From: Mesorhizobium sp. M3A.F.Ca.ET.080.04.2.1
GTDB lineage: Bacteria; Pseudomonadota; Alphaproteobacteria; Rhizobiales; Rhizobiaceae
Length of the DNA stretch: 64,000 nt
NCBI RefSeq assembly: GCF_003952525.1
Contig: NZ_CP034451.1
Span: forward strand, 2,046,001-2,110,000
Direction of reading: 5' to 3'
The notes beneath the pieces were generated by a model that was not told the DNA's origin, did not search any database, and worked only from the letters and a program-made list of their open reading frames with translations. Each line of letters starts with the position of its first letter. Position 1 is the stretch's first letter. Both the position numbers and the translations under genes were made by a program. This document shows positions 1-64,000 of the stretch, one piece after another.

Positions 1-493
1 AGTAGATCGGGGAGAAGTTGCTGTCGGCCAGTTCCGAAATGTCGCGTTCCGAAAGCACCTTCGACCAGCCGTAGGCAGTGACCGGGTTCAGCTCGGCCGT
101 TTCGTCGACCATGCCGTCTCCTGCCTGCCCATAGTTGCTGCATGAAGAGGCAAGCAGGAAGCGGGTAACCCCAGCCTGCTTGGCAGCCTTCGCAAAGCGG
201 ACCGTTCCCTTGTGATTGATCTCATAGGTGATATTGGGATCGAGGTCGGATAAGGGGTCGTTGGAAAGAGCGGCGAGGTGAATAACGGCATCGAATCCCT
301 CGAGGTCGCTCGCAGTCACATCCCTCACGTCCTTCAGGATGGACGGCACGGCAACCTGCGCTCCTCCCGAGGCAAAGGTGCAGCGGCGGTAGAGATCGCT
401 GTCGTAGCCGCTGACCGAATGCCCTGCGCGCAGAAGCATCGGCACCATCACCGAGCCGATATAGCCTTGATGGCCGGTTACCATGACTTTCAT
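1..493 (-). CDS. NAD-dependent sugar epimerase/dehydratase, 3' part missing
   Basis: Extended SDR nucleotide-sugar epimerase or dehydratase, expected to change the sugar of a UDP-, dTDP- or GDP-sugar in the cytoplasm for the neighbouring polysaccharide genes. The reading frame starts at the ATG at 493 and runs off the left edge, so only about 164 residues are visible. The N-terminus has the Rossmann loop TGHQGYIG, followed by [16 protein letters not shown] and the catalytic YGWSK (YxxxK). The exact substrate cannot be read; UDP-glucose 4-epimerase-like (ExoB) is one option. It is the last visible gene in a minus-strand series with the quinoprotein upstream. Confidence 0.85.
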
Positions 494-710
494 CGCACAC
501 CTTTTCGCAAGCGCCCAGAGTCGCGGAGAGGCTAGTTGGGCTCAAAGGAGCGAGCGAGAACGCCAATGGGAGATCGGCATGCCCAGTTGGACGAAAGCTG
601 GCAACCGGCTACGTCTTTCGGGTAGCGCGCTCCTAAACCTTTCGGAGGATGCGCGTTGGAAACTTGGAAAGGAGGATTCGGTTTCGGTCTCTGGAATGCA
701 TTCTGCAAGG

Positions 711-2816
711 TCACAATCCGAAAACAAAGAGGGCTCGTCCAGATGCGATTGCTATTTCCTGATGGCCGTCGGCAACAAACGATATGGGAGCCGCTCGGGT
801 ATCGCCATCAATCGACATGCGCCAAACCTCCCGACCCGTAGCGGAGTCGAGCGCGAACAACACTCCTGCGGAAGCGCCAAAAACCAATCCGCCGGCAGTC
901 GCTAGAAGTCCGCCGTAACCTGAGTCCTGTGCATAGGGAGAATGGAATTCCCACCTTTTCTTCCCGGTCGCAGCGTCGAGTGCTCGCACGAACCTCATCG
1001 GCGGAGCGACCGTCGCGGCTCCGCTGCCTACAAACAGTCCACCCTCCCCACGCTCGACGCCATCATCGGATTTCGTAAAAATCGATGCCGACTCTGTCGC
1101 CGGCACGAAAAACAAACTTTGACTTTGATCGAAGGCCGGATTCGGCCAGTTCGTTCCGCCGCTTCCTGGCTTTATGAGACGTCCTGAAGTGGAAGCGCCT
1201 TCAGGCACAATTGGCCGTCCCGCCCGATCCAGGCCATCGGTCCAATTCTGCTCCACAAAATTTACGCCGGTCAGGAATTCGCCTGTAGCCCTATCGAGCA
1301 CATAATAAAACCCATTCCTGTTTGCCCAGCAGATCACCTTGCGCTTGACGCCATTGATCGTTAGTTCGGCAAGGATGGGCGTCTGATTCGAATCCCAATC
1401 ATGCTCATCATGCGGCGTGAACTGGAAATGCCATTCGAGCTTGCCGGTACTCGCCCGCAGCGCGATCACACTGTTGGTGAACAAGTTGTCACCGGGGCGT
1501 ACATCGTGATTATAATTAGGACTTGGATTGCCCACGCCCCAGTAAAGGAGATCGAGCGACGGGTCGTAGCTGCCCGTCACCCATGTTGGACCGCCACCGG
1601 TACGCCAGGCATCGTTCTTCCAGGTCTCGTGCCCTGGTTCACCAGGACCGGGGATGGTATTGAATTTCCACTTCTCCTTGCCTGTCTCAGGATCGTAGGC
1701 CGCCAGGAATCCGCGGATGCCGAATTCGCCACCGGCGACGCCGACGATGACAGCCTTGTTCACGACCAAAGGTGCCCCCGTCATCGTGAACCCTTCGGAG
1801 GGCTTGGCCACCATGGTTTCCCAGACTTCCTTGCCAGTGTTGGCATCGACGGCGACCAGAACGCCGTCCAAGGTGCCGATGAAGAGAGTGTTGCCAAGTA
1901 CAGCAAGCCCCCTGTTGACCCGGCCACAGCACATCGGCAGGTTGTCGGGAATAGGCCTGTCGAACTTCCAGATCACGCTGCCTGATTTTGTGTCAAAGGC
2001 GACGATGCTGGCCGGCGGCACGCTGGTGAAGAGCGTGCCCCCGACTACGAGCGGCGTCGCCTCCATGACACGGTCATTAGTGTCGAACTGGCCAACCCAG
2101 CGGACATGAAGCCTCGACACATTTTCCTTTGTGATTTCGGCTAGCGGCGAATATCGATGACCGTCCAATGATCCCGAATAGGTCAACCATTGGACCGAAT
2201 TCGGGGCTAGCAGGTCGTCGCCCTTGACGCGGATATCAAGTCGACGCGCGCTGTCGTCGCTCTTGGCCGAAGTCTTGGCCTGAAGTGATCTGATATAGCC
2301 AACAACTCTCCAACGATTGTCGAACGACAGATCGGCGTGGGATGCCATGGCACTCTGAGGAATCCCGTCGCGCACGACCTTGTAGATGGCCAAGTCGCTG
2401 TCGCCGTGTCTGAGCGGCCGGTCAAGTAGCGGAGCGTGAGCCCCTGATCCATCGTGACAGGCCGTGCAGTTCCTGCGAAATATCTCTGCGCCAGCACTAA
2501 GGTCTGCCGAACTGACATAAGGATTGCTGACCGCAGCATCCAGCGAGCGCGCCTCCGTCACCGTCGTAGTTAGTACGAACCCACTTGACGGCTTCGTCAT
2601 CTGGAAGAGCTCGCCCCAGGACAGATCCGGGACACCCCCGACCGCCTTGCGGCCGTAAAGTTCCAGCCGCCAAGTCAGCGAGTGCCAAAGCTTCGTGCTG
2701 CTCACCTCTCCTTCACGCAGCTTATCGTATAGTATGATTCCGAAAACTATGGCAGCAAGCAGCAATATAAATAAAGGCCTGGCCAGATATAGTTTGCGAT
2801 TAGTCGCTGCGCCCAT
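711..2816 (-). CDS. Membrane-anchored cytochrome c-PQQ quinoprotein dehydrogenase
   Basis: Predicted periplasmic PQQ-dependent alcohol or sugar dehydrogenase of 701 residues. From the chosen ATG there is an N-terminal membrane segment (about residues 9-31), a cytochrome c domain with CTACH at about 117-121, then an eight-bladed propeller. The propeller has the vicinal Cys pair (PMCCGRV), GGEFGIRG, and DWD with Asp473 and Asp475; the second Asp is at the position linked to lanthanide use in XoxF-type enzymes. The haem domain precedes the propeller, whereas in the well-known quinohaemoprotein alcohol dehydrogenases it follows. An open frame extends upstream to 2993 but lacks a signal. Substrate unknown; its setting among EPS genes suggests surface sugar or alcohol oxidation, which is inference. 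Confidence 0.82.
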   Translation of the reverse strand: MGAATNRKLYLARPLFILLLAAIVFGIILYDKLREGEVSSTKLWHSLTWRLELYGRKAVGGVPDLSWGELFQMTKPSSGFVLTTTVTEARSLDAAVSNPYVSSADLSAGAEIFRRNCTACHDGSGAHAPLLDRPLRHGDSDLAIYKVVRDGIPQSAMASHADLSFDNRWRVVGYIRSLQAKTSAKSDDSARRLDIRVKGDDLLAPNSVQWLTYSGSLDGHRYSPLAEITKENVSRLHVRWVGQFDTNDRVMEATPLVVGGTLFTSVPPASIVAFDTKSGSVIWKFDRPIPDNLPMCCGRVNRGLAVLGNTLFIGTLDGVLVAVDANTGKEVWETMVAKPSEGFTMTGAPLVVNKAVIVGVAGGEFGIRGFLAAYDPETGKEKWKFNTIPGPGEPGHETWKNDAWRTGGGPTWVTGSYDPSLDLLYWGVGNPSPNYNHDVRPGDNLFTNSVIALRASTGKLEWHFQFTPHDEHDWDSNQTPILAELTINGVKRKVICWANRNGFYYVLDRATGEFLTGVNFVEQNWTDGLDRAGRPIVPEGASTSGRLIKPGSGGTNWPNPAFDQSQSLFFVPATESASIFTKSDDGVERGEGGLFVGSGAATVAPPMRFVRALDAATGKKRWEFHSPYAQDSGYGGLLATAGGLVFGASAGVLFALDSATGREVWRMSIDGDTRAAPISFVADGHQEIAIASGRALFVFGL

Positions 2817-3149
2817 AGCATTATACCATTTCAGGGAGCTGCTTGCGCCTTGGGCATTTGCATCGAGGATGTCGGACACAGCAGCCGCCGGGGAAAATCC
2901 CTCTGCCGGGGTCGTGATTGAAGTCAGGGCAGCGCAGGGTCGAAGCTGCACGGCGATCTGTGTGAATCCGCGAATACCGCATTTCCGATGCATACCGCGA
3001 AATGTTGAAATTTTCGGAACAAAGACACTCGGTCAGGGACGAACGGCATTGCCCCACTCTTGCCCGCTTCCCGATGCCATCTTTTCTACGAGAGGTTCCT
3101 GGACCTTGGGCAGGTATCGATTGCTTGTCCCACCTCCGCACGGCACACC
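2817..3149. other. Intergenic region, 333 bases
   Basis: No convincing gene is seen. A TATAAT hexamer (minus strand, 2825-2820) lies 3 bases upstream of the chosen ATG of the quinoprotein, with no good -35 box at 17 bases, so it was not called a promoter. Confidence 0.4.
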
Positions 3150-4442
3150 TCAGCCGACCACCCCCGAGAGAAGGCGCAGTTCCTGTCTCTCGATTTGGTC
3201 CCTTAGTTCGACGAGCCGCTCACTTATGGCCTGCTCGCATTTTTCCAGGTCTGCCGCCAACCGCGAAAACTGCGCAATGAGCATGTCGACATCGAATGTT
3301 TCGACATTTTGACAGTACTCACCCAAGCCCATTTGCTCCATCAGCACATCATTCTTGCTGGCGTAGCCAAGTGAGATGGTCGGCCTGCGCAACTTCAAGG
3401 CACAGACGATGTTGTGGAACCGCGTGGCGACGACGACGTCGGTGAGCGCGATCTGCCCCATAACATCGTCGAGGGATTTGACCTGTTCATGGGCCAGCTT
3501 CGAGTCGGGTCTGAAGCTCCTCACGGCGGCCAGAACGGCATCGACGGCAATACTGTCCTCGTCATCGCCGGTGAGAAGTCTGACTTCGTGTCCGCTGTCC
3601 AAGAGGTGAACGACGAAAAGAGCCAGCTTGCCGATGTAGCGCGAAAAGATCGACTGGCCACCTTCGGCAAAACCATACCAGCCACGATAGGCCATGACGC
3701 CCACCCCCACCCTCAACACCTTCGGATCGGTTCGGCGGGAAGGGGTCGGCACGGGCAGGCCAAAGGCCAGGTCTGGATAGATCGCATCTGCACGGCTGTC
3801 GCACCCGGCGCGCTCCATGAACTGCCTGGATTGGAGATCGCGATAAGACCGGTAGTGACCCAGCCGCGCCGCCGATATCATCAAGAAGCGGCTCAGCCGG
3901 TTCCTGATTGGCCCTGCCCCGATGCTGACGAAGGCAATGCGTGTGCCGGCGAGCCTGGCAGCCAAGCACCATTTCAGAATGTCGTAAGGCATGCCGGCAG
4001 GCCGTTCGCCAAAATCATCCAGTATCCCGGTGCCCGGGAAAATCATCACATCCGCCTTGCGTACGTGCCTGAACGCTCGCGCAAAATCAGCGAGCTTTCC
4101 TGGGATTTTCAGGAACAGCCGGTTTATTTTTCCCGCCAGGCCGTTGACCGGGCCTTTCCGCCGTATAGGCAAGGTTTTGATGCCGAACGCTTGCCTGACG
4201 ATATCTGGTTCCCGGCAGATGCATGAAAGTTCCGCCTCCGACCGCTCTCGTCTCAGGAACCCGATCATTGCCTCGAGCGAACCTTCATTGCCGAGATTGC
4301 CGCAGCCGAAAAGACCGAAAAGAGCTATTCTCTGACGTGTCCTGCGCCGCCCTGTGCCTTGTCGGCCTGTGGGAGAAACCGACTTGACCTCGTCGGCAAT
4401 CACAAGGCTTTCAAAACGATCGGCGTCATTCGTAGCGGTCAT
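3150..4442 (-). CDS. Polysaccharide pyruvyl transferase family protein (WcaK-like)
   Basis: Cytoplasmic transferase of 430 residues resembling the polysaccharide pyruvyl transferase family (PF04230), which adds ketal pyruvate to sugars of EPS repeat units. Visible signs are the N-terminal GLFGCGNLGNEG loop (about residues 42-53), the central FPGTGILDDFG, and the C-terminal ATRFHNIVCALKLRRPTISLGY, where the RFH motif is typical. The start is the ATG at 4442, whose last bases overlap the TGA of the DUF4038 gene (ATGA), implying translational coupling. Pyruvylation of the EPS made here is likely, but some family members do other chemistry. Confidence 0.8.
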   Translation of the reverse strand: MTATNDADRFESLVIADEVKSVSPTGRQGTGRRRTRQRIALFGLFGCGNLGNEGSLEAMIGFLRRERSEAELSCICREPDIVRQAFGIKTLPIRRKGPVNGLAGKINRLFLKIPGKLADFARAFRHVRKADVMIFPGTGILDDFGERPAGMPYDILKWCLAARLAGTRIAFVSIGAGPIRNRLSRFLMISAARLGHYRSYRDLQSRQFMERAGCDSRADAIYPDLAFGLPVPTPSRRTDPKVLRVGVGVMAYRGWYGFAEGGQSIFSRYIGKLALFVVHLLDSGHEVRLLTGDDEDSIAVDAVLAAVRSFRPDSKLAHEQVKSLDDVMGQIALTDVVVATRFHNIVCALKLRRPTISLGYASKNDVLMEQMGLGEYCQNVETFDVDMLIAQFSRLAADLEKCEQAISERLVELRDQIERQELRLLSGVVG

Positions 4443-5791
4443 TGGCTTTGTACCGGCGAACGAAGTTCCAGCAGCCAATCGGCGTGATCGCCTCTCGGCG
4501 GCGCGAAATACCGGACATCCGCGGAAAATGGGGATCCAGCCACTGTTTCGCTCCGTCCTGTGGAAGGATCGATCCAGCGAGCCGAGACCTGCGGCCCAGC
4601 GAGCCTTGCAAGATCGAGGGTGATGCCCCTCCCGGAGGTCAGATAGACGACCGCAAGCGAACGATCCGTCGTCCGCGCCGATAGTGTACGGGCGTGGTAG
4701 CCGCCCTGTCCTCCGACCAGCAAATCATTGCCGGTGTCGGGTTCCAGTTGCCACCACCTGATGGACGAAAAATAGTCATGCAGGATCTGCATGCTCCGCG
4801 CGCCGGGCGTGTCGAGCGCCTTTTGCCACGTCATGTCCACCGGCCAAAGGCCTGGACCGCCGAAATGCCAGATCGGGTTGTTGCCGTAGAGGTGCCCGAA
4901 AGCGCCCGACAGGATCGCCTGGTAGGCCTGGACGCGGACCCGGTACTGGTCGGCGCCGTGTTCGAACTCATAGGCGCTCTCGATCAGGAAGAAGGGCATG
5001 CCCCTGCCGGCATCGTACTCCCTGGCCGCTGCCGCATAGACGGGACCATAGGTGTAAACGTTGTTCACGCTGAGCCAGGGCTGGTGACCCCAGAAATCCA
5101 GAGGGGCCGTTTCCGGGGCGCCGTGGACCGTGCTGAGAGCGTCGGGATCCTCTTCCATAATGCCTCTAGCGAGGGCGCTCACCAGGTCCTTGCGCGCAGG
5201 ATCGTAGTCGCCGCCATTGACCCACATGATGTTGTTGAAACGCCGGTACCGACTTCCGACCAAACGCCCATAGGCGGCGAGTCTTCCCGCGCCGGCAGTT
5301 GCCATTTCCTGATACCACCCATCGGCATCGCCGCCATATCCGAGATAAGCCGGAACGAGGAGCACAAGGAAACCCAGATCGCATGCCTTCTGCAGGACGC
5401 GATCGGCATGCGCGAAATATGCCTCGTTCGGCACGACGAAATCTCCGCCCTGCGCAAATGGCCTCTCGCCATAGGCGTTTGCCGGCGCATTGCGGGAGAA
5501 GCGGTGCTCGAGAAGGTTGACCAGTATGGTATTGAACCCGCGCGCCTTGCGGTCTTCGAGATACAGAAAAGCTTCCTTGTCGGTCAGATCGGCGATAAGC
5601 GACCAGGGCGAGTCACCCTGCATAAAGAACGGGCGGCCATTCTTGTCGACCGGATAGCTCTTCCTAGCTTCGACCCGCAGCGGAAACTGCGTCCCGCCGG
5701 AGCTTTCGCATGCCCAGCTTCCGATGGAGGCGACCGCGAATGCGATGACGGCCATCAGCGCAGAGGCGAGGCGCATTGCCATGATGCCCAC
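4439..5791 (-). CDS. Secreted DUF4038 (apiosidase-like) glycoside hydrolase
   Basis: Exported TIM-barrel protein of about 450 residues. A signal peptide (about residues 5-28, ending near SWACES) precedes a DUF4038/GH140-like region beginning PVDKNGRPFFMQGDSPWSL, and a short C-terminal beta domain of the PF12904 type (about 355-440) follows. Family members cleave rare sugars such as apiose from polysaccharides. The start is uncertain: the longest frame begins GTG at 5791 with AGGA only 3 bases away; the ATG at 5782 is an alternative. It lies 8 bases after the GH-A/DUF4214 gene and overlaps the pyruvyl transferase gene. Probable job: trimming or turning over EPS in the periplasm or outside. Confidence 0.78.
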   Translation of the reverse strand: MGIMAMRLASALMAVIAFAVASIGSWACESSGGTQFPLRVEARKSYPVDKNGRPFFMQGDSPWSLIADLTDKEAFLYLEDRKARGFNTILVNLLEHRFSRNAPANAYGERPFAQGGDFVVPNEAYFAHADRVLQKACDLGFLVLLVPAYLGYGGDADGWYQEMATAGAGRLAAYGRLVGSRYRRFNNIMWVNGGDYDPARKDLVSALARGIMEEDPDALSTVHGAPETAPLDFWGHQPWLSVNNVYTYGPVYAAAAREYDAGRGMPFFLIESAYEFEHGADQYRVRVQAYQAILSGAFGHLYGNNPIWHFGGPGLWPVDMTWQKALDTPGARSMQILHDYFSSIRWWQLEPDTGNDLLVGGQGGYHARTLSARTTDRSLAVVYLTSGRGITLDLARLAGPQVSARWIDPSTGRSETVAGSPFSADVRYFAPPRGDHADWLLELRSPVQSQ

Positions 5792-5799
5792 TTTTCCTG

Positions 5800-7233
5800 C
5801 TAGCCCGGGGCCGGCACCGCGGAGGCTTCGCGGGTAGCGGCGTATCTGGAGTTGAACTCCGCCGAAGTGATGATGCCATAGGCCACCATCTCCCGCGTCA
5901 TGGATCCGGCACGCAACTGAGTGACATAGGTCTCCAGCCCGTATCCGTCCGCGCCGCGGCCCAGAAGCAACTGAAAGAGGAAATTGATGTAGGCGCTGTC
6001 GGTCAGGCCAAACGTCGCGTATCTGGATTCGAAATCATCCGTGCGCATCATTTCCACGATCATGTCCGCAAGCTTGCTGTTTCCGCTTTCCAGGGCTACG
6101 GACCACCGCTCCACGCTGGCCGCATCGCCTTCGCGGCCCAGTATGAGGCAATAGACGAAGCTCGCCTGCCTCACATGGACGGGCTTGTCTGCGGCCGTGG
6201 TCTGGGGATCGCATTCCCGACGCGGCTTGAGCGGCGGCTGCGGGCCGCGGATCAGATCGCGCACCGTCTTGTAGGCTGGCTTCGGTTCGCCAGCCCTCCA
6301 ATTGCCGTCGGATGCGGCGGCGAGCCTCACCAATCCCATCTTGGCCTCGAAGCTTGGCGCCCAGTAGGTCTCGTCCAACAATTCATAAATATGACCGGCC
6401 TCGACCTTGTACTTCTCGCTGAGTTCGCGAAGGCGCGTCATTGTCTGCTTGACACCGTCGGCCTGCTGCCGATCGCCGCGCTGACTCCCATAAGGATTGT
6501 TGAATTCTGTGACCCAGATCGGCTTGCCGTAGCCGGCAATGTCGCGGAAGGCCCATTCCGGATCATCGCCATACATGTGCCAGATCGAGATGTCCCAGGC
6601 GATTCCGTCCTGTTTCATTCGCGCGAAGGCGCCGGTGTGGCCCCATCCGGCGGTGCCCATCGCCTTCCTGATGCCCGGATCGACCTCCGTCATGCCTTCC
6701 GACAGCCCTTTGAGGACGGCGCTTACCTTCACCCAGCGCGGCCCGTAGTAGTCGAGAGCCTCGGTTCCGCCGGCAGGCCCCCATGCACAGGGGTATTGGG
6801 TTCCGTCGTCGCGCTTCTCGCAGGGCTTGATGATGGCGTAGGTCTCCATCTCGTTGCCGAGTTCCCAAGCGCGAATGTCGTCCTTGAACCTGCTGCCGAG
6901 GGCGATCGCCATTTTCCGGCTCTTCCCGTAGAGCTCCTGCGGGCTATCCTTTTCCAGATCGATGCCCCCAGGCGTGATGACGGGCAGGATCTCGATACCT
7001 CTCGTCTTTCCGGCATCGACAAGTGCGGCAAGCTTATCGACGTTATCCTCGCCGGTGACGTTCACCCTGTAGGATTTCAGGCCGAGATCCTTGAGGTAGT
7101 CGAGTTGCCTTTCCACCGATATGCCGGGATAGGCGGTTATCGGATGTCCGTTGACCCCCCAGATGAGATCAGCGGAAGCAGGCGCGACGGTGGCCAGCAG
7201 ACAGGCTGCGGCTGCTGCGAAACGAAAGGACAT
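5800..7233 (-). CDS. Secreted GH-A clan glycosidase-like protein with C-terminal DUF4214
   Basis: Exported protein of 477 residues. The ATG at 7233 was chosen because it has GGAGGG upstream and begins a clean signal peptide (cleavage near ASA/DL); the longer frame from 7308 has no SD. Residues about 25-310 look like a GH-A barrel (GH39/GH5 type): WELGNEMET supplies the acid/base Glu after Asn, and WVTEFNNPYG supplies the nucleophile Glu. The C-terminal about 110 residues are a DUF4214 domain (FVYCLILGREGD, LLLGRGADG), found in secreted rhizobial and cyanobacterial proteins. Likely an EPS-cleaving enzyme that sets chain length or releases polymer; the exact specificity is unknown. Confidence 0.75.
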   Translation of the reverse strand: MSFRFAAAAACLLATVAPASADLIWGVNGHPITAYPGISVERQLDYLKDLGLKSYRVNVTGEDNVDKLAALVDAGKTRGIEILPVITPGGIDLEKDSPQELYGKSRKMAIALGSRFKDDIRAWELGNEMETYAIIKPCEKRDDGTQYPCAWGPAGGTEALDYYGPRWVKVSAVLKGLSEGMTEVDPGIRKAMGTAGWGHTGAFARMKQDGIAWDISIWHMYGDDPEWAFRDIAGYGKPIWVTEFNNPYGSQRGDRQQADGVKQTMTRLRELSEKYKVEAGHIYELLDETYWAPSFEAKMGLVRLAAASDGNWRAGEPKPAYKTVRDLIRGPQPPLKPRRECDPQTTAADKPVHVRQASFVYCLILGREGDAASVERWSVALESGNSKLADMIVEMMRTDDFESRYATFGLTDSAYINFLFQLLLGRGADGYGLETYVTQLRAGSMTREMVAYGIITSAEFNSRYAATREASAVPAPG

Positions 7234-7390
7234 GGCAAGGGCCCTCCCTGCCCGTTTCAAATCAGGCTGGATAGTCGGGATTGCGTTCATGGAAAGCAAT
7301 TTGCCCATACGGGTGAATGAAGTGCCCGCACTACCGCTTCGGACGTAACCCTGTCCCGGGGCTGCATCGTTATGGCAGCCGTCGGTTGGA

Positions 7391-8458
7391 TTAGCTTGGC
7401 AAGTTGCCAGCCTCGAGAGGCCCCCGGCTCCGCTGGCGCTTCAGGGTCTTCCTGATGAATTCCAGAATTGGTTTTTCCATCAGCAGATGCGTCAGCACGC
7501 CGACGATGATGCATATGGATATGATCGCGGGAACGAAGGGAACCTGCGAAACGCCTCCGACAAACGTCGACTTGATTAGCCAGCCATAGCCCAGCATGAC
7601 GAAGATGTGAGTGAGGTACAGCGCGTAAGACGCGTCGCCGAGCAGTACAGCCGCTCGGCCCAGCCTAGACCGCGGCCGATCGACGTTGAGAAAAGCCGCC
7701 ACGATCAGAGCGGCCGGAAGCCCCCAGAAGATGACCCGAGACGCCTCGGACAAACCTTCGGGAGACACCGCGACGATCGAAGCCACGATTATCGCGAGAA
7801 ACCCAAGCGCCCCGACAACTGCCGGGACTCTCCATTGTGCGCCGGCGCAAAACAACACAGCCAAAACGATCCCAAAACAGAATTCCAGGACCAGTGGGCT
7901 GGAGACGAAATCAGCGAATATCGGATTCTGAATCCGCCCCCCAAATACAACTCCGAGGATCATAACGATCATGGCCGATATAGAAGTGAAAGGCATTTTT
8001 CCGATTGCGAGGCATATCGCAAAGATAAGATAAAAATATATCTCGTATGAAAGTGTCCAGGCGACGAAAACCAACTTATCTCCCGGCAGGAGAAATACCG
8101 AATTTAATATCGTAGACGACTCTATGTGCCTATTTCGGAGAAATCCGACCGCCGATATTGCAACGATGGCGACGCTGCAGATCCAGTACAATGGGAATAT
8201 GCGTGTTGCCCTTTTGACCATGAAATCCTTCGGGGAATCCGGGAGTCGACCAGGCGGAAAGCTCACATAGACCATGATGAAGCCGCTGATCACGAAGAAC
8301 AGATCGACCCCTGCTCCACCCGATTTCGCTATCCAGGGAGGAGTGAAGCGCCCCGCCGATCCATAGGACATCTCAAGGGTATGACGGACGATCACCGCGA
8401 AGGCCGCAATAGCGCGAAGCATCTGCAGTCCATACAGTTCGCGGTCCCGCCTGCTCAT
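7391..8458 (-). CDS. Acyltransferase 3 family membrane protein
   Basis: Integral membrane O-acyltransferase of 355 residues (PF01757), expected to acetylate or otherwise acylate sugars of the EPS at the inner membrane. The opening ELYGLQMLRAIAAFAVIVRH contains the catalytic His-bearing RH motif, and about ten hydrophobic segments follow. A second family feature, FFVISGFIM, lies near residue 60. The ATG at 8458 has AGGAAA upstream and starts right before the family signature, so it was preferred over the longer frame from 8608. First gene of the minus-strand series leading to the glycanase and pyruvyl transferase genes. Confidence 0.85.
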   Translation of the reverse strand: MSRRDRELYGLQMLRAIAAFAVIVRHTLEMSYGSAGRFTPPWIAKSGGAGVDLFFVISGFIMVYVSFPPGRLPDSPKDFMVKRATRIFPLYWICSVAIVAISAVGFLRNRHIESSTILNSVFLLPGDKLVFVAWTLSYEIYFYLIFAICLAIGKMPFTSISAMIVMILGVVFGGRIQNPIFADFVSSPLVLEFCFGIVLAVLFCAGAQWRVPAVVGALGFLAIIVASIVAVSPEGLSEASRVIFWGLPAALIVAAFLNVDRPRSRLGRAAVLLGDASYALYLTHIFVMLGYGWLIKSTFVGGVSQVPFVPAIISICIIVGVLTHLLMEKPILEFIRKTLKRQRSRGPLEAGNLPS

Positions 8459-8849
8459 CACATTTCCTGGCATGTCAGAACAAGATGCTGACCCTAGGCG
8501 CATCGTGCGGCAAGGCAACGTATCACTCCGGCGGGGCGTGCTACGTCGTATGGCTATTGCATGGCCGGGGCAAGAACCGAACAAGGCGGGTGACGGGACG
8601 ATGTCCAAGACCGCCCATTTCGGGTCCTCGACGTGCGGGCGAATGATTTTGGATAGCCGAGACCCCTGTTTCTGAACGCGCCGCCCTATCTGCTCGCGCA
8701 GGTGCTGTCAGGCAATCTCGTCAGGCTCAATCAAACGTCGGACCTACGTCCTTTTGACCGCTACTCCGCGCAGGCCATCTGTGGTCTTTCTGCGTGTCTC
8801 CGACCGGGACCGGTGGCGCTGTCCGTCGCCGCCGACATTCGGGATGCCC
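8459..8849. promoter_or_regulatory. Divergent intergenic region, 391 bases
   Basis: Lies between the acyltransferase gene (minus) and the flippase gene (plus), so it should carry the promoters of both. No gene and no clear operator are seen; the open frames reaching into it lack ribosome sites. Confidence 0.4.
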
Positions 8850-10316
8850 ATGAATATCGTCAGACGCGCACTTCTGCTGAGTTCAGGCGAACGCTACATC
8901 ACGATTGCGTTCAATTTTGCCACAATCGCCGCTGTTTCCCGCATTCTGACCCCTGTTGAAATCGGCGTTTCGGTGATCTGCCTGGCGATCCTGGGCATGG
9001 CGATGTCGGCACGCGAATTCGCCAGTTCCAGCTTCATCATCCAGCGTCCTGTTCTGAGCCGCAGGGACATTCGCGGAGCATTCAGCTTGATGCTCACCGT
9101 CTCGTTGGGGATCGCCGCCTTCCTGGTGGCAGCCGCCCCGGCATTGGCGTCCTCCTTCGAGGAGTATGAGTTGGTTCCCTACCTGCGGCTAGTGTCCGTT
9201 TGCGTGGTTGTCGATACGGTGGCCATCCAGGTGATCGCTCTGCTCCGGCGGGAAATGGCTTTCGGCAGGGTCGCCCTAATAAACGTTTCCGGAGCTGCCG
9301 CGGCAGGAATGACGACCGTGGCGCTGGCGCTGGCGGGGTTCAGCTATATGAGCTTTGCCTGGGCGTGGCTTGCAAGCAGTGTCGTCACATCGCTTCTTGC
9401 CCTTGCGCTATGGCCACACTTCTGGATGTTCAAGCCGACATTCAGCCAATGGCGCGGAATGACTGCCTTCGGCGGCTACAACGGTGCGATGGTGCTCCTG
9501 TCGAAAGGATACGAGGCGCTCCCGCCCTTACTGTTGGGCCGGCTAATATCGCCAGGAGCGGCCGCATTGTTCAGCCGCGGCCTCACGGTATGCCAGATAC
9601 CGGACAAACTAATCCTCGGCGGCGCGATGTCGGTCGTCCTTCCCGCGTTCTCGCGGTCGCTGAGGGAAGGCAGCGACCCGAAACAACCATACCTGGGCGC
9701 TCTTGAATTGATCACTTGCCTTCATTGGCCAGCGCTGCTGGCACTTGCAGCGCTGGCCTACCCGACGGTGGATACATTGCTTGGCCACCAGTGGAGGGAG
9801 GCCGCCCCGCTGGTGCAGATCATTGCCGTCGCGTCGCTCTTTTCCTTCAGCTTCGAGCTGAATTATCCGGTGATGGTTGCAATGGGTTCGATCAAGGACA
9901 TGTTCCTGCGGACGCTTATCGTCGTTCCTGTCTCGATCGCAGTCATGGCCACAGCCGTCCTGTCTGCCGGACTCCATGGCGCCGCATTGAGCTTGATGGT
10001 CATCGTGCCGTTTCAGGCATTTGTCTCCCTCAGCTTCGTGCGCCGACGGCTTTCCATCAAATGGCGCGAGATTGCGTTCGCCGTCCGCAGGAGCGCGGTC
10101 GTCGCCGGCGCAAGCATGGTTGGCTCGCTTGCCGTTCTCATGGCCAATGGCTTCAGCTTTCAGCTTTCGCTGATCCAAGCGCTCTTTGCCGGCGCGCTCG
10201 TCGCGACGGGATGGATTTGCGGCCTGCTGGTCACCCGTCATCCACTGCTGGACGAAATGGTGAACGCGCTGCGGATCTTCCGCCAAGCGGCAACGCGAGA
10301 GCGGTTCAGTTTTTGA
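8850..10316 (+). CDS. Lipid-linked oligosaccharide flippase (Wzx/polysaccharide synthase family)
   Basis: Polytopic inner-membrane protein of 488 residues with about 12-14 hydrophobic segments, of the MOP/polysaccharide transport family (RfbX/Wzx, ExoT-like). It should flip the undecaprenyl-linked repeat unit to the periplasmic face. Visible family features are the N-terminal SSGERYITIAFNFATIAAVSR, a region around LLLGRLISPGAAALFSRG, and paired helices to the end. The ATG at 8850 is chosen over the longer frame from 8754 because family similarity begins there; the ATG at 8844 is also possible. The gene points away from the acyltransferase series. Confidence 0.82.
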   Translation: MNIVRRALLLSSGERYITIAFNFATIAAVSRILTPVEIGVSVICLAILGMAMSAREFASSSFIIQRPVLSRRDIRGAFSLMLTVSLGIAAFLVAAAPALASSFEEYELVPYLRLVSVCVVVDTVAIQVIALLRREMAFGRVALINVSGAAAAGMTTVALALAGFSYMSFAWAWLASSVVTSLLALALWPHFWMFKPTFSQWRGMTAFGGYNGAMVLLSKGYEALPPLLLGRLISPGAAALFSRGLTVCQIPDKLILGGAMSVVLPAFSRSLREGSDPKQPYLGALELITCLHWPALLALAALAYPTVDTLLGHQWREAAPLVQIIAVASLFSFSFELNYPVMVAMGSIKDMFLRTLIVVPVSIAVMATAVLSAGLHGAALSLMVIVPFQAFVSLSFVRRRLSIKWREIAFAVRRSAVVAGASMVGSLAVLMANGFSFQLSLIQALFAGALVATGWICGLLVTRHPLLDEMVNALRIFRQAATRERFSF

Positions 10317-10425
10317 TCGTGTCCTGAACTGCCATTTCAGGCAGAAAGCGCCGCAAGCCCGTCGTTGAACGGTACCGTCAGGCCAGCGAATTCGATTGCG
10401 GCAATCCGGGGCTACATGAGCGCGT

Positions 10426-11394
10426 TCATCGCGACGCGCCCGACATGACTGCCGCCATGCGGCGGAGGGCGCCCTGGGTGCGGAACAGATAATCGACGGG
10501 GGGCAATATGGCCAAGGTCGGATCTAGCCCGAGGCTGTAACGTAAGAGGCTGAGCCCTGCGGACAGCTTGCCCCTGTAGAAATGCGATGCCGCCGACCAG
10601 AAGGCGGTCGCCGCGATCTGCTGCATGGCAGTGCGATGCAGGCGTTTCGAACCGGGTATGTCCCAGCCCTCTCGGCAGAAGAAGCTGTTGAATGCCGCCT
10701 CGCGCTCCTGAAGGTCGCTCAGGCGGTCATGCCACAGCACGCTCAGTTGGTTCGTGACGTGCATGCGCTGCGATACAAGCGCTCCGCGCAGCCTTGCGAC
10801 CGATCCCATGCTGGCGAGCCGCATCACCATTTCCAGGTCGTCCATATGTGTGAGATTGGCGCAATAGTAGCCCACGGATTTCTGGACAGGCGTCCGGACG
10901 AGAATTGCATGCGCCCCGGAATTTTCTCCGGCAGCAGCGCAGCACTGCCTGATGTAATCGCGTCCGCTCAAAAGACTGCCGCCCTCAGGCAGCGGGTCCA
11001 GTTCAGGCGGTATATCGCCCATGAACGGCTGCGAACTGGCCCCAAGGACGAAGGTCGCTTCCGGACAGCGTTCCAGAATCTCCATGCCGCGCCGGAGGGC
11101 GCCCGGCACAAGGATGTCGTCGGCGCACAGGATCATGAAGTAGTCAGCCCGCGCCCGGTCGATACCCTCGTTGAAAGAGGCATGAGGCCCGAGGTTGGTC
11201 TCGTGGCATACAACCTCGATCCTGCGATCCTTTTCGGCCAGGCGACGAGCCACCTCGACGCTTTTATCGATAGAGGCGTTGTCGATGATCAGCACCCTCA
11301 GATCGTCGACATCTTGGCTGACGACGCTGTTCACGCATTGGGGCAGATAATGCGCGTAGTTATAGCACGGAATGATGACGTCGACGCTGGTCAC
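10426..11394 (-). CDS. Family 2 glycosyltransferase
   Basis: Cytoplasmic, membrane-associated GT-A glycosyltransferase of 322 residues. It begins SVDVIIPCYNYAHYLPQCV, has IIDNASIDKS, and the nucleotide-sugar site LCADDILVPGALR (DD). The GTG at 11394 is the best start: AGGAG sits 6 bases upstream and the frame begins directly on the GT2 fold, while the frame open to 11508 has no SD. The donor and acceptor are unknown; it should add one sugar of the repeat unit. Confidence 0.85.
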   Translation of the reverse strand: MTSVDVIIPCYNYAHYLPQCVNSVVSQDVDDLRVLIIDNASIDKSVEVARRLAEKDRRIEVVCHETNLGPHASFNEGIDRARADYFMILCADDILVPGALRRGMEILERCPEATFVLGASSQPFMGDIPPELDPLPEGGSLLSGRDYIRQCCAAAGENSGAHAILVRTPVQKSVGYYCANLTHMDDLEMVMRLASMGSVARLRGALVSQRMHVTNQLSVLWHDRLSDLQEREAAFNSFFCREGWDIPGSKRLHRTAMQQIAATAFWSAASHFYRGKLSAGLSLLRYSLGLDPTLAILPPVDYLFRTQGALRRMAAVMSGASR

Positions 11395-11535
11395 TTCATC
11401 TCCTGCTGCCTGATCTCGTTGGTGATGGCTGCCGGGTTTCATGAAAGCAATGCATAAGCTCCAGTGCGGCCAAGTATAAGACAGCGTACCAGTCACGCAT
11501 TTCGGCAAAACGGTTGGGTAGATACGACATTAGGC

Positions 11536-12714
11536 CTAGGGTATTTGATGTCCCGCCTGCAGATCGTGCAGTGCTGCATTTGCAGTGGTGTGCGCGGCCA
11601 GCAAATCCTTCCATTGCTGCAGGAACCGATCCTTGGTTGCGGTTGCCGCCGTGTCGCGAAGAGATCGGCTCGTTTGGGCTTTCTCCTCCGGGCTTCGCGA
11701 AAGCGCTTTCCACATCGCGCCGGCAATTGCCGGGGGATGATCCGGCCGAACCTGCAAGCATTGGCCGCCCACCGCCTCCACCAGCGCACTGTCGGCTGAC
11801 ACTATCGGCAGCAATCCCATATAGGCGGCCTCCAGTGCCGGCATCCCGAAACCTTCGAGAAGGCTAGGCAGCAGGAAAGCCTCGGCGTTTGCGTAGAGCC
11901 AGCGTAGCTGTGCATCCGGCACGAAGCCCATGAGCTTCACTCCAGGAGTGGCTCTGGCAAGCTCCGCGATCTCCGCATGACCATCACCGCGCGACCCGCA
12001 TAGCACATAGTCTATCCCCTCGCGATGGAAACTGCCGTCCCGATAGGCTTTAAGGGCGGCGATCTGGTTCTTGCGGGTTTCGAATGCGCCGACCGTGAGA
12101 AAATAGCGGCTGCCGACGCCAGGGACCTTCTCCGCCGAGCCGTCGAACAGTTCGGTGCGTAGGTACAGGGGGATGGTCCGCAGGAAACAGAAATCAGAGC
12201 CGAAAAGGGACCTGAACTGCTTTGCCGAGAAATCGCTGACGAAGACGAGTCCCGGCTTGACGCGCCGGATCTTCTGATAAGCAAGTTCGTAGTTGGCGCT
12301 GGTCCGTTCGTCGTAGAGCTCGCTATGCGTCAGCGGCCCGACATCGTGGCACAGGACGATATCGTTGTCAGTCAGACGTGACCTGAGAACATAAAGCGGA
12401 TCCAGAAACAGCCGGAAGCCGCACCTTTCGACCTCGTCACGGATCAGCAGAAACTCGCTATCCTGCAGCCAGTTGATTTCCAGCATCATGAGCCGAGCCA
12501 CAATCTTGCGGACCAGGCCTTCGGGAGCGAAGGAACCCAGCCGCCAGTAGCGGATCCCGGCCCCGCCAGGGACGAATTCCCGCGTCAGATCCTTGGCAAT
12601 GTGATAGGCGCCAGTCCTGTTCAGGATCGACAGCGAGTTGTCGAAAAGAACCGTCCTGGAGGAGGCCTGTCCGCCCGCGGCGTCCAGTCGGTTTGGATCG
12701 ATCCGCTCATTCAT
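11536..12714 (-). CDS. Family 4 glycosyltransferase
   Basis: GT-B glycosyltransferase of 392 residues. The C-terminal half has FLTVGAFETRKNQIAALKAY, GFVPDAQLRWLYANAEAFLLPSL and the donor-site EGFGMPALEA (EX7E motif), typical of GT4. The ATG at 12714 has a strong AGGAGG 5 bases upstream, so the longer frame from 12771 is not used. It follows the next GT4 gene on the same strand with a 63-base gap. Specificity unknown. Confidence 0.86.
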   Translation of the reverse strand: MNERIDPNRLDAAGGQASSRTVLFDNSLSILNRTGAYHIAKDLTREFVPGGAGIRYWRLGSFAPEGLVRKIVARLMMLEINWLQDSEFLLIRDEVERCGFRLFLDPLYVLRSRLTDNDIVLCHDVGPLTHSELYDERTSANYELAYQKIRRVKPGLVFVSDFSAKQFRSLFGSDFCFLRTIPLYLRTELFDGSAEKVPGVGSRYFLTVGAFETRKNQIAALKAYRDGSFHREGIDYVLCGSRGDGHAEIAELARATPGVKLMGFVPDAQLRWLYANAEAFLLPSLLEGFGMPALEAAYMGLLPIVSADSALVEAVGGQCLQVRPDHPPAIAGAMWKALSRSPEEKAQTSRSLRDTAATATKDRFLQQWKDLLAAHTTANAALHDLQAGHQIP

Positions 12715-12777
12715 GCTGCCCTCCTGGATCAAGTCCGTCATCCACTGGGGCGCGAGAACGTGGCTGCCCACGCTGCG

Positions 12778-14049
12778 TCAACCGGCGACCTCCTCGAAAT
12801 CGGCGTCCACCTGCACCATCAGCTCGAGGTATTTCCAGGCGATCCACCGCCACGAATAGCTGCTTGCCCTAGCATGTCCCTTGGCTATCAACCACTCTCG
12901 CAGCGATGAGTTGTTCATGAGCTGACGGATCTTCTCGGCCCAGGAATGGACATCCTCGGGGTCGGCATACAAGGCCGAGTCGCCGCAGACCTCCGGGAGG
13001 CAGGGCGAGGTCGAGGCAATGACGGGACAGCCCGACGCCATTGCTTCGACCGCAGGAAGCCCAAAGCCCTCGATGCGTGACGGAAACAGGAAGCACAGAG
13101 CGCCTTCGAGCGCCTTCTTGAAATCATCATCCCCGATGCGCCCGAGGAGGACGATATTGGTCGGCAGTTTCGGGACGTAGCGAAGGATCGTGGTTTCGTC
13201 GACGTCGCCTGGCATCCAGAGGTCGAGACCCATATCGTCGAGAAGTTGGGCCACCCTGGCGAGAAGTCCCATGTTCTTGTATTCCTGATCCCGCCGGCCA
13301 AGGCAAAGGACATAGGGCCTGCCGCGATCGACGCTCAACGAGGATCTTGCTGCATCCCATCTCTTCGCGTGGTCGCTGCCATTATAGGTGACGACGATGT
13401 TTTCATCCGGGGCAATGCCGAATCCCACCAGATGGCTTCGCGACAGCTGCGAGACGGTTGTGATGCGGGCCGCCCGCCTGCCGAGCGCGGGCAGGATAAG
13501 GCGGTGCGCCCATCGGAAACCCCGTCCATAGCTCGCCGGCATAAGCCTGGTGTGCATGTCGTGAATGCATGCGATCTGGCGCCTCACCAAGACGGGAGCG
13601 AGATTACAGAAGCTCAGCAATCCACCGGGCACGTGCCTGGGCAACTGCGCCTGCACCCAGAATTGCGGGAGCCGCGGCTTGCTGAACTCGGGAACGACCC
13701 GCACCGGGATGGCGTCGAGTTGGAGCGGTTCGGAAAGCGGGCGCGGCGCCACAAGATCGATCTCGAGGTCGCGAGCGAGCGGATGCCGCTCCGAGATGAG
13801 CGCATCGAGCGCCATGGTCACCTCGCGGGCATAACGGGCCACTCCGTTCGGCCGAAGCGTCGTGAAATCTCCGTTGACGGTCCAGCGCCGTCTTGAGGTT
13901 TTCTGTTCGGCCCACCGCCAGCCGGGATGCCCGATCAGGTTTTCGGCGTTCTCGGCAAGCGACCTCGTCAATGGTATGCCGGCGCGATGCCCGTTCCACT
14001 GTTTGGGGTTCGATGGCAGCTCCGTCGCGTCGTATTCGAGTTTTGCCAT
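12778..14049 (-). CDS. Family 4 glycosyltransferase, paralogue of the gene facing it
   Basis: GT-B glycosyltransferase of 423 residues. The start is the ATG at 14049 with GAAGGGG upstream. After about 50 residues of N-terminal extension the protein aligns over its length with the plus-strand gene at 14241: RRWTVNGDF against RRWAINGRF, GVARYAREV against GVQRYAREV, then IHDMHT against IHDANV, TTVSQLS against STVSHYS. The C-terminal donor site EGFGLPAVEAMASGCPVIAS is intact. The two genes therefore arose by duplication and now sit head to head around a 191-base spacer, and may add similar sugars to successive positions. Confidence 0.85.
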   Translation of the reverse strand: MAKLEYDATELPSNPKQWNGHRAGIPLTRSLAENAENLIGHPGWRWAEQKTSRRRWTVNGDFTTLRPNGVARYAREVTMALDALISERHPLARDLEIDLVAPRPLSEPLQLDAIPVRVVPEFSKPRLPQFWVQAQLPRHVPGGLLSFCNLAPVLVRRQIACIHDMHTRLMPASYGRGFRWAHRLILPALGRRAARITTVSQLSRSHLVGFGIAPDENIVVTYNGSDHAKRWDAARSSLSVDRGRPYVLCLGRRDQEYKNMGLLARVAQLLDDMGLDLWMPGDVDETTILRYVPKLPTNIVLLGRIGDDDFKKALEGALCFLFPSRIEGFGLPAVEAMASGCPVIASTSPCLPEVCGDSALYADPEDVHSWAEKIRQLMNNSSLREWLIAKGHARASSYSWRWIAWKYLELMVQVDADFEEVAG

Positions 14050-14240
14050 GCCCCTTCCCCGGTACTTTCGGCGCCCGAGCAAAAGACTAGCATTCCCGGC
14101 GACAGCGAGGTCCTCAGACGTTTGAGGTAGAAGGCGCATCCCATCTCGCCCATCCGAATGATTTCCGCTTAGCCGGATGACCCGATGGCCATGGTGACCC
14201 GGCGTCCTCGCCGCTCCAGACTGAAGTCGAAGGGGGTGCC

Positions 14241-15371
14241 ATGGCACGGCGCTGGGCAATCAATGGACGTTTCCTGTCTCAGTCGACGACAGGCGTGCAG
14301 CGCTATGCGCGCGAGGTCGTCCATTGCCTCGACACGCTGATCGCAGAACAGGTGCCTCTGGCGCGGGGCCTGGAAGTCGCACTGCACTGTCCGCCGGAAT
14401 CGGAGGAGATGCCGCTGGCTTGCATCGGTCGCCGCGAGGTCGGCCGCGCGAGCGGCCATGTATGGGAGCAGACGCAATTGCCCGCATCGCTTGCCGGCAG
14501 CGGCCTGCTCAGCCTTTGCAACACGGGACCCTTGCTTTCGCGAAAACATATCGTCTGCATTCATGATGCGAATGTCTGGAATGCCCCGCAAAGCTACTCG
14601 CTGGCCTTCAGGAGCGCCTATAGGGCTTTGCTGCCGTGCCTCGGCAAGTCCGCATGCAGCCTCTCAACCGTTTCCCACTACTCAATGGGCGAGTTGGTCC
14701 GCCGCGGCGTCATCCCCGCGCAACGGGCTTTCGTGGCTCCGAACGGCCATGAGCATGCCCTGCGATGGAACCCTGAACATTCGTCGGCGACACGAAAGGC
14801 AGCCTCGCGCAACACCATCGTCATGGTCGGCAGCACGACTCCTCACAAGAATGTGGGGCTTGTCCTCAACATGGCTGGGCGCCTAGCCGAAGCCGGGCTC
14901 GAGATCGCCATTGTCGGCATGTCTCAGCCGCACGTCTTCAAGTCGGGACAAGCCAGGATCGATGCCCAAAACGTCCATTGGCTGGGCCGTATCTCCGACG
15001 GCCAGTTGGCGGCATTGCTGGGAGAGTCGCTGTGCCTGGCCTTTCCCTCGCTCACGGAGGGCTTCGGCTTGCCCGCCCTCGAGGCGATGGCTCTCGGCTG
15101 CCCGGTGGTGGTTTCCGACCGAGCGAGCCTTCCTGAAGTCTGCGGCAGCTCGGCGCTGTTTGCGCCTCCGGACGAACCCGACGCCTGGTTCGACTGCTTC
15201 ATGCAGCTCCACAATTCCCATTCCCTGCGCCTGCAGATGATCAGCAAGGGGCGGGCGAGAGCCTCGGCATACAGCTGGAGGGCGACGGCCCTGCGCTATC
15301 TCGAAGCGATGGCCGCCGCCGACGGCATCGATACGCAGACCAGGATCGTCAGGGTTCGCGAACTCACCTGA
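14241..15371 (+). CDS. Family 4 glycosyltransferase, paralogue of the gene facing it
   Basis: GT-B glycosyltransferase of 376 residues, with AAGGGGG ahead of its ATG. The C-terminal half has VGSTTPHKNVGLVL, LGRISDGQLAALLGES and EGFGLPALEAMALGCPVVVS (EX7E). It lacks the N-terminal extension of its divergent paralogue. Its stop codon overlaps the end of the convergent GT4 gene at 15364 by 8 bases. It should extend the EPS repeat unit; donor unknown. Confidence 0.86.
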   Translation: MARRWAINGRFLSQSTTGVQRYAREVVHCLDTLIAEQVPLARGLEVALHCPPESEEMPLACIGRREVGRASGHVWEQTQLPASLAGSGLLSLCNTGPLLSRKHIVCIHDANVWNAPQSYSLAFRSAYRALLPCLGKSACSLSTVSHYSMGELVRRGVIPAQRAFVAPNGHEHALRWNPEHSSATRKAASRNTIVMVGSTTPHKNVGLVLNMAGRLAEAGLEIAIVGMSQPHVFKSGQARIDAQNVHWLGRISDGQLAALLGESLCLAFPSLTEGFGLPALEAMALGCPVVVSDRASLPEVCGSSALFAPPDEPDAWFDCFMQLHNSHSLRLQMISKGRARASAYSWRATALRYLEAMAAADGIDTQTRIVRVRELT

Positions 15372-16596
15372 TCTCGTGCAATGCCTGGACGGTCGCAAGC
15401 GATTCCAGGATGGCGCGGTCGAAGTTCTCTTCGGAAAACCGTTCCGCATTCCTGGAGCAGGCGCCGGGCGCGATCGCGAGGCTGTTCTCCTCGAACAGTT
15501 CGACCGCATCCTTGAGGTGATCGACCGTCTGGGCCTTGAACAGTACGCCCGTCGGCTCCGGCGATGAGCCGAGGCGGCGCACGATGTCGACTGCCCCGCC
15601 GCGGCCGAAAGCGATCAGTGGCGTTCCGCAGGCCTGCGCCTCGGCCAGGGCTATGCCAAAGTCCTCGCAGCCCGCAAAGACCATCGCCTTCGCGCGCGCC
15701 ACGGTATCCACGTAGTCCTGCCGGGGCAGGTAACCGGAAAAACTGATGTTGGGGCCGGCAAGCGCGCGCAGGCTGGCCGATTGCTGCCCTTCGCCAACAA
15801 TCACCAGGCGCCGCTGCGGCATTTCGTTGAAGGCGCGGATGACCAGGTCCGTGCGCTTATATGGAGCCAGAAAGGATGCCGAAACGTAGTAGTCGTCCTT
15901 ATCCTCCACGCAGGGTAGTTCGGCGAGCGCAACCGGCGGAAAGACGACGCGTGCGTCGCGTCCGTAGATGTGCTGGATCCGGGAGCGAACGTAGGTCGAG
16001 TTCGCCAGCATCAGGTCCGGACCGTGCGCGGTCCTCGTGTCCCACGTCCTCAGACGATGGAGCATGTACCGGTAGAGCATACCCTTGGGCCCGAAGCCAA
16101 GCCGCCCCTGCTGGAGATAGGAAAACTGCTCATCCCAGGCGTAGCGGGCGGGGCTATGCACATAGCAAAGATGAGGTTGGTCCGGCCGCGTGATCACGCC
16201 ACGCGAGAATGCGGCTGAAGACGAGATCACCGCGTCGTACCCAGTCACGTCGAACTGCTCGATCAGAAAGGGACAGAGAAAGAACAGCGAGCGGTAGAAT
16301 TTCTGCACCATCGGGAGCCGATTGGCCGCGGAGGTGTGGAATTCCACGTCGCGAAAATACTGTTCCTTCACCTCCGCAGTCAGGAAATCGAAAAGCGTGA
16401 AGATTTCAGCATTGGGGAACTGCTTGCAGATTTGCGCCAGGACCCGTTCGCCTCCGCGGAAGTTCGGGCACCAGTCGTGAACGACGGCTATCCTTGCTTG
16501 TCTGTCGACGCGAAGCTCCGGCGCGTCGGGGAGTTCGTCGATGGGCATCTCGATCTTGGCGGCGACCGCCAAATCGGAAGAGCGTTCGTGGAGCAT
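15364..16596 (-). CDS. Family 4 glycosyltransferase
   Basis: GT-B glycosyltransferase of 410 residues, of the type common in rhizobial and enterobacterial polysaccharide clusters (WbaZ/mannosyltransferase-like). It begins RIAVVHDWCPNFRGGERVL, has CYVHSPARYAWDE and FLAPYKRTDLVIRAF, and ends with GCEDFGIALAEAQACGTPLI. The ATG at 16596 has GAGAGG 4 bases upstream and is preferred over the frame open to 16653. Given the GDP-mannose genes downstream, a mannosyl donor is plausible but not shown. Confidence 0.85.
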   Translation of the reverse strand: MLHERSSDLAVAAKIEMPIDELPDAPELRVDRQARIAVVHDWCPNFRGGERVLAQICKQFPNAEIFTLFDFLTAEVKEQYFRDVEFHTSAANRLPMVQKFYRSLFFLCPFLIEQFDVTGYDAVISSSAAFSRGVITRPDQPHLCYVHSPARYAWDEQFSYLQQGRLGFGPKGMLYRYMLHRLRTWDTRTAHGPDLMLANSTYVRSRIQHIYGRDARVVFPPVALAELPCVEDKDDYYVSASFLAPYKRTDLVIRAFNEMPQRRLVIVGEGQQSASLRALAGPNISFSGYLPRQDYVDTVARAKAMVFAGCEDFGIALAEAQACGTPLIAFGRGGAVDIVRRLGSSPEPTGVLFKAQTVDHLKDAVELFEENSLAIAPGACSRNAERFSEENFDRAILESLATVQALHEIR

Positions 16597-16843
16597 GGAT
16601 CCTCTCGCACCAATAGACCCCGCAATCTCCGTTCCACGGAACGCTTCGGGCAAGTTGTCCGATCGGGTATCGACTGCTTCGCGCGCATGCTTGCCTCATC
16701 CTTATGGCTGGGACGTTCACCGGCGGGAATACTCCGAAAGCCTAGGCCCGGAGGTAGGCCCGGCTGGTTTCGTCACCTTTTATGCATGCTGTTTCGCTCC
16801 GCTGATCGGTCTAGCCTCGTGCAAACCGACGCGTGGATCGAGC

Positions 16844-17716
16844 ATGAAACTTGCAGTGATCATCCCGACCCTCGGCCGCAAGGAACAGCTCGCGCGCTTG
16901 CTTGCCTATCTGGGCGGCCAGACGAGGCTTCCCGACGAGGTCATATTGTCGGCGCCCGGCTCCGCGCATGTCGAGCTGCCGGAAAGCTGCCCTTTCGCCT
17001 TGTCGCTGGTGTTCGGGCCGGTGGGATTGTGCGCACAGCGCAACACCGCTCTGGCATCCTGCCTGGGACGGTTTGACGTCATCACATTCTTCGATGACGA
17101 CTTCGTTCCCTCCGCGGATTATCTGGAGCAGGTCGAGAAGGCGTTCGCGGAAAACGGCGGATGGGCCGTGGTGATGGGGCACGTCGTCAGGGACGGAGCC
17201 GGCAATGCAGGCCTGACCTGGCAAGATGCCGAAGCGGCGCTGCGCGAGGCCGCGGGCAAAAGACCTGACGAACCATCGGTGGTCGACCATGTCGGCGCTT
17301 ACGGGTGCAACATGTCCGTTCGCTGCTCGCTCGTTGGCGATCTGCGCTTTGACGAGCGCCTCGTCCTTTACGGCTGGCAGGAAGACATTGATTTCACCAG
17401 CCAACTGAGAGCCAGGGGCCGAGTGGTCTGTGTGACGTCGATCAGAGGCGTCCATCTCGGCATCAAGACAGGACGCGTAAGCGGAGAGCGGTTCGGCTAC
17501 TCCCAGGTCGCCAATCCCATCTATCTGATCAGGAAAGGCTCCGTTCCAGCTTCTTTCGTGCTTCCGCTGATGTTCAGGAACATTGCGGCCAACCTCGCAA
17601 AGAGCCTGCGGCCGGAGCCCTATGTCGACCGCAGGGGCAGGTTGAGAGGCAACATGCTGGCGATCCGCCATGTCGCCATGGGACGGATCGAACCCGAATA
17701 CATCCTGAAGATCTGA
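16844..17716 (+). CDS. Family 2 glycosyltransferase
   Basis: GT-A glycosyltransferase of 290 residues starting LAVIIPTLGRKEQLARLLAY, with FFDDDFVPSADYLEQV as the metal and nucleotide site (DDD near residue 84) and LVLYGWQEDIDFTSQLRARG as the acceptor-side motif (ED). The ATG at 16844 begins right at the fold; the frame upstream to 16541 overlaps the opposite gene and is not coding. The ExoF-like gene follows after two bases, so the two are probably co-transcribed. Confidence 0.85.
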   Translation: MKLAVIIPTLGRKEQLARLLAYLGGQTRLPDEVILSAPGSAHVELPESCPFALSLVFGPVGLCAQRNTALASCLGRFDVITFFDDDFVPSADYLEQVEKAFAENGGWAVVMGHVVRDGAGNAGLTWQDAEAALREAAGKRPDEPSVVDHVGAYGCNMSVRCSLVGDLRFDERLVLYGWQEDIDFTSQLRARGRVVCVTSIRGVHLGIKTGRVSGERFGYSQVANPIYLIRKGSVPASFVLPLMFRNIAANLAKSLRPEPYVDRRGRLRGNMLAIRHVAMGRIEPEYILKI

Positions 17717-17718
17717 CG

Positions 17719-19041
17719 GTGGACACGACAATGCGGAAATGGATGATAACGGCAGTGGCTTCACTCGCGGCGGCCGCGGGTGCTTGCACGATGCCTGCGA
17801 AGGCTGCCGAGTATCTCCTCGGCCCGCAGGACAAGGTCCGGCTCAAAGTCTACGAATGGCGCGCATCGCGCGACGTGTTCTTCGAATGGACGGCGCTCAA
17901 CGACGATTTCACCGTCGGCGCCGACGGCACGCTCTTCCTTCCATTTGTCGGCCAGATACGCGCGCAGGGAACCGCCCCCGGCGATCTTGCCCGCGCGATC
18001 GGCAGCCGCCTGATGCAGCAGATGGGTCTTGGACGGCCGCCGGATGTCGCCGTTGAAATCGCCCAGTACAGACCGTTCTACGTAGTCGGCAACGTCGCGC
18101 AGCCGGGCGAGTTTCCGTACAGACCCGGACTGACCGTGTTGCAGGCAATGGGTGTCGCCGGCGGCTTGCGGACACGCGACGAAGATCTGCCGAGGCTCGA
18201 GCGTGAAGTTATCGCGGGCCAGGGCGACGTAGATCTGCTGGCGCAGTCCAGCGTCAGCCTGCTCGCCCGCAAGGCGCGGCTGGAGTCCGAACAGGCCGGC
18301 AGCGACGAGATCTCCTTCCCCCCAGAGCTGAAGGAGCGGGCTTCCAATCCGACGGTCGCGGTGGCGATGGAGCAGGAGCGCAAGATCTTCGCCGTCCGCA
18401 GGGATGCCATGACGACGCAACTGCGCTCCCTGCGCGAACTGAAGGAGTTTCTGGAAAAGGAACTGGATTCGCTCGGCCAGCAGCTGACCTTCCGAGACAA
18501 ACAGATCGACCTCATCCAGAAGGAACTCGCCGGGGTCTCGACGCTGGTGCAGAAAGGGCTGGCGGTGGCGCCGCGGGAGCTGTCCCTGGAGGGTACGCTG
18601 GCCCAGATGCAGAGCGACAAACTGGTAGCCGAGACCTCGCTGTTGCGGGTGCGGCAGGAGATAAGCAAGACCGACATCGAGATCCTCAACCTCGGCAATC
18701 AGCACGCCAACGAGATCGCAGGCGCCTTGCGTGAAACGCAGCAGCAGCTCAATGAAATCACCAGCAAAGCCGACACCGCGGTGCAACTGCTGCATGACAC
18801 CGAGGTCACGGCCCCTGCCCTGCTTGCCTTGAGGGAGCGTGCGCAAAGTGCCAAGCCCGTCTTCAAGATCGTCAGGACGACGGCAGGCGGGTCGGAAGAA
18901 CTCGCGGTTGAGGAAACGACCCCGATAGAGCCGGGCGATACCGTGAAGATCGAGATTCCCAGGCCGAAGTCCGGCTTGGCCGCCCTGCCGGCAGCCGGAG
19001 GCATGCAGGCAGAGACGCTTCCGATTCAGGGAACCAACTGA
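17719..19041 (+). CDS. exoF: Polysaccharide export protein, ExoF/Wza family
   Basis: Outer-membrane or periplasmic export protein of about 440 residues, similar in size and plan to ExoF of Sinorhizobium. A signal peptide (ending near AKAAEYLL) is followed by the Poly_export domain (YLLGPQDKVRLKVYEW, GADGTLFLPFVGQI), an SLBB-like segment (YRPFYVVGNVAQPGEFPYRPGLTVLQA), then a long alpha-helical coiled-coil region (about 180-370) and a short beta end. It should form the exit channel working with the ExoP-like co-polymerase. The start could be GTG at 17719 or ATG at 17731; neither has a clear SD. Confidence 0.82.
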   Translation: MDTTMRKWMITAVASLAAAAGACTMPAKAAEYLLGPQDKVRLKVYEWRASRDVFFEWTALNDDFTVGADGTLFLPFVGQIRAQGTAPGDLARAIGSRLMQQMGLGRPPDVAVEIAQYRPFYVVGNVAQPGEFPYRPGLTVLQAMGVAGGLRTRDEDLPRLEREVIAGQGDVDLLAQSSVSLLARKARLESEQAGSDEISFPPELKERASNPTVAVAMEQERKIFAVRRDAMTTQLRSLRELKEFLEKELDSLGQQLTFRDKQIDLIQKELAGVSTLVQKGLAVAPRELSLEGTLAQMQSDKLVAETSLLRVRQEISKTDIEILNLGNQHANEIAGALRETQQQLNEITSKADTAVQLLHDTEVTAPALLALRERAQSAKPVFKIVRTTAGGSEELAVEETTPIEPGDTVKIEIPRPKSGLAALPAAGGMQAETLPIQGTN

Positions 19042-19371
19042 CCGGCGTGGATGATCGCGAGGGCGGCCGATCGTCGTCCGCCGGGCGTCGTCGATTATCG
19101 ACCCAAATATCACCGCGCTTGCGATAGCGAGCGGGAGACTTCCTCTCCACAATTGAACTGCCCTGGCCACACTCACCAAAAAAGTGCAGGCAGGTTGGCG
19201 ATAGGCAGGGGATCATTCAACCCCGGCACTTGCCATGCATTTTGAGGCCGCATATCAGTGCATTCGATCGCTTTCCGCATCAGCGCACGGGATTCGCCCG
19301 ACGGCAAATTGCAATAGCCGGGTACCCCTGCCGCAGCAGGCCAACGGTCCCATGTGGTACCCTAACTGGAG
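19042..19371. other. Intergenic region, 330 bases
   Basis: Between the ExoF-like gene and a small membrane protein gene. No gene, clear terminator or repeat was recognised by eye. Confidence 0.4.
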
Positions 19372-19614
19372 ATGTCGGTGCTCATGAGTGTAGTCGCTGT
19401 ATCGGCGGCAGGCGTTCTGATGGGGCTGCGCTTCAAAGCTCCCGCCCTGATCGCGGCGACTGCGCTGCTCGTGATCGGCAGCTTTGCCTGGAACGGCCTT
19501 GGACTGCCCGGCTACGTCACCGTAACCAGATTCCTCGTCCTGGCGTTCGCGCTGGCCTGCGCCTATATCGTCGGGCTTTCTCTGGCCGCGCGTTGGAGGC
19601 GGAACGAGCGGTGA
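19372..19614 (+). CDS. Small membrane protein of unknown function
   Basis: About 80 residues, mostly hydrophobic, with two to three membrane segments (about 5-20, 23-42 and 50-73) and a basic end ARWRRNER. Not recognised. The start is unclear: the ATG at 19372 touches GGAG directly, while the GTG at 19378 and the ATG at 19384 lie 6 and 12 bases after the same GGAG. Its place between ExoF- and ExoY-like genes recalls the small Exo regulators of rhizobia (ExoX acts on ExoY), but no sequence match to ExoX is visible, so this is only a positional hint. Confidence 0.5.
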   Translation: MSVLMSVVAVSAAGVLMGLRFKAPALIAATALLVIGSFAWNGLGLPGYVTVTRFLVLAFALACAYIVGLSLAARWRRNER

Positions 19615-19675
19615 CTGAATCGCGGGCGCCGGAAAGCGTCACGCTCCATCGTTGCTAAACGTTGCCGGTGCGGTC

Positions 19676-20476
19676 TCAGGACGCCCTGTCGAAGCGCATC
19701 ACCGCGAACACGGTCCTGACGAGGATCGTGAGGTCGAGCCAGACTGACCAGTTGCGCACATACTGGCTGTCCAATGCCACGCGGCTCGGATAGTCCACGC
19801 TGCTTCTGCCGCTGACCTGCCATAGGCCGGTTAGCCCCGGTCTGGTGCGGAGATACTCCCCCGCGTGATCGCCGTAGCGCTTCAGCTCGTCGTGCACGAT
19901 AGGTCTTGGGCCCACGCAGCTCATGTCGCCCCTGATGATATTGAATAGCTGGGGAAGCTCGTCCAGGCTCGACTTGCGAAGCATCCAACCGAGCCGCGTG
20001 ACGCGAGGATCGTCCCTGATCTTGTGGGTCTCCTTCCACTCCATGCCGGCATCCGGATTGGCCTCGAGATATGCTTTGAGCACTTCTTCCGAATTCATGA
20101 CCATCGAGCGGAACTTGTAGCAGTTGAACGGCTTGCCGCCGAAGCCCACCCGGCTGTGCGAGAACACTGCCGGACCTCCTGCCGTTATCTTGATAAGCAG
20201 TGCAACGACGATCATCACGGGCGTGGCCAGGACCAGCGCTGTCGTGGCTATGACCAGATCCATGATCCGCTTCGAGAGCCCACCCAAAGGAGGGTTTGTC
20301 GCTCCTGTCCTGAAAGACGGCGACAGGTCCGTCAACACCGCCCCGGCGTTGTTGGGTTCGGACGCCGAAACAGCATGCGCGACCGCCGGCCGGCTGTCGG
20401 CGGTCACCGGCAGAAATGGCGGGACCCAGATGCCAGGTCCCCTATGCGACTGCTTCTCGAAGGCGTTGGTTGTCAT
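19676..20476 (-). CDS. exoY: Undecaprenyl-phosphate sugar phosphotransferase (ExoY-like)
   Basis: Bacterial sugar transferase (PF02397) of 266 residues that transfers the first sugar phosphate to undecaprenyl phosphate, starting EPS repeat-unit synthesis at the inner membrane. An N-terminal extension of about 60 residues precedes KRIMDLVIATTALVLATP, one membrane helix, then VGFGGKPFNCYKFRSM, LRKSSLDELPQLFNIIRGDMS, VGPRP and RPGLTGLWQVSGRS. Size and single helix fit ExoY (galactose-1-phosphate) rather than the long WbaP/WcaJ type. ExoP-like lies just upstream on the same strand (172-base gap). Confidence 0.88.
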   Translation of the reverse strand: MTTNAFEKQSHRGPGIWVPPFLPVTADSRPAVAHAVSASEPNNAGAVLTDLSPSFRTGATNPPLGGLSKRIMDLVIATTALVLATPVMIVVALLIKITAGGPAVFSHSRVGFGGKPFNCYKFRSMVMNSEEVLKAYLEANPDAGMEWKETHKIRDDPRVTRLGWMLRKSSLDELPQLFNIIRGDMSCVGPRPIVHDELKRYGDHAGEYLRTRPGLTGLWQVSGRSSVDYPSRVALDSQYVRNWSVWLDLTILVRTVFAVMRFDRAS

Positions 20477-20648
20477 GGGCCGGTCGCCGGTTCGAACTTG
20501 TTCGCGTTAATGTTCCAAGCCCAGGGCCAGCGGGCAAGGACGGCAAAGGTGGTAGCGCAAATGCTCCGGGGCTATCCCCCTAATCCCAAGGAATGATCCC
20601 CTCGACGCTTTGGCGACCTCGAAAAAGAAAAACATAGAGCAACCCGTT

Positions 20649-22481
20649 TCATGCCTTGCGGTGCGAGAACGTCATCGTCCGGGCTCGCGCCAGGAGCACA
20701 CCAAGAATGGGCGTCCTGCTGGTCTGCAGCATCCTGGTAAGATCCTTGAGCGTCTCGAGGTGCGTCTTGCCCCAGTCGGCGACCATAACGACGCCGTCCA
20801 GGATCGAGCCGACCTTCAGCATGTCGGGCCCCGAAGCAAGCGTGGGCAGGTCGAGGATGACGACGTCATAGGCGTAGGCGGCGAGATCGCAGGCGGCCAG
20901 GTCCGAGAAAAACGCCTCCATGTTCTTCGCCGCCAGCAGGTTCTTGGCATCCACCACCGAACTTGGAAGCAAGTCGAACGGGCGGCCCGGAGTGCAGATG
21001 ATGTTGAGCCGGACGAGATCCTGGCAGGGTCTGTCGAGCCCGCTCGACGGACCGAGCAGTCGCGTCGTCATGGTCGGTTGCCGGACGTCGGCATCGATCA
21101 CCAGGGTCTTCAGGCCGGACATCGAATAGAGCGTGGCAAGATTGCTGGCGACCGAGCTCTTCGAGCCGTCGTTGGACACGGCAGTCAAACCAAGGAACTT
21201 GATCGGATGATCGGTCTCGGAAAGGCTGATTTCGGTCCGCGCTTTCCTGAGGCTGTGGCTGTATCGGGAATGCGGATGCCTGAGCACCTCATCGACCCGA
21301 CCGGTCTCCCTGCCCCTGCCGATGTGCGGCAGTTCTCCGACACATTCGACGCCCAGATTGTCACGGATGTGCCGCGGCGATTTTATCGTCCAGTCGAACG
21401 TATGCCGCACAAAGGAGAGCGCGATTCCGAGAATGAGCCCGGCGACGGCCGCGAACACCAGGATCAGCTTCGGCCTTGGGGCGCTCGGATAGAGCGGCGC
21501 GGTGGCGGCGGTGATCACCCGCGCGTCGGCAACCGGGTAGGATTGCTGATTCACCGAATTGGTATAGGCCTGCAAAAAGCTTTCATACATCTTCTGATAG
21601 GTCTCGGCGGTCGTCTCGAGCTCTTCAAGCGTCGGGACAGCGTTCGCCTCGTCTTCCGCCGCTCCCTCGCCATTGACGCTGTAGTCGTGCCGTGAACGGA
21701 ACTCCTGAGCCTTCGCCATCGCCTTGTTCATCTGGGTGCGAAGCTGCTCGAGACGCGTCTCCAGCCACGCGCCGCCTTCCTTTGCCGCTTCCGCCTTGGT
21801 TTCGATCTGCTCACGCACGAAGGCATCGGCCGTCGCGTTGGCGATGTTGGCTGCGGCTTCGGGGTCGAGGGCGGTGAAGGATATGTCTATGGCGTAGGAA
21901 ACGCCGACCCGGCGGACGTCGAGGCCGTCTCGAAAGATCGACATCGCGCGCCGGCCCTTTTCATATTCGGTGAGGGTCGCCGGCGTTTCGCGAATGCTCA
22001 GACCGAAATGCTCCCGAAGCCAGCCGAAGCGCGCGCTATCCCGCAGGCCGACAGCCTCGACCAGCATCGCTTCTACCTTCCTGAACCGGTCCAGGAGCGG
22101 CGGAGTCTGAGGCCGGTTGAACTTCTGGTCGTCGACGAGTTTCAGCTGGTTGAGAACCATCGCCGCGATCTTTTCCGACTGCATCACCGCGATCTGGCTT
22201 TCAACCTGGGCGGTGTCCAAGGACAGGGTCACCTCGCCGCCGTCCTGGAGATGCTGCGGCAGCCTCGGCTCGATCAGGATCTGCGTGCTCGCCGTGAAAG
22301 CCGGGTCGGTGGTTGAATTGTAGAACAAGGCCACCAGGAATGCCGCGACCAGCGAGGCAACGATCGTTCCGACATAGCATTTCAAAAATCCGGTTATGTC
22401 GGAAAGACCGATGAACTCGTGACTGGCGGAAGCCAGCTGGTCCGTTGCCGAGGGCCATCTCTGGGGGAACATGCGGTCCAT
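20649..22481 (-). CDS. exoP: EPS chain-length co-polymerase with ATPase domain (ExoP/Wzc-like)
   Basis: Inner-membrane polysaccharide co-polymerase of 610 residues. A Wzz domain with two membrane segments (about 35-55 and 335-355) brackets a coiled-coil periplasmic region, followed by a cytoplasmic BY-kinase-like domain. The Walker A loop reads SNDGSKSSV (near Lys441), weaker than the usual GEGKST; Walker A' is LVIDADVRQP and Walker B VVILDLP. The protein ends soon after and has no tyrosine cluster, whereas ExoP and Wzc are over 700 residues with a Tyr-rich tail. It should set EPS length with the ExoF-like channel; kinase activity is doubtful. Confidence 0.82.
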   Translation of the reverse strand: MDRMFPQRWPSATDQLASASHEFIGLSDITGFLKCYVGTIVASLVAAFLVALFYNSTTDPAFTASTQILIEPRLPQHLQDGGEVTLSLDTAQVESQIAVMQSEKIAAMVLNQLKLVDDQKFNRPQTPPLLDRFRKVEAMLVEAVGLRDSARFGWLREHFGLSIRETPATLTEYEKGRRAMSIFRDGLDVRRVGVSYAIDISFTALDPEAAANIANATADAFVREQIETKAEAAKEGGAWLETRLEQLRTQMNKAMAKAQEFRSRHDYSVNGEGAAEDEANAVPTLEELETTAETYQKMYESFLQAYTNSVNQQSYPVADARVITAATAPLYPSAPRPKLILVFAAVAGLILGIALSFVRHTFDWTIKSPRHIRDNLGVECVGELPHIGRGRETGRVDEVLRHPHSRYSHSLRKARTEISLSETDHPIKFLGLTAVSNDGSKSSVASNLATLYSMSGLKTLVIDADVRQPTMTTRLLGPSSGLDRPCQDLVRLNIICTPGRPFDLLPSSVVDAKNLLAAKNMEAFFSDLAACDLAAYAYDVVILDLPTLASGPDMLKVGSILDGVVMVADWGKTHLETLKDLTRMLQTSRTPILGVLLARARTMTFSHRKA

Positions 22482-22655
22482 TCAATGTCTCCTGCCGGCG
22501 CAGGTCGCAATCTTGCGCGCCTGCCGTCGAGATGCAGACGATCCCTGGTCTCCGGCTGATATTTTCATTGAAGGCTGAGGCCCCGCGATCCCAGACTGCC
22601 CGAAAGAGACTATCCCCGGCTGAAGGAAGGTAAATGCCGCCAATTGGCGTAGGAC

Positions 22656-23084
22656 CTACACCCTATGGGAATCGAGAATGCGCGACAGCCCTGCCCGAGC
22701 ACCGTCTACAAGCGCGATCTGTTCTTCCAGAGATGCCTGTCTTACCCGGTTCATCGCCAGAGTCCGCGCGAGTGCATCGACCTTGGCGGACAGGCGCTTG
22801 GAATCCTCGCCGTTGTCCATCGCCTCCAAGGAGAACGCTGCGCATTGCTCCATTCTCTCACCGGACGACTGGAGTTCCGCGGATTCGCGCCCGATTTCAG
22901 ACCGAATGCCCTCGAGAAGGCGAGCCAGGCGTCGGAAACGCCTTTCATCGACTGTCTCATGGAATGCGATCAGCGGCATTTGCAGGCCAGCTTTCGTGAG
23001 AGCCTGAACGGGACGCGCACCGTTCAGGATACGAACCGTTAGAGCCCGGACGAGATATCCTTTCGGCCATCGGCGGGCATGCAC
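22656..23084 (-). CDS. Hypothetical alpha-helical protein
   Basis: Up to 142 residues, rich in Arg, Glu, Ala and Leu with heptad-like spacing (RRFRRLARLLEGIRSEIGRE, LSAKVDALARTLAMN), so probably a helical or coiled-coil protein. Not recognised. The start may be the inner ATG at 22979 (MPLIAFHETVDERR). It lies upstream of the ExoP-like gene on the same strand with a 174-base gap. That no strong ribosome site is seen keeps confidence modest. Confidence 0.45.
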   Translation of the reverse strand: MHARRWPKGYLVRALTVRILNGARPVQALTKAGLQMPLIAFHETVDERRFRRLARLLEGIRSEIGRESAELQSSGERMEQCAAFSLEAMDNGEDSKRLSAKVDALARTLAMNRVRQASLEEQIALVDGARAGLSRILDSHRV

Positions 23085-23193
23085 CTATCGGATGAGGCGG
23101 TGCCGGGCTATCCGAATTCATGAAGCGGCGCGCGACCGCCAGCATGATAGGACTTTGGGGTAATGACTGGGCGGCAATTGCGGAGCAGAAGCC

Positions 23194-24714
23194 GTGACCC
23201 TGAACATTGTCGGCCAGGCCAAGCCGAATTCATTCACCTTCGAGACCAGCGCTCTCATAAAAGCCACTGGCTTTCGCGAATATGACGCGCGCTGGTGGTT
23301 CGGCCATGCGGGTTCCGAGAAAGAGCCCGAACTCAACCTGATGGGCGTGCAGGCGCTCGGCATGGGACTGGGCACGCTGATCCGCCGAATGGGCGTAGGT
23401 CCGGAGATCGTCACCGGTCACGACTTTCGCGGCTATTCCATGGCCATCAAGATGGCGCTGGTCTGCGGCCTGATGGCGGCTGGAGCGCGGGTCAAGGACA
23501 TCGGCCTGGCGCTTTCCCCCATGGCCTATTTCGCGCAGTTCGCGCTCGACGCTCCCTCGGTGGCCATGGTCACGGCCTCCCACAACGAAAATGGCTGGAC
23601 CGGTGTGAAGATGGGAGCCCAAAGGCCCCTGACCTTCGGCCCGGAGGAAATGACAGCCCTGAAAAAGCTCGTGCTGGATAGTGATTTCGATCTGGTGGGC
23701 GGCGGAAGCTACGAGTACATCACCGGATTCCGCGACAGATACATCGAAGACCTGACCGCCGGGAAGAAGATCAGGAGGAAGCTGAGGGTGGTGACTGCCT
23801 GCGGCAACGGCACCGCGGGGGCCTTTGCGCCGCAGGTGCTGGAGCGCATCGGCTGCGAGGTCATCCCGCTGGATGTCGAACTCGACCACACGTTTCCGCG
23901 CTACAATCCCAATCCCGAGGACATGCAGATGCTGCATGCGATCCGGGACAAGGTTCTCGAGACGGGCGCCGATCTCGGGCTCGGTTTCGATGGCGACGGC
24001 GACCGTTGCGGCGTGGTCGACAATGAGGGCAGCGAGATTTTTGCCGACAAGGTCGGCGTCATGCTGGCGCGCGACATTTCCGGTCTGCATCCGAACTCCG
24101 TCTTCGTGGTGGACGTGAAGTCGACCGGGCTTTTCATGACGGATCCCGTTCTCGCGCAAAACGGCGCGACGACGGATTACTGGAAGACCGGCCATTCCTA
24201 CATCAAGAGGCGTGTTGCCGAACTCGGCGCCATGGCCGGCTTCGAGAAATCGGGACATTTCTTCTTCAATCCGCCGATCGGGCGCGGCTATGACGACGGG
24301 CTCGTCACGGCGATCGCAGTCTGCGAGATGCTCGACCGCAATCCAGGCAAGACGCTTGCGCAGCTTTATCGCGACCTGCCGTTGACCTTCGGCACCCCGA
24401 CCATGTCGCCCCACTGCGCCGACGAGGAGAAATACGGGGTGGTCGCGAAGGTCGTCGGAGACTTCACGAAAATGAGGGAGGACGGGATCGAGTTCGCCGG
24501 GCAGCCGCTGGCTGATCTCGTCACTGTCAACGGGGTGCGCGTCGTTGCCCAGGACGGCACCTGGGGCCTCGTCAGGGCCTCGTCGAACAAGCCCGAAATC
24601 GTCGTCGTGGTGGAGAGCCCCGTCTCGGCTGAACGACGTCGGGAGATGTTCGAGGCTCTCGATGCGGTCCTGCGCCGCAATCCAGGGGTCGGAGCCTATA
24701 ACCAGACATTCTGA
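23194..24714 (+). CDS. manB: Phosphomannomutase/phosphoglucomutase
   Basis: Cytoplasmic alpha-D-phosphohexomutase of 506 residues converting mannose-6-phosphate to mannose-1-phosphate (possibly also glucose phosphates). The phosphoserine loop TASHNENGWTG has the catalytic Ser at about 129; the metal loop DGDGDR is at 266-271; the sugar-binding loop (GFEKSGHFFF) and a C-terminal phosphate-binding RASSNKPE are present. The start is GTG at 23194 with GGAG upstream. Only 12 bases separate it from the mannose-1-phosphate guanylyltransferase gene, so the two steps to GDP-mannose are made together. Confidence 0.9.
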   Translation: MTLNIVGQAKPNSFTFETSALIKATGFREYDARWWFGHAGSEKEPELNLMGVQALGMGLGTLIRRMGVGPEIVTGHDFRGYSMAIKMALVCGLMAAGARVKDIGLALSPMAYFAQFALDAPSVAMVTASHNENGWTGVKMGAQRPLTFGPEEMTALKKLVLDSDFDLVGGGSYEYITGFRDRYIEDLTAGKKIRRKLRVVTACGNGTAGAFAPQVLERIGCEVIPLDVELDHTFPRYNPNPEDMQMLHAIRDKVLETGADLGLGFDGDGDRCGVVDNEGSEIFADKVGVMLARDISGLHPNSVFVVDVKSTGLFMTDPVLAQNGATTDYWKTGHSYIKRRVAELGAMAGFEKSGHFFFNPPIGRGYDDGLVTAIAVCEMLDRNPGKTLAQLYRDLPLTFGTPTMSPHCADEEKYGVVAKVVGDFTKMREDGIEFAGQPLADLVTVNGVRVVAQDGTWGLVRASSNKPEIVVVVESPVSAERRREMFEALDAVLRRNPGVGAYNQTF

Positions 24715-24726
24715 GGGAACTGGACC

Positions 24727-27027
24727 ATGCCGGACCGGATCGTAAGTTTCGTCATGAGCGGAGGCGTCGGCTCACGGCTGTGGCCCCTCTCGCGCGAGGA
24801 CAATCCCAAGCAGTTCCACGACCTCTCGGGCGACGGCTCGATGCTGACCAAGACGGTGCGGCGGCTCAAGGCCCGGCCGGCCGGCGAGACGCCCGTCTAT
24901 CTGATCGCATCCGAGCGACATGCCGAACGCGTCCTCTCCGACATATCCCCGCTCGGCCTGAACGGCGGCAGGCCGATCTTCGAGCCGGTCGGGCGCAACA
25001 CCGCCGCGGCGGTTGCGATAGCCACGCTGCAGACCATCGCCGAACATGGCGGCGACGCCCTTGTGCTGGTGGTCCCGTCCGATCACGAGATATCGACCGA
25101 GGCGCAATTCTGGCAGACCGTCGAGGCGGGCAGTCCCGCCGCCCAATCCGGAAGCATCGTCGTGTTCGGCATCCAGCCGACCCATCCCGAGACCGGATAC
25201 GGCTACATCGAGGTTGCGGCGAAGGGCGACGGCGTGGCCGCAGTGTCGCGCTTCGTCGAAAAGCCCGACGCCGAGACGGCGCAAAAATATGTCTCTTCGG
25301 GACGGTTCTACTGGAACGCCGGCATCTTCCTGTTCCGCGCCGAGACGATGAGGCAAGCATTTCTGGAGTTCCAGCCGCAGATCTGGGAGACGGCCGAGCG
25401 GGCCTACAAGGCCGCGCGTGTCGAGGTCTCGGGCATCTATCTGCCGCTGAGCTTCTATTCGGCCATCCCCTCGATATCGATCGACTATGCGGTCATGGAG
25501 CAGGCGCGCGGCATCGCGATGGCGACCGCTTCATTCCGCTGGAACGACCTAGGATCTTGGCAATCGCTGCTCGAGGCGAGTCCGGCCGACGACGACGGCA
25601 ATGTCGTCATGGGCGACGTCGTCGCCATGGATTGTACCGGTTCCTACCTCAGAAGTCAGGGAAGGCTATTGACCGTCATCGGCATGAAGGATGTGGCGGT
25701 GGTGGCGACAACCGATGCCGTCTTCGTCGCTCCCGTCAGCCACAGCCAGAACGTCAAGAAAGTCGTCGAGCAGTTGGAGAAGAGCGGGCGATTGGAGACC
25801 AAGTTCACGCCGTCGGAAGACCGCGTGATCGTCAGCGGATCCTGGCGCAAGCGCGTCGAGCACTGGCTCTTCGACGAGACCCTGCCACTATGGTCCACCG
25901 CGGGTGTCGACGATGTCCATGGCGGCTTCCACGAAGCTCTCGGCTTCGATGCAAGACCGTTGGGCAAACCCAAGCGGATGCGCACGATGGCGCGGCAGAT
26001 CTACGCCTTTGCCGTGGCCAAGGAACGCGGCTGGACCGGACCGGCCGACAGGCTCATCGACCACGGCATCAGCTTCATCGCCAAACATGGCCGCACCGAG
26101 CGCGGCGGGTGGGTGCGCACGCTTCAACCCAATGGCAGCGTGGCTGACCCGGCGGAGGACGCCTATGACCATTCCTGCGTGCTGCTGGCGCTTGCCCATG
26201 CGCATCGATGCGGCCACCAGGATGCCTTGCGGCTGGCGCAGGAGACATTCCATTTCATCGACAACCATCTGGAGGACAACAGCCTGAACGGCTTCCTCGA
26301 GTCCCCCGGGTGGAAAGGGGCGCGTTTCTCGAACCCGCATATGCATATGCTGGAGTCCTTTCTTGCCTGGCATGACGTCACCGGCGACCGCGCCTATCTG
26401 CGCCGCGCCGCGCGCGTCATCGATCTCTTCCGGTGCCATTTCTTCGATCCGGAAAGCTGGACGCTCGGCGAACGTTTCGACGGCGATTGGCAGCCCTTGC
26501 CGGGAGACGATGGCCAGTGGACCGAGCCGGGGCACCATTTCGAATGGGCCTCCCTGCTCGTCGACTTCGCCAAGGCGAGCGGACAGAAGGACCTGGCGGC
26601 CTATGCAAGGAAGCTCTATTCCTCGGCGGTCGCCAGCGGGTTGAACCGCGCCACGGGCCTGGCCTACGCGGCCGTGTCGCGGACCGGAATCCCCCTCGAC
26701 CGGGTCTCTCGAAGCTGGCCGCAATGCGAGGCCGTGAAGGCGGCCGCCGCCCTGGACGGTATCGGCGGACCGGATCTGAAGCCGGAGATCGAGGCCCGCG
26801 TCGCCCGCCTCTTCAGATGGCACATCGATCCGGCGCCGCTTGGCCTGTGGATCGACAGGATCGACGAGCGCGGACGGTCGGTGGCGAGCGAAGTTCCTGC
26901 CAGCATCTTCTACCACCTTGTGACCGCGCTCATGCAGTATCTGGACAAGACCGGAGGACAGGTCGAGCCCTTCCCGCGGCCAGCTTCAGAACCGGACAAG
27001 CCGGCTGCCAGGCGCGTCTCTGCCTAA
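24727..27027 (+). CDS. Mannose-1-phosphate guanylyltransferase fused to AGE-type sugar isomerase
   Basis: Cytoplasmic two-domain enzyme of 766 residues. Residues 1 to about 350 are a GDP-mannose pyrophosphorylase: GGVGSRLWPLSR at 12-23, then NPKQF, VVPSDHEI and FVEKPDAETA. From about residue 374 there is an AGE-family (N-acylglucosamine 2-epimerase/mannose isomerase) alpha6/alpha6 barrel: HWLFDETLPLW, GGFHEALG, RTMARQIYAFA, SWPQCEAVKAAA. Classical ManC/AlgA bifunctional enzymes carry a cupin phosphomannose isomerase at this end; here an unrelated AGE domain sits there and probably supplies mannose-6-phosphate by isomerisation. It completes GDP-mannose supply with the mutase gene upstream. Confidence 0.88.
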   Translation: MPDRIVSFVMSGGVGSRLWPLSREDNPKQFHDLSGDGSMLTKTVRRLKARPAGETPVYLIASERHAERVLSDISPLGLNGGRPIFEPVGRNTAAAVAIATLQTIAEHGGDALVLVVPSDHEISTEAQFWQTVEAGSPAAQSGSIVVFGIQPTHPETGYGYIEVAAKGDGVAAVSRFVEKPDAETAQKYVSSGRFYWNAGIFLFRAETMRQAFLEFQPQIWETAERAYKAARVEVSGIYLPLSFYSAIPSISIDYAVMEQARGIAMATASFRWNDLGSWQSLLEASPADDDGNVVMGDVVAMDCTGSYLRSQGRLLTVIGMKDVAVVATTDAVFVAPVSHSQNVKKVVEQLEKSGRLETKFTPSEDRVIVSGSWRKRVEHWLFDETLPLWSTAGVDDVHGGFHEALGFDARPLGKPKRMRTMARQIYAFAVAKERGWTGPADRLIDHGISFIAKHGRTERGGWVRTLQPNGSVADPAEDAYDHSCVLLALAHAHRCGHQDALRLAQETFHFIDNHLEDNSLNGFLESPGWKGARFSNPHMHMLESFLAWHDVTGDRAYLRRAARVIDLFRCHFFDPESWTLGERFDGDWQPLPGDDGQWTEPGHHFEWASLLVDFAKASGQKDLAAYARKLYSSAVASGLNRATGLAYAAVSRTGIPLDRVSRSWPQCEAVKAAAALDGIGGPDLKPEIEARVARLFRWHIDPAPLGLWIDRIDERGRSVASEVPASIFYHLVTALMQYLDKTGGQVEPFPRPASEPDKPAARRVSA

Positions 27028-27220
27028 AGCACCTCGCGCTGAACGGCTCCAGGCGACGCGCTTTAAGTCTTTGTTTTCTGCATGTCGCGCAAACCGCTGC
27101 ACGCTTTTGCGAACCGCCCCTCGACGCGTCGTAAGCGCGGCGGGTTCCCCTGCGCACGGCACGGCATGAGTGCCGGGCAGGGCAATCCGCCGGGGACCTT
27201 TTTTGCCGAAATGACGGCGC
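27028..27220. repeat. Intergenic element resembling a dispersed Rhizobiales palindrome
   Basis: The spacer between two convergent genes starts with an AAAGCACCTCGCGCTGAACGG-like segment and then a hairpin with CGCAAA and TTTGCG arms around 13 bases (about 27088-27112). From memory, very similar sequences occur many times between genes in Mesorhizobium and Sinorhizobium genomes, often at transcript ends. Within this window I see one copy only, so its repeat nature is inference. Confidence 0.4.
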
Positions 27221-28954
27221 TCAGACCGTGGCAGGTTCCCGAAGCTCGTCCAAGGCCTCTTGAACACCCTGCGCCGCCGCCCGTTCAAGCCAGACGCGGC
27301 CTGCCGCAGGGTCGCGCTCTCCGGCGAGGCCCTCGGACAAGTAGCGTCCTAGCATCAGCTGCGCATGGCCATGCCCCCGCTCGGCCGCGGCGGTAAACCA
27401 TTTCTGGGCAGTTGCAGGGTCACGTGAAAGACCCTTGCCGCTCTCGTACAGCGCGCCGATCGCAAACATCGCCCCGGCGTGGCCGGCCGCGGCGGCCCGC
27501 TTGAAAAGTTGCGCCGCAGCCACGGGCATGGATTCGCCGCCGCGCCCGTTGAGAAGCATTTCGGCGAGCGCCAGCTGCGCGTCGACCATGCCGCCATTGG
27601 CCGCTCGCTCGAACCAGAGCCGGGCCTGCTTCTGGTCGGCGGTCATGCCGCGTCCATTTTGAAGCATGCGCGCATACATATATTGCGCCTCGGCCACGCC
27701 TTCGGCAGCGCGCCCCATCCATCGTGCCGCCTGCTCCTCGTCTTTTTGGACACCGATGCCCTCGGCGAAGCAGAGCCCAAGATTGAACGCTGCAATCAGG
27801 TCGCCCGACGAGGCGGTAGCCTCGAACCATCCGGCGACGCTGCTGCGGTCGGTGGGCTCGCCTGCCCCCAATAGCACCAGGTTGGCAAGGTCGACCTGCG
27901 CCTGTTGATTTCCGCCGTTCGCGGACACGCGCAGCCAGCGTGCCCCCTCATCGGCATCCTGAGCGACCCCGTTCCCGGAGAGGTAAAGCGAGGCCAAGGC
28001 ACGTGCGGCCGGCTGGTGACCTCCCTCGGCCGCCCGCCGGTACCACGTCGCGGCCTCGGCGTAGTCCGGACGCGGGCTCTTCACATGCCGCTCGCCGATC
28101 CGATAAGCCGCATCGAGATTTCCCGCCAGGGCGGCGCGGCGCATCCAGGCCTCGCCGGCAACGGGATCCTTGTCCGTCAGGCTGCCGTCGATCAGCGCGT
28201 GCCCCAGCCGCAGTTGAGCGGATGCAAGGCCCTTCTCCGCGGCCAGCTGGTAGAATTGCGCGGCTGCCTCGAGATCAACGGCCACACCCATCCCGTGCTC
28301 GGTGAGGACCGCAAGAAGGTAGATCGCCGTCGGCAGCCCGGCATCGGCGGCGCGCCGCACCTCGGCGGCAATCCTGCTCCTATGCTCCGGCTGCCGCAGC
28401 CGGACCAGGGAAAGGGCAAGACCAAGGCATCCTTCCGGACAACCGGCGGCCGCGGACTTCTCATACCAACCATGCGCGGCATCGAGATCGCGCATCGCTT
28501 TGGGGCCCCTGCTCAGGATATAGCCAAGTACCGCCTGTCCTGCAGCGGAGCCGGCTTCGGCGGCCTTGGTTGCCAGGTCGAGCGCCGCTGCCCAGTCCGG
28601 CTCTCGAGAAACATCCCGTTCGAACAGGGTCGCCGAAGCGGCGCCGTTCCCGTCGCCCTCCCGGCTTGCCAGTCCGGCCGCGTAAAGGGCGGCGAGGAGC
28701 GATTGCGCGTCGGAGTTGCCGCGATCGGCCGCTCGCCGCAGCCAGCGCGCACCTTCTGACCGGCTGGGCGGAACGCCCAAACCTTCGAGATAGCATCGAG
28801 CAACCCGATACTCAGCCTCCGCGATTCCGGCACGCGCCGCAATTGCCATGAGCGGGAAGGCCTCGGCGGGCTTGCCGTCGCCGGAGAGCTGGATCGCCCG
28901 GCGCAATGCAAGCGTTGGACGAGCATAGCCGGTCAGTCGGTCCAGCATCGCCAT
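27221..28954 (-). CDS. Sel1-like repeat protein
   Basis: Protein of 577 residues made almost wholly of about 14 Sel1/TPR-like repeats of 36 residues (A-x2-G-x2-A-x2-x-L-G pattern, for example AQLRLGHALIDGSLTDKDPVAGEAWMRRAA). No signal peptide or membrane segment is seen, so it is probably cytoplasmic. Such solenoids bind other proteins. It starts one base after the HlyD gene stop and is the last gene of the collagen-export operon, so a role as chaperone, targeting factor or regulator for the exported collagen-like protein is likely, though inferred. The short C-terminal end after the last repeat has no recognisable domain. Confidence 0.82.
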   Translation of the reverse strand: MAMLDRLTGYARPTLALRRAIQLSGDGKPAEAFPLMAIAARAGIAEAEYRVARCYLEGLGVPPSRSEGARWLRRAADRGNSDAQSLLAALYAAGLASREGDGNGAASATLFERDVSREPDWAAALDLATKAAEAGSAAGQAVLGYILSRGPKAMRDLDAAHGWYEKSAAAGCPEGCLGLALSLVRLRQPEHRSRIAAEVRRAADAGLPTAIYLLAVLTEHGMGVAVDLEAAAQFYQLAAEKGLASAQLRLGHALIDGSLTDKDPVAGEAWMRRAALAGNLDAAYRIGERHVKSPRPDYAEAATWYRRAAEGGHQPAARALASLYLSGNGVAQDADEGARWLRVSANGGNQQAQVDLANLVLLGAGEPTDRSSVAGWFEATASSGDLIAAFNLGLCFAEGIGVQKDEEQAARWMGRAAEGVAEAQYMYARMLQNGRGMTADQKQARLWFERAANGGMVDAQLALAEMLLNGRGGESMPVAAAQLFKRAAAAGHAGAMFAIGALYESGKGLSRDPATAQKWFTAAAERGHGHAQLMLGRYLSEGLAGERDPAAGRVWLERAAAQGVQEALDELREPATV

Positions 28955-28955
28955 G

Positions 28956-30362
28956 CTATGGCTCCCGCATCGCTTCCTGGCCTATCGGAAGCATGGCGCC
29001 GAGAATGTATTTGAGCACGGTCCTGCGGCCCACCTTCACGTCCGCGGTGACCGGCATGCCGGGGCTGATCGCAAAGCCGGGGGGCACGCCATGCAGGGCG
29101 ACATCGTCGATGGAAATCTGCGTGCGATAGAACAGGTCTGCATCCGCGGGCAGCATGGCCAACGAGCTGTTTGGATCGCGCGCCTGCTCCCGAGCGGAGA
29201 AGGAGTCCGGGCTGACCATGCGGACAGTTCCGTGCGCCAGGCCGTATTGCGAATAGGCGAAGGTGTCGAACTTGATGGCCACGGGATCGCCGACATGAAC
29301 GAAGCCGCTGCTGCGGCCGACAATGTTCGTCTCGACCTCGAGCACCGCGTCGGCCGGAACAAGGGTGATCAGGCGCTCCCCGGACTGCAGGACCGAGCCG
29401 ACCGAGACTTTGGCGACCGACTGAACGGTGGCATCGGCCTCGCTCTTCAGCTCCACCAGCTGTTTGCGCAGCTTCGCCTTGTTGAGAAGCTCGCGGGCGT
29501 CGGACACGCGAGAATTGGCATCCGAAAGGCTCTGCGAGACCTCGGCACGCCAACTCTGAATGTAGGCGTCACGCTCCGCTTCAGCCGACGCCCGCTGACG
29601 CTTGGCGGCCTCCGTCGTCTGCTCGGCGTTGCTGAGCGCGCGCGCCATCTCAGCCGAATTGTCCTCGGCGAGAAGCGTGTTGAGACGGCTTCCGACCTGT
29701 CTTTCCTCGAGTTGCTGACGCATCTTCTCGATCGACGCCGCCACAGCCAGCCTTTGCCGATAACCCTCGGCGTCCGACTGAGAGCGCGAGATGACTGAGC
29801 TCAACTCGTCACGCTGCCGGTCGAAGCTTTCCAGCTTGGCATCGAACACTGCCTTGCGACGCTCGAAGATCGAAGCTTGCAACGTCCAGCTCGGATCCAG
29901 TCCGTCATAGCTGAAGGGCTTGCCGTCGGCCTCCGCCTTCAGGCGCGCCACCTCGGCTTCGAGCGTCGCCACCTGGGTCGCCAGCGACGCGAGGTCGGCC
30001 GAGGCGAAGGTGGCGTCGAGGCGAGCCAGCACTTGGCCGGCCTTGACGCGCTGGCCTTCGCGCACCTCGATCGAACGGACGATCGCTGTCTCCAATGGCT
30101 GGACGATGATGTTGGGCGATTGCGACACGACCATGCCCCGGGTCGTGACAACCTGGTCTACCGGTATCAGCGCCGCGAGCGCGATCAATGCGACGACCAG
30201 GCTAGTGATGATCCAGACGATGCTGCGCGCCACCAGCGGAATGGGTGCATTGGCGACCGCTGTCGACGGCCACTGGAACTCGAGGATGGCCGGCGCGGTC
30301 GGATCGCTGGCCTGCGACAGCCGGCGGCGGGCAGGAAGGGTGGGATAGGTCGCGCTGCTCAT
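28956..30362 (-). CDS. Type I secretion membrane fusion protein, HlyD family
   Basis: Periplasmic adaptor of 468 residues linking the inner-membrane ABC exporter to an outer-membrane TolC-like channel. One N-terminal membrane helix (about 45-66, SIVWIITSLVVALIALAAL) is followed by a lipoyl half (VVSQSPNIIVQPLETAIVRSI), a long coiled coil (about 110-310), the second lipoyl half and the HlyD signature region ending KVGRRTVLKYILG. The start at 30362 lies 13 bases after the ABC gene stop. No TolC gene is visible in the window, so the outer-membrane partner must be elsewhere. Confidence 0.9.
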   Translation of the reverse strand: MSSATYPTLPARRRLSQASDPTAPAILEFQWPSTAVANAPIPLVARSIVWIITSLVVALIALAALIPVDQVVTTRGMVVSQSPNIIVQPLETAIVRSIEVREGQRVKAGQVLARLDATFASADLASLATQVATLEAEVARLKAEADGKPFSYDGLDPSWTLQASIFERRKAVFDAKLESFDRQRDELSSVISRSQSDAEGYRQRLAVAASIEKMRQQLEERQVGSRLNTLLAEDNSAEMARALSNAEQTTEAAKRQRASAEAERDAYIQSWRAEVSQSLSDANSRVSDARELLNKAKLRKQLVELKSEADATVQSVAKVSVGSVLQSGERLITLVPADAVLEVETNIVGRSSGFVHVGDPVAIKFDTFAYSQYGLAHGTVRMVSPDSFSAREQARDPNSSLAMLPADADLFYRTQISIDDVALHGVPPGFAISPGMPVTADVKVGRRTVLKYILGAMLPIGQEAMREP

Positions 30363-30375
30363 GGCCGGCCGACCC

Positions 30376-32679
30376 TCAAACGAGCCGGGGCGGCACGGCC
30401 GCCAGGCGGCCATGGCGCCCGTCAAGATGCCGGTTCTGCTGCATCCACAGCTGCCGGTAGAGCCCGCACCGCTCCAGCAGGACGGGATGCGGCGCGACAT
30501 CGAGCACCTTGCCCTGTTCCATGACCAGGATCTGGTCGCACTCGGTTAGCGAGGCGAGCCGGTGCGAAACGATGATCATGGTGCGGCCGCTGGCGATGCG
30601 CATGAGATTGGCGCTGACCACCGCTTCGCTCTCCGGGTCGAGCGCGCTCGTCGCCTCGTCGAGGATGAGGATGGTCGGATCGTGGATCAGCGCGCGGGCG
30701 ATGGCCAGCCGCTGCTTCTGGCCGCCCGAGAGGTTGGGCGATCCTTCCTCGATATAGGTGTCATAGCCGTTCGGCATGCGTTCGATGAACTCGGCCGCGC
30801 CGGCAAGGTGAGCGGCACGCATGGCGTCCGAAAGCGTCAGGCCGGGACGTCCGGCGATGATGTTGTCCCTGATCGAGCCGCGGAACAGAAAATTGTCCTG
30901 AAGGACAACACCCAGACCTTGGCGAAGGTGGCGAAGGTTGATTTCCTTGAGATCGACCCCGTCAAGCTTGAGGAAACCGCTGTAGTCGCGATTGATGCCC
31001 TGCAGGAGGCGCGCAATCGTCGACTTTCCGGATCCGCTGCGCCCGACGATGCCGAACATCGTGCCAGCCGGAACCTCGAAGCTGACGCGGTCGAGCGCCG
31101 GCGTCTTGGTGCCGATGTAGCTGAAAGTCAGATCGCTGAACTTGATTTCGCCGACGAGCTTTGGCCGCAGGCCGGCAGAATTGGAACTGCTTTCCAGCGG
31201 GCGGTTCAGAACCGACGCTGCCTCGCCGATCGCGGCGCCGACCTCCTCGTAATCCTCGACCAGCCGAGCCAGGCCGACCAGCGGCTGCGCGACACGTTGC
31301 GCGATCATCATGAAGGCGAACAGGCTGCCGACCATATAGCCCGACCGGTCGCTCATCGCGAGATAGGCGCCGATCAGCATGGTGCCGAGAACCATGACGC
31401 GCTCTATCGGCGTGACGAGGGTTTGCGGCCAATTGGACAGTTGCCCGAAGGCGAGACGCGCCTTGCCTGCGTCGGCCACCCGTTCGTCCCAAAGCGCCTT
31501 GCGTTGCGGTTCGAGGCCGAGCGCCTTCACGGTCTTGATGCCGACGACGGTCTCGCCGAGCGCAGCCGCCTTCCAGGTCTCGGCGTCGACCACGTCCTGG
31601 TAGCCCCGGCGCAGCGGCGGTAGAAAGGCAAAGATGATCAGCATGATCACGACCGCGCAGGCAAGCACCATCCAGGCGAGCGTGGCGTTGATGTAGAATA
31701 TGACCGGGATCAGCACGGCGAGCGTGATCAGGTCCAGGAACGTGCTGAGGAGCTTGCCGGTGAGGAACTCGCGGATGCGATAGACCTGCGCCAGGTGGTA
31801 CATGGTCTCGCCGGCCGGATGTCGCTCGAAATAGTCGAGCGGCAGGCGTAGCAGCCTGCTGAAAACATGCAGGTTCAGCTTGGTGTCGAGGCGCGCGCCG
31901 ACGACGTTGATGATCAGCCGTCGGGCGTGGCCGAGCAGCGTCTCGTAGATGAAGACGACGGCGATGACGGCGGAGAGCAACACCAGGGTCGAGACACTGC
32001 TGAACTGCAGCACCTTGTTGACGACCGTCATGACGATCAGCGGGGGCAGGATGGTCAGGATGCTGAGCGTGAACGAGGCGATGCCGATGTCGCGGAGCGG
32101 CCGGCCCTCGAGCCGCACCAGATCGACCAGCCAGCGGAAGGTGAAGGGTGCGTCGGCGGCTATATAGGACCGCGCCGCCCGCAACAGGACCGCTTCGCCC
32201 GACCACACCTGCAAAAGCCGGAGCTCGTCGATGGGGACCGCCTCCGCATCGTCGGGCGTATCGACGCTCTTGAGGAAAACGACGTTGCGTTCGGCGCTGG
32301 CGCCGGTCAGCAGGGCAGCGCCGCCATCATTGAACAGCAGGACGACCGGCCCGGCATGCTCGAAGCGCTGGAGATGCGACCAGCGGACGCGGAGCGCGCG
32401 CGACCACATGCCGGCATTCTGAGCCCATTGCGAAAGATCGGCGGCGCTTGGAACAGCGCCCCCGCTCGCCGCCCTGAATTCGTTCGGATCGAGTTCGACA
32501 CCGTGATAGCGGGCGACCTGAAGCATCGCCTTGAGGCGCGGCCCCATGCGGTCGAACTCGGCTGGCCCGCCAGGAATCCGCCCGGCGCCGGTCTCGCTTC
32601 CAAGCTGGCCGGCCGTATCCGCCTGCGCTTCTGGCTGGTTGCGGGCCGGGTCCGCCTGTGGGCTCAGATGTACGCTCAC
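30376..32679 (-). CDS. Type I secretion ABC transporter with C39-like (CLD) domain
   Basis: Exporter of 767 residues. Residues about 40-160 look like a C39 peptidase fold but contain no Cys at all, so this is a substrate-docking CLD as in HlyB, not a leader-cutting peptidase. Six membrane helices follow, then the ATPase: VGRSGSGKST, LSGGQKQRLAIARAL, ILDEATSALD and the H-loop VSHR are all intact. The GTG start at 32679 has GGGGAG upstream. It lies directly downstream of the collagen-like gene and upstream of HlyD, so the collagen-like protein is its likely cargo. Confidence 0.9.
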   Translation of the reverse strand: MSVHLSPQADPARNQPEAQADTAGQLGSETGAGRIPGGPAEFDRMGPRLKAMLQVARYHGVELDPNEFRAASGGAVPSAADLSQWAQNAGMWSRALRVRWSHLQRFEHAGPVVLLFNDGGAALLTGASAERNVVFLKSVDTPDDAEAVPIDELRLLQVWSGEAVLLRAARSYIAADAPFTFRWLVDLVRLEGRPLRDIGIASFTLSILTILPPLIVMTVVNKVLQFSSVSTLVLLSAVIAVVFIYETLLGHARRLIINVVGARLDTKLNLHVFSRLLRLPLDYFERHPAGETMYHLAQVYRIREFLTGKLLSTFLDLITLAVLIPVIFYINATLAWMVLACAVVIMLIIFAFLPPLRRGYQDVVDAETWKAAALGETVVGIKTVKALGLEPQRKALWDERVADAGKARLAFGQLSNWPQTLVTPIERVMVLGTMLIGAYLAMSDRSGYMVGSLFAFMMIAQRVAQPLVGLARLVEDYEEVGAAIGEAASVLNRPLESSSNSAGLRPKLVGEIKFSDLTFSYIGTKTPALDRVSFEVPAGTMFGIVGRSGSGKSTIARLLQGINRDYSGFLKLDGVDLKEINLRHLRQGLGVVLQDNFLFRGSIRDNIIAGRPGLTLSDAMRAAHLAGAAEFIERMPNGYDTYIEEGSPNLSGGQKQRLAIARALIHDPTILILDEATSALDPESEAVVSANLMRIASGRTMIIVSHRLASLTECDQILVMEQGKVLDVAPHPVLLERCGLYRQLWMQQNRHLDGRHGRLAAVPPRLV

Positions 32680-32820
32680 CGTGCACTCCCCCTGCAACCT
32701 ACAAGCGAGAGTTCGAGGATGCTCCGGTCACACCGCCTCAGCCGGGGTTTCCGGCAAGAGCCATCATAGTCCGAACAGGCCCGCGATACGACCCCTTTGC
32801 CTGCAAACAGGACGTGAGCA

Positions 32821-32850
32821 CGCGGGCCCTGCGTTTCCGCAAGGCCCGCG
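32821..32850 (-). terminator. Strong GC hairpin after the collagen-like gene
   Basis: An inverted repeat with an eight-base outer stem (CGCGGGCC/GGCCCGCG), one mismatch, a four-base inner stem (TGCG/CGCA) and a GAAA tetraloop on the minus strand. It starts about 20 bases past the stop of the collagen-like gene. No T-run follows, so it may stabilise the collagen mRNA 3' end or attenuate read-through into the transporter genes rather than stop it fully. Confidence 0.6.
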
Positions 32851-32871
32851 CGCATTGTTTTAGACCAACAC

Positions 32872-36567
<3,696 letters not shown>

Positions 36568-36628
36568 TCAATTCAAGGGGAAACCGCTCACCGACCTGAC
36601 CGGCGAGCGACGGGAACAAGCAGCGGCG

Positions 36629-36943
36629 TCATCTTCCGGGCGCCCCGACGGCACCATCGGGATGTTGAACCGCAGGGATCTCCACCCGCAGGAAGCTCGC
36701 GACCTGGAAATTGCCGCCATCGTCAAACGTGCCGATCGCCAATGAGCCGGCGGTGCTTGGGACCTTGACGGTGAGCGCGACGGCGAGGCTTCGCTTGACG
36801 GCCTTGGGAAGAATGACCTGACCGACGATCGAGTTCTTGGCGGTGTCGAGCACGAAATAGGTTACGTTCTCGGTCGAGTCGCCTATGGGCAGGACGCCTC
36901 GGACGGTGACTTCCATGACCGCAAAGCTCGCTGTGTAGCTCAT
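36629..36943 (-). CDS. Small beta-domain protein related to the collagen-like protein's second domain
   Basis: Protein of 104 residues starting at the ATG at 36943, which has a very strong GAGGAGGA site. No signal peptide. It aligns with residues about 177-255 of the collagen-like protein next door: YFVLDT with YYLVDT, VGQVILPKA with [15 protein letters not shown] with ITVTVP. The shared fold is thus present both free and attached to the collagen. It is the first gene of the operon. It could be an assembly, capping or co-exported subunit; the function is unknown. Confidence 0.75.
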   Translation of the reverse strand: MSYTASFAVMEVTVRGVLPIGDSTENVTYFVLDTAKNSIVGQVILPKAVKRSLAVALTVKVPSTAGSLAIGTFDDGGNFQVASFLRVEIPAVQHPDGAVGAPGR

Positions 36944-37476
36944 TATATCCTCCTCGATCCGTTGCGACTTGCGCCGCCGCTTTTCTTTCGTCCTTTGGGT
37001 TTCAGTCCGTGCGGAGCGCCCGCCGCCCGCCCGGGCGGGCCACGTTGGCGAGAGCCGAAAAAGTTCCAAGTTCATGAAAGCGCCGCAGCTTCCGAGACGA
37101 GCGCATGGCAGTCGCTGGTGAACTCTTGAGGGCGGCGAGCTTTGGGCGGGGCGGAGACAGAGCGAGACGGGAAGCCGCGCCAGCGCGACACCGTTTGGTG
37201 GGCGATATCACTCGAACCACTGTCAACTCCATCACGCGTGTCGCGATTTTCTCGACGACGACTGCGAGAGGGAACCGACTACTGGCGATGGAACATCAAT
37301 GGGGAGACGGCCGGCCGTGGATCACAGGCTGAAGTTGACCCGACGATACGCTTGCACGCCTAAAGCAGTGCGCCTTCACGCATGAAGGGCTTGCTCCCGG
37401 ATACTCCTACTAGCTCAGCAGACATACGCGAAACGGCGGTCCTTTCGCTCGATCCGCGGATACCCTCCCGTTACAT

Positions 37477-37505
37477 TAGACATTAGTAAATTCGAAATTT
37501 ATAAC
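37477..37505 (+). promoter_or_regulatory. Candidate sigma-70-type promoter
   Basis: TAGACA at 37477-37482 and TATAAC at 37500-37505, each matching five of six consensus bases, 17 bases apart. It would drive plus-strand transcription toward the large glycosyltransferase gene with a leader of about 600 bases. A weaker minus-strand pair (TTGTAA, 19 bases, TATAAA) uses the same AT-rich stretch, so the promoter may work both ways. Confidence 0.4.
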
Positions 37506-37506
37506 C

Positions 37507-37528
37507 TTGTAAATGGTTTAGTTTACAA
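37507..37528. promoter_or_regulatory. Operator-like inverted repeat
   Basis: A perfect seven-base inverted repeat, TTGTAAA then eight bases then TTTACAA. It begins one base after the candidate -10 box and so covers the expected start of transcription, as a repressor site would. The regulator is unknown and not encoded next to it. Confidence 0.45.
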
Positions 37529-38109
37529 CTTATGAATAGCAGAACTGCGATGCACTATGGGCCCGGTCGGAAGGACGTTGAAAATCCGAGGCTTAGACCG
37601 GTGCCGCTAGTCGAGAAAAAATTGCTTGCGGCCAGGTCCTGGCCTGCCTGGCAGCGTCTCGATTTGTTCGGGGAGGTCCGGCCGGCTCTTGCCGTTGCGA
37701 AAAGGCTGGCTCACCATAGGCGAAGGCGGCGTGGTAGCGGGCGACCTGAAACCGCCCGAAAGAGCGCAACTTGCCAGATAGAACCCGCGAGTTTTGCCAC
37801 AAGGCCTGGCAATGATCGCGCGGGGGCATGCATAGAGCGTAAACTCGGATGAATACTCATCTAAAAGGATTGCTGTCGCAGATGGCAGAGCGGTGCAAAT
37901 ATGATTGTCTCAGCTCGCGGTCATCCGAGGGGCGACAGTCAAAAACATGACAAGCGGCAAACATCTTTGCCTCAAATGATCGTCGATTTTGAAACGGCAA
38001 ATTGCAGGTGCTGGTTCGCAGCGCCTGGTGTGCGCGGCGGGCCGCAAGCACCCCCTTTTCACCATTTCGAACAGGCGTGCAAGAAACGTCGCCGCGCTGA
38101 AGGATTGGC

Positions 38110-40902
38110 ATGAGCACCATCGGCCTGTGCATGATCGTCAAGAACGAGACGAAAGTCATCGAGCAATGCCTGACCAGCGTCCTGCCGCTTGTCGACTATA
38201 TTCTCATCGTCGACACGGGTTCCACGGACGGCACACAAGACCTCATCCGCGGCTTTCTCACCGCACACAACGTCGCCGGTGCCGTCATCGACGAGCCTTG
38301 GCGGGACTTTGCATACAACCGCAGCTTCGCCCTCGAGAGACTGCGCGAGGTCGAGACTGTCGATTATGCGATGATCATCGATGCCGACGATGTGCTGATC
38401 CAGGATCCCGACTTCGAGCCGACCGTCTTCAAATCGCGGATGGAACACGATTTGTACGACGTCGAGGTGTCTCATGGCGGCATTTCGTTCTATCGCCCGC
38501 AGATCTGCCGCAACCGACTGCCTTTCTCCTTCAAGGGCGTGCTGCACGAATATCTCGAGGCTCCTCCAGGCGCCATCACGAGACAGAATGCCGAGGGGTT
38601 CCGCATTGCGACAGGACGCGGCGGAGCGCGCAGTCAGAACCCGCGAAAATACCAGGACGATGCGGCCGTGCTGGAGAATGCGCTTACAACCGAGACCGAC
38701 CCGTTCCTGATCTCGCGCTACACCTTCTATCTCGCGCAGAGCTACCGAGATTGCGGTGAACGTGAAAAGGCGCTGCAACATTATCTGAAGCGCGCCGAAC
38801 TTGGGTTTTGGAGCGAGGAGATCTATGTAAGCCTGCTCGAGGCCGGCAACCTCATGGCGGCCCTCGGGCGGGACTTCGAAGAGGTCGTCGCGGTTTACGA
38901 GCGTGCGACCCAGACCGTACCCACTCGCGGGGAAGCTCTGCACGCAGCGAGCAACTATTGCCGCAACCAAGGCCGAAACGCCGAAGGGCAGGAGTTTGCG
39001 CGTCGCGGCCTGGACCTCAAGGAGCCAGTCGGCCTGTTCGTTCAGCCTTGGGTATATGACTACGGGCTGCTCGACGAGTTTTCGGTCAACGCATATTGGG
39101 CGGGCGCATATCGGGAGTCGCTCGATGCCTGCCTGAAATTGCTGGCCTCTGACAAATTGCCGCCGGACATGGTGAAGCGCGTGGCCGCCAATGCCCGTTT
39201 CGCCTCTGACAAGCTCCAGGTCCGCGAGTCACCGGAATTGGGAAGGCTCGGCGCCGAGAGCCTGGTCGAGCAGCACAGGCTGGTTGCGCAGCGTCCGCTG
39301 CGCTCGCGGCTAAGGGGCACGCCGCGCGTCCTGGTCGCGATATTGGCCAAACAGAAAGAACCCGCGCTGCCGCTTTACCTGGCATGCATCGAGTCGCTCG
39401 ACTATCCTAAGGACTCGATCGTCCTCTACATCCGAACAAACAACAACACCGACAGAACCGAGCAGATATTGCGCGAATGGGTGGAGCGCGTCGGCCAACT
39501 CTATGCGGCGGTCGAGTTCGACAGTTCGGACGTAGCCGACCGGGTCGAGCAGTTTCGCGAGCACGAATGGAACGAGACGCGTTTCAAGGTGCTTGGCCGG
39601 ATCCGCAACATCAGCCTGCGCAAGACCCTCGAGCACAATTGCGACTTCTATTTCGTCGTCGACGTCGACAATTTCGTGCGGTCGGCCACGCTGCGAGAGC
39701 TGGTCGCGCTCGACTTGCCGATCGTGGCGCCGCTGCTGCGCTCCATCTCGCCGGGCCAATACTATTCGAACTACCACGCCGAGGTCGACGCGAACGGCTA
39801 CTATGCGAAGTGCGATCAATATGGCTGGGTCCTCAACCGCCATGTGCGCGGCGTCATCGAGATGCCGCTCGTGCACTGCACCTATCTTGTGCGCGCCGAC
39901 GTGCTGACCGAGCTTACATATGAGGACGGCACATCGCGATATGAATATGTCATCTTTGCCGACAGCGCCCGACGATCCGGCATCGTCCAGTACATGGATA
40001 ACCGGCAGGTCTACGGCTACATCACCTTCGGCGATCATGAATACTACGTGAGTGGCGGGATCGAACGCGCAGGCGAGCTTTTGCGCAACGCGGGCGACGT
40101 CCCCTTGTTGAGCGGCGCCACGGGCTCTGGGCCCGCTCCGATGCTGGCGCGACCTGAGCTGACGGACCCGCCGAAGATACATCTGATCAACCTGGACCGC
40201 AGCGCCGAGCGCTGGAACAGGTATCAAAGTCATAATTGGCATCTGATGCACAATACGGTTCGCGTGTCGGCCGTCGATGGCGCTTCCCTGGACAGGGATG
40301 CGCTCATCGAGGACGGTATGATCACCGATGACTGTCCCTATCCCCCGGGGACACTGGGATGCGCGCTGTCACATATCAATTTGTGGAAGCGGTCGGTTTC
40401 GGAGAACAGGACGATTACCGTCTTTGAAGATGACGTTCGCGCATCGTATCGATTCATGGAGGAGTCCGCCGACATCCTGTCCCGAGCGCCGGCAGGTTGG
40501 GACCTGATACAGTGGGGTTATATAATTGATCCCTCGTTCATCTGGCTGGATTTCGGTCTTACGAACGCCAAGCTGGAATTCTACGATCGCCGCTACGCCA
40601 ACAGAACTGCGTTGTTTCAGTCGGAAAAGTTCCCCAGATCGCTCATCCGCCTGCAGCATTCATTTGGAACGCAGGCCTACACCGTCTCGCCAAGAGGGGC
40701 GCGAATCCTTCTCGAGAAGTTGCTGCCGCTGCGAAGCCGCCTTGTCCCATTTCCCGGGACTCCCGTGGTGCTGGACGACACCGGCATCGATTGCGCGATG
40801 TGTGGGGCCTATGGCTCGATGCAGGCTTACCTCTGCATGCCGCAACTCGTTGTCCTGGATGACGGGCTGCCTTCAGATCGAACAACTACGGACCACGGTT
40901 AG
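38110..40902 (+). CDS. Three-domain glycosyltransferase: GT2, COLGALT N-domain-like, GT25
   Basis: Cytoplasmic protein of 930 residues with AAGGA ahead of its ATG. Residues 1-180 are a GT2 domain (IGLCMIVKNE, VDTGSTDGT, IIDADD). About 200-390 are TPR-like helices. About 404-680 match, from memory, the N-terminal glycosyltransferase half of animal collagen galactosyltransferase COLGALT1 (RVLVAILAKQ, REWVERVGQLYAAVEF, VVDVDN near 516-521, MPLVHCTYLV). About 688-930 are GT25, as in the second half of COLGALT (IHLINLDRS, LGCALSHINLWK near 749, VFEDDVR near 772). It faces the collagen-like operon. Likely job: building a glycan on the Thr/Ser of the collagen before export. Confidence 0.85.
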   Translation: MSTIGLCMIVKNETKVIEQCLTSVLPLVDYILIVDTGSTDGTQDLIRGFLTAHNVAGAVIDEPWRDFAYNRSFALERLREVETVDYAMIIDADDVLIQDPDFEPTVFKSRMEHDLYDVEVSHGGISFYRPQICRNRLPFSFKGVLHEYLEAPPGAITRQNAEGFRIATGRGGARSQNPRKYQDDAAVLENALTTETDPFLISRYTFYLAQSYRDCGEREKALQHYLKRAELGFWSEEIYVSLLEAGNLMAALGRDFEEVVAVYERATQTVPTRGEALHAASNYCRNQGRNAEGQEFARRGLDLKEPVGLFVQPWVYDYGLLDEFSVNAYWAGAYRESLDACLKLLASDKLPPDMVKRVAANARFASDKLQVRESPELGRLGAESLVEQHRLVAQRPLRSRLRGTPRVLVAILAKQKEPALPLYLACIESLDYPKDSIVLYIRTNNNTDRTEQILREWVERVGQLYAAVEFDSSDVADRVEQFREHEWNETRFKVLGRIRNISLRKTLEHNCDFYFVVDVDNFVRSATLRELVALDLPIVAPLLRSISPGQYYSNYHAEVDANGYYAKCDQYGWVLNRHVRGVIEMPLVHCTYLVRADVLTELTYEDGTSRYEYVIFADSARRSGIVQYMDNRQVYGYITFGDHEYYVSGGIERAGELLRNAGDVPLLSGATGSGPAPMLARPELTDPPKIHLINLDRSAERWNRYQSHNWHLMHNTVRVSAVDGASLDRDALIEDGMITDDCPYPPGTLGCALSHINLWKRSVSENRTITVFEDDVRASYRFMEESADILSRAPAGWDLIQWGYIIDPSFIWLDFGLTNAKLEFYDRRYANRTALFQSEKFPRSLIRLQHSFGTQAYTVSPRGARILLEKLLPLRSRLVPFPGTPVVLDDTGIDCAMCGAYGSMQAYLCMPQLVVLDDGLPSDRTTTDHG

Positions 40903-40999
40903 AAAGGAACAGCTAGCACCTGACTGATGCTGTTTCCGCTCCGAGACAGTCTCATACTGCCATTGGACCATATGTAAACTCCGGCGCGAGTGATCTTCC

Positions 41000-41722
41000 T
41001 TGAACCATACATCTACAAACAACGGATTGCGTATACACACAATAATATTTTGTTGGCCAAATAAGGTCGACAACGTCACCCGGATATATCAACAGGCACG
41101 CCTTCGGTCTGCAAAAGCTACTGTCATTGACTCTTCTCTGGATCCTATTCCAGAAGGTGTCATCAATGACGATTGGCTGAAGATTGATAGCAGTCATTAC
41201 TACGGAATGGCCTTCAAAAGAGCTCTTGAATGTTTTGATGGCGATATTCTCTTGCAGATACAGGGAGACGTCCTAGCCGATGATTTTGGTAAGTTGGTCG
41301 ATTTGTGCTACAAGCGATTCTATAATGACTCGAGTCTGGGAATTTGGTCTCCCGAAATCGACAACACGGCGTTCCCCACGCGAAACGTGGAGATCATGAA
41401 TACGCGCGATCCACATCTAAAGGTCGTTGCGATGACAGACTGCATCGTATGGGCGCTGACGGTTTCCGTCGTTAGATTCCTGCGCACGCTTGAATATAGC
41501 GACAACAATCTTGGCTGGGGAATCGATTGGGCAGCTTGCGCCTACAGCTTCGCGAACAAGCTGTCGGTCATGCGGGATGCGTCAGTTTCCGTAATACACC
41601 CTCCTGGCAGTGGTTACGGTCATGAGGAGGCCAGGCGGCAACAAGCCATGTTTTTGTCTCAACTTGGTAGAGCTGAGGCAATCCAGTACGCGCTCCTTTC
41701 TCGCCGTGTGTTCGGAAGATAA
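41000..41722 (+). CDS. Low-GC GT-A-like protein of unknown function
   Basis: Protein of about 240 residues. It opens RIHTIIFCWPNKVDNVTRIY and has LLQIQGDVLADDFGKL and GWGIDWAACAYSFANK, which recall GT-A glycosyltransferases (a DxD-like GDV/ADD site and a GWGxDW acceptor motif). A stop at 40991 in frame leaves only TTG starts (41000 or 41027) and no clear SD. GC is about 44% over 41041-41160, well under the neighbours, suggesting recent acquisition. Its position 97 bases after the large glycosyltransferase gene suggests it adds a further sugar in the same system. Confidence 0.65.
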   Translation: MNHTSTNNGLRIHTIIFCWPNKVDNVTRIYQQARLRSAKATVIDSSLDPIPEGVINDDWLKIDSSHYYGMAFKRALECFDGDILLQIQGDVLADDFGKLVDLCYKRFYNDSSLGIWSPEIDNTAFPTRNVEIMNTRDPHLKVVAMTDCIVWALTVSVVRFLRTLEYSDNNLGWGIDWAACAYSFANKLSVMRDASVSVIHPPGSGYGHEEARRQQAMFLSQLGRAEAIQYALLSRRVFGR

Positions 41723-41829
41723 AAAATTATGAATGCGATCGGATCCAACATTTGCGCTCCTGCATACTCGTCAAGAAATGTACAACCGCGAACCCATCTC
41801 AACTGTCAGCAATCATGAGGTGACGTCGG

Positions 41830-42753
41830 TTGCTGAGAAGGCGAGAATTTACGGGGCTGGTTTTCGTCCTCGCGGCCCTCGCGTCGGTTTCAACAATGGT
41901 CAAGCGGCGAAGCAGTAGCACGCAGGGCAATTCCACGGCCCCATCGCCGTCATCTCCCGAAACCGTGCCCTCGACCTCCCTGCTCACCGCCCCGATCGAG
42001 CTTGCCGGAGACTGGGGCGGCATGCTGGAGGGTGCTGCCGTTCAGGTGGTCGAGCGCATGCGGCACGCATGCCTCGGCGGCGTCCGCCTCCTCTCCGACC
42101 GGCAGCCGGCGCGATTGCGCGTCGAGGAACATACATCCGGCCCACCGGCCATCTGGCTGCATCGCGACGGCAGCAGCATGGCCTGGATCATCGTCGACAT
42201 CGGCGAGCGGGACTGGTCGAAGCTCGCCTACCAGTTCGGGCATGAACTCGGCCATGTGTTTGCCAACAGCTGGCAGGCCGATGCCAAACCTGCCCCGCCC
42301 TGCCAATGGCTCGAGGAAGCCATGGTCGAAGCCTTCTCGCTGCGCGGATTGGGGCGCCTGGCGAAGGAGTGGAAAAAGAACCCGCCCTTCGCAGGCGACA
42401 ACGCCTTCGGCGACGCCATTGGCAAGTATCGCGAGAACATCATCAAAGGCTACGCCGCTTTGGCGGACGCCCAGGGGCTTACCCAGGATCCAGCCCTTTG
42501 GTTCGCCAATCACCAAAGCGAAATCGAGGTTCCGAACCTCAATCCATTCGCAAAAGCCATGTCCCTCAACATCCTGGCGGAATACGAACGGGTGCCGGAT
42601 TGCGTCGAGGCGCTGGGCGCGCTCAATCGCTGGCCGGGGCGCAGCGGAATTCCGATCGCCGACTATCTGTCGCAATGGGCAAAAAGCTGTGCCGATTTGC
42701 AGGCTTCACCGCGACTGCCGGAGCACTTGCGCGACATGCTGCATATTGCTTAG
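41830..42753 (+). CDS. Exported HELGH zinc metallopeptidase-like protein
   Basis: Protein of 307 residues starting at TTG 41830, with GAGG 9 bases upstream. An N-terminal hydrophobic segment (about 9-24) serves as signal or anchor, followed by a Ser/Thr/Pro-rich linker (about 25-50). The zinc motif HELGH is at 138-142 and a downstream EEAMVEAFSLRGLGRL offers the third ligand Glu, a gluzincin arrangement. The family is not recognised. Lying after the glycosyltransferases of the collagen system, it might process surface proteins, including the collagen-like one; this is inference from position. Confidence 0.65.
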   Translation: MLRRREFTGLVFVLAALASVSTMVKRRSSSTQGNSTAPSPSSPETVPSTSLLTAPIELAGDWGGMLEGAAVQVVERMRHACLGGVRLLSDRQPARLRVEEHTSGPPAIWLHRDGSSMAWIIVDIGERDWSKLAYQFGHELGHVFANSWQADAKPAPPCQWLEEAMVEAFSLRGLGRLAKEWKKNPPFAGDNAFGDAIGKYRENIIKGYAALADAQGLTQDPALWFANHQSEIEVPNLNPFAKAMSLNILAEYERVPDCVEALGALNRWPGRSGIPIADYLSQWAKSCADLQASPRLPEHLRDMLHIA

Positions 42754-42807
42754 CAGATCCCCCGCTCGATCGCCCAGGCGCCCCGGCTCACATGCGAACC
42801 GAAGTCG

Positions 42808-43773
42808 TCAGACGCCGCGTCTGGATGTCGGAGCCGTGCTGCGTGGGGCCAAAGCCGACCTGCCGGGATCGATGAAAGGCGCCCAGTAGTCGACCGACTC
42901 GCGGATCATGGCGACGACCTGATGGTCGACAGGCTCGCGCTCGCGAAACGACAGCTCGAGGCAGATCTCGTTGTCGGTGCCGCCGCCGCGCCGCACCGTC
43001 TCCAGGAATTTCTGGGGCGTGATGCGGCCATCCTTGTTGTAGGCCTCGGTGAAGGGCCAGTGGCCGCCCTTGTTCATCGACGATTGCTTGATGTGAATGA
43101 TCGGGGACTCTCGCGGGAAAGCCTCGGCCCAGGCATAAGGGTCGATGTCGGCGGGATTGCTCGACGTCACGTCGCCATGGTCGATGTCGACCATCATCTT
43201 GAGCGGAATGGCAAGACCGGCGGCCTCGATCTGCTCGTGTAGCGCCCGGCAGCTCTCGATGGTGTGGCCGAACTCGCGGCCGACCGACATCGGCTCCCAG
43301 AACAGATAGGTCAATCCGGCCGCCCTGGCGTGCTCGGCGACCTCGCGCCAGCACTCCATCGCGATGTCGAGGAGGCGGGCGCGGCGTTCGGGATCGTCAT
43401 AGTCCTTATGAGTGAAGATGGCGAACTGCGTGCCGATGCCGTTCGCGCCAAGCTCAACCGAGATGTCGGCGAAGGTCTTGAACCAGTCGACATAGTAGCG
43501 GCGGACATCGGCATCCGGGTGGCCGAAATGGTTGAGCCGACCATAGGGACCGGTCATGCCGGAGGTGATGCGCACGCCGGTGCGCGCCAGAGCTGCGCGG
43601 AACAGCCGGATAAACTTAGCGATCGTCGCCGCCGGCCAGCCGGGATTGACGAACTCATGCGTGAGCTGGACGTCCCTGACGCCGATGTCATAGGCGATGG
43701 CGTCGATCAGATCGTCTGGATCAGCGAAGCGGTTGACCAGGGGATTCGTGTTCAGCGACAACGTGAAAGGCAA
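42808..43773 (-). CDS. Sugar phosphate isomerase/epimerase (EryC/LerI-like)
   Basis: Xylose-isomerase-like TIM barrel (PF01261) of 321 residues. Metal-ligand candidates are visible in WEPMSVGREFGHT (Glu), MVDIDHGDV (Asp and His), HIKQSS and ICLELSF (Glu). From memory it resembles the tetrulose-phosphate epimerases of erythritol and threitol pathways. The start is TTG at 43773, chosen because AGGAGG lies 8 bases upstream. Last gene of the polyol operon, 15 bases after the HAD gene. The substrate is inferred from the operon, not read from the sequence. Confidence 0.72.
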   Translation of the reverse strand: MPFTLSLNTNPLVNRFADPDDLIDAIAYDIGVRDVQLTHEFVNPGWPAATIAKFIRLFRAALARTGVRITSGMTGPYGRLNHFGHPDADVRRYYVDWFKTFADISVELGANGIGTQFAIFTHKDYDDPERRARLLDIAMECWREVAEHARAAGLTYLFWEPMSVGREFGHTIESCRALHEQIEAAGLAIPLKMMVDIDHGDVTSSNPADIDPYAWAEAFPRESPIIHIKQSSMNKGGHWPFTEAYNKDGRITPQKFLETVRRGGGTDNEICLELSFREREPVDHQVVAMIRESVDYWAPFIDPGRSALAPRSTAPTSRRGV

Positions 43774-43788
43774 GATCTCACCTCCTGC

Positions 43789-44655
43789 TCAGGCCTGCCA
43801 GACGAAGCTTGGCAGGACAAAGTCCGGCCGGGCGCCGTGACCGGCAAACAGCTCGTCAAGCTCCTGACCATTCATCGCGGCCAATATGCCGGAACGCACC
43901 AGCGCCGATGACAAGCCGGCACCAGAAGCGCCGGCAATGTCGTGCTCGACGCTGTCGCCTATCCCGACAACGCTTTCCCGCGCAGGATTGCCCAGCCTGT
44001 CGAGCGCGACCTCGTAGATCGCCCCATACGGCTTGCCGATCCATTCGACCCGGCCGCCGAGTTCCTCGTACAGCTCGGCGATCCGGCCGGCGCCGAAACG
44101 CGGCCCCGATCTGGTCAACATGATCCTGTCGGGGTTGGTGCACAGGCACGGCACGTCGGCCTCCGCCGCAGGCGCCAGCAAATGACGATAGTGGTCGAGC
44201 TCGAAGCGGTCGCCTTCACTTGCCGACAGCAGGATGATGTCGGCGCGGCCGGCGTCATCGACCAGCTCGAGATCGAGCCCGTCGACAGCGCTCCTGTCGC
44301 CATCGCGCGCAATCAGCAGGCAGCGTGTGCCGGACGCAAGGCCGGGGTGCCCTGCCAGCCCGGCAAATCGCCGCCAGGCGACTTCCCCGGAGCTGAGAAA
44401 GATATCCCAGGAGCCGCGCTTGAAGCCGAGCCCGACCAGGCGATCCTCGTTCGGGGCCGACCGCTTGCCGGAATTGGACAAAAGCACAACCGACTTCCCG
44501 GCGGCCTTCAGTTTCGACAGCGCCTCGATCGCCCCTGCATAGGCGACGCTGCCGTCATGGAGGACGCCGAACTGATCGATGAGGAAATGATCGTAGCGGC
44601 CGGCGAGGTCAGCAAGGTCTCGCAGCACCACGGGTTTGGTCGTGGCGGTGCTCAT
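43789..44655 (-). CDS. HAD superfamily class IIA phosphatase-like protein
   Basis: Cytoplasmic protein of 288 residues, TIGR01459-type HAD hydrolase. The catalytic loop is FLIDQFGVLHDG; then VVLLSNSGKR (Ser/Asn motif II), a class IIA cap, WIGKPYGAIYEVAL with the Lys, and VGIGDSVEHDIAGASGAG with the acidic metal site. Its ATG at 44655 overlaps the FGGY kinase stop (ATGA), so the two are translationally coupled. In this operon it may remove dead-end phosphorylated sugars or act on a pathway intermediate. Confidence 0.8.
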   Translation of the reverse strand: MSTATTKPVVLRDLADLAGRYDHFLIDQFGVLHDGSVAYAGAIEALSKLKAAGKSVVLLSNSGKRSAPNEDRLVGLGFKRGSWDIFLSSGEVAWRRFAGLAGHPGLASGTRCLLIARDGDRSAVDGLDLELVDDAGRADIILLSASEGDRFELDHYRHLLAPAAEADVPCLCTNPDRIMLTRSGPRFGAGRIAELYEELGGRVEWIGKPYGAIYEVALDRLGNPARESVVGIGDSVEHDIAGASGAGLSSALVRSGILAAMNGQELDELFAGHGARPDFVLPSFVWQA

Positions 44656-45926
44656 ATAAGCCCCGCCTGGCGTGCGCCCTGAAGTGCCAGCCTTGCCGTT
44701 CCGGCCGCCGCTTCCTCGCAAAGCGCATCGAGAAAGGGCACGCCCAGCTTCTTCACGCGGATTGCCGTCCACGCCGGGTTGCGCGCGCCGCCGCCGACAC
44801 TGCGAACGGATCGCAGCTCCGGCCCGCCGAGATCGGCAAGCTGGCGGTAGCCCCGTGCTTCGATGGCGGCAATGCCCTCCAACATCGCCTGCAGGAAATG
44901 CGCGTCATCCGCCGGGCGCGGTTCGAGGCGCGGCGCGAGGCCGGCATCGGCGATCGGAAAGCGTTCGCCGGGGCCAATCAAGGGATAATAATCGAGGCCG
45001 GTCGGCCGGTCCGGCTTCATCGACCCGGAGAGTTCGACGATGCGCTCGACGGGAAAGAAATGCGCCAGCACCTTGCCGCCGGTGTTCGACGCGCCGCCGG
45101 CCAGCCAGGCGTCGCCGATGCGGTGGCTGTAGATGCCGAACTGAGGCGCAAACAGGGGTGTCTCGCACATTACCTTGAGCGTCAGAGAGGAGCCGAGCGC
45201 GGTGACGGCGTCGCCGACGCGGGCGGCTCCGGTGGCAAGAAAGGAGGCGCAGCCGTCGGTAGTGCCGGCGACCACCACCGCATCGCCGGCCAGCCCGAAG
45301 CGTTTCGCGCTCTCGGCGCTGATCGCTGCGATCGCCGTCCCCGGCGGAAGGACCTGCGGCAGCAAGGCCATGTCGGCGCCGGTCCTGCCCATCCAATCGG
45401 GCCAGCGGCGCCGAACCGGGTCATAGCCGGTCTTAAGCGCATTGTTCTCGTCGCTAACGGCGACGCGTCGGGTGAGACGGCCGGCGATCCAGTCGGCCTG
45501 GTGGAGAACCCGGGCCGGCTTCAATCTACTTTGGAACAGCAGCAGCTTGGCAAGGCCGGAGGTGACGCCATGCGCCGCGCTTTCCGGCGGCGCCTCGGCA
45601 GCGATCGCCGAGAGAATGGCGGCGTCCTCGACCTTATCGGAATACATCAATGCCCCGCTCAGCGGCTCGCCGGCGCCGTCGACCGGCAGCATGGTGCCGG
45701 AGGTGCCGTCGACAGCAAGCGCGCGAACCTGGCCGGCATCGACCCGAGCAAACAGCGCTGTGAGGGCCGCCTCGACCGCTCGCCACCATGTCGCCGGGTC
45801 CCGCCAATCGGTCCCGAAATCGGCGAGCGCGACGCCAGCCTGGCCATGGATCGCAAAGCTCGCGTCCATGGCGACAGCGCGCACGCCCGAGGTGCCGACG
45901 TCGATGCCGACGACGAGCGCGGTCAT
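44652..45926 (-). CDS. FGGY carbohydrate kinase, ribulokinase-like
   Basis: Cytoplasmic ATP-dependent sugar kinase of 424 residues. The N-terminus VVGIDVGTSGVRAVAMD is the phosphate-1 motif, AVDGTSGTMLPVD and AGTTDGCASF follow, and GGGARNPAW is the adenosine-binding motif. It is short for the family and resembles the D-ribulose kinase-type subgroup. The ATG overlaps the aldolase stop and the gene's own stop overlaps the HAD start. It is the second of two FGGY kinases in the operon, implying two phosphorylatable substrates or steps. Confidence 0.82.
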   Translation of the reverse strand: MTALVVGIDVGTSGVRAVAMDASFAIHGQAGVALADFGTDWRDPATWWRAVEAALTALFARVDAGQVRALAVDGTSGTMLPVDGAGEPLSGALMYSDKVEDAAILSAIAAEAPPESAAHGVTSGLAKLLLFQSRLKPARVLHQADWIAGRLTRRVAVSDENNALKTGYDPVRRRWPDWMGRTGADMALLPQVLPPGTAIAAISAESAKRFGLAGDAVVVAGTTDGCASFLATGAARVGDAVTALGSSLTLKVMCETPLFAPQFGIYSHRIGDAWLAGGASNTGGKVLAHFFPVERIVELSGSMKPDRPTGLDYYPLIGPGERFPIADAGLAPRLEPRPADDAHFLQAMLEGIAAIEARGYRQLADLGGPELRSVRSVGGGARNPAWTAIRVKKLGVPFLDALCEEAAAGTARLALQGARQAGLI

Positions 45927-46995
45927 TGCAGCGATGCCCCGCTGCGCCGGTTCAACTCCTGGCGATATTTCTCCGCGTCCCAGTTCAGCAGCTCGGCATT
46001 CTCCTGCGGGCTGAGATAGTTGACGTGCGCCGCCGGATCGATGCGCGCGGCGACATCGGCCAGGCAGCGCGCCATCGCCTCGGCGCCGGCATCGGCGTCA
46101 CGCCGCATCAGGACGCCCTTGCCGGGAAACAGGATCGATACGGGAGATGGCTGGCCGGACGCGCTCATCCTCGCGGCGACAGCGGCCGCGTTCTCTTTCG
46201 GGCCAGCGATCACTGATCCGATACCCAGGAAGATGACGTGGTCGGGATAGAGGCTGCCGGACGCCGCGATCCGGCAACTGACGAGGTCGGTCGCCGCCGC
46301 GTGAGCCTCGACGGCACGCGGAAGGCGGTAGTCGCTGCCCATGGCCAGTCGCAGCAACGCGTCGACATCGGGCGCCGGAGCGGCACGCGACGGGCGGGCC
46401 AGCAGGCCGCTGACGCGCCGCAGCAGCAGGCTCGCCTCGGCGACGGTTTCGCCGGCAACGACGAGCCCGTGATTGCCGAGCACCAGCACGTCGGTGCGCG
46501 GCCCCAGCCGCTCGGCGATGCCCTGCGCCAGCGGCAGGCCCGGCCGGCGATAGGGCACGAAAGCCCAGTCGAGACCGCGCAGGCGTTCGGCAAGCAGCGC
46601 TTCGGCGTTGGCCTGAACCGCAGCGGCGATGGTCTCGACACAATGGACGTGGACGACGATGTTCTGCGGCAGCAGCGCATGCACGGTGGTTTCGATGGAA
46701 GGCCGCAGCCGGTGCGGGTTGAGATCGGCCGGCGTGAACTGGTCGGCTTTCTCCGCCGCCGGGCTGCGTCGCGCCACCGCCTCGAGCAGGGGCGCCAATT
46801 CCACAGGCACCATGATATCGCTGGCCGCCGCATTCATCAGCCAGGTGCCGGACGCCTTGATCCACAACAGACCATTCTGCTTGAGCGAGGTGTTGCCGCC
46901 GGCGCCCTGGACGAGCAGCGGATCGGCGCCGACGCTGGCCGACAGACTACGAAGCGCCTGGACTGGGCGTCGTCCTGATCGATGCGAGCAGCCAT
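45923..46995 (-). CDS. Class II aldolase/adducin family protein with apparent N-terminal frameshift
   Basis: Class II aldolase or epimerase-like protein of about 355 residues expected to cleave or epimerise a sugar phosphate. The main frame carries VQGAGGNTSLKQNGLLWIKASG, the zinc ligands HVHC (VVHVHC) and LGNHGLVVAG. That frame has no ATG, GTG or TTG near its start. An ATG at 46995, overlapping the dehydrogenase stop (TGATG), opens MAARIDQDDAQS in another frame; one base near 46961-46971 would join the two as DDAQSQALRSL. So either a one-base sequencing error, a real frameshift that breaks the gene, or an unusual start. Confidence 0.7.
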
Positions 46996-48512
46996 CAGCC
47001 TGCCTTCGCCAATCGATTGGCGCACCAGTCCTCGAAGGCCGCACGCTCCGGCGGCGAAAGATGCAGCCCGTGCTTGGTGCGGCGGTCCAGAATGTCGGCG
47101 GCGGTCGAAGCCCATTCGTGTTCGAGCAAATAGGCGGCCTCGCGTTCGAAGAAGTCCCTGCCGAACTGTCGCCCGAGGTCAGCGACGGAGCTGGCGGCGC
47201 CGACCAGGGCGCGGGTGCGCGTGCCGTAGAGGCGGCCATAATGCTTGAGCAGGGAGGCCGGCATCCACGGATAGTCGCGGCCAAGATCGCCGAGGAACTG
47301 TTCGAAGTCGGCGTTGGCAATATCGCCGCCGGGGAGATGCGCATCGGAAGTCCAGGCTTTGCCCATGTTCGGGAAGAAGGGCCGGATGCGATCCAGCGCG
47401 TGCTCGGCCAGCTTGCGAAACGTGGTGATCTTGCCGCCGAAGATCGACAGCAGCGGGGCATGGCCTTCCGGCGCGTCGAGTTCGAAGATGTAGTCGCGGG
47501 TCACTGCGCTTGGGTTGTCGGCATTGTCGTCATAGAGCGGCCGAACGCCGGAGAAGGAGTGAACGAGGTCGCCGCGCGAAAGCCCACGTTTGAAGTAGCG
47601 GTTGACGACCTTGATCAGGTAGTCGATCTCGCTGCCGTCCGCTTTGACGTCCTCGGGCCGCCCTTCGTAGGGAATGTCGGTGGTGCCGATCAGCGCCAGA
47701 TCGTTCTGGTAGGGATTGATGAAGATCACCCGCTTGTCGTCGTTCTGGACGAGATAGGCCTGCCGCCCTTCCCAGAATTTCGGCACGACGATGTGGCTGC
47801 CCTTGACCAGGCGAACATTGCGCTTGGAGTTCTGACCGGCGACACGGTTGACGACGTCGTTGACCCAAGGGCCGGCCGCATTGATCAGCGCCCGCGCCCG
47901 CACCATCGTCTTCACGCCGGTGCTCCCGTCGCGCATCTCGACGACCCACAGGCCGTTCTCGCGGCGGGCGGCGGTGCAGACAGTGCGGGTGAAGACCCTC
48001 GCCCCGCGTTCGGCTGCGTCGAGCGCGTTGAGGATCACCAGCCTGGCGTCGTCGACCCAGCAATCCGAATATTCGAAGCCCCGCTTGAAGGCATCCTTGA
48101 TCGGCGCGCCCTCCGGCGCCTTGCGAAGGTCGAGCGTGCGCGTGGCGGGCAGCCGCTTGCGGCCGCCGAGATGGTCGTAGAGGAACAGGCCGAGCCGCAC
48201 CAGCCAGGCCGGCCGATCGTCGGGACTGTGCGGCAGCACGAAGCGCATCGGCCAGATGATGTGCGGGGCGGATTCGAGCAGCACCTCGCGCTCGATCAGC
48301 GCCTCGCGGACCAGGCGGAACTCGTAATATTCGAGATAACGCAGGCCGCCATGGACCAGCTTTCCGGAGCGGGAACTGGTGCCTTCGGCAAGATCGTCCT
48401 TCTCGCACAGGATGACGGACAGGCCGCGGCCAGCCGCATCGCGGGCGATGCCGGCGCCGTTGACGCCGCCGCCGATGATGAAGAGGTCGACGATCTCGCT
48501 GCCGCCGGTCAT
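46995..48512 (-). CDS. FAD-dependent polyol-phosphate dehydrogenase, GlpD/EryB family
   Basis: Membrane-associated flavoprotein of 505 residues that oxidises glycerol-3-phosphate or a related polyol phosphate and passes electrons to quinone. FAD-binding FIIGGGVNGAGIARDAAGRG at the N-terminus, then TSSRSGKLVHGGLRYLE, ALINAAGPWVND, IGTTDIPYEG and the C-terminal GlpD cap. In Brucella-type erythritol loci the homologue EryB oxidises erythritol-4-phosphate; the neighbouring kinase and isomerase favour that kind of role here over plain glycerol use. The start ATG is at 48512; GGAG is about 10 bases upstream. Confidence 0.85.
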   Translation of the reverse strand: MTGGSEIVDLFIIGGGVNGAGIARDAAGRGLSVILCEKDDLAEGTSSRSGKLVHGGLRYLEYYEFRLVREALIEREVLLESAPHIIWPMRFVLPHSPDDRPAWLVRLGLFLYDHLGGRKRLPATRTLDLRKAPEGAPIKDAFKRGFEYSDCWVDDARLVILNALDAAERGARVFTRTVCTAARRENGLWVVEMRDGSTGVKTMVRARALINAAGPWVNDVVNRVAGQNSKRNVRLVKGSHIVVPKFWEGRQAYLVQNDDKRVIFINPYQNDLALIGTTDIPYEGRPEDVKADGSEIDYLIKVVNRYFKRGLSRGDLVHSFSGVRPLYDDNADNPSAVTRDYIFELDAPEGHAPLLSIFGGKITTFRKLAEHALDRIRPFFPNMGKAWTSDAHLPGGDIANADFEQFLGDLGRDYPWMPASLLKHYGRLYGTRTRALVGAASSVADLGRQFGRDFFEREAAYLLEHEWASTAADILDRRTKHGLHLSPPERAAFEDWCANRLAKAG

Positions 48513-48558
48513 GCGCGCTGATCTCCGATCCCGCTTCTTTGCATCATCGCGGCGGCCT

Positions 48559-49599
48559 TCAGCAGGGATTGACCGGCGGCAGGCCGGCAAGGAAGCGGCG
48601 CACCTCTTCGGCCGCCTGCTCGGCCGCATAGGTGACGGTGCGTACCGAAGCGCCCGCGATGTGCGGAGTGAGCGTCACGTTCGGCAGCTGCAGCAACGGC
48701 CAGTCGGCCGGCACCGGCTCGATGGCGAAGGTCTCCAGCATGGCGCTGGCGATCTGGCCGGAAAGCAACGCTTCGTAGAGCGCGTCGTAATCGACCAGCG
48801 GCCCCCGCGCCGTGTTGATGAAGATCGCGCCGGGCTTCATCCTGGCAATTGTTTGCTTGTTGATCAGGCCCCTCGTCTCATCGGTCACCCGGGGATGGAT
48901 CGTCACCACATCGGAACGGGCAAGGAGGTCGTCCAGCGCGACCAATTCCACCCCCGCGTTGCGGTCTTCCGCGCTCAATTGCACATAGGGATCGCAGACC
49001 AGGATTCGGCAACCGAAGGCGCGCAGCAGGCGCACCACCTTGGTGCCGATATTGCCATAGCCAACGACGCCGACGGTCATTTCGCTGAGCTCGCGGCCGG
49101 TGCGGTCGGCACGGTAGAGATCGCCGCGCCACTCGCCCTTGCGCAGGGCCTCGTGACCGACGCGGATCAGGCGCGTTTCGGCCAGGATGGCGCCGATCGT
49201 GAATTCGGCGACGGCGCTGGCGTTGCGGCCGGGGACATTGACGACCCGGATGCCATGGGCCCGGGCGGCAGCCATGTCGATATTGATCGGACCGCCGCGC
49301 GAAACCGCCACTAGCTTCAGTGCCGGCAGGCGCCGCATCATGCCTTCCGACAGTGGCGCAAGCTGGGTGACCAGGATCTCGGCATCGCCGATGAAGCCGA
49401 CCACCTCGTCCGGATGGCCGAAATACTCCTTGATCTTGTCGAGACCGAGCGCCGGATTGCCGAACTCCATCGGTTGGTCGGGCCAGGCGGTTTCGAGGGT
49501 GCGGATGTCGAGGCTGTCGCCGCACGCCTTCTCGATCTGAGACCGGAACACATCCGGGAGCATGAAACGGTCGCCGATGATCGCAATCTTTCTGTGCAT
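48559..49599 (-). CDS. D-isomer-specific 2-hydroxyacid dehydrogenase family protein
   Basis: Cytoplasmic NAD(P)-dependent oxidoreductase of 346 residues. The Rossmann loop is VGVVGYGNIGTKVVRLL (about 160), the substrate Arg is in VTDETRGLI, the catalytic Glu in TFAIEPVP and the catalytic His in LTPHIAGAS, so the active site is complete. The ATG at 49599 is 8 bases after the kinase stop. In the operon it probably reduces or oxidises a hydroxy acid or keto acid branching from polyol breakdown; the substrate is unknown. Confidence 0.85.
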   Translation of the reverse strand: MHRKIAIIGDRFMLPDVFRSQIEKACGDSLDIRTLETAWPDQPMEFGNPALGLDKIKEYFGHPDEVVGFIGDAEILVTQLAPLSEGMMRRLPALKLVAVSRGGPINIDMAAARAHGIRVVNVPGRNASAVAEFTIGAILAETRLIRVGHEALRKGEWRGDLYRADRTGRELSEMTVGVVGYGNIGTKVVRLLRAFGCRILVCDPYVQLSAEDRNAGVELVALDDLLARSDVVTIHPRVTDETRGLINKQTIARMKPGAIFINTARGPLVDYDALYEALLSGQIASAMLETFAIEPVPADWPLLQLPNVTLTPHIAGASVRTVTYAAEQAAEEVRRFLAGLPPVNPC

Positions 49600-49607
49600 G
49601 CCAGTTC

Positions 49608-51161
49608 TCAATTCACTTTCGATGCGGCCATCGACCGCCAGACCGGACGCAGCGCCTCATGTGCCATTGCGTAGGAGGGAGCCATGGCTTCGTATATGGC
49701 GGCGAGCTCCCGGTCGCTGGGCTCGGCCTGGCCAAGCAGCGGTGTCACCCATTCGCCGACGCAGTCGTCCATCGACGGATAGAGGCCGACGCAGACCGCG
49801 GCGATCATCGCCGCGCCAGCCGCCCCCGCCTCCTCGCGCGCGCTGATGCGAATGTCGGCGCCCACGGCAGCGCCCAGAATCCGGCGCAGCGCCGGGCTGC
49901 GGGCCGCGCCGCCGGTAAGCCGGACCTCCCGCGGTAGCGGACCCATGGCGGCGTAGCAATCGCGCGCCGCGAAGGCGAGGCCCTCGAAGACCGCGCGCAC
50001 CATGTCGGCATAGCCGTGCCGCGAAGAAATGCCGACGAAGCCGGCCCTGGCATTGGCGTCGACAAACGGCCCCCGCTCGCCGGCCTCCGAGACATAGGGC
50101 TGATAGATCAGCGATGCCGGCTGTGACGAGGCGATCCATTGTTCGACCAGCGCGATCATCTCGCCGTTCGAGCGCGTGATGCCTTGCGAGGCAAGGATGC
50201 CGGAGGCGAGGCCGAGCACCCAATCGATGTTGAGGGTCGCCGCCATGTTCGACTGCATCTGGGCGAAGACGCCGGGCGCCGGCATGGTCATCGTGTAGCC
50301 GGTCTTGGCTTCGTTGAGCAGCACCTCGGCCGGCGTCTCGGCCAGCCGCATATGCATGCCGGTGGAACCGATGATCGAGCAGCCCGGCTTGCGCTGGCGG
50401 TCGAACAGGCCGGCGCCGAGCGCCGTGCAGACGACGTCGACATAGGCGAGCACGACCGGCGTGCCGGCAGTGAGCCCCGTCGCTTCGGCAGCCTCCTGCG
50501 AAAGACTGGCGCTCTGCCTGGTGCCGTCGACGATCGGCGGCAGCAGATGCCTGAGGTCTGCCAAGCCCAGCACCTCGAGCACGTCATCGTCATACTCGCG
50601 GGTGCGAAAATCGCCGAAGGTGAAGGTGCTTTCGGAAGGATCAGTGGCGCGCTCGCCGGTCAGGCGAAAATAGAGCCAGTCCTTGCAGTGGAACGCAGTC
50701 GCCGCCTGGCCGAGCACGCCCGGCATGTTGCGTTTCATGAACACGAACTGCGAGCCCTGCTGACAGGCAGCGAGGCCGCTGCCGGTCCTCTCGAAGCGCA
50801 GCCGGTCTTCGGGCCTGGCGCGGATCTCGTCGACGATGCTGGCCGCACGCGCGTCGAGCCATAGCCAGCCTTTTGCAACCGGTTCGCCCCGCTTGTCGAT
50901 CAGCCATGTGCCGTCGCCCTGCCCTGTCACCGAAATGGCGATGACGCGCTCGGCGAGGTTGGGCACCTTCTCAGCCATCTGGCGCAAGGTGGTGGCTGTA
51001 TCGGTCCATGTGCGCGCCAGATCCTGCTCGGCGCCGCCGCCCGGCAAGGTTTCGTATCGGTTCGGAAGCGCCGCGGCCGCGATCTGGCGGCCCGCCGTAT
51101 CGAAAGCGACGGACTTGATGACAGACGTGCCGGCGTCGATGCCGATCAGCACATCCCGCAT
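49608..51161 (-). CDS. FGGY carbohydrate kinase, erythritol kinase (EryA)-like
   Basis: Cytoplasmic sugar or polyol kinase of 517 residues. It opens VLIGIDAGTSVIKSVAFD, has VTGQGDGTWLID, ACQQGSQFVFMK, IIGSTGMHMRLAE and the adenosine motif LTGGAARSPALRRIL. Length and the GIDAGTSVIK and GQGDGTW motifs resemble, from memory, EryA of Brucella and Sinorhizobium, which makes L-erythritol-4-phosphate. The start overlaps the ATPase stop (TGATG). It should trap the imported polyol as its phosphate for the GlpD/EryB-like enzyme. Confidence 0.78.
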   Translation of the reverse strand: MRDVLIGIDAGTSVIKSVAFDTAGRQIAAAALPNRYETLPGGGAEQDLARTWTDTATTLRQMAEKVPNLAERVIAISVTGQGDGTWLIDKRGEPVAKGWLWLDARAASIVDEIRARPEDRLRFERTGSGLAACQQGSQFVFMKRNMPGVLGQAATAFHCKDWLYFRLTGERATDPSESTFTFGDFRTREYDDDVLEVLGLADLRHLLPPIVDGTRQSASLSQEAAEATGLTAGTPVVLAYVDVVCTALGAGLFDRQRKPGCSIIGSTGMHMRLAETPAEVLLNEAKTGYTMTMPAPGVFAQMQSNMAATLNIDWVLGLASGILASQGITRSNGEMIALVEQWIASSQPASLIYQPYVSEAGERGPFVDANARAGFVGISSRHGYADMVRAVFEGLAFAARDCYAAMGPLPREVRLTGGAARSPALRRILGAAVGADIRISAREEAGAAGAAMIAAVCVGLYPSMDDCVGEWVTPLLGQAEPSDRELAAIYEAMAPSYAMAHEALRPVWRSMAASKVN

Positions 51162-52285
51162 CAGGCGAGCTCCATGCCGTGCGCAATGGCGTTGCCGCTC
51201 GCCTGGTCGAAAACGTGCAGATTGGCCGGGTCGATGCTGACCTTGATCGGCTCGCCCAGTTCCAGGCGCGTGCGGTCATGCTCCACCAGAACCAGCGAGC
51301 CGCCGGCGAAATCGGCCGCGATGTGCGTCTGGTCGCCCAACCATTGATTGGCAGAGACGGTGGCCGGAACGCCGTCCTTGGAACGGCGGACCGCATAGGG
51401 CCTGACTCCGATGACGACTCGTTCCCGGCTCAGAAGCAGGTCGCGCACCGGCGCGCTGAAGGCATCCTGGTCGTAGTCGAGCGAGAGGCCGTCGGGGAGC
51501 CGCAGATTGACCTTGCCGGCGGCGCTTCCGACAAATGCTTCGAATACATTCATCGGCGGCTCGCCGACAAAGGTGCCGGTGAACAGGTTCGCCGGCCGTT
51601 CCTTGATCCTTTGTGGCGTGTCGAACTGCTGCAGCACGCCACCCTCCATCACCGCGATGCGATCGGCCAGAGCGTTGGCCTCGGTCTGGTCGTGGGTGAC
51701 CAGGATCGCGGTCAGGCCGCGCTCCTTGATGAAATGCTTGATGCGGCCACGCAGGACGGCGCGCAGCTGCGGCTCGAGCTGGCCCATCGGTTCGTCGAGG
51801 AGATGCAGATCGGCATTGCGGATCAACGCCCTGCCGAGGCTGGCGCGTTGCTGCTGGCCGCCCGAGATGGAGCTTGGATAGCGGTCGAGAATGTCCTCGA
51901 TCTCGAGCAGCTTGGCGATGTTGGCGACCTTGGCTTCGACGTCGCCCTTGTGCAGCCTGGAGGCCTTCAGGGCGAAGGCCATGTTCTCGCGCACGGTGAG
52001 CGGCGGATAGAGCGAATAGCCCTCGAAGGCCATCGCCACATTGCGCCTCACCGGCGCCAGCATGTGCACCTTGCGGCCGGCCACCGAAATCTCGCCGCGC
52101 GAGACCTCCTCGAAGCCGGCGATCATGCGCAAAGTCGAAGTCTTGCCACAGCCCGAGGAGCCCAGCAGCGCCACGATCTCGCCCTTGGCGATCTCGATCG
52201 TCAGGTTCTTCACCGCATGCACGCCGCGATCGATCGGGCCATAGAACTTGTCGACACCGGAAATGCTGAGGGCACTGGTGCTCAT
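51161..52285 (-). CDS. CUT1-type ABC importer ATPase with altered Q-loop
   Basis: MalK/UgpC-like ATPase of 374 residues on the inner face of the membrane. Walker A GSSGCGKTS, signature SISGGQQQR, Walker B LHLLDEP and H-loop LVTHD are present, with a C-terminal TOBE domain. The Q-loop reads FEGYSLYPP, with Glu where nearly all relatives have Gln, and the D-loop is GQLEPQLR rather than SNLDAKLR. With the second ATPase gene (4-base overlap), it forms an unequal pair, as in the rhizobial glycerol importer GlpST. Confidence 0.87.
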   Translation of the reverse strand: MSTSALSISGVDKFYGPIDRGVHAVKNLTIEIAKGEIVALLGSSGCGKTSTLRMIAGFEEVSRGEISVAGRKVHMLAPVRRNVAMAFEGYSLYPPLTVRENMAFALKASRLHKGDVEAKVANIAKLLEIEDILDRYPSSISGGQQQRASLGRALIRNADLHLLDEPMGQLEPQLRAVLRGRIKHFIKERGLTAILVTHDQTEANALADRIAVMEGGVLQQFDTPQRIKERPANLFTGTFVGEPPMNVFEAFVGSAAGKVNLRLPDGLSLDYDQDAFSAPVRDLLLSRERVVIGVRPYAVRRSKDGVPATVSANQWLGDQTHIAADFAGGSLVLVEHDRTRLELGEPIKVSIDPANLHVFDQASGNAIAHGMELA

Positions 52286-53400
52286 GCCGCTTCTCCGTTG
52301 CGCAGATTGACGACGTTCTTCGAGCCGATGCGCTCGCCGTTCGCGTGGTCGAAGAGCAGCGCGCTCTTGGCATCGACGGCGATATGGGTCTTGCCGCCGC
52401 TGTGCCCCGGTGTGCCGGCCGGCCGCGAGACGAGGATTTCGCGGCCGCGCACGGTGCGAACCAGCGTGACGATCTTCTCATTGAGCGGCGTCTCGGCCTC
52501 GACCGTTACCGGAATGGCGCCCGGTTCGCGCTCGCCAGCGAAATGCAGCGCCTCGGGCCGCAGGCCGATGATGCAGTCACGACCGATCGCCGCCTCGGGC
52601 GCGCCCGCCAGATGCACCTGCACATTCGACAGCCCGATATAGATGCCCTTGCCATCGCGCTGCGGCTTGACGTCGAGCAGATTGATGGTCGGATCGCCGA
52701 ACAGCCGTGCGATCTCGATATTGGCAGGCTCGCGGTAGATCTGCTCGGGCGTGCCGAGCTGCATGACCACGCCTTGCGACATGACGGCAATGCGGTCGCC
52801 GAGCGCCATCGCCTCCTTGTAGTCCTGGGTAACGTAGATGACGGTCGCGCCGCGGTCGGCGAGCAGCCGCGGCAGCTCCAGGCGCATCTCGAAACGCAGC
52901 TTGGCATCGACGTTGCGCAGCGGATCGTCGAGCAGGAGCAGCGGCGGCGAGCCGACCAGCGCACGGGCAAGCGCGGTCCGCTGTTTCTGCCCGTTGGACA
53001 GCGCGCGCGGCTTGTGGGAGAGCACATGGCCGATCTTCAGCAGCTTGGCGACGCTTTCAACACCGGTTTTGATGGAGCTTTCGGACGTGCGCTTGGCCTC
53101 GAGCGGCGTGGCGATGTTCCCGAAGGCGCTCATATGGGGAAACAGCGCGAAGTTCTGAAAGGCCATGCCGACGCCGCGGAATTCGGCATCGACATCGGTC
53201 ATGTCCTCGCCGCCGATGAGGATCTTGCCCTCGTCCGGGTCGACAACGCCGGCGACAAGGCGCAGAAGCACGGTCTTGCCGGCGCCGGAGGGTCCGAACA
53301 GGACCAGCGTCTCGCCATCGGCCACGGTCAGTGACAGGTTGTCGAGGACCGTCTGGCTCTTGTAGCGCTTGACGATATTTTTGAGCTCGAGGCTGGCCAT
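52282..53400 (-). CDS. CUT1-type ABC importer ATPase with altered signature motif
   Basis: MalK/UgpC-like ATPase of 372 residues. Walker A GPSGAGKTV, Q-loop FQNFALFPH, Walker B LLLLDDPL, H-loop YVTQDY (Gln where His is usual) and a TOBE domain (IIGLRPEAL). The signature reads LSNGQKQR, Asn replacing the second-position Gly of LSGGQ. Combined with the partner's changed Q-loop, this suggests one normal and one weak ATP site in the dimer. The ATG at 53400 with AGGG upstream starts the domain exactly; the open frame beyond it is not coding. Confidence 0.87.
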   Translation of the reverse strand: MASLELKNIVKRYKSQTVLDNLSLTVADGETLVLFGPSGAGKTVLLRLVAGVVDPDEGKILIGGEDMTDVDAEFRGVGMAFQNFALFPHMSAFGNIATPLEAKRTSESSIKTGVESVAKLLKIGHVLSHKPRALSNGQKQRTALARALVGSPPLLLLDDPLRNVDAKLRFEMRLELPRLLADRGATVIYVTQDYKEAMALGDRIAVMSQGVVMQLGTPEQIYREPANIEIARLFGDPTINLLDVKPQRDGKGIYIGLSNVQVHLAGAPEAAIGRDCIIGLRPEALHFAGEREPGAIPVTVEAETPLNEKIVTLVRTVRGREILVSRPAGTPGHSGGKTHIAVDAKSALLFDHANGERIGSKNVVNLRNGEAA

Positions 53401-53405
53401 CCGAA

Positions 53406-54263
53406 CTACCCTTTCACAGCACCGAGCGACAGACCTTCGACGAGATAGCGTTGCGCATAGAGCGCCAGCGCCAGCGTCGGCGTGATCGACAGGACGATCG
53501 CCGCCGAGATCTGGCCGTACTGGATGCCCGAAGAGGTGATGAAGGCGAGCGCGCCGACCGTCACCGGCTGCTTGTCGGCGGAGGCGAGCACCAGCGCGAA
53601 GACGAAATTGTTCCAGGCAAAGATGAAGGCGAGCAGGCCGGCAGCCGCGATGCCTGGCCCGGCAAGCGGCAGCGCGATCTTGCGGAAGGTGGCGAACCAG
53701 GAATGGCCGGCGATGCGGTAGGCGTATTCGATGTCGGCCGGGATGTCCTCGAAATAGCCGCGCACGATCCACAGGATGAGCGGCAGGCAGATCAGCTGGT
53801 AGACCCAGATCAGCCCGATATAGGTGTTGGCCAGCCCCAGCTTCTGGAAATAGAGGGTAAGAGGCAGAAGCACCAACAGCGCCGGCGCGAAGCGGAACGA
53901 CAGCAGCGTGAAGGCGATGTCTTCAGAGCCGCGGAACTTATGGCGGGCAAACGCATAGGCAGCCGGCACGCCGAGCAGCAATGAGAGCGCGACAGAGGTC
54001 ACCGACAGGAACACCGAGTTCCACAGGTTGCGCATGAAGGCGATGTCGAGCGTGCCGGCGGCGGTGACCAGCTTGCCGGTGATCAGCGCCGTGTAGTTGG
54101 CGAGCGTCGGCTCGAAGACCAGCTGCGGCGGGATGCGCAGAATCGTCTCGTTGGTCTGGAACGACATCATGAAGATCCAGGCGATCGGAAACATGAAGAA
54201 GACCACGACCAGGGTTAGTGCTGCGCCGCGCAGGACACGTTCGAGAAGCGAGGTGTGTTCCAT
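53406..54263 (-). CDS. ABC sugar/polyol permease, MalG type
   Basis: Inner-membrane permease of 285 residues with six hydrophobic segments. The EAA-loop region EYAYRIAGHSWFATFRKIALP carries the conserved Gly that docks the ATPase. It ends SLGAVKG, typical of MalG-like CUT1 permeases. It sits between the second permease and the ATPases with gaps under 10 bases. Confidence 0.9.
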   Translation of the reverse strand: MEHTSLLERVLRGAALTLVVVFFMFPIAWIFMMSFQTNETILRIPPQLVFEPTLANYTALITGKLVTAAGTLDIAFMRNLWNSVFLSVTSVALSLLLGVPAAYAFARHKFRGSEDIAFTLLSFRFAPALLVLLPLTLYFQKLGLANTYIGLIWVYQLICLPLILWIVRGYFEDIPADIEYAYRIAGHSWFATFRKIALPLAGPGIAAAGLLAFIFAWNNFVFALVLASADKQPVTVGALAFITSSGIQYGQISAAIVLSITPTLALALYAQRYLVEGLSLGAVKG

Positions 54264-54272
54264 CCCGGGCTC

Positions 54273-55196
54273 CTATGACAGGCCGCGCGCGCGTTCGCGC
54301 AGCCTGAGCCAGTTCTTGATGAAGATGTTGGATAGGAAATAGGTGATCGCCCACAGGATGATCATCAGCGCCGCTGAGCGGCCGACATTGGTCGACTGGA
54401 AGAAGTTCAGATAGGCCTCGACCTGGAAGACGGTCAGCGTGTCGCCGGGCCCGCCTTGGGTCATGGCGTAGATGATGTCGAACTGCTGGATGGAATCGAG
54501 CAGGCGGAACAGCGTCGCCGTCAGGATGTAAGGCGTCAGCATCGGCAAGGTGATGCGGAAGAAGACGAAGCTCCTCGGCACCCCGTCGAGCGCCGCCGCC
54601 TCGAAAGGCTGCGTCGGCAGGCTGCGCAGGCCGGCAAGCAGCAGGATCATGATGAAGGGGGTGTAGACCCAGATGTCGACAAGCACGACGGTGAGCAGCG
54701 CCGTGGAGGGCGAGGACGCCCAGCGGAAATCCTGCAGGCCGACGAGGCTGGCGAGATAGCTCAGCACGCCGAAGCCCGGATTGGTCATCAGCTTCCACAT
54801 CAGCGCGGCGAGCGCCGGCGCCGTCATCAGCGGCATCAAGAGCATGATCGAGATGAAATTGTTCAGCGTCGTGCGCTTCTGCAGCAGCATGGCGATGCCG
54901 AGGCCGAGCAGCAGCTCCAGCCCGACGGTGATGCCGGCATAAAGCAGCGATATCTCCAGCGTGTTCCAGAATTTCGGATCGGTGAAGAAGGAGATGTAAT
55001 TGTCGCCCCAATTGAACTGGCGCGCCCAGGGCTGGCTCAGCCGATAGCGCTGGAAGGAATAGACTACGGAAGTCAGGAACGGGATCAGGATGCCGATGCA
55101 GACCAGCAAGGCCGGCAGGCTCAGGAGATAGGGCAACACCCTCTTGCTGATCCTGAAGCCGGAGGGCCTGGTTTTGTGCATGGTGGCCGCGGTCAT
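54273..55196 (-). CDS. ABC sugar/polyol permease, MalF type
   Basis: Inner-membrane permease of 307 residues with six hydrophobic segments. The EAA loop EAAALDGVPRSFVFFRITLP is canonical. It begins RISKRVLPYLLSLPALLVCIG after a short basic cytoplasmic end. It pairs with the MalG-type permease 9 bases downstream to form the transport channel. Confidence 0.9.
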   Translation of the reverse strand: MTAATMHKTRPSGFRISKRVLPYLLSLPALLVCIGILIPFLTSVVYSFQRYRLSQPWARQFNWGDNYISFFTDPKFWNTLEISLLYAGITVGLELLLGLGIAMLLQKRTTLNNFISIMLLMPLMTAPALAALMWKLMTNPGFGVLSYLASLVGLQDFRWASSPSTALLTVVLVDIWVYTPFIMILLLAGLRSLPTQPFEAAALDGVPRSFVFFRITLPMLTPYILTATLFRLLDSIQQFDIIYAMTQGGPGDTLTVFQVEAYLNFFQSTNVGRSAALMIILWAITYFLSNIFIKNWLRLRERARGLS

Positions 55197-55353
55197 CGCG
55201 CTGTTCCGTCAATCCTGTGCTACCGCCTGCCGGCCGCCCAGGGAGCAAGGCGGCCGGTGGGGCGAGGTGGCGATGCCGGATCTTGGCACCGCGTCGCGAA
55301 GTTGTCCTCAATTCCGGGCTGGCCCGCGCGAGGCGGACCAGCCCTGTCAACCG

Positions 55354-56799
55354 TCAGCCGAGACCGGCCTCCTTGAGCTGGCCGTTGATGCTTTCGGCCA
55401 GCTTGTCGAGCCCTTCGTCGACCGGCACTTCCTTGGCCACCATCTTCTGCAGGGTCGCCGCCCATTCGGTGGTGAGATCGAAGAACAGCGGCTGCGCGGT
55501 GAACTTGATGCTGGCGCCTGGCGCGGAAGCGTCGAACATCTCGACATAACCAGGATAGCTCTTGTTGAGCTTCTCGCGGAACATCTCGTCCTTCCAGACC
55601 GCCTGCCGGACCGGGTTGACGAAGTCCATCTTGGTTGCGCCGAAGAGGCAGTGATCGAGACCGGAGGCCCACTGCATGAAGTACCAGGTGGCGTCCTTGT
55701 CCTTGGAGAAGTTGGACATCGACAGCGACCAGATCCAGATGTTCGGCGTCGGCGCCTTGGCGGCCGGATTGGCCTTGAAGCCGGCGAAGGCGAGCTGGCC
55801 GGCCATCTTGTTGGAGCCGCCATTCATGAAGTAGCCGAGGATGTCGGCGTCGAAGATCATCGCCGAAGCGCCGGCGCCGAGATCGGTGCCGACCTGGTAC
55901 CAGGTGTAGGTCGACCAGTCCTTCGGACCGCTCTCCTGGATCATCTGCACCCACTGCTTGTGGAAGGCCTTGGATTCGGCGGTGTTCATGGCCGCCGACA
56001 GCTTGCCGTCGGCCGAGACGTTGAGGTCCTTCTGGTCGAAATTGGCATAGGCCGACAGGAAGCCAGGATGGATGGTCGCCCAGGAACGCGAGCCGCGCAC
56101 GCCGATGCCGTAGACGCCGCCACCGACATCCTTCGTGAGCTTGGCAGCCGCGGCGACCAGTTCGTCCATGTTGCCGGGAACCTTGACACCGGCCTTGTCG
56201 AACATCGCCTTGTTGTAGGTGATGTTGTTCTGCTCGAAGCCCCACGGAATGCACCACTGCTTGGCGTCTTCCGAACCGAGCGCACCGCCGGGCTTGCCGT
56301 TCCAGGCGCAGGAGTTCCTGACGCCGGGCAGGAAGTCATCCCAGGCATATTTCGGATTGGTCTTGGCCGGATCCTTGATCCATTCGTTGAGGTCGGTGAT
56401 CCAGCCGGCCGGGCCGTAGGTCCAGGTCATGTAAGCGCCGGTCATGAAGGCGTCGTACTCCGGCGAGCTTGCCGAGAGCGCCGCCGTCACCTTGTCGAAA
56501 TAGACGTCTTCCGGGAACACGTCGTAGGTGACGTTCATGCCGGTCAGCTGCTTGAAATTGTCGAGGTCGGCAATCATCGCATCGGCATAGGGATGCTTGT
56601 TGAGCAGGAGCTTGATCGTCTTGCCCTTGTGCGCCTGCCAGTCGAAATCGGCGGCGAGCGCGCGCGTTTGTCCAAGATTGAGCAGGACGCCGGCAGTGCC
56701 GGCGGCAAGGCCCATGGCGCCCAGCCCCTTGATCAGCCCTCGGCGGTCGACTTGTTCGCGCAGGAACGCATCGATCAGGTCTTTCTCTTTCTCATGCAT
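55354..56799 (-). CDS. Periplasmic binding protein of the polyol importer (family 1)
   Basis: Extracellular solute-binding protein of 481 residues. The ATG at 56799 has AGAGGAC upstream. The N-terminus carries a twin-arginine-like leader (DRRGLIKGLGAMGLAAGTAG, cleavage near ALA/AD), so Tat export is possible. The mature part has AALSASSPEYDAFMTGAYMTW and AASAMIFDADILGYFMNGGS, as in UgpB/MalE-type proteins. A 157-base gap follows before the permease gene, a usual place for an mRNA end that lets the binding protein be made in excess. Ligand unknown; a C4-C5 polyol or glycerol is inferred from the operon. Confidence 0.88.
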   Translation of the reverse strand: MHEKEKDLIDAFLREQVDRRGLIKGLGAMGLAAGTAGVLLNLGQTRALAADFDWQAHKGKTIKLLLNKHPYADAMIADLDNFKQLTGMNVTYDVFPEDVYFDKVTAALSASSPEYDAFMTGAYMTWTYGPAGWITDLNEWIKDPAKTNPKYAWDDFLPGVRNSCAWNGKPGGALGSEDAKQWCIPWGFEQNNITYNKAMFDKAGVKVPGNMDELVAAAAKLTKDVGGGVYGIGVRGSRSWATIHPGFLSAYANFDQKDLNVSADGKLSAAMNTAESKAFHKQWVQMIQESGPKDWSTYTWYQVGTDLGAGASAMIFDADILGYFMNGGSNKMAGQLAFAGFKANPAAKAPTPNIWIWSLSMSNFSKDKDATWYFMQWASGLDHCLFGATKMDFVNPVRQAVWKDEMFREKLNKSYPGYVEMFDASAPGASIKFTAQPLFFDLTTEWAATLQKMVAKEVPVDEGLDKLAESINGQLKEAGLG

Positions 56800-56844
56800 G
56801 TCCTCTTCTCCTCCAAAGGGTAGTTTCAACCAAAGCGGTGCCGG

Positions 56845-57819
56845 CTACCCGACCGGCGTCTGTTCCACGAGCGACCGCGCCGTCCGCTCGTCGGTTATCA
56901 AGCCCTTGAGAAAGCGCCCCTCCAGCACTGACTTGATGGCGCGAACCTTGATCTTGCCGCCGGCGACGGCGACGATCCTGCGGTTGGCGATGTCCTCGCG
57001 CGCCAACGCCAGCGCGCGGCTGGAAACCGTGGTCGCCACCGGCCTTCCCGCCTCGTCGAAGAAGTGGCCGAGCAGTTCGCCGACCGCGCCGTTGCGCCGG
57101 GTCTCCTCCATCTCGGCCTTGCCGATCATGCCGGTGGCAACGAGCGAGGCCTCCTGCTCGGCAGTGCCGATGCCGGCAAGCAGAAGGTCGGCTGACCTTG
57201 CCAGATCGAAGACCTCGCTGATGCCCTTTTGACCGAGCAGCACGGCACGATCCTCGACGGTGTTGGCGAACATCGGCACCGGCATGACATAGGCCTCGGC
57301 GCCGGTGCGTTCAGCCAGCCGATGAATGACGTCGTGCGGGTTGGCGGAGAATTTGCGCGTCAAGCCGCCGAGCAGCGAGACGAAGCGGATCTGGTCCGCG
57401 GATGTACGGGGCAGGTACTCGACGCAAGCCGCGAGTGTGCGACCATGGCCGACGCCGATCAGCGTGTCCTCGCCGCGCTCGACTTCGCGCTTGAGGAATT
57501 GCGCGCCGGCGATGCCGAGCGCCTTGAGCGGCAGGTCCTCGGTGTCGAAATCCGGCACAACCTCGCAGTAGTCGAGACCATAGCGGTGAGAAAGCTCGTC
57601 CTCGAGCGCGACGCATTCCGACACCTCGCCGTCGATATAGACCTTCACCAAGCCTTCCTGGTTGGCCTTGGTGATGAGGCGATGCGCCTTGAGGCTGGTG
57701 AGGCCGAGCCGCTTGGCGACCTCCGACTGGGTCAGGCCGCCGGCGTAGTGAAGCCAGGCGGCGCGGGCGGCCATGCTGGTCTCGTCGTCGCGCAGGAGGC
57801 CGTTGCCGAACCCAACCAT
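56845..57819 (-). CDS. SorC/DeoR-family sugar-responsive regulator (EryD-like)
   Basis: Transcription regulator of 324 residues. An N-terminal helix-turn-helix (HYAGGLTQSEVAKRLGLTSLKAHRL, about 20-45) precedes a SorC-type sugar-phosphate-binding domain (GVGHGRTLAA, VSLLGGLTRKF, LLLAGIGTAE, VAGGKIKVRAI). The ATG at 57819 with AGGGCGGA upstream is preferred over the GTG at 57864. It is the first gene of the polyol operon and probably represses it until a phosphorylated intermediate binds, as EryD does. The palindrome just upstream is its likely site. Confidence 0.87.
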   Translation of the reverse strand: MVGFGNGLLRDDETSMAARAAWLHYAGGLTQSEVAKRLGLTSLKAHRLITKANQEGLVKVYIDGEVSECVALEDELSHRYGLDYCEVVPDFDTEDLPLKALGIAGAQFLKREVERGEDTLIGVGHGRTLAACVEYLPRTSADQIRFVSLLGGLTRKFSANPHDVIHRLAERTGAEAYVMPVPMFANTVEDRAVLLGQKGISEVFDLARSADLLLAGIGTAEQEASLVATGMIGKAEMEETRRNGAVGELLGHFFDEAGRPVATTVSSRALALAREDIANRRIVAVAGGKIKVRAIKSVLEGRFLKGLITDERTARSLVEQTPVG

Positions 57820-57830
57820 TTCCGCCCTTT

Positions 57831-57863
57831 TGATATTTTTATCAGTTGCTGCAAAATTTTTCA
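57831..57863. promoter_or_regulatory. Operator-like palindromes before the SorC-type regulator gene
   Basis: A perfect palindrome TGATA-TTTT-TATCA at 57831-57844 lies 11 bases before the regulator ATG, and a near-palindrome TGCAAAATTTTTCA follows at 57850-57863. The AT-rich patch stands out from its GC-rich surroundings. Autoregulatory binding by the SorC/EryD-like protein is the obvious guess. Confidence 0.45.
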
Positions 57864-58086
57864 CACGGCGCCGCAGAAGTCAAGTGGGGCGAATGCCCTC
57901 CAGCGCAAAAGCCGTGTCAGTGCCCGGAGCGGCGTACAGCGATTCACGTGGATTTCTGATCCCAGCGGCCTGGCGGCGGGGACGTCGTCGCTACGACAGA
58001 TTGAGGACTGTGCAGATCGCGCTTAGCCGTCAGACGGCATCGTCTGCGCCCGCATGGAACTCCTCGCTATCGGAAGTGGCGTTAAG

Positions 58087-58302
58087 TCACAGGCAGTGGC
58101 ACGTCCTCACCAGGAAGAACACTCCCACGCCGTAGGGGAGCAGCAAAAAGCCAATGGCAATCCAATAGCCAGGCTGCGCCATCGCTGCGAAATCTGAACG
58201 AAGCTGCTCCATTTGCGTGCGAACGCGGGACCACAGCGCTTGTTCCCCGGAACGTGGCAGCGCGTTGCCGTCAGCTTCACTTGGAGGCTGCCTCCGCCTC
58301 AA
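58087..58302 (-). CDS. Small membrane protein, hypothetical
   Basis: Up to 71 residues with one strong hydrophobic segment (WIAIGFLLLPYGVGVFFLV) near the C-terminus after a charged stretch. It begins at TTG and overlaps the end of the low-affinity iron permease-like gene by 26 bases; an inner ATG (MEQLRSDFAAM) is another possible start. Not recognised and may not be real. Confidence 0.35.
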   Translation of the reverse strand: MRRRQPPSEADGNALPRSGEQALWSRVRTQMEQLRSDFAAMAQPGYWIAIGFLLLPYGVGVFFLVRTCHCL

Positions 58303-58606
58303 GCTGCGCCAGTTTCGACTTTATCTCTTCCGGGTCGGCGTGCTCCAGACCGACCAATTCGTTCTCTGTTTCATTCAATCGCAGGACGATCTCGTCGAGC
58401 TTGGCGTGGATCGCAGCCGTGTCGCGATAGTTTTGGATGAGGACGACGCCCGTGATGATGATGGCGGCCACCGACAATGCATAGGTGACGACGTTGGTCA
58501 GGCCAAGAGGCACCAGCAGCGTGCACGCGGCCATCGCGGCGACGATGAGATAGAAGCCCGGCGGTCGGGACAGGAAATCGGCCAAGAGGAATAGAAGGCG
58601 GTTCAT
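58277..58606 (-). CDS. Low-affinity iron permease family-like membrane protein
   Basis: Protein of 109 residues with two to three membrane segments (FYLIVAAMAACTLLVPLGL; VVTYALSVAAIIITGVVLI) followed by IQNYRDTAAIHAKLDEIVLRL and an acidic coiled end. The IQN-x-RDTAA-x2-KLDE stretch is the hallmark of the PF04120 family, called low-affinity iron permease although transport is poorly proven. The start ATG at 58606 begins right at the family N-terminus. Confidence 0.7.
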   Translation of the reverse strand: MNRLLFLLADFLSRPPGFYLIVAAMAACTLLVPLGLTNVVTYALSVAAIIITGVVLIQNYRDTAAIHAKLDEIVLRLNETENELVGLEHADPEEIKSKLAQLEAEAASK

Positions 58607-58800
58607 GGTCCCGTCGATCCTGGTTTGCTCAAGGGGTAGCGCGCCGAACCCGAGGGCGGTCAATCACAAATGATGGGCGCCCGGCTGTGAAATGCCTCCC
58701 GGCGTGCGGCGAACTCACCAACACGGCCAGCGGATTTCAGGCTTTGAAACCTTGGCCTGTCCAGCGCGTTCTGTGCTTCACAAGCCAGCCAGGAGACAAG

Positions 58801-59046
58801 ATGACCAAGCCGATAGCGAACTGGAACGACGCCTATGACCCACAAGCCTTCGCGGAAAGGCATGGGCTGACGCTGGACCAGGCCAGAATAATCATCAGTT
58901 CCAACGGACCTTCAAGACATGCCTGCGACGTAGGCGCTCTCGCTTTCCTGAGAGCGCTGGAGATCAAGAAGCGCAGGGAAGCTGCCAAGGCAGCATTATT
59001 GGCGGCATATCGCAGAACACGAGCGTCGGCGCGAGAACCCGGCTGA
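58801..59046 (+). CDS. Small hypothetical protein
   Basis: Protein of 81 residues with a strong AGGAGA site 5 bases before the ATG. It contains a helix-turn-helix-like stretch (AFAERHGLTLDQARIIISSNG) and a basic, Arg-rich end, so nucleic-acid binding is possible. Not recognised. Confidence 0.6.
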   Translation: MTKPIANWNDAYDPQAFAERHGLTLDQARIIISSNGPSRHACDVGALAFLRALEIKKRREAAKAALLAAYRRTRASAREPG

Positions 59047-59406
59047 CGGGTCGCTTGGCGCCAAATCCTGGCGCACTACTCGTCTCCAGAGCGAACCTTG
59101 CCCGCCCATCGAAGGAGCGAAGCCCGCCCGTGGATCGGGCAGGCTTCGGTCACAACGGAGGAGCAGAACCGCGACGAGAGCAAAGTCTGACAGAAGCTAG
59201 GCACACTGGCTCTGCGGTGAGGTTCGCAGCCCAAGGGGCAGGATCCAGCCCAATATTCCACGCGTAACCAGGAACAAAGCCGCGGCAGGCCAGTTCGGAG
59301 GCGCGCAGCAAGAGCGAGATCAGCCTGCAGCGATGGTGGACGTGGCGTCGCCATCAGGCGTCGGTCGCTTCGCCTGTGCCGAAGTCAACAAAATGCTTTG
59401 AGGCCC
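59047..59406. other. Intergenic region, 360 bases
   Basis: Upstream of the PQQ respiratory operon and so likely to contain its promoter. No credible gene, hairpin or operator was identified; the open frame on the minus strand here has no ribosome site. Confidence 0.4.
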
Positions 59407-60189
59407 ATGGATCGCCGTCGGTTTCTTTCACTAGCTGTCAGCCTCGTGGGTTTGGCGATCGGTTTGCTGCAGCACGATACGGCCTGGGCGCAAGCGCCCT
59501 GCCCGGCCGATCACGACAAGTTGCTCTCCGCGCTGAAGGCCAGCGTCAAGGCGAGCGGAGGGCCGGCCAATGGCGGCTTCGAAACAAACGAATGGGCTGC
59601 GATCGTGGCTCGCGACGGCACGGTCTGCGCGGTCGCCTTCAGCGGTCCCAGCATCGATGCGCAGTGGCCCGGCAGCCGGCTGATCGCCGCCGAAAAGGCC
59701 AACACGGCCAACGGCTTGAGCCTGGCTCAGATGGCTCTGTCGACGGCCAATCTCTATGCTGGCGTCCAGCCGGGCGGCCCGCTCTTCGGCCTGCAGGCAA
59801 CCAATCCGGTCAACCTGGCGGCGGCCTTTGCCGGCGAGGCCAGGACGTTCGGCAGCGTCAACGATCCGCTGATCGGCAAGCCGATCGGTGGCGTGGTGGT
59901 GTTTGGCGGCGGCCTCGCCCTCTATGACGGCAAGACGATCGTCGGCGGTCTTGGCATCAGCGGTGATTCCTCCTGCGCCGATCACAATGTCGCCTGGCGC
60001 GTTCGGGCGGCGCTCGGCCTCGACAAGGTTCCGGCCGGCGTCAATCCCAATCGCAAGGACGCCATCGTCTACGACCTCGATGCCGGCGGCAAAAGCGCAT
60101 CCGGCTGGGGCCATCCGCTGTGCGCGGGCAAGGAGGCCGATATCGCCGCGGAACTGGGGGCTGGAGTCGGGGGCTCCGTTGCCAAATGA
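59407..60189 (+). CDS. Exported GlcG/HbpS-family (DUF336) protein
   Basis: Periplasmic protein of 260 residues. The N-terminus MDRRRFLSLAVSLVGLAIG is a twin-arginine-type leader (cleavage near AWA/QA). The rest is a haem-degrading-domain fold (GlcG/HbpS, PF03928): GVVVFGGGLALYDGKTIVGGLGISGDSSCADHNVAWR. Relatives bind haem or cobalamin or are found next to alcohol dehydrogenases. Its stop overlaps the dehydrogenase start (ATGA), so the two are made together. Confidence 0.8.
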   Translation: MDRRRFLSLAVSLVGLAIGLLQHDTAWAQAPCPADHDKLLSALKASVKASGGPANGGFETNEWAAIVARDGTVCAVAFSGPSIDAQWPGSRLIAAEKANTANGLSLAQMALSTANLYAGVQPGGPLFGLQATNPVNLAAAFAGEARTFGSVNDPLIGKPIGGVVVFGGGLALYDGKTIVGGLGISGDSSCADHNVAWRVRAALGLDKVPAGVNPNRKDAIVYDLDAGGKSASGWGHPLCAGKEADIAAELGAGVGGSVAK

Positions 60190-62069
60190 AGAGCATGCCG
60201 CAATGGACAGAGAAGTGCCTTGGCGAGCGGCGAGCTGGCGACGCTGCGACAGCGCGCAGCCTTCCTGGATCGAGGATCCTTGCTGTCGTCGTGCTGGCCT
60301 GCTGCCCGTTCCTGACCGCCGCATCGCAGCAGCCCGCCGCGATACCGGCGATAGCGCCGCCGGCATCGGCCGCGCCGCCCGATGACGGGCAATGGACGAT
60401 GCCGGCCAAGAACTATGCCTCGACCCGCTACAGCGAGCTTTCGGAAATCAACGAAAGCAACGTCAAGAACCTGCAGGTCGCCTTCACCTTTTCGACCGGC
60501 GTGAACAAGGGCCAGGAAGCGGCGCCACTGGTCATCGCCAACACGATGTACATCGTGACGCCGTTTCCCAACTTCGTTTACGCGCTCGACCTTTCCAAGC
60601 CCGGCGCGCCGATAAAATGGAAGTACGAGCCCAACCCCGAACCTGCGGCGCAAGGCGTTGCCTGCTGCGACGTTGTCAACCGGGGCGCGGCCTTTTCCGA
60701 CGGACGCATATTCTTCAATACGCTGGACGGCCACACGATCGCCCTCGACGCCAACACCGGCAAACCGATCTGGAACACGCATATCGGCAACATCAACATG
60801 GGCGAGACCATCACCATGGCGCCTCTGGTGGTGAAGGGCAAAGTGCTGGTCGGCAACTCGGGTGGCGAGATGGGCGTGCGCGGCTGGGTCAAGGCGCTCG
60901 ATGCCGGCGACGGTCATGTCGTCTGGACGGCCTTCGGCACCGGCCCAGACAAGGATGTGCTGATCGGGCCCGATTTCAAGCCGCATTACGACGTGGACAA
61001 AGGCAAGGACCTAGGCGTCACCACATGGCCGCCGGAGGCGTGGAAGATCGGCGGCGGCAATATGTGGGGCTGGATCTCCTACGACCCCGACCTCGACCTG
61101 ATCTTCCACGGCACCGGCAATCCCGGGCCATGGAATCCGGACCTGCGGCCGGGCGACAACAAGTGGACGGCAGGAATATTCGCGCGCGATCCCGACACCG
61201 GTGCGGCGAAATGGTTCTATCAGTGGACCCCGCACGACCTTCACGATTACGACGGCATCAACGAACAGATCCTGCTCGACATGAATTGGCAGGGCAAGCC
61301 GCGCAAGGTGCTGGTCCGGCCCGAGCGCAACGGCTACCTCTATGTTCTGGATCGGGCCACCGGTGAGGTCCTCTCGGCGACGCCTTATGGGCCGGTCAAT
61401 TCCAGCAAGGGCGTCGATCTCAAGTCCGGCCGCCTGATCGAAAACCCCGACAAGAAGACGGGCACCGGCAAGGTTGTGCGCAACATCTGCCCGACCGCCT
61501 CCGGCGCGAAGGACTGGCAGCCTTCGGCATTCTCGCCGAAGACCGGCCTCATCTACATCCCGCACAACAATTTGTGCATGGACGAAGAGGGCGTCGAGGT
61601 GAACTACATCGCCGGCACGCCCTATGTCGGCATGAACGTGCGCATGATCCCGGGGCCCGGCGGCAATCGCGGCGCCTTCACCGCCTGGGACATAGCCACT
61701 GCGAAGCCGGCCTGGAGCCTGAAGGAGAATTTCCCGGTATGGAGCGGTGCCGTCGCCACGGCCGGCAACGTCGTCTTCTACGGAACCATGGAAGGCTGGT
61801 TCAAGGCGGTCAACGCCGAGACCGGCGATCTGCTTTGGCAGTTCAAGACCTCGTCCGGCATCATCGGCCAGCCCATCACCTATCGCGGTCCCGACGGGCA
61901 TCAGTATGTCGCGATCCTGTCGGGCGTCGGCGGCTGGGCCGGCGCCATCGTCTCGGGCGACCTCGACCCGCGCGACGCAACGGCTGCGCTGGGTTTCGTC
62001 AACGTGATGAAGGACCTGAAAAATGTGACCACGCCGGGAGGCACGCTCTATGTGTTCCGGCTGCCCTGA
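60186..62069 (+). CDS. PQQ-dependent alcohol dehydrogenase, XoxF/lanthanide-type
   Basis: Periplasmic quinoprotein of 627 residues; a hydrophobic leader (ILAVVVLACCPFLTAAS) follows a charged N-terminus. Propeller signatures include the vicinal Cys160-Cys161 over PQQ, metal ligand candidates Glu228 (GGEMGVRG), Asn312 (GTGNPGPW) and catalytic Asp354, plus Asp356 (HDYDG). The extra Asp two residues after the catalytic one is the established mark of lanthanide-using enzymes; calcium enzymes have Ala or Ser/Thr there. No cytochrome domain is fused; a separate cytochrome c gene lies downstream. Substrate could be methanol, ethanol or another alcohol. Confidence 0.88.
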   Translation: MKSMPQWTEKCLGERRAGDAATARSLPGSRILAVVVLACCPFLTAASQQPAAIPAIAPPASAAPPDDGQWTMPAKNYASTRYSELSEINESNVKNLQVAFTFSTGVNKGQEAAPLVIANTMYIVTPFPNFVYALDLSKPGAPIKWKYEPNPEPAAQGVACCDVVNRGAAFSDGRIFFNTLDGHTIALDANTGKPIWNTHIGNINMGETITMAPLVVKGKVLVGNSGGEMGVRGWVKALDAGDGHVVWTAFGTGPDKDVLIGPDFKPHYDVDKGKDLGVTTWPPEAWKIGGGNMWGWISYDPDLDLIFHGTGNPGPWNPDLRPGDNKWTAGIFARDPDTGAAKWFYQWTPHDLHDYDGINEQILLDMNWQGKPRKVLVRPERNGYLYVLDRATGEVLSATPYGPVNSSKGVDLKSGRLIENPDKKTGTGKVVRNICPTASGAKDWQPSAFSPKTGLIYIPHNNLCMDEEGVEVNYIAGTPYVGMNVRMIPGPGGNRGAFTAWDIATAKPAWSLKENFPVWSGAVATAGNVVFYGTMEGWFKAVNAETGDLLWQFKTSSGIIGQPITYRGPDGHQYVAILSGVGGWAGAIVSGDLDPRDATAALGFVNVMKDLKNVTTPGGTLYVFRLP

Positions 62070-62916
62070 TGCGTTCGGCCTGAGCTTGCGCCGGCGAAAG
62101 GCGTTCCAGCGCCTCATGGCCTGGGTCGCGGCGCTTGCCCTGCTGCTTGCGGCGGCTGCTGCCGAAGCGCGCGAGCTCAGGGTCTGCGCCGATCCAAACA
62201 ACATGCCCTTTTCCAACACGGCCGGCCAGGGCTTCGAGAACAAGATTGCGAGTATCGTCGCCGCCGAACTCGGCGCCAGCCTGACCTACACATGGTGGGC
62301 ACAGCGACGCGGTTTCGTCCGCAACACGCTGAAGGCCGGGCTCTGCGATCTCGTGCTTGGCACGCCGGCCAATGTTGAAATGCTGCGCACCACCACGCCC
62401 TACTACCGCTCCTCCTACGTCTTCGTGACAAGACAGGACGGCCCGGATATCTCGTCATTCAACGACCCGCGCCTGCGTGACATTCGCATCGGCGTTCAGC
62501 TCATCGGCGACGACGGCGCCAACTCGCCGCCGGTCCAGGCGCTCGGCCGCCGCGGCATCGTCGGCCGTCTGGTCGGCTATCCCGTCTATGGCGACTATTC
62601 CGCCCCCAATCCTCCGGCGCGGATCGTCGAGGCGGTGGCCGGCGGCGAGATCGATCTCGCGGTCGTGTGGGGACCGCTCGCCGGTTATTTCGCCGCGAAA
62701 CAGAAGGTGCCGCTCAGGATCAGGCCGGTCGCGCCCCGCATCGACGGACCTCTGCTGCCGATGGTCTATGACATCTCCATGGGCGTCCGGCGCGAAGACG
62801 ACCGTCTGCGCGGCGAGGTCGATGCCGCGCTATCCAAGCACAAGACGGAGATCGACGCGGTGCTGGCGCAGTATGGCGTTCCCCGCCTCGATGCCGCCGG
62901 GAGCCCGGTGCGATGA
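62050..62916 (+). CDS. Quinoprotein-associated periplasmic binding protein (XoxJ/MoxJ-like)
   Basis: Periplasmic type II binding-protein fold of about 288 residues. After a signal peptide (AWVAALALLLAAAAAEA) it reads LRVCADPNNMPFSN, YTWWAQRRGFVRNTLKAGLCDLVLG and PVYGDYS, the pattern of TIGR03871 proteins found beside methanol and ethanol dehydrogenases. XoxJ is thought to help activate or load the dehydrogenase. The ATG at 62050 overlaps the dehydrogenase gene by 20 bases; the inner ATG at 62116 is possible. Confidence 0.85.
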   Translation: MCSGCPDAFGLSLRRRKAFQRLMAWVAALALLLAAAAAEARELRVCADPNNMPFSNTAGQGFENKIASIVAAELGASLTYTWWAQRRGFVRNTLKAGLCDLVLGTPANVEMLRTTTPYYRSSYVFVTRQDGPDISSFNDPRLRDIRIGVQLIGDDGANSPPVQALGRRGIVGRLVGYPVYGDYSAPNPPARIVEAVAGGEIDLAVVWGPLAGYFAAKQKVPLRIRPVAPRIDGPLLPMVYDISMGVRREDDRLRGEVDAALSKHKTEIDAVLAQYGVPRLDAAGSPVR

Positions 62917-63446
62917 AGCCCGGCCTCGCCATGCTGCTGTGCGCGTCTCTGGTGCTCGCCGCTTGCCAGCGCGAGGAGCGGGACACCCGACCGCAATCCT
63001 CGCTCGGGTCCGGCGAGCAGCCGACGCCGGTGACGACGCTGGAACCGGGCGGCGGACGGCCCTCGCCCAGCGACAACAAGGCCGCCGGTTTCGAGGCGAA
63101 CGCCTTTCACCTCAGCGAAGGCAAGCGGCTGTTCGGTTGGTTCAACTGTTCGGGATGCCACTCCAATGGCGGCGGCGGCATGGGACCGGCGCTGATGGAC
63201 GAAAAGTGGGTCTATGGCAGCTCGATGGAAAGCATCCACGCCACCATCCGCGACGGACGGCCGAACGGCATGCCGGCTTTCCGCGACAAGATCCCCGACG
63301 ACCAGATCTGGGAGCTTGCCGCCTTCGTGCGTTCGCTGAGCGGCAAGGCGCCCTCTTCAGCCGCGCCGTCGCGCAATGACGACATGATGGTGCATCCGTC
63401 GGAAAACCGCCTGCCGGATGCCGCAACATTGGGGAAATCGCCGTGA
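62913..63446 (+). CDS. Lipoprotein c-type cytochrome (XoxG-like role)
   Basis: Protein of 177 residues with a lipobox (LVLAAC, Cys at about 17) and one class I cytochrome c domain: CSGCH near residue 74, then GMGPALMD and a distal GMPAF giving the Met ligand. It probably takes electrons from the XoxF-type dehydrogenase and hands them to the oxidase encoded next. The start overlaps the XoxJ-like stop (ATGA) and its stop overlaps the GTG of the oxidase gene. Confidence 0.85.
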   Translation: MKPGLAMLLCASLVLAACQREERDTRPQSSLGSGEQPTPVTTLEPGGGRPSPSDNKAAGFEANAFHLSEGKRLFGWFNCSGCHSNGGGGMGPALMDEKWVYGSSMESIHATIRDGRPNGMPAFRDKIPDDQIWELAAFVRSLSGKAPSSAAPSRNDDMMVHPSENRLPDAATLGKSP

Positions 63447-64000
63447 GGCGCCTCGGCTCGATGGCATCCGCCATGGCCTGCGTCTTGTTTCTGCAGGGAT
63501 GCGCAGGCTGGCAATCGGCGCTCGACCCGAAAGGTCCCGCGGCAAGTGAGCTGGCATGGCTGATCTGGTTCTTCACCGGGCTTTGCGCGGCGGTGTGGGT
63601 GCTGGTGATGATCGCTCTGGCTGCACCACTGGTCCTGCGCTCGCGCCAACGCACCGAGCCGCTTGTGCTCGACGCCGGCGCCGACGACCGCAAGTTCCGC
63701 GTGGTCGTAGCCGCGCTTGGCGTGACGGCGTTGATCCTGATCGGGCTCACCTTGCTCAGCTTCTTCGCCAATCGCACGCTGGCGGCGATCGGCTCGGATG
63801 CTGCCCTGACCATCCGCGTGACCGGGCACCAATGGTGGTGGGAAGTACGCTACGAGAACGCGCAGCCAAACCGGATCCTGACGACGGCGAACGAGATCCA
63901 CATCCCTGCCGGCGAGCCGGTCCGGCTGATTGTGACCTCGACCGACGTGATCCACTCCTTCTGGATCCCGAGCCTGGCCGGCAAACTGGACCTCATCCCC
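63443..64000 (+). CDS. coxB: Cytochrome c oxidase subunit II, 3' part missing
   Basis: The reading frame starts at GTG 63443, overlapping the cytochrome stop, and runs off the window after 186 codons. An N-terminal leader with a lipobox-like LQGC is followed by two membrane helices (about 35-63 and 76-100) and the start of the cupredoxin domain with TGHQWWWEVRY, the aromatic electron-entry motif, then TSTDVIHSFWIPSLAGK carrying the first CuA His. The CuA Cys pair lies beyond the edge. Further cox genes are expected to the right. Confidence 0.9.
   Translation, partial: MRRLGSMASAMACVLFLQGCAGWQSALDPKGPAASELAWLIWFFTGLCAAVWVLVMIALAAPLVLRSRQRTEPLVLDAGADDRKFRVVVAALGVTALILIGLTLLSFFANRTLAAIGSDAALTIRVTGHQWWWEVRYENAQPNRILTTANEIHIPAGEPVRLIVTSTDVIHSFWIPSLAGKLDLIP

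Follow-up and report, generated by a model that had tools for sequence, protein, structure and literature searches.

What holds together a bacterial collagen that has hardly any proline, and why would a glycosyltransferase built in part like animal COLGALT be encoded beside it? Both questions are raised by a locus of Mesorhizobium sp. M3A.F.Ca.ET.080.04.2.1 (contig NZ_CP034451.1, positions 2,046,001-2,110,000), within a stretch of 64,000 nt, here called the window, in whose numbering all coordinates are given. Judging from the sequences compared, the locus probably encodes a self-contained glycocollagen system, which would make, glycosylate, export and possibly trim its product.

An operon on the minus strand faces a multidomain glycosyltransferase (GT; 930 aa, 38110-40902, plus strand) across a common upstream region (36944-38109, assigned to no strand), and this divergent arrangement recurs in Mesorhizobium loci. 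On the minus strand lie the genes for a small beta protein (36629-36943, 104 aa), a DUF4347/collagen-like protein (32872-36543, 1223 aa), a type I ABC exporter (30376-32697), an HlyD-type membrane fusion protein (28956-30362) and a Sel1-repeat protein of the exporter operon (27221-28954, 10 Sel1 stretches). All of these had been placed correctly in the initial annotation; its gene list missed a further member of the block, an open reading frame for a gluzincin-like metallopeptidase candidate (41830-42753, plus strand). The frame of the small beta protein opens at 37075, and we set its start at 36943 because the ATG there is preceded by GGAGGA and the homologues are about 104 aa long.

The collagen-like protein consists of a DUF4347 domain (residues 7-168; 36040-36525, minus strand; Pfam PF14252, 1.3e-37), a beta domain and then an uninterrupted Gly-X-Y tract (residues 297-1082; 33298-35655, minus strand; Collagen, PF01391, 1.5e-106), which makes it a bacterial collagen-like protein. 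This helix is a single run of 262 triplets with 5 Pro and 0 Lys. Under a stricter regular expression 258 triplets remain, with X being Ala (183), Ser (53), Asp (16), Pro (4), Thr (1) or Gln (1) and Y being Thr in all except three, one each of Val, Ala and Pro (Thr, 255), in agreement with the earlier reading that nearly every Y is Thr and Pro almost absent. The tail that follows (32875-33297, minus strand; ending ...LKDILKPNE) is conserved among Mesorhizobium collagens and is a candidate type I secretion signal. The small beta protein is related to the beta domain in front of the helix (profile-profile probability 94.9, E 4.3e-8), and its stand-alone copies are 63-90% identical.

Because the collagen-like protein has no hydrophobic N-terminus and exporter genes are adjacent, its synthesis would take place in the cytoplasm. 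The ABC protein, whose start codon (TTG) is uncertain, is of the HlyB/CLD type (TIGR01846, 1.1e-156, below the cut-off), and its C39-like domain lacks the catalytic Cys, since residues 6-200 contain no Cys at all. The HlyD-type protein, starting at 30362, scores over the cut-off of TIGR01843 (4.3e-131). Thus, an ABC exporter and an HlyD adaptor accompany their presumed substrate in one operon, and a TolC-type outer membrane factor is encoded elsewhere in the genome (G000:C1:5794658; TIGR01844, over the cut-off), as in HlyB/HlyD type I secretion. The difference lies in the cargo: CLD exporters are reported to accompany RTX proteins (PMC8277102), whereas Pfam finds no RTX repeats in the window collagen. 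The ABC gene was present in 16 of 33 GT-linked Mesorhizobium loci and, once longer flanks were fetched, in 6 more of these genomes, and the Sel1 gene in 18/18 re-fetched flanks of GT-bearing genomes as well as in Xanthobacter, Blastochloris and Ancylobacter loci. The ABC, HlyD and Sel1 genes accompany the block in these three genera and in Methylobacterium, and the dedicated exporter proposed earlier remains linked to the block wherever the fetched DNA extends far enough.

The GT, which carries no export signal, has matches to GT2, TPR (weak), Anp1 and GT25 families along its plus-strand gene. Its GT2 domain (about residues 1-170; 38110-38619) is nearest to GmaR (1.8e-18) and SunS (1.1e-8) among solved structures, and D91, D93, D94, H146 and E147 are invariant in 15/15 sequences (alignment A1). 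A TPR region follows (about residues 178-370; 38641-39219), recognized by weak Pfam matches, helix pairs in a structural model and TPR matches; the first part of the protein combines a GT-A fold, TPRs and a conserved DXD in the manner of GmaR and SunS. The same layout is found in GmaR, which glycosylates flagellin (PMC9638930). Listeria GmaR and Bacillus SunS have no COLGALT-like part, unlike the window GT. SunS acts on a bacteriocin Cys.

The last two domains, a COLGALT/LH3-like GT-A domain (about residues 402-661; 39313-40092) and a GT25 domain (about residues 687-925, with EDD at 773-775; 40168-40884), do follow the plan of animal COLGALT, as had been suggested: residues 396-803 match human COLGALT1 (GLT25D1) at 1.9e-40, and the profile of alignment A1 (15 GT sequences) matches it at 1e-57. 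When the COLGALT-like part alone was the protein query, the best 120 of 687 matches were mainly the same multidomain relatives, with some proteins of 490-515 aa that may either stand alone or be cut by contig ends. Both DXD motifs of COLGALT are described as essential for activity (PMC3244457). The first (human 166-168) corresponds to D518-V-D520, with Asp at both positions in 44/44 sequences of alignment A2. The second (human 461-463) is incomplete in the window GT, reading G796-W-D798, and the RMQV stretch after it is absent, LIQWGYIIDP following W797-D798; the first Asp of this motif occurs in 12/15 sequences of A1 and 30/44 of A2 (7 of the 44 being gapped). COLGALT1 also differs from the window GT in residing in the ER, the latter being predicted to be cytosolic from the missing export signal, and in having no N-terminal GT2-TPR part. 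Moreover, the 262-triplet helix of the partner collagen lacks Lys, which means that COLGALT's hydroxylysine chemistry cannot carry over unchanged.

For the product of 41830-42753, no Foldseek match below 0.001 was obtained, and the only PDB sequence match up to E 1 was at chance level (0.9). The assignment as a putative gluzincin comes from a HELGH motif (residues 138-142) and a downstream Glu (E162) as putative zinc ligand, behind a hydrophobic N-terminus; H138, E139, H142 and E162 are invariant among 28 sequences (alignment A3), and HExxH occurs in 32/33 ORFs.

The initial annotation had made its reading depend on the GT and collagen genes occurring together in related genomes, and among 146 Mesorhizobium genomes they do. 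The GT is present in 52, and the metallopeptidase-like gene in the same 52; DUF4347 is found in 52/52 of these, plus two further genomes with giant adhesins, and a collagen match in 51/52 (Fisher tests on co-occurrence, 7e-41 and 1e-37, uncorrected for kinship). Among the strains with the locus are M. jarvisii LMG 28313 (L014) and M. erdmanii USDA 3471 (L013). For 30 of these 146 genomes, picked as 15 with and 15 without the block, a tree of rpoB built from motif-filtered rows requires 7 changes of presence, 6 of them forced by starred branches. Composition follows the same division: the fraction of Thr at Y is 0.79-1.00 in all 33 fetched GT-linked loci, and its median is 0.06 in 26 unlinked collagen loci, with two Thr-rich exceptions (L133, 1.00; L151, 0.80). 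L133, considered as a counterexample of a Thr-rich collagen without a GT, proved to be an RTX-repeat protein. On the strength of the co-occurrence and composition tests, the association of the block exceeds chance; the genes are, however, physically linked, and co-inheritance alone is thus no proof of joint action. The earlier expectation that the COLGALT-like enzyme goes with the collagen held for only one part of the enzyme, because the GT2-TPR part is constant (52/52 genomes and 33/33 fetched loci), whereas the COLGALT-like module is not (15/52 genomes and 12/33 fetched loci).

Beyond Mesorhizobium, related gene pairs adjoin comparable collagens in further bacteria as well as in plasmids and phages. 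A Methylobacterium genome (L307) has the full block of exporter, fused GT and metallopeptidase-like gene, with Thr at 175/176 Y positions, and a collagen is present in 7/7 genome-contig loci that combine the COLGALT-like domain with flanks of 9 kb or more on each side (Y-Thr 0.58-1.00). Gly-X-Thr collagens also have GT2-TPR as a neighbour in autotransporter and lipoprotein-like settings, as well as close to a phage tail fibre. As a universal marker of a neighbouring collagen GT2-TPR fails: no collagen was found beside it in 42/80 genome-contig loci or in 41/80 viral loci, part of both sets being shortened by contig ends, and in 8 Methylobacterium genomes where GT2-TPR lies away from the collagen the commonest Y is K, P or A (one collagen place each). 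Among 32 GT-bearing viral loci with a collagen, the two lie at most 120 bp apart in 22, which are not independent, as many of the phages look related; the base-rate control for the viral loci, thymidylate synthase of phage Tunturi_5, gave no matches. Some contigs of the viral collection may be bacterial DNA. One locus of that collection (L208) also has a relative of 41830-42753.

These comparisons bear on whether the sugar is structural. Glycosylation could instead be decorative, with few sites or a long glycan serving adhesion or masking, and the Gly-X-Thr helix folding through hydration bonds without sugar, as has been proposed for other bacterial collagens. Thr is frequent at Y in bacterial collagens generally (31.6% across all bacteria), and most of these proteins are described as unglycosylated (PMC8968730); the GT modules vary by genome (types A and B) on a constant repeat, as would suit variable decoration, and in 7 of the 32 viral loci the best Y-Thr fraction is at most 0.21, despite the adjoining GT. 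Decoration does not, however, call for Thr at every Y, and in Mesorhizobium a Thr saturation of about 98% tracks the GT, which leaves this explanation rather unlikely. That the GT modifies another protein of the block, either the small beta protein or the DUF4347 domain, would fit the GT-linked Mesorhizobium loci, of which 31/33 contain the former and 33/33 the latter; it is nonetheless very unlikely, given that DUF4347 has no BLAST match in the linked Blastochloris, Xanthobacter and Ancylobacter loci (L025, L028, L033, L034, L039), or, among 92 viral, phage and plasmid loci, outside two M. ciceri plasmids, and that the collagen repeat is kept in many of these loci. Least probable of all is a GT for LPS or EPS that sits beside the collagen merely as a member of a cell-surface island, as its GT25/GT2 annotations, the LPS biosynthesis names of some relatives and the adjoining GDP-mannose genes ManB/ManC might suggest, since sugar genes flank the block in 1/18 cases, the GT, DUF4347-collagen and metallopeptidase-like genes stay together throughout the GT-bearing genomes, and the GT2-TPR part is nearest to protein glycosyltransferases and flanks collagens in autotransporter and phage contexts too. 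The GDP-mannose genes (23194-27027) were accordingly rejected as part of the block: among the 18 re-fetched flanks only L154 has both ManB and ManC (L101 of the same genome has ManC). ManB alone was seen in L013, and ManC also lies near the block in one M. ciceri plasmid.

Under the preferred reading of a self-contained glycocollagen system, the cytosolic GT would modify the unfolded collagen chain. Its GT2 domain, docked via the TPRs, would most likely add the first sugar to Thr at Y; extending or diversifying the glycan may then fall to the COLGALT-like and GT25 domains. As their families suggest, the HlyB-CLD/HlyD pair and the TolC encoded elsewhere would then let the chain out of the cell, where trimerization might be nucleated by the beta domain shared with the small protein and the anchored gluzincin-like protein could trim the secreted collagen or its propeptide. 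We infer that the helix would require the sugars and that the product would form a fibre of the cell surface or EPS.

Parts of this scheme have parallels. Riftia collagen, an animal protein, carries galactosylated Thr, which is held to raise its thermal stability (PMC10141479). The Mimivirus enzymes R699 and R655 are encoded by separate genes, in contrast to the single fused protein of the window, and no GT2-TPR part is known to us for them, nor a type I exporter. Nor, to our knowledge, are the known BclA enzymes COLGALT-like or is a type I exporter involved. R699, reported to glucosylate galactosyl-hydroxylysine, and R655 resemble the window GT, according to structural matches and to PMC9546862, as non-animal enzymes of LH3-like and GT25-like type that go with collagen. 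Bacillus BclA is a glycosylated bacterial collagen (PMC8968730) and, unlike the window collagen, a spore-surface protein. In the titles and abstract openings of open-licence papers, bioRxiv excluded, no connection between a bacterial collagen and a COLGALT-like enzyme was found.

A bolder proposal is possible, if doubtful: a bacterial collagen nearly free of proline would be held by a sugar on practically every Y-Thr, primed by a cytosolic GT2-TPR, extended by the COLGALT-like part, exported by a CLD system that departs from the RTX rule and then processed by a dedicated gluzincin in the manner of a procollagen proteinase, with the COLGALT-type module as an old mobile tool that bacteria, phages and animals each use on their own collagen. 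The locus brings two questions within reach of experiments in harmless laboratory strains: what stabilizes a collagen that lacks hydroxyproline, and from where the glycosyltransferases specific to collagen originated. If the reading is true, the enzymes and exporter could be used to produce secreted glycocollagen in bacteria, and GT25/GT2 proteins, part of which now bear names as LPS biosynthesis enzymes, would gain a function.

The window was drawn from a 6.17-Mb genome in a single contig, whose closest named protein relatives belong to Mesorhizobium, the name used here for its genus. Its minus strand carries an operon for a 104-aa beta protein, a DUF4347/collagen protein, an HlyB-type ABC exporter, HlyD and a Sel1 protein. 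Back to back with this operon, the plus strand encodes the 930-aa glycosyltransferase (GT; P0002, 38110-40902), in which GT2 and TPR parts are followed by a COLGALT-like domain and then by GT25, and, farther along, a metallopeptidase-like protein of 307 aa (41830-42753); together, these genes are referred to as the block. The collagen tract is one run of 262 triplets devoid of Lys, with Thr at Y of Gly-X-Y in 255 of the 258 triplets of a stricter count, and all 20 PF01391 matches in the genome at an E-value of 0.001 lie inside this gene. The profile of the small protein matches a beta domain preceding the helix (probability 94.9, E-value 4.3e-8), so this protein may cap or nucleate trimers. 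The collagen's C-terminal tail shows conservation within Mesorhizobium but not in the Xanthobacter group and may contain the export signal. Converging on the operon are genes for a phosphomannomutase and a mannose-1-phosphate guanylyltransferase/2-epimerase-type fusion (23194-27027), a possible source of GDP-mannose; the pair adjoins the block in 1 of 18 flanks, and the adjacency is thus not general. The G+C content falls to 54% within 40000-42000, and the ORF at 41000-41719 has no Pfam match; a comparison with the related loci gave it no hit of more than 45% identity.

Across 146 genomes of the genus, P0002 matches 52 (E-value 1e-20; at most six candidates scored in each genome), the 307-aa protein matches the same 52, and DUF4347 occurs in these and in two others, both with giant adhesins. 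PF01391 (E-value 1e-5) is matched in 51 of the 52 GT genomes versus 34 of the 94 without the GT, and at least six collagen matches are present in 46/52 versus 0/94. In the sole GT genome without a PF01391 match (G048), the contig stops some 400 bases away from the DUF4347 domain, so that the collagen tract may be cut off. Because the co-occurrence P values (Fisher, 7e-41 and 1e-37) ignore kinship, we built an rpoB tree of 30 hand-picked genomes of the genus, 15 with and 15 without the block. This tree requires seven changes of block presence, six of them forced by well-supported branches, so the block was gained or lost several times. Co-inheritance is partly explained by physical linkage, and the stronger point is that the linkage is preserved in other families.

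The presence of the GT is mirrored in collagen composition. Among the 33 GT loci fetched, of 52, the fraction of Thr at Y (Y-Thr) is 0.79-1.00, and at least 0.94 in 32, versus 0.00-0.15 in the seven GT-less collagen genomes of the genus that were fetched, of 34. A class sample of 337 genomes includes 30 others with collagen; 20 regions were fetched from 19 of them, and 19 regions were kept (L150 had no run long enough); Y-Thr is at most 0.26 in 17 of these, the exceptions being an RTX-repeat protein (L133, 1.00) and a tract of 15 triplets (L151, 0.80). The linked and unlinked sets differ with a Mann-Whitney P of 1e-9, kinship ignored. BLAST found no GT parts in the 27 unlinked regions. A profile of P0002 and its relatives matches, with at most two candidates scored in each genome, only the window's genome and one other in the class sample (G171), the latter by two GT25-only matches distant from its collagen.

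GT2, TPR and DUF4347 are present in all 33 linked loci and the small protein in 31, whereas the COLGALT-like domain is found in 12, GT25 in 19, the metallopeptidase-like gene in 17 (within the stretch fetched) and ABC in 16, with longer flanks adding six more of these genomes; Sel1 was found in 18/18 re-fetched longer flanks. By our reading of the P0002 match table, the COLGALT-like part is present in 15 of the 52 genomes (split into pieces in G017 and G134), six have a close GT2-TPR without it, and 31 (type B) encode proteins of 1,261-1,316 aa (one of 699) whose GT2-TPR is distant (34-37%). None of the 20 type B loci fetched has the COLGALT-like domain, eight have GT25, and in the single type B protein scanned a Gly_transf_sug stretch follows the GT2-TPR part. 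The invariant element is thus GT2-TPR, and the COLGALT-like unit can be exchanged.

Outside Mesorhizobium, the best 80 loci of a genome-contig scan were kept, and 38 have a collagen tract within the stretch available (median Y-Thr 0.90), including 19 of the 28 with a COLGALT-like domain. Where each flank reaches at least 9 kb, collagen is present in 7/7 COLGALT-like loci and in 12/29 loci overall. Blastochloris, Xanthobacter and Ancylobacter share the order collagen, ABC, HlyD, Sel1, metallopeptidase-like gene (opposite strand) and GT2-TPR-COLGALT-like, as does Rhodomicrobium (L035) from ABC onward, where its contig starts. On Candidatus Babeliales and Chlamydiia contigs, GT2-TPR and a COLGALT-like ORF are separate neighbours with collagens adjoining, and these ORFs match COLGALT1 (6.2e-24 and 3.9e-35) in the N-domain only. 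For 18 loci without nearby collagen (17 genomes), collagen occurs elsewhere in 15 of the 17 genomes; Thr predominates among the Y residues in 3 of 12 distant places (a single place per genome), in none of the eight Methylobacterium places, and in four of six longer stretches (one being the same tract as L299). Among these longer stretches is a complete block (L307), in the genome of L091 (Methylobacterium fujisawaense), with ABC, HlyD, Sel1, GT2-TPR-COLGALT-like, metallopeptidase-like and GT25 genes, and Thr at 175 of 176 Y positions. A 786-aa collagen in another genome (that of L029; L306, 8496-10853) has Thr, Val and Lys at Y, and BLAST found no relative of the block's proteins in the 20 kb fetched. 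In metagenomic relatives (P0054, P0063, P0088 and P0118), the GT is joined to a sulfotransferase, SGNH/GDSL hydrolase or FkbM methyltransferase domain, a hint that the glycans may be sulfated, acylated or methylated.

Sixteen plasmid records match, and eight of the nine examined have a collagen tract of at least 12 triplets; the gap to the GT is 8-182 bp in six of them and about 1.5 kb in the two from Mesorhizobium. Enterobacteriaceae plasmids (L206, L291, L292) pair a GT2-TPR gene with an autotransporter bearing a Gly-X-Thr tract; the GT protein is identical in Enterobacter and E. coli, where the collagen is the autotransporter passenger (Thr at 40 of 45 Y), and in a Citrobacter allele the tract is down to some three triplets, so tract length varies among these autotransporters. 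In Cupriavidus CH34, the collagen (Thr at 29 of 42 Y) has an N-terminus that, in our reading, resembles a lipoprotein signal. Plasmids of 458 and 648 kb carry the Mesorhizobium ciceri blocks (L202, L293); cbb3 oxidase (cco/fix-type) genes are nearby, and an FkbM methyltransferase adjoins the GT. Three of six matching phage records were examined: one has a tail fibre of 103 triplets, 65 with Thr, 3.7 kb from the GT, and the other two (L204, L205; GT2(-TPR) genes in genomes of 735 and 635 kb) have no collagen within 12 kb. On viral contigs, at a looser run length, collagen occurs in 39 of 80 loci and in 32 of the 63 with GT2, at most 120 bp from the GT in 22 of the 32, with best Y-Thr from 0.00 to 0.91. 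Type I export is thus not a fixed companion of the module, and nor, in phages, is Thr. Viral-collection contigs also carry stand-alone COLGALT-N-like proteins of 256-304 aa (L250-L262, L265, L267, L274, L280), with collagen in 7 of 17 within the stretch available; another such contig (L208), perhaps of bacterial origin, has a relative of the 41830-42753 gene as well as four GT2-TPR genes.

GmaR, which shares its GT-TPR layout with the GT2-TPR of the block, transfers GlcNAc onto flagellin, with a proposed role for its TPR in holding the protein substrate (PMC9638930). This parallel, together with the universal GT2-TPR and the exchangeable COLGALT-like unit, suggests that GT2-TPR would prime and the remaining domains would extend the glycan. 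Priming by the COLGALT-like unit is the main alternative, less probable but to be taken seriously. The genes of the block, their co-inheritance, composition and homology are documented here, and their best reading is that the system would glycosylate its collagen.
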